Shown one piece after another: positions 1 to 57,348 of a stretch of DNA of 57,348 nucleotides; the first letter of the stretch is position 1; the number at the start of each line of letters is the position of its first letter. The stretch covers positions 1 to 57,348 of the forward strand of contig NHEP01000236.1 in the NCBI GenBank assembly GCA_002171515.1. The letters are read 5' to 3'. This DNA comes from a bacterium TMED88 (GTDB taxonomy: Bacteria > Myxococcota_A > UBA9160 > UBA4427). The notes beneath the pieces were generated by a model. The model made no database searches. It was not told the origin of the DNA and saw only the letters and a program-made list of their open reading frames with translations. Made by a program: the position numbers and the translations under genes.

Positions 1-91
1 TGCCTGACGGCTGTTGGGGTTCGCAGGCGATTAGCCCGCTGGACAAGAAGATGCAGAGCCCGATGGTCTGCAGAGAAGCAAGCACGCGCAT
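1..91 (-). CDS. putative lipoprotein, 5' end only (continues past the left edge)
   Basis: Reading leftward from an ATG at 91 gives 30 open codons to the window edge. The peptide begins MRVLAS, has a hydrophobic stretch (about residues 9-22) and then a lipobox, LIAC, with Cys at residue 23, followed by a polar EPQQPSG. That is a typical type II (lipoprotein) signal peptide: a short basic n-region, an h-region and a modifiable Cys. The mature protein is outside the window, so no function can be given. No clear Shine-Dalgarno sequence is seen before the ATG, which keeps confidence moderate. It is co-oriented with the thiolase gene upstream of it, with a large hairpin between them. Confidence 0.5.
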   Translation of the reverse strand, partial: MRVLASLQTIGLCIFLSSGLIACEPQQPSG

Positions 92-133
92 ACCGGAAGA
101 GAGTAGTTCGGACTGCCCGACGAGCAACAGGGG

Positions 134-177
134 CAGGGCAAGCCGTCAGCGTTCATTTCAGCTGACGGCTTGCCCTG
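134..177. repeat. 17-bp perfect inverted repeat (hairpin)
   Basis: Arms at 134-150 and 161-177 are perfect reverse complements with a 10-nt loop. It lies 50 nt beyond the stop of the thiolase gene (228) and 43 nt before the putative lipoprotein start (91). There is no T-run on either side, so it is not a textbook intrinsic terminator. A second small stem of six C and six G around GAT sits at 197-211. A mRNA-stabilising or transcription-ending structure at the end of the thiolase transcript is possible. Confidence 0.6.
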
Positions 178-227
178 GACCAGAGAACCTGCGATTCCCC
201 CCGATGGGGGGCCGAGTTCCGAGGGAT

Positions 228-1373
228 TTACTGCGCTTTCTCCAGAATGTGAATCGCGCAGGCGCTGCCTAGGCCGATCACGTGGGTAAGGCCGATTCGC
301 GCGTCTTCGACTTGACGTTTCCCGGCCTCCCCCCGCAGGTGGGTCGAGACTTCGTAGATATTGGCGATTCCTGTGGCGCCCAAAGGGTGGCCCTTCGAGA
401 GCAATCCGCCGGATACATTGACCGGAACTCTTCCACCCAACGCGGTTTCGCCTTCGTCGATCATTCGGCCCGCGTCTTCGGGCTTGCCCAGTCCGAGGTT
501 TCCGTAATGAAGAATTTCGGCGGTCGCGAAACAGTCGTGGAGTTCAACCAAGTCGATTTCATCCGGCCCGACCCCGGCCATCTCATAGGCCTGCTTGGCG
601 GCGAGCTGGGTGCAGGTGTTGACATCCGGCATAGACAGGTTGCGGGCCTGGAAAGGGTCGCTGGTCATCACCGACGCACGGACCTTCACAGCGCGATCCA
701 TCTTGCCCAACTCACGTGCTTTTTCCTCTGAGCAGATCACGGCTGCGGCCGCTCCGTCCACGTTGACCGAGCACATCAACTTCGTGTTCGGATACGCGAT
801 CATCTCCGCGCCCATGACGGTCTCGAGAGGCGTTTCGATCTGGTACATCGCCTTCGGGTTTAGGGTCGAGTGATGGTGATTCTTCACCGAAACCTTGGCG
901 AATTGCTCAAAGGATGTTCCGTACTGTCGGGCATGCTCCATGCCGGCCTCGGCAAAAACGGCCGGCATTGTGCCGGAGCCCAGCAGGCCCTCGGTCGGAA
1001 TGCCCTTGCTGGCTCCGCCTCCGCCCAGCAGGCCCTTGCCCATCTGCTCTGTCCCGACGCAGAGCACCATATCGTATACGCCCGCTTTAATTGCCATCCA
1101 GCCTTCGCGAAATGCGGTCGCGCCGGTTGCGCAGGCATTGGCGCAATTGACGACGGGAATACCGGTTTGTCCAATTTCGGCGAGGACGCGCTGCCCCACC
1201 ATCGCTCCGGCTTGCCCCAAGTTTCCACTATAGAGCGCCTGCATGTCCTGGATGGTGAGTCCCGCATCGTCAAGGGCCATGTTGGCCGCAGTCGCGCCCA
1301 ATTTGGGGACAGTGATCTCGGGAAATCGTCCAAACTTGATCATGTCGATACCGATCACATAGACGTCACTCAT
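228..1373 (-). CDS. thiolase family protein (SCP-x / lipid-transfer type acetyl-CoA acetyltransferase)
   Basis: A 381-residue thiolase-fold protein. The acylated nucleophile is Cys81 in NACATG. Near the C-terminus SKGHPLGATG carries the catalytic His (about 329), and a GSAC motif supplies the second Cys (about 372). The sequence is of the SCP-x/non-specific lipid-transfer thiolase type rather than FadA/PhaA, a group that acts on acyl-CoA intermediates including sterol side chains and bulky acyls. The start is supported by a strong AGGAGG seven nt before the ATG. The next gene upstream encodes a DUF35 zinc-ribbon/OB protein, the usual partner of this thiolase class. The exact substrate cannot be told from sequence. 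Confidence 0.88.
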   Translation of the reverse strand: MSDVYVIGIDMIKFGRFPEITVPKLGATAANMALDDAGLTIQDMQALYSGNLGQAGAMVGQRVLAEIGQTGIPVVNCANACATGATAFREGWMAIKAGVYDMVLCVGTEQMGKGLLGGGGASKGIPTEGLLGSGTMPAVFAEAGMEHARQYGTSFEQFAKVSVKNHHHSTLNPKAMYQIETPLETVMGAEMIAYPNTKLMCSVNVDGAAAAVICSEEKARELGKMDRAVKVRASVMTSDPFQARNLSMPDVNTCTQLAAKQAYEMAGVGPDEIDLVELHDCFATAEILHYGNLGLGKPEDAGRMIDEGETALGGRVPVNVSGGLLSKGHPLGATGIANIYEVSTHLRGEAGKRQVEDARIGLTHVIGLGSACAIHILEKAQ

Positions 1374-1454
1374 GGTGCACCTCCTGGTCCGCGCGGCCCA
1401 GTCGCCTTGCGGAGTCTCTGTTCAGGTTGAATAGGATGGCCGAATCTTTTTGCC

Positions 1455-1892
1455 TCAGGATTTCGGCTGGAAGTAGTAGGTCAGGTATTCATTGCCTTCT
1501 GCATCTTTTCGGGGGGCTTTCTTGAAAACCAACTCGACGGGCATCCCCATCTTGATCTGTTCGGGCTCGGGCTCAACGTTGATCAGGTTGCCTTTGACCG
1601 TGCCGCCGCCTTCAAGGTCGACGATGGCCGACACGTAAGGTACTTCGACCCCAGGGAAGGAGCGGTGCACGATGCTGTACACGTAGAGCTCTCCCTGGTC
1701 GGCGAGTCGGATCGATTCCAGCTGATCGCGTGCACCGCAGCTCGAGCAGGCGCTCCGTTCGCCCAAGAAGGTGGCTCCGCATTGGGCACATCGAGACCCT
1801 TCCAGATAGGGCTCTCCGTCCTCAGGGATTTTCAAGAAGTCAACGACGGGCAGAAGTGAGTTCGTCGACGTGTTTTCGGAACTGGGGGGCAT
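1455..1892 (-). CDS. Zn-ribbon domain-containing OB-fold protein (DUF35)
   Basis: 145 residues. Two CxxC pairs (Cys35, Cys38, Cys49, Cys52) form a rubredoxin-like zinc ribbon. It is followed by an OB-fold half with the family pattern of GELYVYSIVHRSFPG and, later, a VELVFK strand. DUF35 proteins pair with SCP-x type thiolases, and in steroid-degrading bacteria such pairs form thiolase or aldolase complexes. The gene lies 81 nt upstream of the thiolase on the same strand, so the two are probably co-transcribed. The start is firm: GAGGAGG precedes the ATG by four bases. It is probably a structural or acyl-CoA-binding subunit; no catalytic residues are expected. Confidence 0.85.
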   Translation of the reverse strand: MPPSSENTSTNSLLPVVDFLKIPEDGEPYLEGSRCAQCGATFLGERSACSSCGARDQLESIRLADQGELYVYSIVHRSFPGVEVPYVSAIVDLEGGGTVKGNLINVEPEPEQIKMGMPVELVFKKAPRKDAEGNEYLTYYFQPKS

Positions 1893-2056
1893 GATTCCTC
1901 CTCAATGGATACGAGCAGGCCCGCCCTGATGGTGGGTCGTGAAGCCTGCTTGATGTGAGCTCCGAGAGTGGCTGGAGCAGGGTCGCAAGCATGCCAAGGG
2001 CGGGATCGAATCGCCAACTCGCTCGATTCAGGCAGGCCCACCCGCCCAGAGTCGCT

Positions 2057-2079
2057 GGGGACTTCGTATTTGAGTCCCC
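2057..2079 (-). terminator. possible terminator hairpin after the Hsp70/J operon
   Basis: A 7-bp stem, ggggact with agtcccc, and a 9-nt loop, 22-44 nt past the stop of the J-protein gene in its direction of transcription. The following bases are not T-rich, so it would be a weak or factor-assisted terminator at best. Confidence 0.3.
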
Positions 2080-2100
2080 CTTTGGGCGACAAACGAAGTT

Positions 2101-2613
2101 TCAGGCTTCCGAGGGGTGCGACGCACGGAGGCTGTCGAGCTGATTCTTGAAGAAGGTGTTGTCGGATTCGAAAGTCAGCGCCAGCTGGAGGTTCTGGAGT
2201 GCCGCCGGCCAATTTTCATCGGCCATGGCTTCGGTGGCCTTCCGATAAAGATCGCGACCTTGGGCGGTTCGCCCTTGTCGGACCAGGACACTGTCTCTCT
2301 GATGGGCGGCTCGGGCTTCCGCAAGCTGGATTCGCAGCCCTTCTTTTCTCAAGAGCTTCGCGTCGTACGCTTGGCGTCGGCGGGGGTCTCGGAGTACGCA
2401 GTAGGCCTCCGTGACCCGCTTCGAGATCTGAGTGCACTCTGCCTCAAGCGATTCGTCGAGACGTCGTCGGGCATCGGGATGGAAATGACGAGAGTTCGCG
2501 TGATAGGCCTGGCGAATTTCCGCGGACCCTGCGCTGGGCTGGAGACGCAGGATTTTGTAGTAGTCGAGCTCATCGATGATCTTGGATAAGGCTCTGATTT
2601 CCGCTGTCGTCAT
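2101..2613 (-). CDS. J-domain co-chaperone with helical C-terminal region
   Basis: The N-terminal J domain (about residues 15-75) contains the diagnostic HPD tripeptide in RHFHPDARRR, between an LDYYKILRL helix I and a VTEAYCVLRDPRRRQAYD helix III/IV. J-domain proteins stimulate Hsp70 ATPase through HPD. There is no Gly/Phe region and no DnaJ zinc finger. Instead about 100 residues follow that look like one or two TPR-type helix pairs (LYRKATEAMADENWPAALQNLQLAL). It therefore resembles a specialised class III J protein rather than DnaJ. It lies 15 nt after the Hsp70 gene, which is probably its partner. A GTG at 2622 is an alternative start three codons upstream. Confidence 0.8.
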   Translation of the reverse strand: MTTAEIRALSKIIDELDYYKILRLQPSAGSAEIRQAYHANSRHFHPDARRRLDESLEAECTQISKRVTEAYCVLRDPRRRQAYDAKLLRKEGLRIQLAEARAAHQRDSVLVRQGRTAQGRDLYRKATEAMADENWPAALQNLQLALTFESDNTFFKNQLDSLRASHPSEA

Positions 2614-2628
2614 GTCGCCCACGCTCTG

Positions 2629-4473
2629 CTAGAGCTCCTCGGGGTCGTCATCGGGTGCGGAAAGATCGCGAACCGAGGCGTCGAAAAGCCCGGGACCGCT
2701 TCGCTCGTTTTCGTCCTCCGCCCAAGAGTCTCGTTGGCTCTCGGCCAGTTCAAGAATATCCTCTTCGAGGTCTATGTCTGCGAGGTCGATTGCATCCTCT
2801 TCGGCCAAATCTTTGCCTGTCGCGTGGGTTGATTCAGGCGGCGCCTGCACGGATTCGAGGCTCTGCTTGTCCTCCGACGCAGAAGGGGCAGTTTTGACCG
2901 CGCCGACCCGAGCTGCACGATCACTTCGTAAAATCTTGTCGAGGTCACCTTCGGAAAGGCCTGAGGACAGGGTGATTGATGTTGAAGCCTGCTCGCCGGT
3001 GTTGGGGTCTGAAGCGGTCACTTCGACGATGCCGTCGACATTGATTTCGAAAGCGACATCGATTTCAACTTCGCTTCGCCGGCCCTTCGTGAATCCAGAA
3101 AATTCAAATTCGCCAAGGAGCTCGTTTTCGGAGGCGATGCGCGATTCACCTTGGTAGACGCGAATTGCGACGGATTCTTGATCATCGCGTGCTGTGGTGA
3201 AGCGTCGGGATTGTTCAATCGGGACAGGCGTATTGCTCTCGATCACCGGCTCGGCCAATCCGCCCACAACGCCGATGCGAAGATCAAGAGGCGTCACGTC
3301 GAGAAGGATCGATTCTGCGGCGGTCTCTTGGCCAACAAGAGATGCGGCGTGGATCGCTGCCCCCATGGCGACGACTTCGTCGGGATCGACATCGGCCTTG
3401 GGTTCTTGCTGGAAGTAGTCCGTGACGGCTTGTCGAATCACCGGTAGGCGAGTCGGGCCTCCGACGAGGATGACGCCGTCGAGATCACGGGTTGTGAGAT
3501 CGGATTGCTGGAGAGCCTCATCACAGACTTTAAAAGTTCGTTGAATGAGATCTTGGACGAGGCGAGCAAACTCAACTCGATCAATGGTTCGAACGAGGGG
3601 GAGCGGCTCCCCGGCCTCGTTCTTCATGACGTCGTTGATTTGCACGCAGAATTCTTCTTCGACCGATAAGCCCTTCTTGGTCTCCTCTGCGGCTGCTTTT
3701 AGCTTTTCAAAGGCATGGGGATCGTTCCGAGGGTTGATTCCATGGCGTTCGACGAATTCATCGGCGAGAAGGTCGAGCACTCGATCATCGAGATCGTCGC
3801 CGCCTAGAAAAGTGTCTCCGCAGGTGGCGAGCACTTCGAAGACGTCTTTCCCGATTTCAAGAATTGAGATATCGAATGTGCCCCCGCCGAGGTCGTAGAC
3901 CGCAACCCGCTGATTGATTCCTCTCCCAAATCCATAGGCCAGGGCGGCGGCGGTCGGCTCATTCAGAATTCGCAGCACTTCGACGCCGGCGATCTTGCCT
4001 GCATCTTTCGTGGCCTGCCTCTGGTTGTCATTGAAATAAGCAGGGACCGTGATCACCGCTTGGGTGACTGGCTGACCGAGCTGAGCTTCGGCCACCTGCT
4101 TGACTTCTCGGATCACCATCGCTGAAATTTCGGGTAGGGAGAATTCTTCGTCTCGGATCCCAATTCGCACGCCGTGGTTGGGTGCTTCACGGATGTCATA
4201 GGCGTAGATCGCGCGGGCCTTCTTGACTTCTTCTGAAAAGAAATAACGACCAATCAGGCGCTTGGCCGAACTGACCGTGTGGACCGGATGATGAATAATG
4301 TTGGCTTTCGCCTGATTGCCCACTTCGATTTGGCCGTCGTCTTTGAAAAAGACCACGCTGGCGGTGGTTCGCTCTCCATAAACGTTGGCCAGAACGCGCG
4401 GGCTTCCGCGCTCAAGGACGGAAACGCAGGAGTAACTGGTCCCCAAATCGATGCCGACGGCTGCATTGGCCAT
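2629..4473 (-). CDS. Hsp70-family chaperone lacking the helical lid
   Basis: 614 residues. The nucleotide-binding domain is complete: GIDLGTSYSC phosphate 1, VYDLGGGTFDIS phosphate 2 and ILVGGPTRLPVIR adenosine motifs. A beta-sandwich substrate-binding domain follows (LLDVTPLDLRIGV to TSITLSSGLSEGDLDKI, about residues 380-515). Where DnaK has its alpha-helical lid there is only an acidic, low-complexity tail of about 95 residues rich in E, D, S and A. A lidless Hsp70 would hold clients differently from DnaK. The start is the ATG at 4473, which has AAGGAG five bases upstream; a longer reading (4524) adds 17 residues without support. No grpE is nearby, so this is likely a paralogue with its own J protein downstream. 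Confidence 0.85.
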   Translation of the reverse strand: MANAAVGIDLGTSYSCVSVLERGSPRVLANVYGERTTASVVFFKDDGQIEVGNQAKANIIHHPVHTVSSAKRLIGRYFFSEEVKKARAIYAYDIREAPNHGVRIGIRDEEFSLPEISAMVIREVKQVAEAQLGQPVTQAVITVPAYFNDNQRQATKDAGKIAGVEVLRILNEPTAAALAYGFGRGINQRVAVYDLGGGTFDISILEIGKDVFEVLATCGDTFLGGDDLDDRVLDLLADEFVERHGINPRNDPHAFEKLKAAAEETKKGLSVEEEFCVQINDVMKNEAGEPLPLVRTIDRVEFARLVQDLIQRTFKVCDEALQQSDLTTRDLDGVILVGGPTRLPVIRQAVTDYFQQEPKADVDPDEVVAMGAAIHAASLVGQETAAESILLDVTPLDLRIGVVGGLAEPVIESNTPVPIEQSRRFTTARDDQESVAIRVYQGESRIASENELLGEFEFSGFTKGRRSEVEIDVAFEINVDGIVEVTASDPNTGEQASTSITLSSGLSEGDLDKILRSDRAARVGAVKTAPSASEDKQSLESVQAPPESTHATGKDLAEEDAIDLADIDLEEDILELAESQRDSWAEDENERSGPGLFDASVRDLSAPDDDPEEL

Positions 4474-4698
4474 CTGAACTCCTTCGCTGATCTCGCGACG
4501 TGACGCCGATCGCTTCGCTTTCACCGGGCCTGTCCGCTCAACTTCCCCACAGGGGGCAGTGGATCACCTCTTCTTCCTATCGGCTGTTCGGTTTCACATC
4601 TGAATCCACAATCCGGCTGCGGGGGCAAGCTGAGGGCTGACCGCGTGGATGCACTCCCCGCCCCGTGCTAAATCACTGACAAAGAAAGAGGATTTCTC

Positions 4699-5445
4699 AT
4701 GTCGGGCCACTCAAAATGGTCAACCATCAAGCGAAAGAAAGGCGCCGCGGATGCGAAGCGGGGCAAAATTTTCACCAAGCTGATCCGAGAGCTCGCGACC
4801 GCGGCCCGAATCGGCGGGGGTGACCCGGACAGCAATCCGCGGCTTCGGCTGGTGGTCGACAAGGCCAAGTCCGCCAATATGCCGAAGGACAATATCCAGC
4901 GCGCGATTCAGAAAGGCGTGGGCGGAGGCGAGGGCGCGAATTACGAAGAAATGGTCTACGAGGGGTATGGCCCCGGCGGTGCGGCGATCCTCATCGAGGC
5001 CTTGACGGACAACAAAAATCGAACCGTCAGCGACGTGCGGCATGTATTGAGTAAGAACGGGGGAAATCTCGGCGCGACAGGTTGCGTTTCCTACCTCTTC
5101 GAAAAGAAGGGCCTGTTGCAGTTTGACCGATCTGCAGTGGACCCCGATGCATTAATGGAAGCGGCACTGGACGCGGGCGCGGCCGATATTGTCGAGTCGG
5201 AGGAGACGCTCGAAGTCTCGACCGAGGCCGCAGACTTTACCGAAGTGAAGTCGGGTCTAGAGTCCGCCGGCTTCTCCCCCCACCACGCCACAGTCAGCTT
5301 AGAGCCGACCACGACGGTCGCCTTGACGGGCAAGGACGCGGAGCAGATGCTTCGGCTGGCAGATTCTTTGGAAGATTTGGATGACGTCCAGAACTTCTAT
5401 GCCAACTTCGATATTTCAGATGAGGAACTCGCCAACTTCGCCTGA
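4699..5445 (+). CDS. yebC: YebC/PmpR/TACO1 family protein
   Basis: 248 residues, full length for the family. It starts with the invariant [20 protein letters not shown] and keeps [13 protein letters not shown], the [14 protein letters not shown] block and the GAILIEA-like segment. YebC proteins bind DNA or the ribosome; members have been described as transcription regulators and as factors easing translation of proline-rich stretches. AAAGAGG lies about 8 nt before the ATG. It heads the run yebC-ruvC-ruvA-ruvB, a conserved order in many bacteria. A 225-nt divergent region separates it from the Hsp70 gene and must hold both promoters. Confidence 0.95.
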
Positions 5446-5502
5446 AGTCGACCAGAATGCTGGACGACGGAGGCGACGGCCGCGAATCGACCGGGGGGGA
5501 CG

Positions 5503-6042
5503 ATGCGGATCATCGGGATCGACCCGGGCTCAAGGGCGACAGGGTACGGCGTCGTCGACTTGGAGGGGCAGAACCTCCTCCATGTAGCCCACGGCGTGAT
5601 ACGTGTGCCTTCTTCACTGGCCCAGGCTGCTCGCTTGGCGAAGATTCACCGTGCCTTGGCGGCTCTTGTGGCCGAATTTGAGCCACAGTGTGCCGTCATC
5701 GAGCGCGTATTTCTTGCGCGCAATCCAAAGTCGGCGATCGTGCTGGGCGAGGCACGTGGGGCGGCCCTCGCAGCTTTGGCGGGATCGGGCCTCGAAGTTG
5801 AGGAAATCAGTGCCCGGGAGGTCAAGCAAGCTGTGACCGGCAATGGGGGCGCGACCAAGAGCGATGTGCAGACGATGGTGAGTCGCCGGCTGGGGCTGGT
5901 CTCAGTCCCTCCCAGTGACGCCGCAGATGCCTTGGCGATTGCGATTGGCCGCAGTCAAGCGGGTCGCTTAGCAGGCCTCGAAATCCGGCGAGGTCGCCGG
6001 CGTCCCCGCCGGTTGGCCGATATCGCCCGAGAGCTTTCATGA
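5503..6042 (+). CDS. ruvC: crossover junction endodeoxyribonuclease RuvC
   Basis: 179 residues. RuvC cuts Holliday junctions as a dimer. Acidic catalytic residues are visible: Asp7 in IIGIDPGSRATGYG, a Glu in AVIERVFLARN, and the C-terminal SDAADALAIAIG pair. The C-terminus is basic (RRGRRRPRRLAD), consistent with DNA binding. Its stop overlaps the ruvA start by 4 nt (ATGA), so the three ruv genes are translationally coupled. Confidence 0.97.
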   Translation: MRIIGIDPGSRATGYGVVDLEGQNLLHVAHGVIRVPSSLAQAARLAKIHRALAALVAEFEPQCAVIERVFLARNPKSAIVLGEARGAALAALAGSGLEVEEISAREVKQAVTGNGGATKSDVQTMVSRRLGLVSVPPSDAADALAIAIGRSQAGRLAGLEIRRGRRRPRRLADIARELS

Positions 6043-6662
6043 TTGCCCGAATCGAGGGCATCCTGATTGAAAAAACGCCGACGGCGGTCGTCGTCGATGT
6101 TGGGGGTGTGGGGCACGAGCTGCTTGTTTCTCTGGTGACCTTCGAAGGTCTGCCGGATCAAGGTAAAACCGTCATCCTTCGAGTCCGCACGGTGGTCCGT
6201 GAAGACGCCTTTCTTCTGTACGGATTTGGGGACGCTTTTGAGCGTTCGGCTTTTGATTTGTTGATTCGCGCTAATCGAGTCGGACCGAAGCTTGCCCAGG
6301 CGATTCTTTCCGGTTTGTCCGCCGAGACTTTGTTGAGGGCGCTGCGGGACGGCGATGCGAAGGCGCTCCGCGGCGCACCTGGGGTGGGGCCGAAGATGGC
6401 CGAGCGGATGGTGGTCGAACTTCGGGACGGGGCCCGAGACTTGCTCAGCCAGAGCGAGGGGTCCGCTGCGGTCGCCGGGCCGAAGGGTGCTGAGTCCGGC
6501 TCGGTGGACAATACACAGGAGCAGCTGGTCTCCGCGTTGGTCCATCTGGGGTATCCGCGCAATCAAGCCCTGAGGGTTGCCGATGAGGCTGCGGAAGAGG
6601 CTGGGGAAGGCGCCTCCATTGAGGGTTTGATTCGAGTGGCCCTTCGGAGGTTGGCGCCGTGA
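6039..6662 (+). CDS. ruvA: Holliday junction branch migration protein RuvA
   Basis: 207 residues. The N-terminal OB fold ([12 protein letters not shown] to [17 protein letters not shown]) is followed by two helix-hairpin-helix motifs ([19 protein letters not shown] and [20 protein letters not shown]). A flexible Ala/Gly/Ser-rich linker leads to domain III ([21 protein letters not shown]), which contacts RuvB. RuvA tetramers hold the junction while RuvB pumps DNA. It overlaps both neighbours by 4 nt. Confidence 0.97.
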
Positions 6663-7702
6663 CCGATCAAGCAGGCTTTGATCGAGGTCCGATTCGTGCC
6701 GACGAGCAAGTCGATGATCGGTCGGCGGAAGACGCCCTCAGGCCGCGAAACCTCGATGAGATGATCGGTCAAGATCGATTGCGCGAGAACCTTTCTGTGT
6801 TTGTCCGCGCGGCACGCCAGCGCGATGAGCCGCTGGATCATATTCTTTTTTATGGGCCGCCTGGCCTGGGAAAGACTTCGTTGGCCCGAATTGTGGCCAA
6901 TGAGATGGAGGCGCCTTTTCACGCGACGAGCGGTCCGACGATCGAGCGGCCCGGCGACCTTGCGGCTTTGCTGTCCAACGTGGAGCCGGGATCCGTTTTA
7001 TTTATCGATGAAATCCACCGATTGTCGTCGACTGTTGAGGAAATCCTGTATCCCGGCATGGAGGACTTTAAGCTCGATCTGCTGATCGGCGAAGGGCCCA
7101 CGGCGCGCTCTCTGCGTCTGGATTTGCCGCGTTTCACTCTGATCGGGGCGACCACCCGAGCGGGTTTGTTGACCTCGCCGCTCAGAGATCGCTTCGGCTG
7201 GAGCGCCCGTCTCGCATACTACCCGGTGTCGGATCTTGAGCGCATCGTGGCCCGCTCGGGCGGGTTGCTCAAAATGAATCTAGACGGATCTGCGGCGCGC
7301 GAGGTGGCCTCTCGTTCTCGGGGCACGCCTCGGATTGCCAATCGATTACTGCGGCGTGTACGGGATTTCTCAGAGGTCTCCAACCCGCAAGGGGGCGTTG
7401 CCCTCGAGACGGCTCGCTTTGCGCTTGAGCGACTCGAGGTGGATGAAGCGGGTTTTGACTCCCTCGACCGCGCCTTGCTTGGCACGCTGATTGATAAATT
7501 CGATGGAGGACCCGTCGGATTGGAAACCTTGGCCGCGGCGGTCGGAGAGGACAAGGGCACCTTGGAAGACGTCGTTGAGCCCTTTCTGATCCATCAGGGC
7601 TTTTTGGACCGCACGCCCCGCGGTCGAGTGGCCACAGCCCGTGCCGTCGAACACTGGCAACGCTCCGAATCCAGCCGGGCTGAGGATCCATCGGGTCGCT
7701 GA
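6659..7702 (+). CDS. ruvB: Holliday junction branch migration helicase RuvB
   Basis: 347 residues, an AAA+ ATPase. Walker A is GPPGLGKTS, Walker B is LFIDEIH, sensor 1 is [18 protein letters not shown], and the C-terminal winged-helix DNA-binding domain ends with [10 protein letters not shown]. The N-terminus has the [11 protein letters not shown] block. The start is a GTG that overlaps the ruvA stop (GTGA). Together with RuvA it drives branch migration, and RuvC resolves the product. Confidence 0.97.
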
Positions 7703-7775
7703 GGCGTAGGCCGGGGTCTCCCCGTAGGGAATCCGGTAGGTCTCAAAGCCCCGGGCGGGTTGACCGATAGGATCA

Positions 7776-10442
7776 GTGGGGTCCCGTTGTCGGGTCCGGT
7801 TCGACGCGAGGGCGCCGGACTTCCTTGAATGGGGGCGAGTTGAATTGGTCGTGCGGCGAATTGTCGGAAGCTTTGGGGTGTTCATAGGTCTGCTCCTGAC
7901 GGGTGTGGGGCTGTTGGCCTGTGCACCGGAACTGGGCGTCGATTGGGGGGGTGAACGAACGCTTGAGCTCTTGGCTCGAGAAGCGGATCGAGCCTTCAAC
8001 GCGATGGGAGGCCCGCCGCTCGAAGAGATCAGTCGAAGTTCGCTTTTTGAGTCCTCGCTCCGCTTTGCTTGGCTGCCCATTGGGGTGCTGATGGGGGTGG
8101 TGGGTTTCACGTGGGCGCGTCGCGGGCAACCCGAGCCCCCGTCGTTTGCCGAGACACTCTCTCCGGTCACAGGTGCGGTGCCCCAGACGCGTCGGGCTCG
8201 TCGGCTGCTTTTGAAGTCCGCGGCGTCGCTTCGAAAGCGAGGTGCGTTTGAAGAGGCGGCCGAGATGCTTTGGCATGGGGGCGAACTCGACCGGGCCGCA
8301 GACTATTTTATCGAGTCCGACGAGCTGCTCCGCGCGGCTGAAATTCGGCAGGATCAGAATCGCTTCACGGAAGCGGCTGAGCTGTATGTCCAAGCCGGGG
8401 ATTTTGAGTCGGCCGGTCGTGTCTTCGCTGAACAAGAAGAATGGAGCCACGCCGCGGAATGCCTTGAGAAGGCGCAAGTTTTCAGTGGGGCCGCCGAGCT
8501 TTATGAAAAGGCTGAACTCTGGAGTCGCGCAGCCGAGTGCTACGGCGCTGTGGAGTTCAGCCAACAGGCGGCGGACTGTTGGGTGAAAGCGGAGAATTGG
8601 GGGGCGGCGGCTGAGGCCCTTGAGGGGGTATTCGGCGAGCAAATCGCTAAAGCCAAGTCGGATCCCGACGAATGGAAGGCGCTGCAGCGCCGGGCGCGAC
8701 AGATGGCCGCTCTCTTTCAGCGCGCCGAGCGTTCCGCTGCGGGCCTCCCGTTCCTCGAGGCGGCTCACTGCTGGCACGAAGCGGGGGAACTCGCCCAAGC
8801 TTTGGAGCGACCCACTGAGGCCGCCGATTTTTTTTCTCGCGCAGGTCGATTGGACGATGCGGCCGAGGCTCTTAGGCGCACCGGGGACAAGGCTTCCGCT
8901 GCTCGCTTGCTCGGCGATCATCATCGAGAAGCCGGCCGGCTGTCCGAAGCGGCGGAGTGCTTGCGAGAGGCCGGTGATCTCGGAGAAGCCGGTGACCTGT
9001 ATCGGCAGCTTGAGAAATTCGATCAGGCTGGAGCATGTTACGCGGAGCAAGGCGACTGGTCGTCCGCCGCCGAAATGTACCGCGCCGGAGACGACCGCCC
9101 CCGCGCGGCAGAATGTTACGAGCGCGCTGGCTGCATGACCGAGGCCGCCGAGTGCTGGGCGCTCGAGGGGCAGTTTTTAAAAGAAGCTGAATTGCTCCTG
9201 GCCGCGGGAGAATTTCTGCGAGCGGGGGAGGGCTACCATCGAGAAGGCCGGGACGAAGAGGCGATCTCAGCGCTGCAGCAGGTCGCGCCCGATGACGTGG
9301 GTCGGGCCAAAGCGGCGGCACTCCTCGCCGATATTTTTCATGCCCGGGGTCAGCTGTCTCTCGCGATCCTTCAATTGGAGCACGCGGTCGGCGAAGGTGA
9401 AGTCGAGCGGTCGAGCTTGCCGGGCTTTTATGCCCTCGCCGGCCTTTTGGAAGAAGAGGGCCACGCCAGTCGCGCGTTGGAGATCTACGAAAAAATTCTT
9501 GCGGTGGATTATGGGTATCAGGACGTTCAGGGTCGTCTTGCCCGGCTCAAGGCCTTGGTGGCTGAAAACGCGGGTATTTCCGGGGGCGGGGTTGAGGCGG
9601 CTGCGGCGGAACACAGCGAAGCCTCTTTGGCTGAGGCTTTGTCCCGCGAGGGGGGCCGCTATCAGATTCTCGGCGAGCTGGGTCGGGGTGGGATGGGGAT
9701 CGTGTACAAAGCTCAGGATACGGCGCTTGATCGCGTGGTGGCCTTCAAGGTTTTACCCGACACGGTGAAAGAGAACCCTCAAGCTGTAACGAACTTCATG
9801 CGCGAGGCGCGGGCCGCCGCCAAGCTCAATCACCCCAGTATCGTGACCGTATATGATACCGGCGAGCAAGATGGTCACTACTACATCGCCATGGAATATG
9901 TGGACGGGACCACGATCAAAGAGATTCTTCGTAGAAAGGGAAAGATCTCCGCGGCAGGGATCCTCCACGTCACGGTGCAGATTTGCGAAGCGCTGGCCTA
10001 CGCCCATGAAAAAAAGCTGGCCCACCGCGATATTAAGCCTGCGAATATGATGTGGACGCGTGACAAGAAGGCCAAGATCATGGATTTTGGTTTGGCCAAA
10101 GTAGTTGAAGAGGTTCGCAATCACACAACGGTGGTTGCTGGAACGCCTTACTACATGAGCCCGGAGCAAACTCTGGGTAAAAACGTCGACCTTCGAACGG
10201 ACATCTATTCACTCGGCGCGACCATGTTCGAAATGGCTACAGGGACCGTGCCCTTTAAAGAAGGCAATATTCCCTACCACCATGTGCATACGCCGGCCCC
10301 GGACGTGCGGGCGATGCGCCCGGATTTGCCCCTGGTCATTGTCCATATGATCCAGAGGTGTTTGGCCAAAGATCCCGCGGATCGATATCAATCGGCCCGA
10401 GAGATTCTGGATGAAATTCGGGGATCGATCGCGCAGGCCTGA
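7776..10442 (+). CDS. membrane-anchored helical-repeat protein with C-terminal Ser/Thr protein kinase
   Basis: 888 residues. Two hydrophobic segments lie near the N-terminus: about 29-48, ending LLAC, a weak lipobox-like site, and about 94-112. Residues about 140-590 are a long array of short Ala/Glu-rich helical units (recurring forms AAECYERAG, AAELYEKAE, AADFFSRAG), TPR/SEL-like but with a shorter period of about 20. The kinase domain starts at about Tyr629: glycine loop LGRGGMGIVYKA, Lys in VVAFKVL, HRDIKPANM catalytic loop, MDFGLAKV, and GTPYYMSPEQ. All catalytic residues are present. In most bacterial Hanks kinases the kinase is N-terminal, so this order is reversed. GTG 7776 has AGGA upstream; TTG 7845 or GTG 7851 are alternatives. 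It sits between ruvB and lpxC. Substrate unknown. Confidence 0.85.
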   Translation: MGSRCRVRFDARAPDFLEWGRVELVVRRIVGSFGVFIGLLLTGVGLLACAPELGVDWGGERTLELLAREADRAFNAMGGPPLEEISRSSLFESSLRFAWLPIGVLMGVVGFTWARRGQPEPPSFAETLSPVTGAVPQTRRARRLLLKSAASLRKRGAFEEAAEMLWHGGELDRAADYFIESDELLRAAEIRQDQNRFTEAAELYVQAGDFESAGRVFAEQEEWSHAAECLEKAQVFSGAAELYEKAELWSRAAECYGAVEFSQQAADCWVKAENWGAAAEALEGVFGEQIAKAKSDPDEWKALQRRARQMAALFQRAERSAAGLPFLEAAHCWHEAGELAQALERPTEAADFFSRAGRLDDAAEALRRTGDKASAARLLGDHHREAGRLSEAAECLREAGDLGEAGDLYRQLEKFDQAGACYAEQGDWSSAAEMYRAGDDRPRAAECYERAGCMTEAAECWALEGQFLKEAELLLAAGEFLRAGEGYHREGRDEEAISALQQVAPDDVGRAKAAALLADIFHARGQLSLAILQLEHAVGEGEVERSSLPGFYALAGLLEEEGHASRALEIYEKILAVDYGYQDVQGRLARLKALVAENAGISGGGVEAAAAEHSEASLAEALSREGGRYQILGELGRGGMGIVYKAQDTALDRVVAFKVLPDTVKENPQAVTNFMREARAAAKLNHPSIVTVYDTGEQDGHYYIAMEYVDGTTIKEILRRKGKISAAGILHVTVQICEALAYAHEKKLAHRDIKPANMMWTRDKKAKIMDFGLAKVVEEVRNHTTVVAGTPYYMSPEQTLGKNVDLRTDIYSLGATMFEMATGTVPFKEGNIPYHHVHTPAPDVRAMRPDLPLVIVHMIQRCLAKDPADRYQSAREILDEIRGSIAQA

Positions 10443-10533
10443 GAGGGTCCGAGTGGCCCTGAATTCGTTTCGAGCCGCTCTTCGCAGTACCCTGGTGGGG
10501 TCTAAGTTGTCGATCCGGCGGGGGAAGAAGAAC

Positions 10534-11379
10534 GTGAGACGAACGATCGTCGGCGAGCGGCGCCTCGATGGGGTTGGGCTTCACACGGGACGTTCGGCTT
10601 CGCTTCAGATGCGGTCGGGTTCTCCGGGGTCCGGGATCATTTTTCGGGTTCTCTGGGGCGAAGAGGTTTACGAGATCCCCGCAAGGCTTGATGCCGTCGT
10701 GGGCCAACGAAACGCCACGAGCCTGGGGCGGGGCGATGTCAGGATCGATACGGTCGAGCACCTGTTGGCCAGTGTCTCCATGATGGGACTTGATGATTTG
10801 ATCATCGATCTTCAAGGGGGTGAGCCCCCCGCGGCGGACGGAAGCGCCGCGCCCTTGCTCAAAGCTTTGGAAGCGGGGGAGACCCGGGTCGAAGTCGGCC
10901 CGCGCCCGGAGATTCAACTTCGAGAAGAAGTGATGTTCAAAGACGGTGACGTGGAGGTGTATGCGGCGCCTTCACCGAACTTTTCAGTTGAGTACACGGT
11001 GGACTTTGATACGAGGGCCATCGGTCGTCAGACGATCTCATTTTTTAATTTGGATCTCGAAACGTTCCGGGAGGAGATCGCTCCGGCCCGAACTTTCGGC
11101 TTTATGCGGGATTTTGAGGCGCTACGGGCTGCGGGCTTGGCGGGTGGGGCCTCTTTGGACAACGTTGTGGTGATTGATGGAGATCGAATCCTTAATGCAT
11201 CGGGCGTTCGGTGGCCCGACGAATTCGTTCGCCACAAGGTCTTGGATCTGATTGGGGACTTGGCGCTGCTGGGGGCGCCCCTCCGCGCGCATCTGCGCGT
11301 CGTGCGCGGCGGGCACGCGGCCCATCATGCATGGATGCGAGCCTTACGAGCCCGTCCATCGGCGTGGGGCTGGGCCTGA
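10534..11379 (+). CDS. lpxC: UDP-3-O-acyl-N-acetylglucosamine deacetylase
   Basis: LpxC is the zinc enzyme that commits UDP-acyl-GlcNAc to lipid A. The usual marks are present: GVGLHTG near the N-terminus, the zinc ligand His in DTVEHLLAS, the EIAPARTFGFMRD stretch, and VRHKVLDLIGDLALLG with the second-domain His/Asp ligands. I chose GTG 10534 because a purine-rich ggggaagaag lies just before it and the protein then begins directly with RRTIVGERRLDGVGLHTG. The frame stays open to 10411, but that would overlap the kinase gene and add 41 residues foreign to the family. The result, 281 residues, is slightly short because the C-terminal tail is trimmed. Confidence 0.93.
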   Translation: MRRTIVGERRLDGVGLHTGRSASLQMRSGSPGSGIIFRVLWGEEVYEIPARLDAVVGQRNATSLGRGDVRIDTVEHLLASVSMMGLDDLIIDLQGGEPPAADGSAAPLLKALEAGETRVEVGPRPEIQLREEVMFKDGDVEVYAAPSPNFSVEYTVDFDTRAIGRQTISFFNLDLETFREEIAPARTFGFMRDFEALRAAGLAGGASLDNVVVIDGDRILNASGVRWPDEFVRHKVLDLIGDLALLGAPLRAHLRVVRGGHAAHHAWMRALRARPSAWGWA

Positions 11380-11434
11380 ACATCCCCCGCTGGGTTGAGG
11401 CGGCGGACAGCGGGGCGAGGCCAGCCGGTCAGGA

Positions 11435-11944
11435 TCACCCGCCGCGGAAAGAAGTCACTCGAATGGCCACCGGTGTGCGGTAGTACCCTGTCGAGCCGCT
11501 GAAGAGGGTTCCCGAAAGGCGGATCCTTTTGCCGACGAGGGGCGTCAAGCTCGATCTCCTTTCCTTGGGAATCGACAGCTGAATCTCAGTCATCCCGTGA
11601 TGGCTTTTGCGAGGGAGGCTGCTCTCGAGGTCTTCGCTGACGCACACCGCTTCTTCGAGCCGAACGAAGTAAACGGGTTCTGCGAAGTCACCTTTTGCAA
11701 TGTTTCGGTAAGAGGGCGGCCCGGGGAGTTCTCGCATCTCGAGCTCGCCGACGAGTGTGACCGGGTCCGGTTCCCAGGGAAGGCATCGCGCGCTGGCGCT
11801 TGCGGGTAGCCACAGCAGGGCGAGGATCAGAGAGGATCCCGTCAGGACTTGTTGGGGAGAGAGCGGGCGAAGCGCTTGCCGAGGATGGGCTTCGATGACG
11901 TTTTGCAAGGTGGGTTCTCCGGAGGGCGCATCAAGGGGGCGCAC
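11435..11944 (-). CDS. exported DUF4431-like hypothetical protein
   Basis: 169 residues from a GTG. A hydrophobic stretch, SSLILALLWLPASASA (about 37-52), looks like a signal peptide, but it has a long n-region, so the true start may be later. The mature part has CLPWEPDPVTLVGEL, a central YFVRLEEAVCVSED with a second Cys, and a C-terminal VGKRIRLSGTLFSGSTGYYRTPV. That pattern matches small periplasmic DUF4431 proteins of unknown function; the two Cys could form a disulfide. It converges with lpxC, leaving 55 nt between the stops. Confidence 0.6.
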   Translation of the reverse strand: MRPLDAPSGEPTLQNVIEAHPRQALRPLSPQQVLTGSSLILALLWLPASASARCLPWEPDPVTLVGELEMRELPGPPSYRNIAKGDFAEPVYFVRLEEAVCVSEDLESSLPRKSHHGMTEIQLSIPKERRSSLTPLVGKRIRLSGTLFSGSTGYYRTPVAIRVTSFRGG

Positions 11945-12082
11945 CCATTTCTGTGGTCAACAGTCCCGGATTCTACGCGGTTTGATTGCCCTGACCCATC
12001 CCAGCGCTCCTTCGCAAGGTTCTGAGGACATTTGGTGTAATTTGGCGGAGTTGGCGCTTGCACGTTGAGGCTGGGGGGCAGG

Positions 12083-12598
12083 ATGCACAGGGAGCCGTTC
12101 GACCTCATCGAGGGTTGGCCGGACAACGGTGGGGAAGGACTCCGTCCGGGCGATCTCGACAGGTTGCTCGCTTTGTTGGAGTCCATCCAACCCGGGTCTT
12201 GGTCAATGGATCAACTTCGGAACGAAAGATCACGGTCCGACGGCCTTGGGGTGTGGACCTGTCGTGGGAAGGTTGCGGTGGCGGCTCTCTTGGGCCGCAT
12301 CATCGTTGACGAACTCCACATCTTGGAGTTGGTCACAGCCATCGCCGATCGTCGTCAGGGCTTAGCGAAGCGGCTGCTCGCGCGGGCCTTCATGCTTGCG
12401 GGTCGGCGGGGCTGCTCGCGGGCCTTGCTTGAGCTCCGGGCGTCGAACCATGTGGCCCAGCGCCTCTATGAGTCCGTGGGATTCGTGGTCGTCGGGGCGC
12501 GGCCGCGCTATTACGGGGACGGCGAGGCGGCCCTTCTGATGACTCGCCCTTTCGATGAGGTGGAAAGAGGGACGCCGGATGGAGAATCGATCCTTTGA
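12083..12598 (+). CDS. GNAT N-acetyltransferase, RimI-like
   Basis: 171 residues. The acetyl-CoA-binding motif A appears as ELVTAIADRRQGLAKRLLARAF (the RxxGxA/G signature is RRQGLAK), followed by LLELRASNHVAQRLYESVGF, the RimI pattern in which N and Y shape the site. RimI-type enzymes acetylate protein N-termini, classically ribosomal protein S18; whether this one does is not known. ATG 12083 is preceded by GGGGGGCAGG; a TTG at 12065 is less likely. Its stop overlaps the TTG start of pyrK. Confidence 0.82.
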   Translation: MHREPFDLIEGWPDNGGEGLRPGDLDRLLALLESIQPGSWSMDQLRNERSRSDGLGVWTCRGKVAVAALLGRIIVDELHILELVTAIADRRQGLAKRLLARAFMLAGRRGCSRALLELRASNHVAQRLYESVGFVVVGARPRYYGDGEAALLMTRPFDEVERGTPDGESIL

Positions 12599-13440
12599 CT
12601 GAGTCCCCCGCTCTAAACGGCTCCCCGATTCGGACCCGAGCGACCGTGATCGAAAACCGAGCGGACGGCGGAGGGGGCTTCTGTTTAACGCTCGCCGTGT
12701 CGGGCTGGCCGGGGGCCTTGCCGGGCCAGTTCGTCATGCTGTCGGCGGGCCCCCGTACGGCTGTCGAACGCTGGGACCCATTGCTGCCGCGCCCCATGGC
12801 GATTTATCGTGGCCATCAGCCGGGTTCCGCCGGAGAGAGCACTGAGATCCAGGTCCTCTATAAGGCCACGGGTGCGGGAACGCGCCTGCTCGCCGAAGCC
12901 TTGCCAGGGCAGTTGGTGCGAGTGGTTGGGCCTCTCGGGGTCGGTTTCCCGTCGCCGAGCTCTGGGCAACGGGTGTGCCTCGTCGGCGGGGGAACCGGGA
13001 CGGCTTCTCTCTATGAGTGGGCGGTGCGGTGCGCCCGCAAGCAGCCTGTGAGCGTGCTCCTGGGAGCCCGCCGCGCTCAAGAGCTGATCGGGCTTGAGGA
13101 TTTTGAAGCCTTGGACGTTGACCTGCGCTGCGCGACGGAGGATGGGTCGCTGGGGACAGCCGGCCGGGTGACGGCGCTTTTGGAACCCCTGCTGGCAGAC
13201 GTGAAGCCCGAGGAGATGTCGCTCTACGTCTGCGGTCCAACGCCGATGATGCGGGCTTGCTCGGAGAGAGCGTCTCGAGCGGGTATCCGTTGCATTGTTT
13301 CCCTCGAGAACAACATGGCCTGCGGGTTTGGGGTCTGCCTGGGCTGTGCGGTCCCTCTGACGGAGGGGGGTTTTTCGTTGGTGTGCAAAGCGGGTCCGAT
13401 TTACGATGCCCGCGAAGTGGATTGGGCGGGCTTGCCATGA
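12595..13440 (+). CDS. pyrK: dihydroorotate dehydrogenase electron transfer subunit
   Basis: 281 residues. The N-terminal FAD-binding barrel has LLPRPMAIYR, the NAD-binding half has CLVGGGTGTASLYEWA and YVCGPTPMMRA, and the C-terminus carries four Cys for the [2Fe-2S] cluster (CGFGVCLGC and a later VCKAGP). PyrK passes electrons from PyrD to NAD+. The only in-frame start is a TTG (12595) inside the 4-nt overlap with the acetyltransferase stop, so it is translationally coupled. It overlaps pyrD by 4 nt (ATGA). Confidence 0.92.
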   Translation: MTESPALNGSPIRTRATVIENRADGGGGFCLTLAVSGWPGALPGQFVMLSAGPRTAVERWDPLLPRPMAIYRGHQPGSAGESTEIQVLYKATGAGTRLLAEALPGQLVRVVGPLGVGFPSPSSGQRVCLVGGGTGTASLYEWAVRCARKQPVSVLLGARRAQELIGLEDFEALDVDLRCATEDGSLGTAGRVTALLEPLLADVKPEEMSLYVCGPTPMMRACSERASRAGIRCIVSLENNMACGFGVCLGCAVPLTEGGFSLVCKAGPIYDAREVDWAGLP

Positions 13441-14372
13441 TCCAAGCTGTTGATACTTCTGTTGAATTCGCCGGTATTCCGCTTCGGAATCCGGTCCTCA
13501 CTGCGTCCGGGACCTTTGGCTACGGGACTGAATTCGCGCCCTTCCTCGACCTTCGCCGGATCGGCGGCTTCGTGGGAAAGAGCCTGACCCTCGAACCTCG
13601 ATTCGGGAATCCTCCCCCCCGAATCGCCGAGACACCCTCTGGAATGCTGAATGCGATCAGCATCGAGAATATCGGCGTCGACGCTTTCTTGAACGAAGCG
13701 CTGCCGGCTCTCCCGGATGGGGTTGTGGTCATCGCCAGTTGCTTTGGCACCGACCCCGAGGACTACGCGCGCTTGGCCCAACGCCTTTCGGACTCCCCGC
13801 GGGTCGCTGGCGTGGAAATCAATGCCTCTTGTCCCCACGTCAAGAGTGGAGGGATTGAGTTTGGTCAGGACCCCAAGCTGCTGGGCGAGCTGGTGGGGCG
13901 AGTGCGGGAGCGTGTCTCGGGGCCGTTGATCGTCAAACTCTCCCCGAATGTGACTCGCATTGCCCCGATGGCCGAGGCTTGCCAAGAGGCGGGTGCCGAC
14001 GGGGTCACCCTCATCAACACGATTCAGTCGATGGAAGTGGACGTGGAGACGCGTCGGCCGGTGTTGTCGAATGTCCTCGGGGGACTGTCGGGCCCCGCCA
14101 TTCGGCCCATTGCCCTCCGGATGGTCTGGCAGGCCAGTCGAGCCGTAGACCTACCGATTTGCGGAGTGGGTGGAATTACCAGCGCGGAAGATGCGATCAA
14201 GTTCCTCCTATGCGGCGCCACGGCGGTTCAGGTGGGGACGACCAACTACATCAACCCCATGGCGGCGGGGGAGATCGCCGACGGGATTCTCCAGTATGCC
14301 GAGCGCCATGGCGTTTCGCGCGTTACGGACCTGATCGGAGCTCTGGAAGTGAACTCGCCCTCGGCTTCCTGA
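13437..14372 (+). CDS. pyrD: dihydroorotate dehydrogenase, catalytic subunit (type 1B)
   Basis: 311 residues. This is the FMN TIM-barrel enzyme of pyrimidine synthesis. The active-site Cys is in INASCPHVKSGG, the class 1 signature; GKSLTLEPRFGNPPPR and GVGGITSAEDAIKFL bind FMN and phosphate. Class 1B enzymes need PyrK, which is encoded just upstream with a 4-nt overlap, so start 13437 is secure. The frame runs open to 13257 inside pyrK, but that extension is a shadow. Confidence 0.95.
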   Translation: MIQAVDTSVEFAGIPLRNPVLTASGTFGYGTEFAPFLDLRRIGGFVGKSLTLEPRFGNPPPRIAETPSGMLNAISIENIGVDAFLNEALPALPDGVVVIASCFGTDPEDYARLAQRLSDSPRVAGVEINASCPHVKSGGIEFGQDPKLLGELVGRVRERVSGPLIVKLSPNVTRIAPMAEACQEAGADGVTLINTIQSMEVDVETRRPVLSNVLGGLSGPAIRPIALRMVWQASRAVDLPICGVGGITSAEDAIKFLLCGATAVQVGTTNYINPMAAGEIADGILQYAERHGVSRVTDLIGALEVNSPSAS

Positions 14373-14834
14373 GTTGCCTTTCGGCCTCAAATCACATACA
14401 TTGCGCGGGCTTACGCGGCTAATTCCCGGTTTTTTTGAGTGATTTGAAAGGGACCGGAACGGCTGCGGGGTGTTTTCGCTCTCATTCGATTTGGCAAAAA
14501 GCGGGCGGGGTTTCGGGCTGAGCTCGGAGCGCGAGGGTCCACTTTTGCCGTATCACGCTGCTGACGGCTGCTCATGAAGGCAGATTTTCCGCAACGTGAC
14601 TGGAGGAATGGAGCGCGGGAGCGAAGGAAAGAGAACGTACGAGTCCGGTCTCGGCCGGGGTTCGGAAAGGCGGACTCGAGTCCGCTTTTTTTGTTTGGAG
14701 AGACAAGGGACGAGGAGAGCCGGGCCCGAGCGTTGATCGGGGGCGGACTGAAAAAGAAGTGAGCTGAAGCGGGCAGAGGTCCCACTCAGCTGAACATAGA
14801 ACCACTGAACAAAGAACGAAGAGGGGGTTCGGCC
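14373..14834 (+). other. 462-nt non-coding leader region upstream of rimP-nusA-infB
   Basis: No convincing gene. A 62-codon frame (14574-14762) exists but lacks a ribosome site and family resemblance. The main content is a strong intrinsic terminator near 14670 with a competing upstream stem. Purine-rich sequence (gaagaggggg) before 14835 is the rimP ribosome site. A short stem at about 14402-14415 before a T-run near 14431 may be a weak pyrD terminator. I could not pick a convincing promoter. Confidence 0.6.
14640..14692 (+). terminator. intrinsic terminator with mutually exclusive alternative stem (attenuator candidate)
   Basis: Terminator: the palindrome gcggactcgagtccgc (14670-14685), preceded by AAAG and followed by seven T (14686-14692), giving a GC stem with a TCGA loop extended by A-U pairs. 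Alternative: cgagtccg at 14640-14647 is perfectly complementary to cggactcg at 14671-14678, so an 8-bp upstream stem would consume the left arm of the terminator and block it. It lies 143 nt before rimP. This is the layout of a transcription attenuator; the trigger is unknown. Confidence 0.65.
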
Positions 14835-15479
14835 GTGTACGCGGACATCCCTGAAAAAATACGCGGGCTGATCGAGCCGGTGGTGGAGGATCACGGTTAC
14901 GAACTGATGAACGTCGAAACGCTGCACGGCCGTCAGTCCGTGTTGCTGCGGATCACGATCGATAGTCGCCTGGGCGACGGCAGAGTGAAGGTCGATGATG
15001 TCGCAGCAGTTTCGCGTGAAATCGAGACAAACCTCGATGCAGCAGATGCCGTAGAAAGCGTGTATCGGTTGGAGGTTTCATCCCCCGGGCTTGATCGAAT
15101 GCTGGCTCGGGAAAAAGACTTTTCGGCGGCATGTGGTCGCCAAGTGAACATCAAAACGCGCCGACCCCTCGACGGGCGGCGGAGATTCAAAGGAGGGCTA
15201 GTCGACTTCCGGGACGGGAGAATCGTGTTGGAGGTGGCGGGGGATCGGGGAGTCGAAGAGACAGCGATCGCCTTTGACGACATTGAAAAAGCCAATGTCG
15301 TTTACGCATTCAGCAGTGAGGACTTTGTGAGTACGACCGAGGACGGAGCCGATGCCGCAGCGACCGAAAATCGCCAGCGGCCGGGTCGCCAAAGCCGAGA
15401 GCGAAAGGGACGAGCCACTGTGGCGCGCCCATCGCGCCGCGGGGCGAGCAAGAGCCGTCAGAGTCGAACGGACGATTGA
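14835..15479 (+). CDS. rimP: ribosome maturation factor RimP
   Basis: 214 residues, longer than the usual 150-160. The core is typical: IRGLIEPVVEDHGYELMNVE, then VDDVAAVSREIETNLDAAD and YRLEVSSPGLDRML, followed by an Sm-like barrel (RQVNIKTRRPLDGRRRFKGGLV). RimP aids maturation of the 30S subunit. The extra C-terminal 50 residues are basic and low-complexity (Arg, Ser, Gln, Gly), probably disordered RNA-contacting sequence. The start is GTG with a gaagaggggg site. It is first in the nusA-infB operon, as in many bacteria. Confidence 0.93.
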   Translation: MYADIPEKIRGLIEPVVEDHGYELMNVETLHGRQSVLLRITIDSRLGDGRVKVDDVAAVSREIETNLDAADAVESVYRLEVSSPGLDRMLAREKDFSAACGRQVNIKTRRPLDGRRRFKGGLVDFRDGRIVLEVAGDRGVEETAIAFDDIEKANVVYAFSSEDFVSTTEDGADAAATENRQRPGRQSRERKGRATVARPSRRGASKSRQSRTDD

Positions 15480-15491
15480 CTGGAGCGAAGC

Positions 15492-16850
15492 ATGTTCGGC
15501 GTGAATTTGAAACGTGAAATTGATCAGATTGCCAAGGACAAGGGCATCGACGGCGATGAAATCATCGGCGCGCTCGAAGAGGCAATGAAGCAGGCTGCCC
15601 GCAAGCGGCATGGTCAAGACAAGGAAATTGAAGCCCGCTTCAATGACGAGCTGGGTGAAATTGAGCTGTTTGAGTTCCGCGAGGTCGTCGAGCGCATCAC
15701 GGACCCGGAAACGCAGGTGGCCATCGAGGTGGCCCACCGCGACTACGATCCCGATGCGGAGGTCGGTGACGAAATCGGCGTCAAGATGGACACGTCGGAT
15801 TTTGGACGCATCCTCGCGCAGACAGCCAAGCAGGTGATCATTCAGCGGATTCGAGATGCCGAACGCGACCAGACCTTTGACGAGTACAGCGATCGCTCGG
15901 GAGAGGTCGTCAATGGGATCGTCCGACGTTTCGAGAAAGGCGCCATCATCGTCGATCTCGGTCGGGCGGAAGCCATCTTGCCGGCCAAAGAGCAGGTGCC
16001 CCGTGAAAGCTATCGCCCGGGCGATCGAATTCGGGCCTATGTGATTGACGTCACCAAGGCGACTCGTGGGCCTCAAATTATTTTGTCCCGGGCTTGCCTC
16101 GAGATGCTGACGAAGCTCTTTGAGCAGGAAGTCCCGGAGATGTATGAGAAGATCGTGACGATTGAATCCGCTTCTCGCGAGCCGGGTGGCCGGTCTAAGA
16201 TTGCGGTTTCCTCCCGGGATGGTGATGTCGATCCGGTGGGTGCATGCGTCGGGATGAAGGGCAGTCGCGTGCAAGCCGTCGTTCAAGAACTGCGCGGGGA
16301 GAGGATTGATATCGTGCCCTGGAGTCCGGATCCGGCACGATATGTCTGTAGTGCGCTCTCTCCCGCCCAAGTTTCAAAAGTCATCATCGACGAGGAAACC
16401 AAGTCGATGGATGTGATTGTTCCCGACGATCAGCTGTCGCTGGCGATTGGTCGACGCGGTCAAAATGTCCGACTCGCCGTTCAGCTGACCAATTGGAAAA
16501 TCGACATTAAGAGCGAATCCAAGATGAAGGAAATTGCCGAGTGGCTCTCCAGGGCTGTTTCGGTGGTCGAGGGCTGCGGCGATCCAGAAGCAGATCTCTT
16601 GCTGCAGCAGGGCGTGACGAGCCTAGAGGACTTGGCGGACTGCCAGATTGAATTGTTGACCTCGCTTCCTGGGATCGACGATGACGGCGCTTCGCAGATT
16701 CGAGATCGCGCTCGCGAGTTGGCGGTGGAAAAAATTGAGCACGAGGAGAAGCTTCGGGTCGAAGCCGCCGCGAGCGGCGAAGTCGCCGAAGCGGGTGAAG
16801 CGTCGAATCCGGCGGCAGAGGCGGGCGAAAGGCCCGCGGACATGGAGTGA
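15492..16850 (+). CDS. nusA: transcription termination/antitermination factor NusA
   Basis: 452 residues. Order: N-terminal RNA-polymerase-binding domain (about 1-125), S1 domain (GEVVNGIVRRFEKGAIIVDLGRAEAILP), KH1 and KH2 (GACVGMKGSRVQAVVQELRGERID and LAIGRRGQNVRLAVQLT). A short C-terminal helix-hairpin-helix-like part (GVTSLEDLADCQIELLTSLPGID) and an acidic Ala/Glu tail follow. It controls RNA polymerase pausing and termination, so it is a candidate effector for the terminator in its own leader. It ends directly before the infB ATG. Confidence 0.96.
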   Translation: MFGVNLKREIDQIAKDKGIDGDEIIGALEEAMKQAARKRHGQDKEIEARFNDELGEIELFEFREVVERITDPETQVAIEVAHRDYDPDAEVGDEIGVKMDTSDFGRILAQTAKQVIIQRIRDAERDQTFDEYSDRSGEVVNGIVRRFEKGAIIVDLGRAEAILPAKEQVPRESYRPGDRIRAYVIDVTKATRGPQIILSRACLEMLTKLFEQEVPEMYEKIVTIESASREPGGRSKIAVSSRDGDVDPVGACVGMKGSRVQAVVQELRGERIDIVPWSPDPARYVCSALSPAQVSKVIIDEETKSMDVIVPDDQLSLAIGRRGQNVRLAVQLTNWKIDIKSESKMKEIAEWLSRAVSVVEGCGDPEADLLLQQGVTSLEDLADCQIELLTSLPGIDDDGASQIRDRARELAVEKIEHEEKLRVEAAASGEVAEAGEASNPAAEAGERPADME

Positions 16851-19382
16851 ATGGCAACTATCAGGGCATACAAGCTCGCTGAAGAGCTGGGCATCGATCG
16901 TCATGAGTTCGTTGACAAGGCGGCCGCCGTTGGGGTCGAGGTCAAGAGCGCCATGGCGTCCTTGGACGACGATCAAGTTTCCTTGTTACGGGACAAGCTG
17001 GGTCGCGGGGAGGGGTCCGGCCGGCGGATGGAAGAGCGCCGCGTCGAGAGCAAGCGCGGGACGACCGTGTTGCGCCGGCGGAAGCGGGCCCAACCCGAAC
17101 CCGAACCCGAACCCGAACCCGAATCGGTGGTGCTGGATGCGCCGATAGATGGGGAACCCATAGGCGCGGCTGAGGAAGAGGCCGGGGATGCGCTACCGAT
17201 CGAGCCTCAGGACGTTTCCGTCGAGGATGAGCCGGAGCCGGAGAGCCTTTCGGAGACCGCCGAGTCTCCCGAGGAGGTGGAAGAGCCGGAAGCTGAGGCT
17301 CCCCCGGCCGCAGCAGAGAGCCCCGAAGCTTCATCACCGACCCCCGAACGCAAAGTGTCAGTGAGCGCCCCTGCTGAGCCGGGTGCCGCTGCAGGAAATG
17401 ACCGCAAGGGTCGTCAGCGTAAGCGTGTTCGCGAAGTGGTCAATCTGCAGGAGCAGGAGAGATTTGCCCGTCAGATCACGGGAAGGGGGGGCGCCCCCCG
17501 TCGAGTCGCGGCTGCGCCTTCCGCGCGTCATCCCGTCAATCCGAGGAAGAAGCGCCGAGACAAACTCTCACCGGCGCCGGTCGCCAAAGCCGCTTCCGAG
17601 CAGAAGCGTTTGGTCAAAGTCGAAGGCGAGATCAGCGTCGGGGAATTGGCGAAGCTGCTTGGGGCCAAGGCGGCGGTCGTTCAAGGCAAGCTGATGGCGC
17701 TTGGAACGATGGTTTCAGTGAATCAAACTGTGGATATCGAAACCGCTCGCCAGGTTGCTCAGGAATTTGGTTTTGAGGTTCAGGACACCGGTTTCAAGGA
17801 AGAGGCGTTCCTCGAGCCCGAGGTCGTTGAGGCAGAGGCTGAGGCCACGCCGGAGACGGCTCACCTGACGGCACGGGCGCCAGTGATTACGGTGATGGGG
17901 CACGTCGATCACGGCAAGACTTCTCTGCTCGATGCGATTCGTGACTCAAAAAAGAACGTAGCCGACCAAGAAGCCGGTGGAATCACTCAACACATCGGGG
18001 CCTACCAAGTGGGATCCGGTGACAAGCGTTTGACGTTCATCGACACGCCTGGTCACGCTGCCTTTACAGCCATGAGGGCACGCGGAGCCTCCGTTACGGA
18101 CATGGTGGTCTTGGTCGTTGCGGCTAATGATGGTGTGATGCCTCAAACCGTCGAGGCCATTGAACACGCCCAGGCCGCGGGTTGCCCCATCGTGGTTGCG
18201 GTGAACAAGATGGATCTGACTGAGGCCGACCCAGAAAAAGTGAAGCAGCGCCTCACCGAACATGGCATGGTCGCTGAAGACTTTGGTGGGGATGTGATCT
18301 ACTGCAACGTTTCGGCGAAGACGGGGGACGGCATCGACCATCTCCTTGATATGCTGGCTTTGCAAGCAGAGTTGCTTGAGTTGGGCGCGGACCCTGCGCG
18401 TCGCGCCAAGGGCATCGTGCTCGATGCCCGGCTCGATAAGGGTCGAGGTCCAGTGGCCACGGTCTTGGTCCAGGACGGCACGCTGCAGCGCGGCGATGCG
18501 ATGGTTGTGGGGACCGAGTCTGGGCGCGTCCGGGTCATGGAGAACGACCTAGGAGAACGCATCAAAGAGGCGGGCCCATCGACCCCGGTGCAGGTTCTTG
18601 GCCTCTCGGGCGTGCCCGCCGCAGGGGGCGCATTCCATATCGTCGAAAGCGATCGCATCGCGAAGCAGATCACCTCGCATCGAGAAGATCGCGATCGCGC
18701 AAGGCCCGCGGCAGCGCCTCGGAAGCTGTCCCTGGAAGAGTTTTTCGCCCAGGCGGACGGTGCGGGCCCGAAAGAGCTCGCGTTGGTTCTTAAAGCCGAC
18801 GTACAAGGTACCTGCGAAGCCGTTCGGGACTCTCTCGAAAAGCTTGGGACCGATGAGGTGAAATTGAAAATTCTCTCTTCGGGGGTTGGGGCCATCGGAG
18901 AGAGCGACGTGATGCTGGCAGCGGCCAGTAAGGCGATCGTTGTCGGCTTTCACGTGCGACCGGATCCTGCTGCGCGTCGGACTTCGGAAAACAACGGCGT
19001 CGACGTTCGCACCTATACAGTCATCATGGACCTCATTGACGAGGTCAAGGCCGCAATGGCTGGATTGCTTCCTCCGGTTCGGCGGGAGAAAATGCAGGGT
19101 CGGGCAGAGGTCAAGCAGCCCTTCACCATTCCGAAGATTGGAACCATTGCCGGTTCGGTAGTCGTCGAGGGAAAAGTAACCCGAGATGCGCACTGTCGTT
19201 TGGTCCGAGATGGTGTCCAAGTCTACGAAGGAAAAATCTCATCTCTGCGCCGCTTTAAAGATGACGTCCGCGAAGTCGCGAACGGCATGGAGTGCGGCAT
19301 CGGCATCGAGAATTACAACGACGTCAAGATCGGCGATGAAGTTGAGTTCTTTGAGGTCGAGGAGGTGCCCGCCACCCTGTGA
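16851..19382 (+). CDS. infB: translation initiation factor IF-2
   Basis: 843 residues. The N-terminal IF2_N (about 1-50) is followed by a long, charged, Pro/Glu-rich disordered segment (about 60-240) holding a (PE) repeat. A second IF2_N domain (about 255-310) leads to the GTPase: G1 GHVDHGKTS, G3 DTPGHAAF, G4 NKMD. Then come domains II to IV, ending in the initiator-tRNA-binding region. IF-2 delivers fMet-tRNA to the ribosome. The start ATG immediately follows the nusA stop. Confidence 0.97.
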   Translation: MATIRAYKLAEELGIDRHEFVDKAAAVGVEVKSAMASLDDDQVSLLRDKLGRGEGSGRRMEERRVESKRGTTVLRRRKRAQPEPEPEPEPESVVLDAPIDGEPIGAAEEEAGDALPIEPQDVSVEDEPEPESLSETAESPEEVEEPEAEAPPAAAESPEASSPTPERKVSVSAPAEPGAAAGNDRKGRQRKRVREVVNLQEQERFARQITGRGGAPRRVAAAPSARHPVNPRKKRRDKLSPAPVAKAASEQKRLVKVEGEISVGELAKLLGAKAAVVQGKLMALGTMVSVNQTVDIETARQVAQEFGFEVQDTGFKEEAFLEPEVVEAEAEATPETAHLTARAPVITVMGHVDHGKTSLLDAIRDSKKNVADQEAGGITQHIGAYQVGSGDKRLTFIDTPGHAAFTAMRARGASVTDMVVLVVAANDGVMPQTVEAIEHAQAAGCPIVVAVNKMDLTEADPEKVKQRLTEHGMVAEDFGGDVIYCNVSAKTGDGIDHLLDMLALQAELLELGADPARRAKGIVLDARLDKGRGPVATVLVQDGTLQRGDAMVVGTESGRVRVMENDLGERIKEAGPSTPVQVLGLSGVPAAGGAFHIVESDRIAKQITSHREDRDRARPAAAPRKLSLEEFFAQADGAGPKELALVLKADVQGTCEAVRDSLEKLGTDEVKLKILSSGVGAIGESDVMLAAASKAIVVGFHVRPDPAARRTSENNGVDVRTYTVIMDLIDEVKAAMAGLLPPVRREKMQGRAEVKQPFTIPKIGTIAGSVVVEGKVTRDAHCRLVRDGVQVYEGKISSLRRFKDDVREVANGMECGIGIENYNDVKIGDEVEFFEVEEVPATL
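17094..17123 (+). repeat. five tandem copies of CCCGAA inside infB
   Basis: Five perfect hexamers encode a Pro-Glu run in the disordered N-terminal linker of IF-2. Slippage would change linker length by two residues without breaking the frame. Confidence 0.9.
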
Positions 19383-19398
19383 TGCGTGATCCGCTTTC

Positions 19399-19761
19399 AT
19401 GATCGTGGGGGCGGCGCTCGTTGAACTGCATGTGCACGGTTCCCGCTCTTTGAAAGCGAAAAGGGGTGTTGTTCGTTCAATCGTCTCCCGGGTAAGAAGT
19501 CGGTTTAATGTTTCGGTGGCCGAGGTGGGGGGGCAGGATACATGGCAGCGGGCGGTCCTCGGACTGTCCGTTTCCGGCTCCGAGAGGGTACGGGTTCGCC
19601 AGTCCCTCGATCGCGTTGTGGCCTTCATCGATTCACTTCATTTGGCTGAGATCCGGGCTTCGGATGTGGAGATCATCGACCTCCCGCAAGAAGAGCAGGG
19701 CGACGAGAGGGAATTCGAACCCGATTTCTGCCCCGACTCGTGGGAGAGGGAAGAGGGCTGA
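19399..19761 (+). CDS. DUF503 family protein
   Basis: 120 residues, a small conserved protein of unknown function. The family start is clear: MIVGAALVELHVHGSRSLKAKRGVVRSI, then RFNVSVAEVGGQDTWQRAVLGL. DUF503 genes are typically between infB and rbfA, as here, so a role near ribosome assembly or initiation is a guess from context. The last 20 residues are acidic. It starts 14 nt after the infB stop. Confidence 0.88.
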   Translation: MIVGAALVELHVHGSRSLKAKRGVVRSIVSRVRSRFNVSVAEVGGQDTWQRAVLGLSVSGSERVRVRQSLDRVVAFIDSLHLAEIRASDVEIIDLPQEEQGDEREFEPDFCPDSWEREEG

Positions 19762-19836
19762 AGCGGAGATAAGCCGGGTGGGTCATCAGCCGAGCGGGGC
19801 GCTTCACCGGGTAGCAAACAGAAGGAAGGGCAGCAT

Positions 19837-20247
19837 TTGTCAATTCGGATTCAACGGGTCTCGGAGCAGGTGAGGGCCGAGATTGCACGGCTCCTTCGTG
19901 AGGAAGTCAGCGATCCACGGATCGGTTTGCTGAGTATCACCCGTGTGAAAGTCAGTCCCGATTTTTCCACCGCCTTGGTTTTTTGGAGCCCGCTCGATAT
20001 CGAGGGCGAAACCGATCTGAGCGCAGTCGCAGCAGGGCTGGAGTCGGCCGGCCGTTTTTTACGCGGCCGACTGGGTGCGCTGTTGCAGCTGCGGCGGACC
20101 CCCGAGTTGTCTTTTCGTCACGATGCTTCCATTCAGGAGGGGACGCGGATTCTGACGCTTTTGCGGGATTTGCCAGAGACCAGTGGAGAAGTGGACGAGC
20201 CGGCCGATTCTGCAGGAGGAGAGGGGCAGCATGGCGAAGAGGCGTAG
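19837..20247 (+). CDS. rbfA: 30S ribosome-binding factor RbfA
   Basis: 136 residues. KH-like RbfA fold: SIRIQRVSEQVRAEIARLLREEVSDPRIGLLSITRVKVSPDFSTALVFW, then FLRGRLGALLQLRRTPELSFRHDASI. It binds immature 30S and helps mature the 16S 5' end. The start is TTG 19837 with AAGGAAGGG upstream. The acidic tail overlaps the truB start by 17 nt. Confidence 0.94.
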   Translation: MSIRIQRVSEQVRAEIARLLREEVSDPRIGLLSITRVKVSPDFSTALVFWSPLDIEGETDLSAVAAGLESAGRFLRGRLGALLQLRRTPELSFRHDASIQEGTRILTLLRDLPETSGEVDEPADSAGGEGQHGEEA

Positions 20248-21154
20248 ACGCGATCGGCCGGGTCCCGCCGGCTTTTTGGTGGTTGATAAACCGGCAGGTT
20301 GCACCTCTCATGACGTCGTGGACCGGGCCCGCGGTTGGCTCGGAATTCGTCGGATTGGCCATCTGGGAACCTTGGATCCGCAGGCTACAGGGGTTCTCCC
20401 CCTCGCGATTCGAGAGGCCACGAAGCTGGTGCCTTTCTTTCAGTCCTCGGGGAAGTCGTACCTGGGAACGATTCGATTGGGCGTCGAGACGGACACCCTC
20501 GACGGAGAGGGGGAAGTCGTTTCGCGATTCGAGGGAACCCTGCCCGATGAGGCCGAGGTCCGGGCGGCGATGGCGAAGTTTGTGGGCGAAATCGAACAAA
20601 TTCCGCCCATGTACAGCGCGGTGAAGCGGGATGGTGTGCCGCTGCATCGGCTCGCGCGGCAGGGCGAGGAGGTCCAGCGCGACCCAAAAAAAGTGGTGAT
20701 TCACGCGCTGGAGCTGCTGCGATTCGAGTCGCCAGAGATCGACCTTCGGGTCGATTGTGGGCCGGGAACCTACGTCCGAACCCTGGCTCAGGACTTGGGC
20801 CAAGCTCTAGGCTGCGGAGCCCACTTGTCAGCCCTGCGAAGAACCCGCAGCGAACCGTTTGGCCTCGAACAAGCCCTGGAGCAAGCGGTCTGCGAAGCCT
20901 CTGCAAAAGAGCGGACCCTCGAAGGTCGTTTAATTTCCCCGGAGGTTGCGCTCGGGCTGCCAACCACGCGCCTGGCACCTCCGGCGATTGACCATTTGGG
21001 GCAAGGGCGAGAAATTGCTCCGGGTGACCTTCAGCGCGCGGCCCCTGGGACCCGTTTCTCCGCATTGGACGCATCCGGGCGGTTCGTTGGGGTGATCGAG
21101 CTACGGGCTGACCGGCGGCTCTGGCCCGTCCGAATGCTTCCTCGGGATGGCTGA
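20231..21154 (+). CDS. truB: tRNA pseudouridine(55) synthase
   Basis: 307 residues. TruB makes pseudouridine 55 in the T-loop of tRNAs. Catalytic Asp is in GHLGTLDPQATGVLP; the KSYLGTIRLGVETDTLD strand and VDCGPGTYVRTLAQDLG also match. The N-terminus is basic (MAKRRRRDRPG). ATG 20231 has GGAGGAGAGGGGC just upstream; an open frame from 20183 lies within rbfA and is not used. Confidence 0.96.
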   Translation: MAKRRRRDRPGPAGFLVVDKPAGCTSHDVVDRARGWLGIRRIGHLGTLDPQATGVLPLAIREATKLVPFFQSSGKSYLGTIRLGVETDTLDGEGEVVSRFEGTLPDEAEVRAAMAKFVGEIEQIPPMYSAVKRDGVPLHRLARQGEEVQRDPKKVVIHALELLRFESPEIDLRVDCGPGTYVRTLAQDLGQALGCGAHLSALRRTRSEPFGLEQALEQAVCEASAKERTLEGRLISPEVALGLPTTRLAPPAIDHLGQGREIAPGDLQRAAPGTRFSALDASGRFVGVIELRADRRLWPVRMLPRDG

Positions 21155-21298
21155 GGACGCGCATAGCCTCGAAAGGCCAGCCCATTGCGGGACACCATGG
21201 GGTCTGTCAGACTCCGGCGCCATTCCTGCCTACGGGCAAATTGTGCGAGAAGATCATCAAGCTCGCGAGCGAAAGCGACGAAACGAGAGGAAAGACAT

Positions 21299-21565
21299 TT
21301 GAGTACCGCGGAAGTCAAGCAAGGCGTGGTCGAGGCCAATCGACGGCATCCCACGGATACCGGTTCGACAGAGGTTCAGGTAGGTCTGCTGACGCAGCGC
21401 CTGAACGAGCTCTCCGAGCACTTCAAGAGCCACGAGAAGGATCATCATTCCCGCCGTGGTCTGATGCGCATTGTGAGTCAGCGACGTCGGCTGCTTGACT
21501 ATCTGAAAAGGAAGGATTTTGACCGCTATCGAAAGCTCATCGACGAGCTTGGATTGCGGCGATAG
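21299..21565 (+). CDS. rpsO: 30S ribosomal protein S15
   Basis: 88 residues, the normal length (about 89). The core [44 protein letters not shown] and the end [14 protein letters not shown] are typical. The start is the TTG at 21299, with GAGGAAAG just upstream; an open frame back to 21185 is untranslated leader. A TTG start is unusual for a ribosomal protein. The rpsO-pnp order is the classical one. Confidence 0.95.
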
Positions 21566-21622
21566 TCGTCGGGGTGCGCGGGTCCGGTAGGGACCGGGCG
21601 CTCACTCCGACCACACCTCGCC

Positions 21623-21641
21623 CGCTGCAGGGTTTGCAGCG
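21623..21641 (+). repeat. hairpin between rpsO and pnp
   Basis: A 7-bp perfect stem, cgctgca with tgcagcg, and a 5-nt loop in the 276-nt rpsO-pnp gap. No T-run follows, so it is not a terminator. In Escherichia coli the pnp leader carries RNase III-cleaved stems used in autoregulation; this may be analogous but is unproven. I see no gene in the gap. Confidence 0.4.
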
Positions 21642-21841
21642 AGAGCGACACCAACGATCGGGATGGTCTTTGAATGGGCGTTCCGTGATGATGTGTGGGA
21701 GTCGGTCATACGCGAAGCGAGGCAACAGCTTCTTTTCGCGCATGAGTGATCCTGCATTTCAGAGCGAGCGCTTCTTCTCCGCCTCCCGATCCGTGAACGC
21801 TGGCCCCGCCTAGGCGGTTGGTTCAGCTGGAGAAGCATGAA

Positions 21842-24043
<2,202 letters not shown>

Positions 24044-24082
24044 TCGCTTTGCGAAGAAATCTTCAACCCGAGGTTTGAAACC

Positions 24083-24565
24083 ATGACCCATCAACGAACC
24101 GCCGACGCGAAGCGAACGTCGGCGGTTCGTGTCCTTTGGCTGAGACTTGAAGGGGCAGGTGATTTGCCACTTCCGGCCAGGGCAACGCCGGGGGCAGCTG
24201 GGATCGATCTGCGCTCTGCGGTCCACGGCACGGTCGAGGTCGCGCCAGGCGAGCGGGTTTCAGTGGCCACCGGCTTTGCGGTTGCAATCCCGCGGGGCTT
24301 TGAGGGGCAGGTCAGGCCCCGGAGTGGCCTGGCTCTCAAGCAGGGAATGACCGTCCTCAACGCGCCTGGGACCGTCGACTCGGATTATCGTGGAGAGATT
24401 CTCGTGATCCTGATCAACCATGGCGCAGAACCGGTCAGGATCCACCGGGGAGACCGCATCGCTCAACTGGTGATTGCGCCGGTGGCCCGCGCAGAGTCGG
24501 TCGAGGTCGACGTTTTGGATGAGACCGAGCGCGGGGCCGAAGGCTTTGGCTCCACGGGCCGTTAG
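24083..24565 (+). CDS. dut: dUTP diphosphatase
   Basis: 160 residues. It hydrolyses dUTP to dUMP. All five dUTPase motifs are present: [46 protein letters not shown] and the C-terminal arm [11 protein letters not shown]. The first 15 codons are outside the usual dUTPase core and are formed by a large hairpin, so the true start could be internal, but no ATG or GTG is available there. It lies 39 nt after pnp. Confidence 0.94.
24095..24129 (+). repeat. 13-bp perfect hairpin over the dut start codons
   Basis: Arms 24095-24107 (cgaaccgccgacg) and 24117-24129 with a 9-nt loop. It begins 12 nt after the dut ATG and has no T-run after it. It could act as the pnp 3' end or as a brake on dut translation. 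Confidence 0.7.
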
Positions 24566-24668
24566 GTCATCACCCGAGCCATTTTCCGCCCAACCCTGCG
24601 CATCGCTTGCGCCCGGCGGTCTGGGTTCTAACAAAATTTATGCGTTTTTGGCCCCGTCTTCGCTTAAC

Positions 24669-26060
24669 ATGGGTGCCATGGATCCGCGAATCGAACGCGT
24701 CTTGCCTTGGACCAAGAGTCCCCACATGGATGGGTATATCCACCCAGCTTTCGACGGAGTAGCCCGGTTGCTCCGCGAGCAGCTTTCGGCGACGCCAGGG
24801 GGTGCGGCGGTTTGTATCTACCATCGCGGGGACTGCGTGGTTGATCTGTGGGGTGGAGCCCGCGATGCGGAGGGGCGGGCCTGGCAGGCGGACACCATGT
24901 CGCCGAGCTTTTCGACCACCAAGGGGATCGCTTCAACGCTGCTTCACATCATGGTGGATCGTGGGCTGATTGATTACGACGCTCCGGTTTCCCGCTACTG
25001 GCCTGAGTTCGCCCAGGCGGGCAAAGAGCGTGTCACTGTCCGCCACGTCCTCGCCCACCAGTCTGGGCTCTACCACATTCGGCAGATGGTGGACCACGCG
25101 CAGCGCATGGTGGATTGGGAGTACATGATCCACGCGATCGAGCAGACAGAACCGGTTCATCCTCCCGGTGAGCGAACCGGCTATCACGGTTTGACCTACG
25201 GGTATTTGGTTGGAGAGATCCTTCAGCGCGTGACGGGAAAACCATTTCGCCAACTGGTCCAAGAGGAACTTGTTGAACCGCTTGAGCTGGATGGAATGTA
25301 TATCGGGGCTCCATCGGACGAGCTGTATCGCGCCGCGGATTTGATCTGGCCGAACCCCAGCCGGCTGCAGCCCTATGTGCCCAGAGGCTTCACTCGGGGA
25401 CTGCTCGGCCTCACGGCTCCGGCTCTGAACCAAAGCGCCCGACTGTTTGGACTCGAACTCGATGTTCAAAGTATTTTGGACTCCCTGGCGCCGCGGGGCA
25501 TCAGTAGCTTTGATTTCGGCGCCAACGCGACGTTGAGGGCTTCCATCCCTGCGGCGAATGGCTTGTTTACCGCACGCTCTCTGGCCCGTGTGTACGCGGC
25601 CCTGGCCGAGGGAGGCGAACTCGACGGCGTAGAGCTCCTCTCGCGTAAAACCCTCAGGCGGGCGATGCGTCGGCAGAGGCGGGGAAGTAAGCTCGCAGTG
25701 ATCCCTTTCGATATGCGCTGGCGCCTTGGGTATCACGGTGTCTTTACGACCCAGGGCAGTCCACGAAATGCATTTGGCCATTTCGGGTTCGGCGGTTCAG
25801 GGGCCTGGGCGGATCCCAGCCGGAACCTCTCTGTCGCCATGGTGGTCAATGCGGGATTGGGGACACCCTTTGGCGATCTCCGGATTGCGCGCATTAGCGC
25901 CGCGGCTCTGAGCGCGGTGGACGCCCGGACAAGCAGCTCTCGCAGTGGCGTGCCCAAGCCGAAGCGGCCGTCCGCCTCGGCCAAGGGGCAGCGTGTCCGA
26001 GGAAAATCCCGCGGTCGAACGCCCCGGCCTCGAAGCGTTCCGGCCGTCAAGCCCGCTTGA
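24669..26060 (+). CDS. class C beta-lactamase-fold serine hydrolase (EstB-like esterase)
   Basis: 463 residues. The nucleophile motif SxxK is Ser82-Thr-Thr-Lys85 (SPSFSTTKG), the second motif is TGYHGLTYG, and the third block is HFGFGGSGAW. This set is typical of carboxylesterases and transesterases of the penicillin-binding-protein/EstB group rather than true beta-lactamases. The VDLWGGARDAEG opening is characteristic. The last 45 residues form a Ser/Lys/Arg/Pro tail with no known fold. ATG 24669 is the likely start; an upstream open frame lies in dut. Substrate unknown. Confidence 0.85.
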   Translation: MGAMDPRIERVLPWTKSPHMDGYIHPAFDGVARLLREQLSATPGGAAVCIYHRGDCVVDLWGGARDAEGRAWQADTMSPSFSTTKGIASTLLHIMVDRGLIDYDAPVSRYWPEFAQAGKERVTVRHVLAHQSGLYHIRQMVDHAQRMVDWEYMIHAIEQTEPVHPPGERTGYHGLTYGYLVGEILQRVTGKPFRQLVQEELVEPLELDGMYIGAPSDELYRAADLIWPNPSRLQPYVPRGFTRGLLGLTAPALNQSARLFGLELDVQSILDSLAPRGISSFDFGANATLRASIPAANGLFTARSLARVYAALAEGGELDGVELLSRKTLRRAMRRQRRGSKLAVIPFDMRWRLGYHGVFTTQGSPRNAFGHFGFGGSGAWADPSRNLSVAMVVNAGLGTPFGDLRIARISAAALSAVDARTSSSRSGVPKPKRPSASAKGQRVRGKSRGRTPRPRSVPAVKPA

Positions 26061-26109
26061 ATAGCGCGAATCGAATCAGCATTAGCGCCCGGCCGGGATC
26101 TGCTGTTGA

Positions 26110-27129
26110 ATGGTCCCTGCGATGACTTCTCAGGGCGAGGATAAAGGTTCCGAGTCGGTCTCCGTTGAGACAGGGGCGGGGGTTCATCCGCTGCCGGCGA
26201 CGCCTGTGGACTCGAGTGATGCACGGCCTAAGCGGAGCGATCTGCAAAAGCGGATCTGGACTGCGGCGGTGCTCGTTCCCCTCGTGACCTACATCATCGC
26301 GGCCGGCGGCTATCTCTATCTCCTGACGGTGCTCGCTTTTGGTCTCCTCGCTCAACGCGAGTTTTATGGATTGATCGAGGACAAGGGGGCGCGGCCCCTG
26401 GTTGGTTTGGGTTTGGGGTTTGGGGCGGCGGTGATTGGGGTCGCGTACCTCCTGGGGCGTGACTACTTCGCCATGCTTCTGATGACAGGCTCTCTGCTGG
26501 CCATGATGGTGGCCCAGCTCGGGAAGCAGCAGATCACCGAGGCGCTCGGCAGTATCTCGGGCACTTTTTTTGGCGTTTTCTACGTGGCTTGGTTGTTGTC
26601 TCACATTGTTTTGTTGCGTTTTTTTCATGGGTCGGCCATGGCGCACTACGACGTAGTGCAACTCGCCGAGCTTGAGATCAATTCTGGAACGGGCATCTTC
26701 CTCGTCTTTTACTGCCTGGGGGTTGTAGTGCTCTGTGATGCCGGGGCGTATTTTGCAGGACGCGCCTGGGGGCGCCGGAAACTCGCTCCCGAGATCAGCC
26801 CCAATAAGACGATTGAGGGGGCCTTGGGGGGAATCGTCGCGGGGACCGTCGGCGGAGCTCTCTTTAAGTTGGTTTTTGATCTGCTCTGGCCGATGGATTC
26901 AGTTGCTTTTGTGTGGTCCTTGGTGATTCCTTTTGGAATCGTTCTTTCGGTGGTGGGCATTATTGGCGACTTGGTCGAATCGCTGCTGAAGCGGGATGCG
27001 GACGTCAAGGATACAGGCGCTCTCCTGCCTGGCATGGGAGGGGTGCTGGATCGGATCGATGCACCGCTCCTCGCGGTTCCTGTCATGTACTACATGATGC
27101 TGGGCTACGTGTATTGGCGCGTGGGCTGA
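26110..27129 (+). CDS. cdsA: phosphatidate cytidylyltransferase
   Basis: 339 residues. It makes CDP-diacylglycerol from phosphatidate and CTP. A polar N-terminal 40 residues precedes about eight membrane segments. The CDP-diacylglycerol synthase signature is at the C-terminus: SLLKRDADVKDTGALLPGMGGVLDRID, in two parts; the usual GHGG is GMGG here, a known variant in some phyla. The ATG at 26110 or 26122 could be used. The product feeds PgsA, encoded at 51121. Confidence 0.92.
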   Translation: MVPAMTSQGEDKGSESVSVETGAGVHPLPATPVDSSDARPKRSDLQKRIWTAAVLVPLVTYIIAAGGYLYLLTVLAFGLLAQREFYGLIEDKGARPLVGLGLGFGAAVIGVAYLLGRDYFAMLLMTGSLLAMMVAQLGKQQITEALGSISGTFFGVFYVAWLLSHIVLLRFFHGSAMAHYDVVQLAELEINSGTGIFLVFYCLGVVVLCDAGAYFAGRAWGRRKLAPEISPNKTIEGALGGIVAGTVGGALFKLVFDLLWPMDSVAFVWSLVIPFGIVLSVVGIIGDLVESLLKRDADVKDTGALLPGMGGVLDRIDAPLLAVPVMYYMMLGYVYWRVG

Positions 27130-27151
27130 TTTGAAACTGCCCGGCGATCTT

Positions 27152-28156
27152 TCAGCGACGCTCGCTGTGCATTGCCCGGACGGGTTGAAGAACTTCTTCG
27201 CTGAAAGCCCTGAGCATGGACCAGCCTCGATCGACCGGGATCCCGCCGGCCAGGGGATGCAGGACCGCGACTTGCCGCTGCCCCGAGATCAATTGGTCGC
27301 GACACGCCTCCGCCGTCAAGATCTCGAAGCGTTTTTGCTTTTTGAGATCCTCGACGGTGGCCACGGATTCTTCACCCGGCCGAGGCACGCCCGCCTGTCG
27401 CCAGGTCGTGTACTCCTGAAGTTCCCTGAGCATGTGGGGTGCGAGATCAGGCCAGGCGCTATCCGGATCGGGGTCGATCATCACCATCGAGTTGCCGGTC
27501 CCAGGGTGCATATAGAACCCTCGCTTGTTGAGACGTTTGAGCTCAGCCAGGTAGGCCGATTCCAAGTCCGCGGAATGCTCTGGGGGATAGAAGGGCAGAC
27601 CGAATCGCGCGGCGCGCCGAGCGGCGGCGCGACTTTGACCGCCGATCAAAAAGAGGGGGTGAGGGGTCGAAAAGGGTTTCGGGTTGACCCGGATGGTTTC
27701 GCCTCGATACAGAAAAGGCTCTCCGGTCCAGGCCTTCAGGAGAGTCTCGACGGTCTCATCCATCAATCGTCCCCGATCCGACCAGATCCGGCCGGTGGCG
27801 TGATACTCGATGGGTCGATAGCCCATGCCCGCAGTGAAGAGAAAACGACCCCGGCTCACCAAGTCAATCACGGCAATGTCTTCGGCCAGTCGGATCGGGT
27901 CGTACAGCGTCACCAGAAGGGCGGTGACGCTGATCCGGATTCGTTTTGTCCGGGCAGCAATCATGCTGGCGAGTGTCAAGGGAGAGGCCAGCCATCCATT
28001 TTCGGCGCAGTGGTGCTCTTCGAGGTTGACGACGTCGAAGCCGTTTTCGTCGGCGTAGACAGCCATTTCGAGGGCAGCCTGATAGCGGTCGGCCTCTCGG
28101 GCCGGGTCCGGGTCGAGGCCGGTCATATTGATCCGGAGGGCAGCCTGGGGCGACAT
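27152..28156 (-). CDS. LLM-class (luciferase-like) flavin-dependent oxidoreductase
   Basis: 334 residues, a TIM barrel of the bacterial luciferase family. Family marks: FDVVNLEEHHCAENGW near the N-terminus, LYDPIRLAEDIAVIDLVSRGRF, and a substrate/flavin segment with PLFLIGGQSRAAARRAARFG. Such enzymes use reduced FMN or F420; the cofactor and substrate cannot be told here. It converges with cdsA with only 22 nt between the stops. A 113-nt divergent gap separates its start from the next gene. Confidence 0.85.
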   Translation of the reverse strand: MSPQAALRINMTGLDPDPAREADRYQAALEMAVYADENGFDVVNLEEHHCAENGWLASPLTLASMIAARTKRIRISVTALLVTLYDPIRLAEDIAVIDLVSRGRFLFTAGMGYRPIEYHATGRIWSDRGRLMDETVETLLKAWTGEPFLYRGETIRVNPKPFSTPHPLFLIGGQSRAAARRAARFGLPFYPPEHSADLESAYLAELKRLNKRGFYMHPGTGNSMVMIDPDPDSAWPDLAPHMLRELQEYTTWRQAGVPRPGEESVATVEDLKKQKRFEILTAEACRDQLISGQRQVAVLHPLAGGIPVDRGWSMLRAFSEEVLQPVRAMHSERR

Positions 28157-28269
28157 GATTTACAACTCTAGACGTCTGGGGAAGCAGCGGCCATGCCGCG
28201 GCTTCCCGTCTTCTCCTCGCTGGCCGAAAGCGTGGGTCCATGGGATGATTCCCTCAGGAGCCTCGTTCT

Positions 28270-29715
28270 GTGAATGAATTCAGTTCCACAAGTCGTCGGT
28301 CCTCGCGATTCGCGATGGCCGCTGTTCTGGCGTTAGGCGCTGTGGCGATCGGGCTCCGGTTTCGGAATGCCTGGGTGTATCCGCTGGGTATGGGTTTCGA
28401 TGCTCAGGGGAATTGGGCTTATATCGATTCCCTCCGAAGCCTCTGGGTCTTGCCGGATCCCGAAACGACTTGGTCCGCCGCTCATCCGCCGCTCTTCTAT
28501 GCCCTTTCGGCCGCACTCAGCTTCGTGTTGGGCCATCCTGAACCTCATGCCGTCGTGATTGCGACCCGGTTCTTCTCGACGGCAGTCGGCTTAGGGGCCA
28601 TTGGGGCCATCATGGTCTGGGTCCGGCGGTTTGACCCCTCGCAACCGGAGCGCGCTTGGCTGTCCGGTGCCTTGGTTCTCTTTCTTCCGGTCCACATTTA
28701 TATGAGCGCGATGCTGAGCGAAGAGATTCTCGTTTCATCGCTGAGAACATTTGTGGTCCTCGGCGTTTTGACCGACTTGAGGGGCGATTCCGGTGTCGCT
28801 CGTGCTTGGATCTGGGGGGTCTTGGCGGGCCTCGCTTTGCTCACCAAGCTCTCGGGTCTTCTCTTGGTGATTGCAGCCGGTGGAGCTTACCTGCTCGCGG
28901 GTTGGAGTGGACGAGGGGTTAGGTGGGGCGCGGTCCGGGGGCTTGCTTTGGGTCTCGGCGCCTTTTGTACCGGAGGATGGTTTTATGTGTATCGATGGTG
29001 GACGAGAGGATATTTCTATCCGAGTGGCCTCGAGATACACCGCATCATGTTTGAGATGCCGCCTGGAGAGAGAACACTGTCAGACTATTTCTCTTTCCCG
29101 TTTTCTTCTCTGACGGGGTCGGATCTCCTGACAGCGGACCTGATTCACTCGGTTTGGGGTTCGACGTATGCGACGATTTGGTTCGACGGACATCGGCATT
29201 TTCTCCCTTTGGAGGCGCCTGGTTTGATGCTAGCGGGAGGGGTCATTGGGTTTCTCGGCCTGATCCCAACCGTAGCTTTCGTCATCGGATCTATTCGAGG
29301 CGCTCGGCGAATGGTGAAAAAGGCCAATCCGATTGACGGCCTTCTGCTGGGGTTAATTGTTTTCAATCTCGCTGGGTATGCGCTCTTTACATGGAGAAAC
29401 CCATGGTTCGCCACGCTGAAGGGGAGCTATCTTTTGGGTCTGATCGCTCCATTTGCGATCTATGCCAGCGAGTCTCTGTCCGCAGGGTGGCGTTTTTTGC
29501 GAGACCGGGCTCAAGTCGGCGCCTCGCTGGGGGCCGCCGGGCTCTTGATTCTTTGGATCACTGTCACGCTGACTTTTGCCTCGGAGGGTGTGTTCTCGAA
29601 ACGCGAATATCCGGGATTAGATTGGCGTAGAGCTTCGCCGAATCGGCCTCCGCTTCCGGATGAAGAAAATGAGAGTCTCAGGAATTCTCCGGTGTCAAAA
29701 GTTCATCCACGCTGA
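28270..29715 (+). CDS. polytopic GT-C fold glycosyltransferase (GT39/GT83-like)
   Basis: 481 residues with about 10-11 hydrophobic segments. The first periplasmic loop has FDAQGNWAYIDSL, where this fold carries an acidic catalytic residue, and the second has AHPPLFYAL, the HPP motif common in PMT_2-type transferases. Such enzymes move sugars from polyprenyl-phosphate donors to lipids, glycans or proteins on the outer face of the membrane. The tail after the last helix is polar. Its 3' end overlaps the convergent LTA-synthase-like gene by 38 nt. Start ATG or GTG near 28270; the acceptor is unknown. Confidence 0.75.
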   Translation: MNEFSSTSRRSSRFAMAAVLALGAVAIGLRFRNAWVYPLGMGFDAQGNWAYIDSLRSLWVLPDPETTWSAAHPPLFYALSAALSFVLGHPEPHAVVIATRFFSTAVGLGAIGAIMVWVRRFDPSQPERAWLSGALVLFLPVHIYMSAMLSEEILVSSLRTFVVLGVLTDLRGDSGVARAWIWGVLAGLALLTKLSGLLLVIAAGGAYLLAGWSGRGVRWGAVRGLALGLGAFCTGGWFYVYRWWTRGYFYPSGLEIHRIMFEMPPGERTLSDYFSFPFSSLTGSDLLTADLIHSVWGSTYATIWFDGHRHFLPLEAPGLMLAGGVIGFLGLIPTVAFVIGSIRGARRMVKKANPIDGLLLGLIVFNLAGYALFTWRNPWFATLKGSYLLGLIAPFAIYASESLSAGWRFLRDRAQVGASLGAAGLLILWITVTLTFASEGVFSKREYPGLDWRRASPNRPPLPDEENESLRNSPVSKVHPR

Positions 29716-32002
29716 CGATCTCCCGTTGCTCTCGGGTGATCTGGTGGGGTCCACTTCGGGCCGATTCAGTGGGCGGCTGGACCGTGATCGTCGCCTGCTT
29801 GAAAACGAGCTGAGCTGGCTGACCGGATCGATCGACCACTACGAAGCGGGCTTCGGCTTGATGGAGAGGTGAACCCACGATGATGCGATAGTTCAGACGT
29901 AAACGTTCGCCAATCTCAAGGGGGAGTTCCTCGGAGAGGAGAGGCTTCGGCTGGTCCGAGGAGAGCAGATTCGTCCTGAGAGTGATACGTCCGTCTTGCT
30001 CGTTCGCGGCGTGGACCGGATCCAGACGGACGTCGATGTCAAGTTGAACTTCAGCGCCGACGGGGAGCTCCAAGCCCTGCCCCCCGAAGATGATTTGATA
30101 GCGGGCTGGGCCCTCGAGGATGGGGATGGGCTCCTTTCCGATCAGAGCGATGGAGAGCGGTCCTGAGCGTCTCTCGCCATCGTCCTTTGCCTCAAAGAGC
30201 CACTCATTGAGCGCCTGAATCTCATTGGGGGCGAGCTCACCGGTCGCGGGAGATCGAGCTTGGAAGGGCCGGTCGGGAGGCATCGCGAAACGGCTACAGG
30301 CCGAGAGATCTTCCCGGCAAACGGCCAACTCACCGATCGGATCCGCGTGAAAGACTCTGCGTTGGTACGTGTTCGCAAAGGCCATGGGTCGGGGCCGGGG
30401 GTAGGTTCGGAAGAGGCTACGACCTCCGCCGGTGGCCGATTGCATTGGGGGCGAAGTTGGCGCGGCAGCAATGTAGTCGAGGATGGACACGGCCAGATCG
30501 CTTTGCACGAAGGGTGTGTCGATCCGCTGGGGCGAATCATCAGGCGTCAAAGCAATTAGAAAGCTCCAGTTGCGACTGAGCAGAAGCGTGATCGGGTCGA
30601 CGTTCGCCTGCTCGGGCAGACCACGTGATTCATCGCTCGTGATCAGCACAAGCGTATTCTCGAGAACGCCACGAGACTCAAGGGCTTGGATAAAATCGGC
30701 CAGTGAAGCGTCGGCGTAGCGAGCCGCTTTTTCGAATCCTGAGAGTTCGTTGAAGGCAGGCGTATTGGGCACGTTGTAGGGATGGTGAGTTCCGACGGTC
30801 AACAGGGTCATCATCCAGGGCTTCTTTTGCTTTTCGAGGACCTCGATTTCGTCGAGGGCTCCGTCGAAGAGCGTGGCGTCATCAACGCCCCAGTTTGTCC
30901 GCGATCGAGCCGTTGGAAAGGATGCATTGCCGAGGACGCGTTCAAAACCAATGCGGTTCATGAACTGATCTTTCAGCATAAAGCCCAATGGGGCGGCCTG
31001 GAGATAGACCGTCGTAAACCCGAGTTCCTTGAGGGCTTGAGGGAGGCAGGAAGGGCCTGTTTCTGGGTTGTATTCGGACATTCGAGGTACTGAGGTCCGG
31101 AGCTTCGGCCAAGCGCCGCACAGGAGGGCGAATTCCCCCCGATTGGTTTGCCGTTGTTGGGCAATGAAGCTGCTGTAGGCGATGTGCTCCCGGGCGAGTC
31201 GGTCTAATTCAGGCAGAGCCGGGTTCGCGATGACCCCTTGAGCCTCGGCGAGGCTCGGAATATGGGCGCCCGATAGAGCCTCTAGGAGAATGATCAGGAC
31301 GTTGGGGGTGGTGGCCGGAGCCTCCGGCCACCAGTGTCCGCTGAGGTTTGGGGGATCCTGCGGGCTGAGGGTAAAGAGCGGCTGCCTCGGGTCAGAGGCG
31401 GCGGGGGAGGCCCCTTGGCGAACTTGCGCTTCCATTAGGCTGATCTGGCGCCACTCCGCTCGGGCGATGTCGAGGGTCCAGCCAAGAGAAATCAAGTACA
31501 GCAGGAGGGCCGTTCCGAGAGTGGAGCGCACTGGAAGCCGCTGATGGGGTTCGATGCGTCCGGCCCACCAGGCTCCAAGGGCAGCGGCGACAACCACGGC
31601 CGCGGCGACGGCGGGAAACCCGGTCCGCAGCACTGACCCGAGCAGGAAGGTGGAGTGCGTGAGAAAGCCCGCGTAAGCGGCACGCAGATGCGATCCATTC
31701 GCGAGGATATGCTCGGCGTCGCCGAGACAGATCGCAATCCAAAGGGCCAGCAGAACTCTTGGTAGCCAGCGATGCCCGCGGGCCGCGGTCATTAAGGCCG
31801 AGGCCACGAGAAGGCCGCTGGCGACGTCCGAGAGGACGCCTCGTAGATCGAGGGCTCTGAGTGGAAGGTCTGTATGAATCCAAATGAGGGCGCGAAAAGC
31901 CAAGGGGGGCAGCAAGCCGCAGAACCACCATGCCGCTCCGGCGCGAAGAGCAGCCGACCGGGTCGATCCGGAGTGAGCGAAAGCCGTGGATTGACGATTC
32001 AT
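29678..32002 (-). CDS. LTA synthase / sulfatase family membrane phosphotransferase
   Basis: 774 residues. About five N-terminal membrane helices (to about 180) precede an extracytoplasmic alkaline-phosphatase-superfamily domain: PNVLIILLEALSG with metal ligand Glu241, and Thr286 in RQTNRGEF as nucleophile, as in LtaS. The later metal site, normally Asp-His, reads TSDESRG (Asp457-Glu458). A beta-rich C-terminal 150 residues may bind glycan. LtaS-like enzymes transfer phosphoglycerol to teichoic acids, or in Gram-negatives to periplasmic glucans or O-antigen. The direct substrate is unknown; the changed ligand makes activity uncertain. Confidence 0.78.
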   Translation of the reverse strand: MNRQSTAFAHSGSTRSAALRAGAAWWFCGLLPPLAFRALIWIHTDLPLRALDLRGVLSDVASGLLVASALMTAARGHRWLPRVLLALWIAICLGDAEHILANGSHLRAAYAGFLTHSTFLLGSVLRTGFPAVAAAVVVAAALGAWWAGRIEPHQRLPVRSTLGTALLLYLISLGWTLDIARAEWRQISLMEAQVRQGASPAASDPRQPLFTLSPQDPPNLSGHWWPEAPATTPNVLIILLEALSGAHIPSLAEAQGVIANPALPELDRLAREHIAYSSFIAQQRQTNRGEFALLCGAWPKLRTSVPRMSEYNPETGPSCLPQALKELGFTTVYLQAAPLGFMLKDQFMNRIGFERVLGNASFPTARSRTNWGVDDATLFDGALDEIEVLEKQKKPWMMTLLTVGTHHPYNVPNTPAFNELSGFEKAARYADASLADFIQALESRGVLENTLVLITSDESRGLPEQANVDPITLLLSRNWSFLIALTPDDSPQRIDTPFVQSDLAVSILDYIAAAPTSPPMQSATGGGRSLFRTYPRPRPMAFANTYQRRVFHADPIGELAVCREDLSACSRFAMPPDRPFQARSPATGELAPNEIQALNEWLFEAKDDGERRSGPLSIALIGKEPIPILEGPARYQIIFGGQGLELPVGAEVQLDIDVRLDPVHAANEQDGRITLRTNLLSSDQPKPLLSEELPLEIGERLRLNYRIIVGSPLHQAEARFVVVDRSGQPAQLVFKQATITVQPPTESARSGPHQITREQREIVSVDELLTPENS

Positions 32003-32153
32003 CTTTCAAGCCATCGATCGGTGAGCAATTTCGATCAGTGGTCTAGAGATGATAGGCAATCTCGGCGAGACGCCTGCCCCGCCCGGGCGAGACTGTCTGC
32101 GATAGGATTTCGTTGGTCGACGCCCAGTCCCGAGCGCCGAGAGAGGGTCGCAA

Positions 32154-33926
32154 ATGTCGAGTCAAGGAACGACCGGCGGCGAACAACCGAGTGCGTCGGT
32201 TGGGGGTCGGCTCTCGAACCGCCCTCTGTCCTGGTTGTTTGCCCTGCTTCTGGGAGGGACAGCAATTTTCCTCTCCAGCTTCTACGCCGAGCGAAATCTG
32301 CCCTTTCAAGATGAAGGCGCGACGCTCACTGCGGCGGCTCGAATCTTGAGGGGCGAAGTTTTCTACCGCGATATCGATGCCTACCCCTTCCCGGGAGCGG
32401 CCTACTTGGCGGCCGGGGCCATGGCGGTTTTTGGAGAACATCTGTCGGTGGCGCGCGGGCTGGCGGCCGCCTTATTTTGCTCGTGGGTGCTTGCGCTGTA
32501 TTTCGTCGCGCTCCGATGCCTTGGTTTTGCCCGAGCAGCCCTCTTCGGATCGGCTTTACTCGCCTGGAAATTTCTCGCTTGGCCAGCTTTCAGCACCTAC
32601 ATGTATTCTGACCTTGCCTTTGCGGCGGGGTGTGGTGTGCTGGCTTGCTTTTTCGTGTCCGACAGGCCGCTCGGTTCCCTTCGCCTGATTGGGGCGGGCT
32701 TGTTGACCGCGATCGCAGTCACGGGAAAACAAAATCTCGGGCTCTACCTGGGCGCGGCCAGCTTAGCCATCCTGATGCCCGTCGCGTTGCCCTGGCGCCT
32801 TCCCGGTGTGACTTCTTGGCGGCCTTTCTGGTTGTTCGGTCTTTCCGCGGCAGCGCCCCTGGTCGGCGCGAGTCTCTGGTTCGCCAGTCATGACGTGCTT
32901 GGCCAACTCCTGTACAGCGGGCTCCTGCGGCCTTTGACCGGGTATCTGCCCACGAGTGGAATTGATTTCTCGCCGATGTTGGCCTGGTGGGAATTGGGTT
33001 CGCTTCAAGGGCCGGATGCCGCTTCTTATTTCATTCTCGATTATTTCCAAGTGCTCATGGTCGGCGCCCTGCCGTGGCCTCAATGGGAAGGCGTACTTTG
33101 GCTGTGTGGGGAAATCTTTAGTCGGGGGGTCTATACGGCCGTCACGATATCAGTCGTGTGGTGGTGGGCCCGTATTGTTGGAATTGTCCGCGAACGAGAT
33201 GGACAGAGGGCAGGGGATGGTCAGCCAGCCCTCGTGCTGCCGTTTGGGTTGTTGGCTTTGGCGATGCTTGCTTCGGCATTTCCCCGGGCGGATTTTTTTC
33301 ACATCATCAGCGTGGCGCCGCCTGTGCTTCTGCTCCTTATCCTCCTCGGCGCGCGGGTGGATGCGCCAATGCGTTGGCCTCGGAGCGCGATCGCCGGAGT
33401 GACCCTTTTGCTCGCGGTCAGCGCCAGCCTCGCTTGGGTTCAGCGTTCTCTCCTCACGGAGCATGTCGTATTGGAACGAGCCGATGTCTGGGTAGCTCCG
33501 GAGAATGTCTGGATGGAATCGTTGGTTAAAACGATTCGCGATCAAGTGCCAGAAGGAGAGCCCTTCTATGTGTACGGCCATGAAGCCCAGCTTTATTTCC
33601 TGACGGGCCGCTTTTTTTCTTGGCCTTTTTCTCAACTCTATCCTGGCCAGGAAGGAGACGACGGGGGGCAAGAAATTGTTGATCGGTTGGTGGAAGCTCC
33701 CCCATTACTCATCGTCCGTGGGCGACAGTTCTGGCCTGGGATGCCCAGGGCCGCCAAGTATGCGCCCAGGCTGGATCGTTGGGTGAGGGCAAACTACGGA
33801 CCCGACCCAGCTCCTTTTCGCCTCCACCCCCTTCCGGAAAATGTTTCACCGCCGCAGCCCCAGTGGATGACACTGTTGAAGCCAAGGGGGACGCCTCTCC
33901 TGAGTCCAAAATCGACCGGCGGCTGA
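32154..33926 (+). CDS. polytopic GT-C fold glycosyltransferase
   Basis: 590 residues with about 11 hydrophobic segments. The first loop reads ERNLPFQDEGATLTAAARILRG, placing Asp-Glu where GT-C enzymes have their catalytic acid, then DIDAYPFPGAAYLAAG. The C-terminal 120 residues after the last helix form a soluble domain that includes FYVYGHEAQLYFLTGR, a pattern shared with the two minus-strand paralogues downstream (residues such as GDTILDLSASSLFYVLSNR). GAGAGAGGG precedes the ATG. It converges with the next gene with 38 nt between. Confidence 0.75.
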   Translation: MSSQGTTGGEQPSASVGGRLSNRPLSWLFALLLGGTAIFLSSFYAERNLPFQDEGATLTAAARILRGEVFYRDIDAYPFPGAAYLAAGAMAVFGEHLSVARGLAAALFCSWVLALYFVALRCLGFARAALFGSALLAWKFLAWPAFSTYMYSDLAFAAGCGVLACFFVSDRPLGSLRLIGAGLLTAIAVTGKQNLGLYLGAASLAILMPVALPWRLPGVTSWRPFWLFGLSAAAPLVGASLWFASHDVLGQLLYSGLLRPLTGYLPTSGIDFSPMLAWWELGSLQGPDAASYFILDYFQVLMVGALPWPQWEGVLWLCGEIFSRGVYTAVTISVVWWWARIVGIVRERDGQRAGDGQPALVLPFGLLALAMLASAFPRADFFHIISVAPPVLLLLILLGARVDAPMRWPRSAIAGVTLLLAVSASLAWVQRSLLTEHVVLERADVWVAPENVWMESLVKTIRDQVPEGEPFYVYGHEAQLYFLTGRFFSWPFSQLYPGQEGDDGGQEIVDRLVEAPPLLIVRGRQFWPGMPRAAKYAPRLDRWVRANYGPDPAPFRLHPLPENVSPPQPQWMTLLKPRGTPLLSPKSTGG

Positions 33927-33964
33927 GTCTCGGGAAGCCCGCTGCTTGGGTGGGAGTCGGCTTT

Positions 33965-35602
33965 TTACCGAGTTGGTGCGTCTTTGCGTTTGGCCCGCAG
34001 CTGATTTACCCGCTCCTTCGGGAGCATCAAGACGAATCGCTCGTAGGGCCCGGCGAGGGCGTAGCGAGCCTTGACCCATTGCCAGAGCAGCGGGGAACTT
34101 CTCTGCACCGCCCGGTCTTTTCGTTCGTCGAAAATCCAACCGGGAAAAATCACCAAAGCGGGTGGGTTGGCGTCTAGAACCCTCAGGAAACCCCGCTCCT
34201 CCGAGGCGTCGAGAAATGTGCCGGGCATAATGACATCAGCTTGCCCTGGGCCCATTCGATTGCTGAGGACGTAAAAGAGGGATGAGGCTGAAAGATCAAG
34301 AATGGTGTCCCCCGGCCGTGTCCAGCGCTGGATTTGCTGAATTTGTTCATCGACGCGGAGAAGGCCCGTGTCGGCCTTGACCCCGATTCGTCCCCGGAGG
34401 CTGGCCATCGGTTCCTGCCCCAGGTGTCCCGGCCAGAAAATGCGATCGCTCCCCATGAAGAGAATCCATAGCCCGAGTCCCGCGGTGCCCAGGGCCCACC
34501 TTGCCGGTCGCGGTAGGGCAAAGGTTCCTGCCTCTCGCCGGCCGAAAGCCCGCCACGTGAGATGAGTGAGTAATAGACAGATCGGGGGCAGGGCCGAGTA
34601 GAGGTGGGGCGCGTCAGAGCGCCCAAACGACCGGCCGTAGTACACGCCTCCCCATACAACGATGGCCAAGAGAAGGGGTTCGGGAAAAGCGAATCCCTTT
34701 CTTTGTGAACGGACCCAAGTCCAGACCAGTCCCGCTGCATACCCAATGTAGAGCAAAGTCCAGGCCCGAAATTGAAGCACCACAAACCATTCATGCAGGT
34801 ACCGGCGGGTCCACTGCTCGGGCAGCCAAAGCCATGCCGGGATTGCGAGGCTCTGTTGCTCGGTCATTGCGACGGGGCGAATCAGGACCTCCTGCCAAAG
34901 CGTTTCCGCAGAGGCTTGAGAGAGCATCCAGAGCAGGACAGGGAGGGCCACGAGGACGATTCCAAATCCATAGATGAGCCCATCTCGAATCCATTCCCGA
35001 GGATTACGGTGGACCGCGATCAGCGCGACAGTGACACCACATGCGGTCGCAAAAGCCGGAGTTAACCGGAAAGCCAGAGCCAACCCGGTCAGCGCACCGG
35101 ACAGCAGGAGTTGTCGGCGCTGGCGATGGTCCAAGTAGCGGGCAAAGGCAATTAAGGCCAGCACGCTGATGACGAGATAGCGATAGCCGAATAGAAGTTG
35201 TTTTTGGTGAGCGCTTTCTGCGGCCACGGCGAGGAGCAGTGCTCCAAAGAGCGCGAAGCGGGCGGGCATCACGCGCCGCCCCAAAAAATAAAGGCCGACG
35301 ACTAGGCCAACATTGAATAAAGCGTACAGAACGCGCGCCATGAAGACGCCAGGCGGATCGATCCCGTAGGCGATCCAGGCGATCAGGAGGTGTCCGGGGG
35401 GGAAGACGAAGAATACGTCCTCGTACAGTGCGCCTCCCGCGTGAAGCTGCATGGCTGCGTACAGCGGCCATCCTTCGTCCAGCAGGTTGAGGTTGGTGCC
35501 GACGAAAGCCCATTCGAAGACCATGCTCACCGACACAAGAAGGATGACGTGGGGCCAAGTCGATCGCGTCTCATGTCCCGCTTTCGAGGCCGAAGACATC
35601 AA
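33965..35602 (-). CDS. polytopic GT-C fold glycosyltransferase
   Basis: 545 residues, about 10 membrane segments. First loop: NLNLLDEGWPLYAAMQLHAGGALYEDVFF, again with a DEG motif at the expected catalytic position, followed by VFPPGHLLIAW. The C-terminal soluble part has DTILDLSASSLFYVLSNRM, similar to the neighbour at 32154. Its ATG overlaps the stop of the next upstream gene by 4 nt, so it is the last gene of a sulfatase-GT-GT minus-strand operon. Confidence 0.75.
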   Translation of the reverse strand: MMSSASKAGHETRSTWPHVILLVSVSMVFEWAFVGTNLNLLDEGWPLYAAMQLHAGGALYEDVFFVFPPGHLLIAWIAYGIDPPGVFMARVLYALFNVGLVVGLYFLGRRVMPARFALFGALLLAVAAESAHQKQLLFGYRYLVISVLALIAFARYLDHRQRRQLLLSGALTGLALAFRLTPAFATACGVTVALIAVHRNPREWIRDGLIYGFGIVLVALPVLLWMLSQASAETLWQEVLIRPVAMTEQQSLAIPAWLWLPEQWTRRYLHEWFVVLQFRAWTLLYIGYAAGLVWTWVRSQRKGFAFPEPLLLAIVVWGGVYYGRSFGRSDAPHLYSALPPICLLLTHLTWRAFGRREAGTFALPRPARWALGTAGLGLWILFMGSDRIFWPGHLGQEPMASLRGRIGVKADTGLLRVDEQIQQIQRWTRPGDTILDLSASSLFYVLSNRMGPGQADVIMPGTFLDASEERGFLRVLDANPPALVIFPGWIFDERKDRAVQRSSPLLWQWVKARYALAGPYERFVLMLPKERVNQLRAKRKDAPTR

Positions 35603-37395
35603 GGCGCCACCCTCGGTGAGGGCCTGCGCGCACGGCGATACTCGAAGAGGGGTGTGTGGGGTCTGTCCTGCAGCGCCTCTCCGAATGCTTCCGGAGCCAG
35701 GATTGAAAAACGGAAAGCCGGTGAATTGGGTGGAAGACTGACTTCATGCCATCCCCCCTGAAGTGTGATGGTCCCCGGTGTCACCGGCTGTCCGTCCAGC
35801 TGCAGGGTCGGAGCAGCCTCCGTCGGCGAGCGCTCGTCTGGTTCTGCAAGAGCCGTAACGTGATAGGGCCCAGGGCGCACGATTTCGATCCGTCCCGTCC
35901 TGCTTTCTTCGGGACCAGTGGCGCGAGTGGTGAAACCTAAGACATAAAGATCCCCGTCCAACGGCACGTAGTGGGTGAGGAGATAGCGCGCAGCTTCTTC
36001 GGGCAGAAGGTTGAAGCGAGCGCTTCGAATCCAAAGTGGAGCTTGACTGGACCGCATGGCATCGACGAGCGGTCCCTTAAACCATGGGGCGAACATTTGT
36101 ATGTGCGCACGTCCGTGATACCAGTAGTAGCCTCGGTGGGGCCGAAATAAGGCGCTGCCTGCGCTGTCGATGACAACGTCATTGGGTTCGGTGTGGCGTT
36201 CGACTTGAGAGAGCAGCCGCAATTGATCGTCAAGCGTGCTCGTGCCCCAGACAAATCCGAGTTGCGCAGGCAGGAGGAGCAGCGGCACTCCATAAAGCAG
36301 AGGTAACCAGGCGCTGGACCGCCCGGTTGCCTCGTGGCGTCGGGTCATCCAACGCACGCCTTCGCACCATGCGCGAACAGCGGAGACACCGATGAGCCAA
36401 GAAATCAATACAAAATTGTAGGGAAAGGGAGCCCGGACGAAGAGCAGCCCACCCGCTGCGACCCCCAGCGGAAGGGACCAGAAATGACGCCGCCCGCCGG
36501 TCATGTAGACCAAGGCCCCCGCAATCAGCAATGCGCTTGAGAAGCGCGTTTCTTCCCAATAGGGTTGGATGTATTGGCTTGCGCTGAATGAGGGGTACAG
36601 GTTTTCGTGTTCAATGGCCTCGAGCACATTGATCTGCCAAGCGGATTCCAGCAAGCCGAAGAGTGCGCCGACCCCTAAAAAAATCAGACCGACGAGAAGC
36701 GCGCCCCCCGCGAAGGCGAATGGCCGATCGATGCGAAAGGTTCCGACCCGAATCCGCGCGGCGGGGCCGTGTTGGAGCAGGCCACCGATCCACAGGAGGC
36801 CGAGGGCTCCCCCGCCGAGGAGCAAGATTTTTTGCGTCATTCCGATTGCCACGATCAACAGGCCGCCCGCCACGATCGCGAGGCTACGTGACCGATTCTT
36901 TTGGCCAACTTCGACGAGGGCCAGACAGGTCAGAAGGGTGAAGGCTGCCCAGTTGTCCCCTCGATAGTCGATGGCTGACATGAGACCGAAGCCGATGGCG
37001 GGGACGACGGCCAGGGTGAGCCAAACTTCCGGACCACTTCGATGCGTTTTCCAACTCGCCCAGGCGAGGGCAGCCAGAGCCGCAAGGACATATCCGAAGG
37101 CGATTTTTCGGAATTGGAGAGTGTTTTCGACGAATCCGGCGTTGGCGTTGTAAAGCAGCGCGTGCGAGGTGTAGCCAAGGGGCAGGTGATGTTCGTAGAA
37201 ATCGAGATACGGGACTTGCCCGTCTGCGACCAGCCAAGTGGCATGGCCCCATTGAAACTCATCGATCGACAGAAAACGAGTTTGCGAAAATTGATACACG
37301 GAGACGAGCACGAAAAACACTGCGGCAATGAGCCCAACTTGGACTCCAATGCTGACCGCGCGATTGAGCCCGTGCGTCTCTCGAACTCTACTCAT
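35599..37395 (-). CDS. polytopic GT-C fold glycosyltransferase with C-terminal beta domain
   Basis: 598 residues, about 11 membrane segments. First loop: TRFLSIDEFQWGHATWLVADGQVPYLDFYEHHLPLGY, with IDEF where its paralogues have LDEG. After the last helix comes an NDVVIDSAGSALFRPHRGYYWYHG segment and then about 150 residues of beta-rich sequence (IEIVRPGPYHVTALAE, ITLQGGWHEVSLPP) that may be a carbohydrate-binding-like module. I prefer ATG 37395, which overlaps the sulfatase-fold gene stop by 8 nt; 37413 would add six residues. Confidence 0.74.
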   Translation of the reverse strand: MSRVRETHGLNRAVSIGVQVGLIAAVFFVLVSVYQFSQTRFLSIDEFQWGHATWLVADGQVPYLDFYEHHLPLGYTSHALLYNANAGFVENTLQFRKIAFGYVLAALAALAWASWKTHRSGPEVWLTLAVVPAIGFGLMSAIDYRGDNWAAFTLLTCLALVEVGQKNRSRSLAIVAGGLLIVAIGMTQKILLLGGGALGLLWIGGLLQHGPAARIRVGTFRIDRPFAFAGGALLVGLIFLGVGALFGLLESAWQINVLEAIEHENLYPSFSASQYIQPYWEETRFSSALLIAGALVYMTGGRRHFWSLPLGVAAGGLLFVRAPFPYNFVLISWLIGVSAVRAWCEGVRWMTRRHEATGRSSAWLPLLYGVPLLLLPAQLGFVWGTSTLDDQLRLLSQVERHTEPNDVVIDSAGSALFRPHRGYYWYHGRAHIQMFAPWFKGPLVDAMRSSQAPLWIRSARFNLLPEEAARYLLTHYVPLDGDLYVLGFTTRATGPEESRTGRIEIVRPGPYHVTALAEPDERSPTEAAPTLQLDGQPVTPGTITLQGGWHEVSLPPNSPAFRFSILAPEAFGEALQDRPHTPLFEYRRARRPSPRVAP

Positions 37396-38854
37396 CGAGA
37401 TAGCCAAGGGCACGAAGTCGTTCGTCCAGTTCGGGGGGCGTCTGCTTCAGGGGAACCATAGGGACGGCCCGCTCGGCATAGCGCCGGATTTCCGGGGGAA
37501 GAGGTTCCTGCCCTGTTCCCTCGGCGCGCCACATGCCTCCGGGCTCCCAGCGGTAACGCTGTCCCCGAGCCTCGCCGATCTCGGGCGCGGCGACCCCGGG
37601 TGTGCGCCAAGCCCCTTGGAGCCCTCCGGCTCTGAGGAAGCCTTGTTCGTCATAGGCGCTCAGCTGGCCGCCGATGTCGCAGAAGAGCCATCGCTCCGGG
37701 AGGCTGGACTCTCCGCGGACGATGGGGCCGAGGGCGATGCCTTCAGTATCCGCGGGCGAACTGAGTCCGGCAGCCTCCATCAAGGTGGGCATGATGTCCA
37801 CATGCCCGACAGGATCGTGCAGCCGTCCAGGGGGAAGGTTGGGTCCAGTGAGGAGCATCGGAATGTGCGCGACCTCGGGTGTCGTGGTGTGGGTGTGCAT
37901 GAAGTGGAATCGGGCCTCCCCGAGGCTCTCCCCGTGGTCAGCCGTCACCAAGATGATCAGGGGGCGCTCGCCTGCGCTCGCCCGGGCTTGATTGACGAGC
38001 CGGCGAATTTCGCGATCGGCATAGTGGATCTCGCCCGCATAGCGCTCCCTGTATTGACTGGGACGCCGGAGTTCTTCGATCGCCTGGTACGGGGGAATCA
38101 CACCACGGCCCTGGTTGCTGCGGCCGATCGGGAGCGGCCTGTCTCGACCTGCGTCGGGCGAGGCCATGGCGGCCTGGTCCGATTCCGGAGGCGTGTAGGG
38201 GCCGTGGGGATCCTGATAGTGAACCCAGAGAAAACGAGGTGGCCTTGGATCGCTGGATTCAAGCCAGTGGATGGCTTCGTCGGTGGTGTCTTGGGCGAGT
38301 CGCTCGACCACCTGAGGGCGGTTCAGTTCGGGGCTTTCCAGCCGGTCGTCGAACCTTTCGAAGCCGAGGTCAAGGCCGGTGCCGCGGGTCAATAAAATGT
38401 TGCTGACAAATGCGGCGGTTTGGTAACCGGAGCTCTGAAAATACTCGGCGAGTGTGGGGATGCCCTCAAGTCTGGTCTCACCGTTGAGATGTCCAACGCT
38501 GTGCTGGCGAGTTGGTTTTGAGGTCATGATGGAAGCGTGGGCGGGGACTGTTCGGCTGGCCGCGGCAATGGCCCGGGTGAAGACGACCGATTCGCCGGCC
38601 AACTCGTCCAGAAAGGGGGTGGCCTGACTGCCGGCGCCGTATGCCCCCACATAGTCTGCACGAAGGGTGTCAATGGTGATCAGGAGGACGTCTGGCGCCT
38701 CGGGCGGCTGATCGCCGAGGCACGCTGTCACGAAAAGGAGGACCGCCGCAGCGACGGCGCGCTTGGGGGGCTGGGCAGATGGTGCCCTCGGCCCGACCGC
38801 GCGGCTCGGGGTGATTTGAGCGCCCGCTATGAAGATTCTGGCATTCCAGCACAT
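37388..38854 (-). CDS. sulfatase-fold lipoprotein with Thr at the nucleophile position
   Basis: 488 residues. A hydrophobic stretch ending in the lipobox VTAC (Cys45) suggests an outer-membrane or periplasmic lipoprotein, with an unusually long n-region. The alkaline-phosphatase core is clear: VLLITIDTLRADYVGAYG metal site, SRTVPAHASIMTS where sulfatases have CxPxR, and VTADHGESLGEARF, HTHTTTPEVAHIPML and VGHVDIMPTLMEAAGL. The formylglycine Cys/Ser is replaced by Thr, so classic sulfate-ester cleavage is doubtful; phosphodiesterase or phosphotransferase chemistry is more likely. ATG 38854 has GAGAAG upstream. First gene of the minus-strand operon. Confidence 0.8.
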   Translation of the reverse strand: MCWNARIFIAGAQITPSRAVGPRAPSAQPPKRAVAAAVLLFVTACLGDQPPEAPDVLLITIDTLRADYVGAYGAGSQATPFLDELAGESVVFTRAIAAASRTVPAHASIMTSKPTRQHSVGHLNGETRLEGIPTLAEYFQSSGYQTAAFVSNILLTRGTGLDLGFERFDDRLESPELNRPQVVERLAQDTTDEAIHWLESSDPRPPRFLWVHYQDPHGPYTPPESDQAAMASPDAGRDRPLPIGRSNQGRGVIPPYQAIEELRRPSQYRERYAGEIHYADREIRRLVNQARASAGERPLIILVTADHGESLGEARFHFMHTHTTTPEVAHIPMLLTGPNLPPGRLHDPVGHVDIMPTLMEAAGLSSPADTEGIALGPIVRGESSLPERWLFCDIGGQLSAYDEQGFLRAGGLQGAWRTPGVAAPEIGEARGQRYRWEPGGMWRAEGTGQEPLPPEIRRYAERAVPMVPLKQTPPELDERLRALGYLDE

Positions 38855-39007
38855 CGGACTTCTCGACACGGTGGGTGAGCATACGCGAGGCACGATTCAT
38901 CCGCCGGTCGCTTATACTGAGCACTCAATCGATTCCAATCGAATCGGACCGCTCGGGAGGGCGTCAGGCCTTTTCGGTTGGCGGATCAGGAAGGAATTCT
39001 GGCTTTA

Positions 39008-40516
39008 ATGCCGAATCTGTCCGTGCCCAGTCCCGAAATCGAACAGAATCGAGAGTCCGCCTTGGCGGGTTGCCGGGGGGGGTTGTTCCTCTTTGGAGCG
39101 GACGATCCCGATATTTTGAGACAGTTCCTCGCGGATATTCCAACCGCCGCTGAGGGTTGGCTGAGTGAGATTGTCGTGATGCTCGCTGAGCCGCAGTCGG
39201 TGGAGGGACTCGAGTCCCAAGCCGAGTCGATTTTGGGGGGGCGGCCCTTCCGGGTTCGTTTCCAACCGCCTCCGCGGGTCTCGCGCTGGGGAGAGCTCCG
39301 CAAAGCAGCCTTTGAACTCGCCTTGGCCCGCCCGATTGATCACGTGGTGGTCATGCAGGCGAATTCCTCACAGCCAGCACGTGCATTGGAGGCGATCCGG
39401 GCTGCAGTGGAGGCAGATCCTCAGCGGGTCCTGCTCGTGACTCGAGCTCAGCCGGGGAGGGTGGGGGCGAGACTGCGCCATCGGCTGATGGCGGGATTAC
39501 AAAACAGGATCCTCGGGCTTCGAATTCGCGATTACGCGACCCCGCTGCGGGTGTATCCGAGCGACGTGCTGCGCCGAATTCCATTCCTGCTCGATGCAGA
39601 TCACGAGCAAATTGAGGCCGAACTGCTGATCCAATGTCGCTGTCTCGGGGTTCCCGTTGAGGAGCTCGACGTCCTTGAGGCCGCGCCGGGAGATGGAAGC
39701 GGTCACGACGACTGGCTTTCAGGCTGGAGGGCCTGCGTGACGGCGATTGGCTTACGCCTGCATCAAGCCCACTTGACCCGAGACGGCCGATATCTCGTCG
39801 ACCACGATATTCATTACACCCTGAAGTCTTCTTCGACGGGTTCCCACATGCAGATTGTCGACGCGATCAAGCCGCAGAGTGAAGTCCTCGACCTAGGCTG
39901 TTCTCAAGGGTTGCTCGCGCGTCCGCTTTTACACAAACGTGTGCGGGTGACTGGGGTGGACCGCGGCGCTGGGGAGCAGCTGGCCGATGAGCTCGCTGAG
40001 TATCACTCCCGCGACCTCGAGGAGCCCCTCCAGTTACCCGTAGGTCGAGTCTTTGATTATGTTGTCTGCGCGGATGTGATCGAACATGTCCAGAATCGCG
40101 CGCAACTGCTTCGAGGCGCACGTCGTCACCTCAAGCAGGATGGCCGACTGATTATCTCGACGCCCAACATCGCCTTGTGGTTCTACCGGATGTCGTTGCT
40201 AGTCGGCCGCTTCGAATATGGCCCCCGGGGCGTTCTGGATGAGACCCACGTTCATCTCTTTACGCGCTCAACTTTCAAACGAGAGGTTGAACGCGCAGGG
40301 TTTCAAGTTCTGAAACAGCGGGTCACGGCTTTGCCCTTTGAAGTCGTATTTCATTCGACGGGTCGGAGTCGGTTGGTGCGTGGACTGGCACAGGGTTATC
40401 ACGCGCTTGCTCAATTCTGGCCCTCGCTCTTCGCCTATCAATTTATCCTAGAGGCCGAAATCATGACCCTCGACGATGACTCTGAAGAGGTCGGAGGTCC
40501 GGTCGACGTTGGATAA
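39008..40516 (+). CDS. fusion of a GT2-like domain lacking DxD and a SAM-dependent methyltransferase
   Basis: 502 residues. Residues about 20-230 resemble a GT-A family 2 (dolichol-phosphate-mannose-synthase-like) domain, but the donor-binding DxD position reads VVVMQANSSQPAR, so the metal-binding acids are gone. Residues about 270-440 form a class I methyltransferase: VLDLGCSQGLLA, then a VTGVDRG strand, FDYVVCADVIEHV and GRLIISTPN. The C-terminus has a small hydrophobic region. ATG 39008 has AAGGA upstream at a long spacing; TTG 38978 is an alternative. The end overlaps the convergent GT-TPR gene by 56 nt. It probably methylates a glycan or lipid-linked sugar; the first domain may bind the donor without catalysis. 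Confidence 0.78.
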   Translation: MPNLSVPSPEIEQNRESALAGCRGGLFLFGADDPDILRQFLADIPTAAEGWLSEIVVMLAEPQSVEGLESQAESILGGRPFRVRFQPPPRVSRWGELRKAAFELALARPIDHVVVMQANSSQPARALEAIRAAVEADPQRVLLVTRAQPGRVGARLRHRLMAGLQNRILGLRIRDYATPLRVYPSDVLRRIPFLLDADHEQIEAELLIQCRCLGVPVEELDVLEAAPGDGSGHDDWLSGWRACVTAIGLRLHQAHLTRDGRYLVDHDIHYTLKSSSTGSHMQIVDAIKPQSEVLDLGCSQGLLARPLLHKRVRVTGVDRGAGEQLADELAEYHSRDLEEPLQLPVGRVFDYVVCADVIEHVQNRAQLLRGARRHLKQDGRLIISTPNIALWFYRMSLLVGRFEYGPRGVLDETHVHLFTRSTFKREVERAGFQVLKQRVTALPFEVVFHSTGRSRLVRGLAQGYHALAQFWPSLFAYQFILEAEIMTLDDDSEEVGGPVDVG

Positions 40517-42392
40517 GGGCTTCGTATCGTTCGCGCAGCGCCTTATCCCCGGGTTGAATCGATTGGGCGGTTTCCCATGCGATCTGGGCCCCTTCGAGAT
40601 CTTCTAGATCCTCTCTTACCTCACCTAGATGGACCCAGCCCTCGTAAAGCCCTGGGGCGAAGGCGACGGATTGCTCGAGCGAGGCTTCAGCGGCGGGCAG
40701 CCTGCCAGCGCGTTGAAGCGCCTCGCCCGCGCAGAATTGGGAAGCACCGACACGATGGCCCAATGAGGCCGATTTCAAGCAATACACAGCTGCGATGGCG
40801 GGTTCATGAGGGCTCAGCAGGAGGCCCAGACGAAGAGGTCCTTGCTGTGGGTCGAGGCGCATGCCTTCTCGTTCGCTGGCGTTGGCTTTTTGAATTTGCC
40901 CGCCGAGTCGATAAGCGACGGCGAGCCGGAAATGGAAATTCTGAACGCCTGGGTTTAAATCGACTGCTTGTTGAAGCTCTTGAATCGCGAGAGCGGTCTC
41001 CCCACGTTGGAGCGCGTCGATCGCCACCATGCGATGCTGCCCAGCCATGTTTTGCCCGTCACGACCAAAGGGCGGAGGCACTGCGACTGCGAAGAGTCCG
41101 CCGACTGCAAGGGCTCCAAGTAAAAACGACCAAGGCGCTCCATAGTTTCGAATGCGGTCAGAGAAAGCGGCTGCGCCCAGCGCAATGCCTGCGGGTACGA
41201 GGGCCAGTCGGTAGCGATCGATAATGTGGAATGCGATGACCCCGACAGCTTGAGTGAACAAAAAAGCGCTGATCAGCCAGGGGCCGGGATCTCGGCGATA
41301 GAAAGAGCCGGCTAAGCCAGCGAAAGTGAGGGGGACGGCGAACCATGCGCCCAGAAACAGCCAAGAGAGGACCGGAGCCCGATCTCTGACAAAATAGAAG
41401 CTCACATTGTCTGTGAATTCGTAGTGGTGCAGGAGAAGCCGTCCCTTGTTGATGAACCGGGTCAGGCTGTCGGTCGGATGAGTCATGATTCCCGACCATG
41501 TCTCTGCCCACCAAAAATCAGACGACTCGGCGAAGCCAAGCGGTCTCCCGACGCGTCGCTCCGCTTCGGCTTTTCCCGACCGGCCCTCGCCGGAGGGGCC
41601 GGCCTCGGCGAAGGGCAGCGTGGGGTTAAGGCCGTCGGCCCCGGGTCGATTGCCAATGTAAAAATTGATTCCTGAACTCCATGGCAAGACGAGGGCTTCC
41701 CCGGAAACCGCGGCATTGCGCGTGGCCGTCGCGATGAGAAAAGGGGTCAGGCCGACCCCTATCCAGATCAGCGTCATCGCCATGGCACCGCGACTTCGCG
41801 TGTGGGTACGCCAGATCCCCCAAAGCAGCAGCAGCGGGACCGCAGTGACGAAGTTGCTCTTTAAGAGAACGGCAGCGCCGGCGGCCAGGCCCAGCCAAAG
41901 AGGCCGCCAGCGATGGGCGAGGGCGAGAACGAGGGTGCCGGTGGCGGCAAAAACTTCAAGGGTGGTCTTGAGAAGCTGGCCCTCGAAATGGACCAACGGC
42001 CCGTACAACGCGACGGCTAGGCCGGCCCATGCCGCTGCCCAAGGGCTGTTCGAAAGCCTTCCGGCCATCATGGCGGTTAAAACCGCTGTGCCTGCGCCCA
42101 CGCCTGCCTGGATGAGTCGAATCGTTGAGATCTCGGCGCCGAGTCCGTGCAAGCCCGCGAGAAGGTAGAGGTATCCCGGCTCGACGAAAAAGGGTTCGCC
42201 TCCACCGAGCCAATCCCCGGAAGCAATCCGACGGGCCCACCCGTCGTAATAGCCGGCGTCCAAGAACGCGGTCTGTCCGAACGGCGTTTCTCCCAGCTGC
42301 CAAAAGAAGATCCACCGAAGGGTCAGTGCGACGAGGCCGACGCCGAAGAGAACCGGAGTGAAGGAGGAGGCGCCCGGTGTCCGAGGCTCCAT
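40461..42392 (-). CDS. GT-C glycosyltransferase with C-terminal TPR domain
   Basis: 643 residues. About 10-11 membrane segments; first loop AFLDAGYYDGWARRI with the acidic site, then FFVEPGYLYLLAG. A periplasmic loop includes GINFYIGNRPGADGLNPTLP, a pattern of PMT_2-type proteins with TPR tails. From about 470 to the end there are four or five TPR units (ALQRGETALAIQELQQAVDLNPG, AGRLPAAEASLEQSVAFAPGLYEGWVHLGEV). It starts 11 nt after the purC stop on the same strand, an unexpected operon partner. Function: probable protein or lipid glycosylation. Confidence 0.77.
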   Translation of the reverse strand: MEPRTPGASSFTPVLFGVGLVALTLRWIFFWQLGETPFGQTAFLDAGYYDGWARRIASGDWLGGGEPFFVEPGYLYLLAGLHGLGAEISTIRLIQAGVGAGTAVLTAMMAGRLSNSPWAAAWAGLAVALYGPLVHFEGQLLKTTLEVFAATGTLVLALAHRWRPLWLGLAAGAAVLLKSNFVTAVPLLLLWGIWRTHTRSRGAMAMTLIWIGVGLTPFLIATATRNAAVSGEALVLPWSSGINFYIGNRPGADGLNPTLPFAEAGPSGEGRSGKAEAERRVGRPLGFAESSDFWWAETWSGIMTHPTDSLTRFINKGRLLLHHYEFTDNVSFYFVRDRAPVLSWLFLGAWFAVPLTFAGLAGSFYRRDPGPWLISAFLFTQAVGVIAFHIIDRYRLALVPAGIALGAAAFSDRIRNYGAPWSFLLGALAVGGLFAVAVPPPFGRDGQNMAGQHRMVAIDALQRGETALAIQELQQAVDLNPGVQNFHFRLAVAYRLGGQIQKANASEREGMRLDPQQGPLRLGLLLSPHEPAIAAVYCLKSASLGHRVGASQFCAGEALQRAGRLPAAEASLEQSVAFAPGLYEGWVHLGEVREDLEDLEGAQIAWETAQSIQPGDKALRERYEALIQRRPDLRPLQSHRRGS

Positions 42393-42403
42393 CCGCTTGA
42401 AGC

Positions 42404-43366
42404 TCAGAGGCCGAGATTGGTCTGGATTCGGGCGATCGGCTCTTCGGTATTGGGTTCGAAGCGGCGGCCGGTCAATTGCTCATAGACCGCAACGTATCGT
42501 CGAGCGGCTTCGCAGCGGACCGCGTCGGTCAACTGAGGCGGCGTGCCGTCTCCCCTATAGCCCTGTTCCCCGAGCCAGAGTCGGACGTATTCCTTGTCGA
42601 TGGAGGGCGGATCTTCGCCCTTCGACATGGCGTCATCGTAGCCATCGAGATGCCAGTATCGGGAGGAATCTGGAGTATGGATCTCGTCAATCACAACCAG
42701 ACCTCCGTTTTCGTCGAGGCCCAGTTCATATTTGGTATCGACGAGAATGAGACCACGTTCCTTGGCGAGGTGGGAGCCTGCCTCAAAAAGCGCTCGAGTG
42801 AGGCGCTCCGCTTCATCGTAGAGTTCTTCACTCATGGTTCCATCTGCGATGATGGCTTCGCGGGAGGTGAGTTCGTCGTGAGCGCCCATTTCCGCCTTCG
42901 TGGTCGGCGTGAGCAAGGGCTCCGGAAGCCGTTCATGGCGTCGCAGTCCATCGGGCAGTTGGTGCCCGCAGTACTCGCGGCGTCCGCTGTTGTAGGCCGT
43001 CCAAATTGAAGTGTTCGTTGAGCCGGTCAGATAGCCTCGAAAGACAAACTCGACGGGAAGCAGCCCGCACTCTTTCACGACGGACACGTTCGGGTCCGGA
43101 ACTGAAATGAGGTGATTGGGCGCCAAGTCGGAGAGTTGATCGAACCAGTATGCGGCCATTTGATTCAGGACTTGGCCCTTGAGCGGGATCGTCCCGAGCA
43201 CGACATCGAACGCGCTGACCCGATCCGACACGACAATCGTCCGCTGGTCGTTCTGAACGTAGCTGTCTCGAACCTTTCCGGTGTGCTTCTCCCCGAGTCC
43301 TGCAAAGTCGGTGCGATCGAGGGTCTTTTGGCAGAGGTCGAGAAGCAGCTGGTCGTCGAGGGGCAT
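42404..43366 (-). CDS. purC: phosphoribosylaminoimidazole-succinocarboxamide synthase
   Basis: 320 residues, the longer (yeast-like) SAICAR synthetase form. It joins CAIR and aspartate using ATP. Signature parts: GKVRDSYVQNDQRTIVVSDRVSAFDVVLG, VEFVFRGYLTGST, LILVDTKYELGLDENG and IDEIHTPDSSRYW. ATG 43366 has GGAG seven nt upstream; an open frame to 43462 is not supported. Divergent from purF across 326 nt, so purine genes share this control region. Confidence 0.95.
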   Translation of the reverse strand: MPLDDQLLLDLCQKTLDRTDFAGLGEKHTGKVRDSYVQNDQRTIVVSDRVSAFDVVLGTIPLKGQVLNQMAAYWFDQLSDLAPNHLISVPDPNVSVVKECGLLPVEFVFRGYLTGSTNTSIWTAYNSGRREYCGHQLPDGLRRHERLPEPLLTPTTKAEMGAHDELTSREAIIADGTMSEELYDEAERLTRALFEAGSHLAKERGLILVDTKYELGLDENGGLVVIDEIHTPDSSRYWHLDGYDDAMSKGEDPPSIDKEYVRLWLGEQGYRGDGTPPQLTDAVRCEAARRYVAVYEQLTGRRFEPNTEEPIARIQTNLGL

Positions 43367-43692
43367 GGAGACACTCCAAAAATGAGAGTGGGAAGGGAAG
43401 GGTTCGAGGCACCGAATAAAGCCCGCCCGCTGCCGTCCGGCAAGGGGGCTGAGAGAAAACATTTGGGGGACTGGTTCTGAAGGTCAGCCCGATTGTGATG
43501 GCCCTCTAGACCGGCCTCGGATACAATGGCGCCGCGGCCCGACGGGCTTTCTACTCGCTGCTTTGCGAGGCGCCGTTTGATTAGCGTTCAGCGCAGGCTC
43601 CCCGGTCCCGGTGCGGCTTTCAGGGTAGGGGAAGCGGGTGACGTCTCTCGGACGGTTGTGTTGGATCCCTTGAAAATCATGGAGATCTCCCG
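43367..43692. other. 326-nt divergent control region between purC and purF
   Basis: No gene seen; minus-strand open frames here are shadows of purF. The region must contain both promoters. A TACAAT hexamer at 43524-43529 could be a -10 for purF, but no good -35 is found 17 nt before it. I see no PurR-box-like palindrome and no purine riboswitch core that I can support. Confidence 0.4.
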
Positions 43693-45246
43693 GTGAAATC
43701 CAAAGCTCTACAGGCGGTTCTCGACCGGGTGACCTCTCGAAAAACCCTCTCCAAAGAGAGGGCCCCGTCGCCACTGGGGTTGCATCCTGGCGAAGAGACC
43801 GACCTTGCTCGGGCGCATCAGAACGACCGCTTCCACGATGAGTGTGCGGTTTTCGGGATCCACGGACACGAAGAGGCCGCCCACATCGCATACCTGGGCC
43901 TCTACGCCATGCAGCATCGAGGACAGGAAAGCTGCGGCATTGTCTCTTCTGTGGGGGGCGAGCATCTCGCCCACCGAGCGATGGGCCTTGTCGCGGATAT
44001 CTTTGGTCGAAAGGCGTTGGCCCGTCTGGAGGGGCGACACGCCATTGGGCACGTCCGGTATTCGACGGCGGGGGAGAGTCTTCTCCGAAATGCTCAGCCC
44101 ATTTGCGCAAATACCGATGGCGGACCCGTCGCGATCGCTCACAATGGCAATCTCGTCAACGCGAACACCATTCGCAAAGAGCTTGAGGGTCGAGGGGCCA
44201 TTTTTGGATCGACCTCCGACAGCGAAGTGATTCTTCACTTGCTCGCGCGTTCCCGTGAACCTCAGATCGAAGATCGGTTTATCGACGCGATCTCGCGGGT
44301 GAAAGGGGCCTATAGCATTGTCCTCTTGACGGACGATGCCATGGTGGGCGCCCGGGACCCCAGCGGATTTCGACCTCTTTCGCTTGGCCGACTGGAGGGG
44401 GCTTGGGTTTTAGCCAGTGAAACCTGTGCGCTGGACCTGATCGGAGCGACCTATGAACGGGATATCGAGCCCGGGGAGGTGGTCGTCATTCGCCGCGGAC
44501 GGCTCCGGAGTCTGAGGCCGTTGAGTCAGCGCGCGCCGGAACACTTCTGCATTTTCGAATATATCTATTTTGCTCGGCCCGATTCCAACTTGATGGGTCA
44601 CAACGTGTACGAGTTTCGGAAGGACCTTGGGCGAGCCCTCGCCCGGGAGCATTCGGTTTCCGCAGATCTGGTGGTTCCGGTCTTGGATTCAGGGGCGGCC
44701 GCGGCCCTCGGCTATGCCGAGGAAGCCGGCATTCCCTACGATACGGCCCTGATCCGGAATCACTATGTCCGTCGAACTTTTATTGAGCCGGCTCAGGCGA
44801 TCCGCGATTTCGGCGTCAAAGTAAAGCACAATGCCGTGCGCTCTCTGCTGACGGGTCGTCGTGTTGTGCTCGTGGATGACTCGATCGTTCGGGGAACGAC
44901 TCTTGTGAAGATCGTGGCGATGTTGCGCATGTCTGGGGCGCGTGAGGTTCACGTTCGGATTTCTGCGCCCCCGACGGTGGGGCCCTGCCATTACGGAATT
45001 GACACCCCGACCCGTGAAGAGCTGATCGCCTACGACAATACGATCGATGAAATCCGTCAGATCATCGGTGCAGATAGTCTGGGTTATCTCTCCGGGGACG
45101 GATTGCGGCAGACGGCACAATCTGGTTTGAAGCTTGGAATTTGCGATGGTTGCTTTTCCTCCGAGTACCCGATTCCGATCGAGGCTGAGGATGACTTGCC
45201 CCAGCTCTCCCTCTTCCGGGTGATGGAAGAAGAGGTCGATCAGTGA
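43693..45246 (+). CDS. purF: amidophosphoribosyltransferase
   Basis: 517 residues. It makes phosphoribosylamine from PRPP and glutamine. The N-terminal nucleophile is Cys51 (HDECAVFGI), so a 50-residue propeptide must be removed, longer than the 11 residues known in Bacillus subtilis. The phosphoribosyl site is RRVVLVDDSIVRGTT. Four Cys match the [4Fe-4S] type: FCIFEYIYFARPDS, VGPCHYGID and GICDGCFSSEYP. Start is GTG with GGAG 8 nt before. Its stop overlaps the next gene by 4 nt. Confidence 0.95.
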   Translation: MKSKALQAVLDRVTSRKTLSKERAPSPLGLHPGEETDLARAHQNDRFHDECAVFGIHGHEEAAHIAYLGLYAMQHRGQESCGIVSSVGGEHLAHRAMGLVADIFGRKALARLEGRHAIGHVRYSTAGESLLRNAQPICANTDGGPVAIAHNGNLVNANTIRKELEGRGAIFGSTSDSEVILHLLARSREPQIEDRFIDAISRVKGAYSIVLLTDDAMVGARDPSGFRPLSLGRLEGAWVLASETCALDLIGATYERDIEPGEVVVIRRGRLRSLRPLSQRAPEHFCIFEYIYFARPDSNLMGHNVYEFRKDLGRALAREHSVSADLVVPVLDSGAAAALGYAEEAGIPYDTALIRNHYVRRTFIEPAQAIRDFGVKVKHNAVRSLLTGRRVVLVDDSIVRGTTLVKIVAMLRMSGAREVHVRISAPPTVGPCHYGIDTPTREELIAYDNTIDEIRQIIGADSLGYLSGDGLRQTAQSGLKLGICDGCFSSEYPIPIEAEDDLPQLSLFRVMEEEVDQ

Positions 45247-46631
45247 CCCGCCATGGGATGCTGAATCGCGAAGCGCTCGAATCTGGGATCCGTGAGGGTC
45301 AGATCGAGACGGTCCTGACCGTTCTCCCGGATCTCTACGGTCGATTGATGGGTAAGCGGATCTTGGGCGGATTCTTTCTTGAGGAAATTTTGGACGCGGG
45401 AATGCACGCCTGCGATTATCTGCTGGCTTCGGATATGGAGATGGACCCGACCCCCGGATATGCGTTGACCAGCTGGGAGACGGGCTATGGCGATCTGCGG
45501 GCGATTCCTGATCTGTCTTCGATGCGTCGCGCAGCGTGGCTGGATCGGACGGCCATCGTGATGTGTGATGTCCTCGAAGAAGAAAGAGATGTCCCGATTG
45601 CCGTTGCCCCGAGAAGTATCCTGAACCGACAAATCGAGCGGGCTGCGACGAGAGGCATCGTCCCTCATTTTGGAAGCGAGCTTGAGTTTTTTCTCTTTGA
45701 CGAGACCTACAGCAGCGCGCGAGCCAAGGGGTATCACGAACTCTCCGTGAGCCAGGCTTACAACGAGGATTACCATGTCCTCTCGGGCAGCTTCGCCGAA
45801 CCCATTGTGGGCGCGATTCGGAGGGAAGTGGACGCGTCCGGAATTCCCGTCGAGTTCAGCAAAGGGGAGGCGAGCCCCGGACAGCACGAAATCAATCTTC
45901 GGTACGGGCCGGCACTTGAAATGGCTGACCGGCACGTGATCTACAAGTTGGCCGCAAAAGAAATTGCTGCGCAGAGGAATGCTGCGCTGACTTTCATGGC
46001 CAAGTGGCACACCGACTACGCGGGAAACAGCTTGCACGTGCACATGAGTTTCACCGATTCCGAGGGGAAGTCGCTTTTCTCTGGGGAGGGTGATCCCATT
46101 CCCGGCACACAGGCCAGGATGAGTTCTTCGTTCCGGCACGCGGTCGGAGGACTGCTGGCCCACGCCCGGGGCCTATCGATGCTGTTTGCGCCCAATATCA
46201 ATTCCTACAAGCGGTATGTGGAGGGCACGTTCGCACCTACACGGGCGGCTTGGAGCTACGACAACCGGACCGTGGGCTTTCGAGTCGTGGGGCACGGAGA
46301 GGGATTGCGGATTGAGTGCAGGATTCCCGGGGGCGATGCCAATCCTTACCTCGTATACGCGGGGATGTTGGCGGCCGCTCTCGACGGTCTGGAAAATGAG
46401 ATCGACCCGGGTCCGCTCTTCGAGGGCAACGGCTACACGGCGACGGATCTACCTCGCGTCCCGTATTCTCTCGGGGAGGCAATAGGTGCCTTTGAGGCCA
46501 GCCCCTTGCCCCGAAATGCCTTCGGGGACGAGGTGGTCGACCATCTGATTCATTTTGCCCAGAGCGAATTGGCTGCCGGAGAGCGCGCTGTGACCGATTA
46601 TGAACGCGCCCGCTATTTCGAACGAGGTTAA
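45243..46631 (+). CDS. glutamine synthetase family protein (PuuA-like gamma-glutamyl ligase)
   Basis: 462 residues. Metal/glutamate site motifs are kept: HFGSELEFFLFDE, PGQHEINLRYG, NSLHVHMSF and NSYKRYVEGTFAPTRAAW followed by FRVVG; then RIECRIPGGDANPYL. The sequence lies in the gamma-glutamylpolyamine-synthetase group, not GlnA. It ligates glutamate to an amine or related compound; the amine is unknown. GTG overlaps the purF stop (GTGA), so the two are translationally coupled, which is unusual. Confidence 0.85.
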   Translation: MTRHGMLNREALESGIREGQIETVLTVLPDLYGRLMGKRILGGFFLEEILDAGMHACDYLLASDMEMDPTPGYALTSWETGYGDLRAIPDLSSMRRAAWLDRTAIVMCDVLEEERDVPIAVAPRSILNRQIERAATRGIVPHFGSELEFFLFDETYSSARAKGYHELSVSQAYNEDYHVLSGSFAEPIVGAIRREVDASGIPVEFSKGEASPGQHEINLRYGPALEMADRHVIYKLAAKEIAAQRNAALTFMAKWHTDYAGNSLHVHMSFTDSEGKSLFSGEGDPIPGTQARMSSSFRHAVGGLLAHARGLSMLFAPNINSYKRYVEGTFAPTRAAWSYDNRTVGFRVVGHGEGLRIECRIPGGDANPYLVYAGMLAAALDGLENEIDPGPLFEGNGYTATDLPRVPYSLGEAIGAFEASPLPRNAFGDEVVDHLIHFAQSELAAGERAVTDYERARYFERG

Positions 46632-46688
46632 GCGGGGAGACAACGAATCCGCGCTTGAGCCTTGTTGATGAATCGAGGAGGTTGCCCC

Positions 46689-47513
46689 GTGACCGGCGCC
46701 TCCGCCGTCCGAAAAAAGGGGAATGCCTTGGCCGAGAACCGTTCTTTGAAAGAGAAGACTGCCCTCGTGACGGGGGGGGGCAGCGGCATTGGCCGTCAGA
46801 GTGTTTTGAAGCTGGCTCGGGCAGGCGCTGCGGTGGTCGTGTTCGAGCAAAACGAGGCAGGCGGCCGGGCCGTCGTGGATGAAGTTCAGGCGGCCGGAGG
46901 CCGGGCCTGGCTGGCGCTCGGCGATGTATCCAACGATCAGGATGTGCAGTCGGCGATCGCCCAGGCGATGGCGGAAACTGGTGCGCTTCATGTCCTCTTT
47001 AACAATGCGGGGATCTTTCCTGATGCCGACGGATCCCCCACTCAGACCCCACTCGCTGTTTGGGAGCAAGTGATCGACGTCAATTTGAAGGGGGTTTTTC
47101 TTGGCTGCCGACACGGGATTCCCGCCATGCTGGAATCTGGCGGTGGGTCAATTATCAACACGGCCTCATTCGTTGCCGTTGTTGGAGCGGCCACCTCTCA
47201 GATCGCCTACACGGCGAGTAAGGGCGGTGTTTTGGCGATGACTCGAGAAATCGCTGTCGAGTATGCGCGCCAAGGCATACGGGCCAATGCGCTCTGTCCC
47301 GGACCGGTGAGGACGCCTCTCCTGGAAGAGCTGCTTTCCGATCCTGAGGCGCGAGCCCGTCGGATGGTTCATATCCCGATGGGCCGACTGGCCGAGGCGG
47401 AAGAACTTGCGGATGCGGTGCTGTACCTCGCCAGCGAGGACTCCTCGTATGTGACCGGAACGACTTTCCTAGTCGACGGGGGGATCACATCGGCTTACGT
47501 GACGCCCGAGTGA
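46689..47513 (+). CDS. SDR-family oxidoreductase
   Basis: 274 residues, a classical short-chain dehydrogenase. NAD(P) site ALVTGGGSGIGRQ, then LFNNAGIFPDA, catalytic Ser in SIINTASFVAVVG and YTASKGG (Tyr-x3-Lys), and the terminal TGTTFLVDGG. The best start is GTG 46689: GAGGAGG stands seven nt upstream. Longer readings from 46662 lack that. It follows the GS-family gene by 57 nt and probably belongs to the same unit. Substrate unknown. Confidence 0.87.
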   Translation: MTGASAVRKKGNALAENRSLKEKTALVTGGGSGIGRQSVLKLARAGAAVVVFEQNEAGGRAVVDEVQAAGGRAWLALGDVSNDQDVQSAIAQAMAETGALHVLFNNAGIFPDADGSPTQTPLAVWEQVIDVNLKGVFLGCRHGIPAMLESGGGSIINTASFVAVVGAATSQIAYTASKGGVLAMTREIAVEYARQGIRANALCPGPVRTPLLEELLSDPEARARRMVHIPMGRLAEAEELADAVLYLASEDSSYVTGTTFLVDGGITSAYVTPE

Positions 47514-47531
47514 TTCGGCGGCCTTTCATCC

Positions 47532-48545
47532 CTAAGGGCTTGACCGACGGCGGATGAGGAAAGACAGCCCTGCGACGAGGCCCAAGAGCAGAACAAAGAC
47601 GGCCAGATAAAGTCGGCTGGATGTCGTTGAGAGCGGAGTCTGATCTGGAGGGCAGAGTCCGTCGTTGAGGCCCGAGCGGCGGGTGTTCGGCGGGCAATCT
47701 AGGTGTGTGACCTGCAGGATCTGGTCGCGATAGAAGGCAAGGTCGGCCGCAAAGGTGGCGCTGCCGTAGAGGCTGGAGCGATGCGGGGCGTCCGGCCGAT
47801 TGCTGACGCTAAAAATGATGCCGACCAGGGCCAGACCTCTCTCGGGTTGGAGTACATCGGCATGACCAAAGACTGCGCCGCCTGAGTCTCCGAGGGCCGC
47901 TGCAGCCTCATACGCTGTGCTGGCGGGTCGGTCGATGGCTTCAAAGGTCATCGCGAAGGCCTGGGTATAGCCCTCGCCGTGGCGGACCGGGCCGAGGGTG
48001 CCGGTGACCTGGTTTGTCCCCCAGCGCCGGGTTCCGCCTTCGGCCCACATGAAACCATCGATCAACCCCTCTTCAGAATCGACTGTGATCGGATGGCCTC
48101 GGGCGGACCCTTGTGCGACAAGAGTCACCTCTTGGCCAATTCGGGGGGGGTGTTGGGCGAGCTCAAGCGTCGGCAGCTCGGGATCCGTCCTCAGCTGAAA
48201 AAGAATCAGGTCCGCTTTGGTTCCATCTGGGTTTTTGAGTTGCACCGGGCTGCCGGCGACGGGCTCGTATCGGATGCCGCCAAACTCAGTGATGCCTGCG
48301 CCGATGTGGGCTGCTGTCGCGACCCACCGATTACCCAGATAGACCACCGAGGAAGTCCCGCCCGGACGAGTCCCAACATTACTCCAGCCCCAGGCTGGAT
48401 CCGGCGGTGTGGTGTTTCCCGTGTCATCCGAAGCGTCGAGGACCAACGCGGACACCGAACTCCCCACAACCCATGCGGTAAGCCAGGCTAGGGAGTAGAG
48501 AAGCCATCCCCTCCATCGCGTTTTCGCGGATACGACTCCTCGCAT
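47532..48545 (-). CDS. membrane-anchored trypsin-like serine protease
   Basis: 337 residues. Signal sequence at about 12-33 (WLLYSLAWLTAWVVGSSVSA). Catalytic triad: His80 in WVATAAHIG, Asp112 in ADLILFQL, Ser221 in LGDSGGAVF. After the protease domain come a Cys-Pro region (LDCPPNTRRSGLNDGLCPPD) and a C-terminal membrane helix followed by RRRSSP. The tail resembles a GlyGly-CTERM/rhombosortase-like sorting end, but I cannot confirm it. ATG overlaps the nadB stop by 1 nt. It probably acts in the periplasm or on the surface. Confidence 0.78.
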   Translation of the reverse strand: MRGVVSAKTRWRGWLLYSLAWLTAWVVGSSVSALVLDASDDTGNTTPPDPAWGWSNVGTRPGGTSSVVYLGNRWVATAAHIGAGITEFGGIRYEPVAGSPVQLKNPDGTKADLILFQLRTDPELPTLELAQHPPRIGQEVTLVAQGSARGHPITVDSEEGLIDGFMWAEGGTRRWGTNQVTGTLGPVRHGEGYTQAFAMTFEAIDRPASTAYEAAAALGDSGGAVFGHADVLQPERGLALVGIIFSVSNRPDAPHRSSLYGSATFAADLAFYRDQILQVTHLDCPPNTRRSGLNDGLCPPDQTPLSTTSSRLYLAVFVLLLGLVAGLSFLIRRRSSP

Positions 48546-50179
48546 CAGTTCTGGGCGGGTGCGCTCCGGGGCGGAACACCTCGCTGGAGCAGGGTTTCCC
48601 GACGGAAATCAGAGTCGTTTCTCTCAGGATAATCGAGGTTGTAGTGAAGGCCGCGACTTTCTTTGCGGTGAAGGGCGGCTTGGATGATCAAGTCAGAGAT
48701 GGTGGCCAGATTTCGCAACTCCAGCAGCGGCGGAGTGATGCGAAAGTTCCAGTAGTAGTGGTTGATCTCTTCCTGAAGCAGGTCGATGCGTCGGGCCGCC
48801 CGTTGTAGCCGCCGGTCGGTGCGCACGATGCCGACGTAGTTCCACATGAAACGACGGATCTCGTCCCAGTTTTGTGTGATAACGACGGCATCATTGCTCT
48901 CGATGGTGTCACCATGCTGCCAGCTTTGAATTTCGCCGCAGGGAGGGAGTTGACTCACGCGGCGGACGGCCTCATCCGCCGCTGCGTCCGCGAACACAAG
49001 GGCTTCCAATAAGGAATTTGAGGCCAGTCGGTTCGCTCCGTGCACTCCTGTGCAGGATACTTCGCCCGCTGCAAATAAATTCGGGAGGTCGGTTTCGCCC
49101 TGAAGGTTGGTCCGCACTCCGCCGCAGCAGTAGTGAGCGGCGGGAACAACGGGTACACCCTCTTGGGCCATATCGATCCCGTACTCGAGGCAGCGCTGAC
49201 TGATGGTGGGGAATCTTTCCCGAATAAAGCTGCTCTGCTGATGGGTGATGTCGAGGTAAACGCAATCCTCTCCGGATTGTTTGAGCTCGCTATCAATCGC
49301 TCTGGCGACGACATCTCGGGGCGCCAAGTCCCCCATTTCGTGGTAACGGGTCATGAAGCTCTCACCGTCCGCATTTCGAAGCGTGGCGCCCTCGCCGCGG
49401 ACGGCTTCGCTGATCAGAAAGGATTTGGCCTCGGGGTGAAAGAGGCATGTCGGATGGAATTGCATGAATTCCATGTTGGCCACACTCGCACCTGCTCGAT
49501 AGGCCATCGCCATTCCATCGCCCGATGCGATGTCCGGGTTGCTGGTATAGAGGTAAACCTTTCCGGCTCCTCCGGTTGCTAGAAGCGTGATGGGCGCGAT
49601 AAATCGGGTGACGTTTCCCTGGGCGGCATCCAGTACGTAGGCGCCGATGGCCCGGTCTGGCTCCGTGCGTCCGGCTCGATGAGCCGTGAGGAGATCTACC
49701 GCGCAGTGGTTCTCGAACAGGGTGATATTGGGATGCGCTTCGATACGGGCGAGGAGGGCCCGTTCGATTTCGTGGCCGGTGGCATCCCGGTGATGGAGAA
49801 TCCGCCTTTGGGAGTGCCCCCCTTCGCGGCCGAGGTCGTAGGGACTCCCAGAAGAATTGGCGGAGGTTCGGTCAAATTCGACGCCCCATTTCAGCAGCCC
49901 TTCGATGGCCCGAGGCCCATTTTCGACCACGAAGCGAACGACTTCTTCGTTGCAGAGTCCCGCTCCGGCATAGAGGGTGTCCTCGATATGGGCCTCGAAG
50001 CTGTCTTCACCATCGACTACGGCGGCGATTCCGCCCTGTGCGTAGTTGGTGGCGGTTTCCGCGGCATGTTTCTTGGTCACGATCGCGACCCGGCCCCGCT
50101 CAGCCACCCGCAACGCAAAGTGGAGGCCCGCGATTCCACTGCCGATCACGAGAAAATCAGATTCGAAAGGCTGGTCCAT
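48545..50179 (-). CDS. nadB: L-aspartate oxidase
   Basis: 544 residues. The first enzyme of NAD synthesis from aspartate, FAD-dependent. FAD site: FLVIGSGIAGLHFALR and TNYAQGGIAAV; further marks are QFHPTCLF, GEVSCTGVHGANRLASNSLLEALVF and a C-terminal helical domain. The full length is kept. A divergent gap of 225 nt separates it from the lytic transglycosylase. The next gene on the strand, the protease, shares the stop/start junction. Confidence 0.95.
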   Translation of the reverse strand: MDQPFESDFLVIGSGIAGLHFALRVAERGRVAIVTKKHAAETATNYAQGGIAAVVDGEDSFEAHIEDTLYAGAGLCNEEVVRFVVENGPRAIEGLLKWGVEFDRTSANSSGSPYDLGREGGHSQRRILHHRDATGHEIERALLARIEAHPNITLFENHCAVDLLTAHRAGRTEPDRAIGAYVLDAAQGNVTRFIAPITLLATGGAGKVYLYTSNPDIASGDGMAMAYRAGASVANMEFMQFHPTCLFHPEAKSFLISEAVRGEGATLRNADGESFMTRYHEMGDLAPRDVVARAIDSELKQSGEDCVYLDITHQQSSFIRERFPTISQRCLEYGIDMAQEGVPVVPAAHYCCGGVRTNLQGETDLPNLFAAGEVSCTGVHGANRLASNSLLEALVFADAAADEAVRRVSQLPPCGEIQSWQHGDTIESNDAVVITQNWDEIRRFMWNYVGIVRTDRRLQRAARRIDLLQEEINHYYWNFRITPPLLELRNLATISDLIIQAALHRKESRGLHYNLDYPERNDSDFRRETLLQRGVPPRSAPAQN

Positions 50180-50404
50180 CCGGTGCTGGATCCTCTTCGC
50201 TCCGACTGCAGGGCCATCGCTTTGGAGATTGGGGGGCTGTACGGGGTTGGGCGGTTCCTAGGAGTTGAGAACAGAGACAGGTCGATTGGCAGCGCCGCTC
50301 ATGTCACGGACCGGACTCTCCGAAGAATCAGGAAGTGACCTGATCCCCAAGTTTATCGATTGACGCCGCGGGCTGGCAATGAGCAAGCCCCCCCCCAGGG
50401 AAAA

Positions 50405-51061
50405 ATGATGTCGTTGGCCGGTTGTGACTTTTTCTCCATACGCCCCAGATTTGGATTCCGGACGGTCTGCTTGGTCGTGGGTCTTGGAATCGCTGGCCTT
50501 TGGGCGTCGAGCGCATCGGGAGGTTCGACGATTTATCGATTTGTCGACGCGGAAGGTGTCGTGCACTTCAGCGATGTGGCTCACGACCGGCGCTTTAAGC
50601 CCATCAAAAAAAAGCTTTCCACGTCGGTTGCTGTCAGCCGGTCGAATCGGCCGAAAGCACCGGTCCAGCATGCATTCGACCTCTTAATTGCCCGCACGGC
50701 TAGGTCCTTTGGGGTGGATCCGGCTCTCGTGAAGGCTGTGGTCGCCGCCGAATCGAATTTTCAGGTGGAGGCGGTTTCTCACGCCGGGGCCCAGGGATTG
50801 ATGCAGTTAATGCCCGGGACTGCTGAGGAAATGGGAGTGAGGGCGCCCTTGAAGGCCGGCGACAACCTGAAAGGGGGTGTTCAGTACCTCAAGGCGATGC
50901 TCGATCGCTACGGCGATGTCGAGCATGCTCTGGCGGCCTACAACGCTGGGCCCGGCGCCGTGGATCGGCATGGAGGGATTCCGCCTTATCGGGAGACACA
51001 GGCTTACGTGAAGCGGGTTCTGAATTACTATCGGGGCTACCAGCATCACTTTCCTCGATGA
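50405..51061 (+). CDS. lytic transglycosylase with DUF4124 domain
   Basis: 218 residues. A signal or anchor segment at about 19-37 (RTVCLVVGLGIAGLWASSA), then a DUF4124-like STIYRFVDAEGVVHFSDV, then the SLT domain: catalytic Glu116 in VVAAESNFQ, AGAQGLMQLMPGTAEEMGV and ALAAYNAGPGAV. It cleaves peptidoglycan glycan strands forming anhydro ends. ATG 50405 follows AGGG at short spacing; a frame from 50360 is possible. Confidence 0.88.
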   Translation: MMSLAGCDFFSIRPRFGFRTVCLVVGLGIAGLWASSASGGSTIYRFVDAEGVVHFSDVAHDRRFKPIKKKLSTSVAVSRSNRPKAPVQHAFDLLIARTARSFGVDPALVKAVVAAESNFQVEAVSHAGAQGLMQLMPGTAEEMGVRAPLKAGDNLKGGVQYLKAMLDRYGDVEHALAAYNAGPGAVDRHGGIPPYRETQAYVKRVLNYYRGYQHHFPR

Positions 51062-51120
51062 GTCCCCTGGTCCGTACGGGTTCGATCGAGGCCAACCAGC
51101 GAAGATGAAGAAGGGGCGCA

Positions 51121-51798
51121 ATGGAGCCGGGTGAAGCCACGCGCCTCGAAGCTGAAGTCGGCCCCGAAGCCTCGGGTTCTCAGAACCGATCGGCGTTCGC
51201 GGGGAAGCCCCGACAGCACCGCGAGGTCTTCTGGAATCTTCCCAATACGATCACGATGCTTCGGATCGCCGCCGTTCCGGTCATGTTATTGATCCCGACG
51301 GCTTGGGCTCTGACCCGTTCGGGGAGCCGATTTATGGGCTGGGTCTTCATTCTGGCCGCGTTGTCAGACATTCTCGATGGTTGGTTGGCGCGGCGCGGAG
51401 GCGGAGCAGATGTCACCCGAGTTGGGAAGCTTCTGGACCCATTGGCCGACAAATTGTTGGTTTCAACGGCCCTGATTATGCTGGTGGCCGTTGATCGGAT
51501 TCCGGTCTGGGCCACGGTGATGGTGGTTGTCATCGTGGGACGGGAGCTGGCCGTGACCGGGTTGCGAGGGATGGCGTCCTCGGATGGCCACGTGGTCGGG
51601 GCGTCTTGGCAGGGGAAGCTGAAATCTCTGGCTCAGAATATTTCCGTTGCGGCTCTACTTTTGCACTATCCGATTTTCGGGCTGCCCGCCCATGAAATTG
51701 GGCTGACACTCCTTGGGGTGGCAACGGCACTCACTTTTTGGTCGGGGTATGTGTACTTCGCCGATTACTTTGGGTGGGAGGAGCCGCCGGCGAGCTGA
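51121..51798 (+). CDS. pgsA: CDP-diacylglycerol-glycerol-3-phosphate 3-phosphatidyltransferase
   Basis: 225 residues. First step to phosphatidylglycerol. The CDP-alcohol phosphatidyltransferase motif is DILDGWLARRGGG followed by GKLLDPLADKLL. The N-terminal 38 residues are polar; NLPNTITMLRIAAVPVMLL marks the family start. About five membrane helices. GAAGAAGGGG stands before the ATG. Uses the CDP-diacylglycerol made by CdsA at 26110. Confidence 0.93.
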   Translation: MEPGEATRLEAEVGPEASGSQNRSAFAGKPRQHREVFWNLPNTITMLRIAAVPVMLLIPTAWALTRSGSRFMGWVFILAALSDILDGWLARRGGGADVTRVGKLLDPLADKLLVSTALIMLVAVDRIPVWATVMVVVIVGRELAVTGLRGMASSDGHVVGASWQGKLKSLAQNISVAALLLHYPIFGLPAHEIGLTLLGVATALTFWSGYVYFADYFGWEEPPAS

Positions 51799-51914
51799 TC
51801 GCCCAGCGAGCGGCCGAATGGTTTCACGTCAGGCCCCGGAACCGGGAAGGTCACGACGGGGACAGATGATGAGGGGCCACAGGTGGCTCCCGGACAGGAA
51901 GGGGTCCAAGCATC

Positions 51915-53234
51915 ATGTCAAGCGAACGCCTAGAAGAGCTGGCGCGACGAATCGACGACCGTACGGCCCGCATCGGAGTCATCGGTTTGGGGTACGTCGG
52001 TCTGCCTTTAGCCCTCGAGTTCGCCAAGGCCGGCTTCGAAGTGGTGGGTTTTGACGTCGACGTGAGAAAGGTGAGGGACATTGGGCGGGGCGTTTCCTAT
52101 ATCGGCGACGTGTCCACAGAAGATTTGCAGGCGATGGTGAATGCAGGGCGTCTGCAGGCGACTGAGGATTTTGACAAGCTGCACGGTGTCCAAATCGTCA
52201 ACATCTGCGTGCCCACGCCTTTGACTCGAACCAAGGATCCCGACATATCCTTTATGGCTCGGGCGGTTGAGCAAATCAAAGAAAGACTGCACCCAGGCAC
52301 TCTCGTGATTTTGGGTTCGACGACTTACCCGGGCACAACGGATGAGCTCTTTGTTCCTGAGCTTGAACAGACCGGCCTTAAAATTGGACGAGACTTTGCT
52401 TTAGCCTTTGCCCCGGAGCGAATCGATCCGGCGAATCAAGCTTTTCAGGTTCGAAATGTGCCGAAGGTTGTGGGCGGTGCGACCCCCCTATGCACGGAAC
52501 TGGCCTGTCGAGTGTACGACACCATTTTTGATCAGACCGTGCCTGTTTCATCGACGCGAGCTGCGGAAATGGTGAAGTTGCTGGAGAACACATTTCGCGC
52601 GATCAATATCGGTTTGGCGAATGAAGTCGCTTTGATGTGCGAGCGACTTGACCTCGATGTTTGGGAAGTCATTGAGGCTGCGGCCACCAAGCCCTACGGA
52701 TTTATGAAATTCTTGCCCGGTCCCGGTTTGGGCGGTCACTGTATTCCGGTTGACCCAAGCTATCTGTCTTGGAAACTCAAGTCTTTGAATTTTTCGGCTC
52801 GCTTCATCGAATTGGCGACAGAGATCAACAGCGGAATGCCCGAACACGTGGCGGACCGCATCGCTGAATTGCTGAATGAGGACCGCTTGGCGGTCAATGG
52901 ATCCCGGATTCTGATCTTGGGTGTGGCGTATAAGAAGGATGTTGGGGATATGCGGGAGTCCCCAGCGATCGATGTGATCGGCACTCTGGCGCGTCGAGGT
53001 GCGGAAATCGCATACCACGATCCCTATGTGGACGAGTGTGAAATCGACGGCGTGCTTTACAAAAACAGCGATTTGACCGACGAAGCCATCGCGGCTGCGG
53101 ATATCGCCGTGATCCTGACGGATCACACAAGCGTCGACTATGCCCGGCTCGCGGAAAAGGGAAGGCGTATCTTCGATTCCCGCAACGCGACCCAGGGGCT
53201 GACCGATCACCGAGAGAAGATCACGAAGCTTTAA
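51915..53234 (+). CDS. nucleotide-sugar dehydrogenase (UDP-N-acetylhexosamine 6-dehydrogenase type, WbpA/WecC-like)
   Basis: 439 residues. NAD site IGVIGLGYVGLPLALEFAKAG, the linker VNICVPTPL, and the catalytic Cys in GPGLGGHCIPVDP. The pattern fits WbpA/WecC dehydrogenases that make UDP-HexNAcA for O-antigen or capsule. It may supply an acidic sugar to surface glycans such as those of the island at 28-42 kb, but it is 10 kb away. A GC-rich hairpin-like stretch follows (about 53238-53274) without a T-run. Confidence 0.92.
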   Translation: MSSERLEELARRIDDRTARIGVIGLGYVGLPLALEFAKAGFEVVGFDVDVRKVRDIGRGVSYIGDVSTEDLQAMVNAGRLQATEDFDKLHGVQIVNICVPTPLTRTKDPDISFMARAVEQIKERLHPGTLVILGSTTYPGTTDELFVPELEQTGLKIGRDFALAFAPERIDPANQAFQVRNVPKVVGGATPLCTELACRVYDTIFDQTVPVSSTRAAEMVKLLENTFRAINIGLANEVALMCERLDLDVWEVIEAAATKPYGFMKFLPGPGLGGHCIPVDPSYLSWKLKSLNFSARFIELATEINSGMPEHVADRIAELLNEDRLAVNGSRILILGVAYKKDVGDMRESPAIDVIGTLARRGAEIAYHDPYVDECEIDGVLYKNSDLTDEAIAAADIAVILTDHTSVDYARLAEKGRRIFDSRNATQGLTDHREKITKL

Positions 53235-53283
53235 TGCCCCCCCCCTTCGGGGCGAAAGGGGCGTCCCCTCGCAGTGCCGACTC

Positions 53284-53312
53284 TTGACGGCAGCCTTGAG
53301 CTTCCGTAAACA
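53284..53312 (+). promoter_or_regulatory. sigma-70-like promoter of tRNA-Gly
   Basis: TTGACG at 53284-53289 and TAAACA at 53307-53312 with a 17-bp spacer; the expected start near 53320 is about 16 nt before the tRNA. Confidence 0.5.
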
Positions 53313-53335
53313 CTCGATCCCTAGAGGTTTTTGAC

Positions 53336-53411
53336 GCACGAGTAGCTCAGCTGGTAGAGCATCACGTTGCCAACGTGAGGGTCGCCGGTTCGAATCCGGT
53401 CTCGTGCTCCA
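53336..53411 (+). tRNA. tRNA-Gly (anticodon GCC)
   Basis: 76 nt with encoded CCA. Acceptor gcacgag pairs with ctcgtgc; D arm gctc/gagc; anticodon stem tcacg/cgtga with loop TTGCCAA (anticodon 53369-53371); T arm ccggttcgaatccgg type; discriminator T as in other bacterial tRNA-Gly(GCC). Confidence 0.97.
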
Positions 53412-53412
53412 T
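53371..53412 (+). repeat. 42-bp att-like direct repeat, copy 1 (3' half of tRNA-Gly)
   Basis: Runs from the last anticodon base to one base beyond CCA. It is identical to 53598-53639, 227 bp away. Confidence 0.85.
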
Positions 53413-53417
53413 GTAAG

Positions 53418-53458
53418 CCCCCGAACACTCTCGTGCATACGAGGTGTTCGGGGGTTTT
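53418..53458 (+). terminator. intrinsic terminator of tRNA-Gly
   Basis: 11-bp stem cccccgaacac with gtgttcggggg, an inner ctcg/cgag stem around TGCATA, then TTTT at 53455-53458. Confidence 0.85.
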
Positions 53459-53597
53459 GTGTTGTTGGGGGGCGGCTGACCCACCGTTGACGCAAGCGAG
53501 ATTCTGTCTCGGGGTGGGAGGCAGGATGAATGCTCTCGCCGCACACGTTTCGGCTTGTCCCTGCTTTGATTCGAAAATCGCGTGACTCTCATGTCTG

Positions 53598-53639
53598 CAA
53601 CGTGAGGGTCGCCGGTTCGAATCCGGTCTCGTGCTCCAT
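53598..53639 (+). repeat. 42-bp att-like direct repeat, copy 2 (displaced tRNA-Gly 3' half)
   Basis: Exact copy of 53371-53412. Upstream of it tcatgtctgcaa still forms an anticodon-like stem (tcatg with cgtga) but the acceptor 5' strand and D arm are missing, so it is not a tRNA gene. It looks like an integration end point. Confidence 0.8.
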
Positions 53640-53649
53640 TCTCAAGAAG

Positions 53650-53678
53650 CTCGCCGCGTCGAATGAGGTGGGTTTTTT
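53650..53678 (+). terminator. possible small terminator after the displaced tRNA half
   Basis: ctcgcc with ggtggg (G-U pairs included) followed by six T at 53673-53678. Perhaps the original terminator of the tRNA gene before insertion. Confidence 0.3.
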
Positions 53679-53834
53679 GCGGTTTGCGTCGAGTTCGAGC
53701 TGGCCAGGCCGGATTCGGCGTCCAGCATCATGAGATGCTGACCCGGTTGGCCTGTGAGATCATGAGCTGGGCCACACGAATCCAGATCGCCAAGGCGACG
53801 TTTTGCTGACGGTCTGAGCAAAGGAAATGAATCG

Positions 53835-55037
53835 ATGGGTAAAACCGGCCTGACATCAGAACAGAGCGCCTTCCAAGAGCATGCGCGTCGCTGGCTTGGC
53901 GAAAATAAACCGCCGGCGCCGCCGATGCGGTTGCCCCTGATGGCGATCGAGGTCATGCATGAAGCGCAGCGTGACTACCTCCAGGCGTGGCAGCGGCGTT
54001 GCTACGAGGCGGAGTTGGTCGGGACGGATGTCCCCCGTGAGTACGGGGGCTGGGGCCGCGAAGGATGTCAGCGAATCGCCAACCAGGAAATGAGCCGAGC
54101 TGGCACGCCTTTCATGATCAACATCGTCGGACTCACGATGGCCGTGCCCACAATCCTCGTCCACGGAACTGAGTCCCAGAAAAAGCTTTTAATTCCAGGG
54201 GCGCTGACGGGAGAAGAAATCTGGTGTCAGGGATTTAGCGAACCCGGCGCCGGCTCCGACATGGCCAATCAGCAAACCTCCGCTGTTCGCCAGGGCGATG
54301 ACTGGTTGGTGAATGGTCATAAGGTCTGGACCAGTCTCGGTCATTTCGCGAAATGGATGATCCTGATTACCCGCACCAGTAAAGAGCATAAATATGATGG
54401 ACTGACCTATTTCGTCTGCCCGATCGAAGGTCACCCCGGCGTGTCGGTCCGGCCTCTGATCAAGATCACCGGCGAAACCGGATTCAACGAGGTGCTTTTT
54501 GAAGACGTGGTGATCCCCGACAGCATGAGGCTCGATGATGTGGGCAAAGGCTGGACTGTGGCGATGACGACGCTCACCTACGAGCGGGGTGCGGCTGAAG
54601 GGGCTGGCGGAGGCGGGGGCGGGGCCGACCCGGTCCAGCGTTTGGTGGCCTTGGCCCGGCAGAGCTGGCGGGATGGCGTCCGGGCGTCGGACGATCCGGT
54701 GACGCGAGACGCACTCGTCCAACAGGCCATTGTCTACGAGGGGCTCCGCATGAATATGCGGCGTGCCAAAGTACCCGCCTTGAATGATCACCCGATGCGT
54801 CTGCCCCTCCAGTCGAAACTGACGTCCAGTGAGGCCTCGCAAAATGCGGCGCGCCTGGGCGTAGAAGTGGCCGGGCTCCACAGCACGCTTTACAAGAAAG
54901 ACCCGAAGGCTCCGGAGGCAGGTCACTGGCCCCTGGCTTATTTGAACTCGTATGGCGGCACCATCGCCGCCGGGACGAACGAGATTCAGCGCAATATTCT
55001 CGGAGAGCGGGTTCTTGGCCTGCCGAAGTCCAAGTAG
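53835..55037 (+). CDS. acyl-CoA dehydrogenase, catalytic (alpha-like) subunit
   Basis: 400 residues. FAD/substrate motifs: WCQGFSEPGAGSDMANQQT, VNGHKVWTSLGHFAKWMILI, and a C-terminal AAGTNEIQRNILGERVLGLPK. A likely catalytic base is Glu250 in LTYERG, at the helix position used by isovaleryl-CoA-type and FadE26-type enzymes. It contains a Gly-rich loop after it. It pairs with another acyl-CoA dehydrogenase gene 14 nt downstream, the arrangement of alpha2beta2 enzymes acting on bulky acyl-CoA such as steroid side chains. Confidence 0.88.
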   Translation: MGKTGLTSEQSAFQEHARRWLGENKPPAPPMRLPLMAIEVMHEAQRDYLQAWQRRCYEAELVGTDVPREYGGWGREGCQRIANQEMSRAGTPFMINIVGLTMAVPTILVHGTESQKKLLIPGALTGEEIWCQGFSEPGAGSDMANQQTSAVRQGDDWLVNGHKVWTSLGHFAKWMILITRTSKEHKYDGLTYFVCPIEGHPGVSVRPLIKITGETGFNEVLFEDVVIPDSMRLDDVGKGWTVAMTTLTYERGAAEGAGGGGGGADPVQRLVALARQSWRDGVRASDDPVTRDALVQQAIVYEGLRMNMRRAKVPALNDHPMRLPLQSKLTSSEASQNAARLGVEVAGLHSTLYKKDPKAPEAGHWPLAYLNSYGGTIAAGTNEIQRNILGERVLGLPKSK

Positions 55038-55051
55038 GGGAGGCGCTCTCG

Positions 55052-56224
55052 ATGAATCAAGCTTTAGCCGTGCCGCGTGACTTTGGATTTGGCGCTGAGG
55101 AAGAAATGCTTCGTGATCTCGCGCGGCAGTTTCTTGATGAAAATATGCCTGTGGAGAAGTTGCGGGGTCTTGCCGCGCCCGACCCGGAGCCCATTTACGA
55201 CCACGGACAGCAGCCGGGATGGGACCCGCAGCTGTGGAATCAGGTGGTGGAGCTAGGCTGGCCCGGTCTGGCTGTCCCGGAGTCCGCCGGAGGCAGCGAT
55301 TTTTCCTGGGTGGGCATCGTCGGGCTGGTGGAGGAGGTGGGCCGCCATGCCTTGCCGTCCCCTCTGCTTGCGACATTGAACGCGAGTTGGGTTTTGAGAT
55401 CGGCGCAGACGGAGCGGGCCGATCCCTTTTTGAGCCGGTTGGCGAGTGGAACCTCGGCGAGTCTCGCGATGACGGGTTCACGCGGAAGCGTCGAGCCCGG
55501 GGATGTGGACGTTGAAGCCCAATCAACGCCGACGGGCCTGCGCCTGGACGGCGCGAGCTTTTTTGTACAGGACGCTGCCAAGTGTGAGCTCTTCGTTGTC
55601 TTGGCGCGTCACGGGGAAGACCTCATCCTTTGCGTGATCCCCCGAGAGGCCAAGGGCCTCCGGATCGAGCAGGATCAAATTCACGATGTCACCCGTGATC
55701 AAGCCACGCTTTACTTTGAGGGAGTCGAGCTGGATTCCGCTTCGGTCGTGAGCGACTCGGGTTTGGCAATCCTTCAGAGAGCGTGGCCGGGCCTTCTTTG
55801 CCTGACGAGTGCCGATCTGTGCGGGACCAGCGAGTGGCAACTTCAAACGACCGTCGAATACGCCAAGACCAGAAAGCAGTTCGAGCGTCCGATTGGTTTT
55901 TTTCAGGCCGTCAAGCATCCCCTGGTCGATGCGATGATTGGAATCGATCGAGCTCGATCCTTGCTCTACCACGCAGCTAGTTTGGTCGACGCCGGTCATC
56001 CCGATGCGGAGATGGCTGCCAGGATGGCCAAGAGCGCGGCATCCGATGCGGGGGCCTATGTTTCGGACCGATCGATCCAACTCCATGGAGGGATCGGCTT
56101 TACCTGGGAATGCGATCTCCACATCTACTTCAAACGCAGCATGCATAATCAAGCGCTTTACGGTGATGGCGTTCATCAGCGTCGTCGCTTGGCTGATTTT
56201 ATAGTGGGCCCAGTGGGTCGCTAA
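55052..56224 (+). CDS. acyl-CoA dehydrogenase, beta-like subunit
   Basis: 390 residues. FGFGAEEEMLRDLARQFLDENMP and WNQVVELGWPGLAVPESAGG start, a shortened middle domain with few FAD motifs, TVEYAKTRKQFERPIGFFQAVKHPLVD, and LHGGIGFTWECDLHIYFKR at the end. The catalytic Glu region seen in its neighbour is absent (LQRAWPGLLCLTSADLCG), so it is likely the partner subunit of the upstream enzyme rather than active alone. Confidence 0.85.
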   Translation: MNQALAVPRDFGFGAEEEMLRDLARQFLDENMPVEKLRGLAAPDPEPIYDHGQQPGWDPQLWNQVVELGWPGLAVPESAGGSDFSWVGIVGLVEEVGRHALPSPLLATLNASWVLRSAQTERADPFLSRLASGTSASLAMTGSRGSVEPGDVDVEAQSTPTGLRLDGASFFVQDAAKCELFVVLARHGEDLILCVIPREAKGLRIEQDQIHDVTRDQATLYFEGVELDSASVVSDSGLAILQRAWPGLLCLTSADLCGTSEWQLQTTVEYAKTRKQFERPIGFFQAVKHPLVDAMIGIDRARSLLYHAASLVDAGHPDAEMAARMAKSAASDAGAYVSDRSIQLHGGIGFTWECDLHIYFKRSMHNQALYGDGVHQRRRLADFIVGPVGR

Positions 56225-56383
56225 GCCCGGGCACAGTCGGTTCCGACCAGTACTTTTCCGATTAGTGTGCCGGTTGGGATGGCCGCGAGAACCCCACGCG
56301 GCTGTCTTGAAACTGTATGCCCACAGGTGCTACTCACTCAACGATCTTTGTGGCCGTGAACGCGACCTGGGGGGGGATCGCAG

Positions 56384-57348
56384 GTGTTCCAGAACAGGCT
56401 TTGGCTGTTCTTTTGGATTGCGCTCTTTCTATCCACCGTAGAGGTGGGAATGGAATACCGAGCCCATCTCAGGGGTTGGAGCAGCCCGCTTTTTGGAAAG
56501 GCTAATTCTTTGGGAGAGCGCGGGAGTGGGGCCGCTCTTCCCGCCGCGCGGGTTTACGGCCCAACCGCGGATTTTCCTTTTCGCAGTCGCATTGTCGACG
56601 CTGAGAAAGGGGAAAGGATCACCCGGATTTGGATCGCCTCGGCTTCCTATGCCCAGGATGACTATCAGCCGCCAGCCAAAATTTTCCCCGTGCGGCTCGA
56701 AGAGCGACTCACCGCTTCGGGCGCTTCGGTGCAGGTTCTGAATGCCAGCCAAGCCGGATGGGGTATCCGGACGAATATCGACATGCTCCGAGATATGGCG
56801 CCCATCTGGAGGCCTGATATCGCGATTCTTTACCAAGGCTCTGCGGATATCGGTCAGCTGATTTCAGCTTATTTGGCGGCCGAGGAAACTCAGAGCATCG
56901 AGAACGATGAGAGAGACTTGAACGATGATGCAACGCCCGCGCAGCCCAACTGGACGGTGCGATTCGTCGAATCCACAACGGTGTATTCCATCTTGAAGGG
57001 ATACGTGAGTGCTTGGATCGCCACGACGCGGGTCCTGAGCGACGAACTTCCGCCTGAGGCCTTTGATGTTTTGGAGAAAAGAATCGCGGCTTTTATTGTC
57101 GCCTGCCGCGCGGCCGGAGTCATTCCGGTTCTCTCGACTTTTGCAACGAGTCACCACCGAAAAGATCTCGGAAACTTTCCTTCTGACGTGACAACGATGA
57201 TCTTTAAGTACAACCTGCATCTGAGCCTGCTCGGTTGGGTCGATACGGTCGAGAAATTCAATCGTCTGATGTTCAGAATGGCTCAGGAATACGACGTCCC
57301 CTTGGTCGACGTGGATGCGGCTTTTCCTGACGATGCGCAGCTGTTCCG
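56384..57348 (+). CDS. membrane-anchored SGNH/GDSL-like protein, 3' end beyond the window
   Basis: Open from GTG 56384 to the right edge, 321 codons without stop. A membrane helix at about residues 5-22 (RLWLFFWIALFLSTV). Downstream the order of SGNH-hydrolase blocks can be followed: WIASASYAQDDY (block I, Ser but no GDS), VLNASQAGWGIRTN (block II with Asn/Gly), PDIAILYQGSADIG (block III, where a GxND is usual). The missing Gly-Asp suggests altered or lost activity. Such proteins often accompany acetylation of surface polysaccharides by MBOAT enzymes. A poly-G stretch before the GTG may serve as a ribosome site. Confidence 0.65.
   Translation, partial: MFQNRLWLFFWIALFLSTVEVGMEYRAHLRGWSSPLFGKANSLGERGSGAALPAARVYGPTADFPFRSRIVDAEKGERITRIWIASASYAQDDYQPPAKIFPVRLEERLTASGASVQVLNASQAGWGIRTNIDMLRDMAPIWRPDIAILYQGSADIGQLISAYLAAEETQSIENDERDLNDDATPAQPNWTVRFVESTTVYSILKGYVSAWIATTRVLSDELPPEAFDVLEKRIAAFIVACRAAGVIPVLSTFATSHHRKDLGNFPSDVTTMIFKYNLHLSLLGWVDTVEKFNRLMFRMAQEYDVPLVDVDAAFPDDAQLF

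Follow-up and report, generated by a model that had tools for sequence, protein, structure and literature searches.

A recurring gene module of GT-C glycosyltransferases, Thr-type phosphatase-fold enzymes and a degenerate GT2-methyltransferase fusion in uncultured Myxococcota: a candidate for periplasmic glycan decoration

Introduction

Multi-component (PMC8035078) and three-component (PMC11127046) transmembrane glycosylation systems are the nearest described precedents for the locus considered here, and from the GT-C fold of their transferases it follows that sugars are taken from polyprenyl phosphates and that the reaction takes place in the periplasm (PMC11127046, PMC8035078). In S. mutans, GT-A/flippase/GT-C systems are accompanied by the LtaS-type enzyme SccH, which adds GroP to the sugar that the GT-C enzyme has added (PMC11754754).

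The window analyzed in this study, a stretch of 57,348 nucleotides from the uncultured bacterium TMED88, contains an island of eight genes that resembles both kinds of system in part. Like the Gtr, CsbB/GtcA/YfhO and GT136 systems, it has ArnT/PMT_2-type GT-C enzymes as candidate final transferases (g4 and g5, and g3 by homology), and DPMS/ArnC-type GT2 genes adjoin some versions of the module; unlike them, it has several GT-C enzymes per cluster, no GtrA was found, and the island's sole GT2 is a degenerate domain joined to a methyltransferase (PMC8035078, PMC11127046). Like the streptococcal Scc/Gac rhamnose side-chain cluster (SccN/M/P/Q with SccH), it encodes GT-C enzymes together with an LtaS-family-like phosphotransferase, which in Scc/Gac decorates the added sugar; in contrast to Scc/Gac, the host is Gram-negative, no rhamnan backbone genes were seen, an additional Thr-type putative lipoprotein and a methyltransferase are present, and the LtaS-like enzyme (g2) has DE in place of DH (PMC11754754). 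The limited open-access literature yielded no description of such a cluster, and no paper on GT-C enzymes and a sulfatase in Myxococcota, on an oligosaccharyltransferase in Myxococcota or on such an enzyme combination.

Layout and setting of the island

The genome that carries the window amounts to 5.16 Mb in 266 contigs and is 80.9% complete. The eight open reading frames lie at positions 28270-42392, with exactly the limits given beforehand, and third-position GC is coding-like in all of them (membrane-span counts throughout are hydropathy-based):

g1, 28270..29715, + strand: polytopic GT-C-type glycosyltransferase, 481 aa (PMT_2 E 6e-5, below cut-off)
g2, 29678..32002, - strand: LtaS/OpgB-like membrane AP-superfamily enzyme, 774 aa (PF00884 E 5e-31)
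g3, 32154..33926, + strand: GT-C glycosyltransferase homologous to g4, 590 aa (hhalign to g4 E 1.6e-21)
g4, 33965..35602, - strand: GT-C glycosyltransferase, core gene of the module, 545 aa (PMT_2 E 4e-9; AF2 model)
g5, 35599..37413, - strand: GT-C-fold protein with a C-terminal beta-rich segment, 604 aa, overlapping g4 and g6 (AF2 pLDDT 65)
g6, 37388..38893, - strand: sulfatase-fold putative lipoprotein with Thr nucleophile, 501 aa (PF00884 E 1e-47; SRTVPAH)
g7, 38978..40516, + strand: degenerate DPMS/ArnC-like GT2 fused to a class I SAM methyltransferase, 512 aa (Pfam, profile comparison, motif alignment)
g8, 40461..42392, - strand: GT-C-type protein with a TPR tail, 643 aa (PMT E 0.04 and TPR matches)

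One flank of the island is formed by pnp, dut, a beta-lactamase-family gene, cdsA and a luciferase-family gene, the other by purC, purF and a glutamine-synthetase-family gene. The strands alternate (g1 +; g2 -; g3 +; g4, g5 and g6 -; g7 +; g8 -), the only overlapping operon-like run is g6-g5-g4, and g8 comes next after purC, 12 bp away and in the same orientation. Neither the island, as the initial annotation had noted, nor the 20 flanking genes scanned showed a flippase, polymerase or priming transferase. A gene of the UDP-glucose/GDP-mannose dehydrogenase family, a possible supplier of nucleotide sugars, lies 9.5 kb off the island (51915-53234). Both of the large enzyme families of the island are numerous in the genome (24 PMT_2 matches and 38 sulfatase-family matches, their distribution over the genome being judged by eye and given no weight as a sign of clustering).

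GT-C enzymes

The initial annotation had counted five polytopic GT-C enzymes, and this number was right, with g4 identified by PMT_2 and its AF2 model, g3 by homology, g5 by its model, and g1 and g8 by weak PMT matches. For g4, the Pfam match to PMT_2 is over the cut-off (E 4e-9), and the AF2 model, built from 15 sequences, has a pLDDT of 81 and a pTM of 0.84. Its best match in the PDB is ArnT with undecaprenyl phosphate (5f15; E 3.5e-8, TM about 0.58), followed by AglB, AftA, STT3, PglB and ALG enzymes; structural matches of the GT-C models hold at the level of the fold, the identity of g4 to ArnT, an undecaprenyl-P-Ara4N:lipid A transferase, being 14% with no arn operon beside the gene. A sequence-based PDB search with the g4 profile gave nothing relevant. 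The full length of g3 is homologous to g4 (hhalign E 1.6e-21), and relatives of g3 are present in genomes G001, G004, G006, G014, G021, G064 and G202.

No Pfam match was obtained for g5 even at E 1, and its AF2 model was built from seven sequences with a pLDDT of 65, yet the first 28 PDB matches of this model are all GT-C enzymes or GT-C-like subunits, including PIG-U. The beta-rich segment that ends g5 in the model (about residues 482-570) could bind carbohydrate; one CBM match was recorded for g5, and it is not significant. Judged from the models, the predicted GT-C fold appears well supported in g4 and moderately so in g5, while g1 and g8 are the least well supported of the five. Relatives of g1 occur in G001 (74% identity), G007 (50%) and G035 (28-31%). 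The weak PMT match of g8 (E 0.04) is joined by TPRs, its only close ortholog is in the sister genome G001 (79%), and paralogs at 27-33% are widespread, so that g8, whose GT-C/TPR family is rich in paralogs, is probably a neighbor and not part of the core.

A C-terminal segment previously proposed to be common to three of the transferases was clear between g3 and g4 (E 2e-9), just suggestive between g4 and g5 (E 2e-4) and not detected between g3 and g5; the three-way similarity was dropped on this account.

Phosphatase-fold enzymes

Both g2 and g6 match PF00884, as expected from the earlier description of two phosphatase-fold enzymes. The membrane helices at the N terminus of g2 and its PF00884 domain with a Thr nucleophile are those of the LtaS/OpgB family, and phosphoglycerol transferase I and LtaS models are matched partly and weakly. 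Seven members of the g2 family could be aligned reliably (rows L015 and L016 were left out of the count), and all seven keep the N-terminal Glu, the Thr nucleophile and the HH motif and have Asp-Glu (DE) where LtaS/OpgB enzymes have the Asp-His (DH) metal pair, because of which the activity of g2 could differ. The enzyme is a probable transferase of phosphoglycerol or another phospho-group. It is a lone gene in five relatives (G060, G048, G003, G024 and G027), and both g2 and g8, the latter not being conserved in place, were rejected as core members and are attached loosely to the module. Two lone g2 homologs (L249, L250) lie near a purL-like gene and the island adjoins purC and purF, which is possibly a coincidence.

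The second enzyme, g6, had been described as a sulfatase-fold lipoprotein. The fold was borne out, and a lipobox-like LLFVTAC can be read from its sequence; activity as an FGly sulfatase was rejected, since the nucleophile at the site SRTVPAH is Thr instead of Cys/Ser, with T-V-P-A-H in place of the motif Cys/Ser-x-Pro-x-Arg. The same Thr is found in all 15 aligned AP-fold enzymes of the clusters (g6 and 14 others), which makes FGly-sulfatase activity unlikely for the module. Cys occurs at this site in another AP-fold gene, located on a contig of G014, and in other sulfatase-fold proteins of the window's own genome.

GT-C enzymes combined with an AP-superfamily phosphotransferase are also the gene logic of GPI assembly. 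The island could, by the same logic, serve the synthesis of a glycolipid or lipid anchor (GPI-like or a lipoglycan), with sequential GT-C transfers onto a lipid and phospho-substituents added by AP-superfamily enzymes, and PIG-U and ALG-type enzymes are indeed among the structural matches. These matches are fold-level only, however, the island yielded no PI or GlcNAc-PI enzyme and nothing ties the acceptor to a lipid, which leaves this explanation quite improbable.

The GT2-methyltransferase fusion

The closest named relatives found for g7 belong to MAGs of the Myxococcota. Its methyltransferase half matches Pfam PF13489 (E 8e-22) and conserves the glycine-rich SAM-binding motif VLDLGCSQG of class I SAM methyltransferases. 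A profile that included one canonical fusion relates the N-terminal half to GT2 enzymes of the DPMS/ArnC type, and g7 aligns across both domains with the canonical GT2-methyltransferase fusions of the phylum at 26-28% identity. Those fusions keep DDxSxD-like, HGDGQ and GSR-type motifs. In contrast, among 15 orthologs of the g7 clade, DDxSxD is gone, GSR is not conserved and the DxD region reads RGDGxHP or worse, with QANSSQP in the window copy. On average, the g7 orthologs share 38% identity over the GT2 half and 72% over the methyltransferase half, whereas in nine canonical paralogs the order is reversed (GT2 50%, methyltransferase 42%). The initial annotation of g7 as a fusion therefore holds for its architecture and its methyltransferase, and the reading of the other half as an active GT2 was rejected because the donor-binding motifs are lost across the clade. 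From the alignment, the GT2 domain looks dead, and constraint has shifted to the methyltransferase half.

Recurrence in relatives

A search for conserved clusters, suggested in the initial annotation, was positive: g7, g4, g3, Thr-type AP enzymes and further GT-C enzymes recur together in many genera. Genes in the relatives were called by an ORF picker that places their starts approximately, and some of the partners (SGNH, acyltransferase-like) were named by inspection. The recovered clusters include the following:

G021: SGNH-AP-AP-g3-g4-2OG-g4-GT-C-g7-AP
G006: 2OG-g4-GT-C-g7-AP
G058: 2OG-SGNH-MBOAT-g4-g4-AP-g7-GT-C-GT-C
G010 and G016: acyltransferase-like-g7-GT-C-g4-AglB-like
G064: multi-span-g2-g7-2OG-AP-2OG-g3-GT2-methyltransferase
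G035: AP-g1-g5-g7-g6-g1
G202 (another order of the class): g3-AP-g4-g7-2OG

Among 61 genomes, g7 orthologs were found in 12, g4 in 13 and both in 11, g4 being present in 11 of the 12 genomes with g7 vs 2 of the 49 without it (47 have neither; Fisher p about 2e-9). Across the 80 genomes of the order, g4 was found in 17 and g5 in 6; the relatives are MAGs in many contigs, and absence from them is weak evidence. At least one multi-span gene neighbors g7 in all 16 genomes in which orthologs were found, that of G077 fitting no assigned family. In addition, g5 adjoins g2 in G067 and G068, with a g6-like gene beside g5 in G067. The G058 cluster includes an MBOAT acyltransferase, and SGNH- and acyltransferase-like genes in other clusters were recognized by inspection and tblastn. 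A 2OG-Fe(II) oxygenase family (PF13640) recurs in the clusters at loci L129, L130, L131, L134, L139, L145 and L239 and is absent from the window; it possibly provides a hydroxylation step.

Recurrence in other genera makes the grouping more than chance and bears on the explanation that there is no single pathway, the island being a variable locus beside housekeeping genes that has gathered unrelated envelope genes. Such a collection would fit the alternating strands, the solitary g2 genes elsewhere, the poor conservation of g8 in its place, and the separate contigs on which g4 and g7 lie in G035 and G070; however, the association of g7, g4, g3, AP enzymes and other GT-C enzymes is repeated in different genera, in another order as well, and at genomic sites that are unrelated. 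This argues against an unrelated collection for the core, and the explanation as a whole is very unlikely, although for g2 and g8 it is possible. The gene set is modular, with g7 as its signature gene, and the eight members of the island do not make up a single fixed pathway.

Synteny of the island extends to the sister genome G001, where g7 is split by a contig break. Island proteins are 71-82% identical to those of G001 (90% in the methyltransferase half of g7), and most flanking proteins are 85-97% identical. By analogy with surface-glycan genes, this faster divergence of the island proteins was counted in favor of glycan decoration.

Protein glycosylation was also considered, in which the GT-C enzymes would finish a lipid-linked oligosaccharide for transfer to proteins by an AglB/STT3-like oligosaccharyltransferase, or some of them would be protein O-glycosyltransferases. 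AglB, STT3 and PglB share the GT-C fold with the island's enzymes, and an AglB-like enzyme lies inside the modules of G010 and G016, the G010 copy having AglB_L1 and AglB core domains with readable DHH and WGDG motifs and the G016 copy being 53% identical to it. Forty of 61 relatives have STT3-like genes, the window's own genome has one, which adjoins a DPMS-like GT2 and further multi-span genes, and STT3, AglB and PglB are among the PDB matches of g4 and g5. These matches reflect the common GT-C fold, however; the oligosaccharyltransferase-like gene is found in two clusters only, the island itself has none, although Pgl/Agl N-glycosylation loci include one, and LtaS-like and methyltransferase parts are atypical of such loci. 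Protein glycosylation is accordingly a rather unlikely explanation. A broader scheme resembling the lumenal half of the eukaryotic N-glycan or GPI pathways, in which serial GT-C enzymes would build a lipid-linked glycan in the periplasm, Thr-type AP enzymes would add phospho-substituents and an AglB-like enzyme would transfer the product to proteins in some relatives, has a slim chance of applying.

Sugar donors and flippase

The island has no active GT-A polyprenyl-P-sugar synthase, its sole GT2 being g7 with its motifs lost. DPMS-type GT2 genes lie beside the module in G064, G004 and G007, and eight relatives of one of these module-adjoining genes are encoded elsewhere in the window's own genome as candidate donor makers. 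The genome-wide flippase search was for GtrA (PF04138), which was not found in the own genome, 81% complete, and is absent from 54 of the 61 genomes; a Gtr-type system with GtrA was rejected on these results. At a second locus of the own genome (L214; G000:C190:538-8218), an AglB/STT3-like enzyme is encoded along with a DPMS-like GT2 and multi-span genes.

Proposed pathway and significance

An undescribed decoration pathway for a glycan, lipid or protein had been suggested for this DNA, and decoration is the best reading of a module that recurs, although not of eight genes as one fixed pathway. The island is probably a module that decorates a glycan in the periplasm from polyprenyl-phosphate donors and includes phospho- and methyl-modification, because the GT-C fold implies the donors and the site, GT2 enzymes are encoded elsewhere in the genome, and SccH of S. 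mutans offers a precedent. Against it stand the lack of an active donor-making GT2 and of a flippase in the island, the alternating strands in place of one operon, and g2, which is alone in five relatives and has DE for its DH pair.

The donor type, order of steps, acceptor and all substrate specificities that we infer are as follows. DPMS/ArnC-type GT2 enzymes encoded elsewhere in the genome would make polyprenyl-phosphate-linked sugars, some flippase would move these across the membrane, and the GT-C enzymes (g4 and g3 as the core, g5 and g1 as variable members) would add single sugars one by one to an acceptor. The Thr-nucleophile AP-superfamily enzymes would attach or strip phosphoryl groups, with g2 as an LtaS/OpgB-like transferase of phosphoglycerol or a similar group and g6 as a putative periplasmic lipoprotein acting on phosphoryl groups. 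In the cytoplasm, g7 would methylate the glycan, its precursor or a lipid-linked sugar, and its degenerate GT2 half may serve as a binding scaffold. What is decorated would be a glycan or glycolipid of the cell surface, modified where the inner membrane faces the periplasm. LPS could be the acceptor (lpxC lies within the window), and so could another surface glycan, a lipid or proteins.

These results define a recurring gene set for surface modification in a group of bacteria not yet cultured. Its marker gene is g7, in which the glycosyltransferase half has decayed and the methyltransferase half is conserved. They suggest a Gram-negative counterpart to the decoration by GT-C and LtaS-like enzymes known from Gram-positive cell walls, and the gene set makes it a testable question what such series of GT-C enzymes build.
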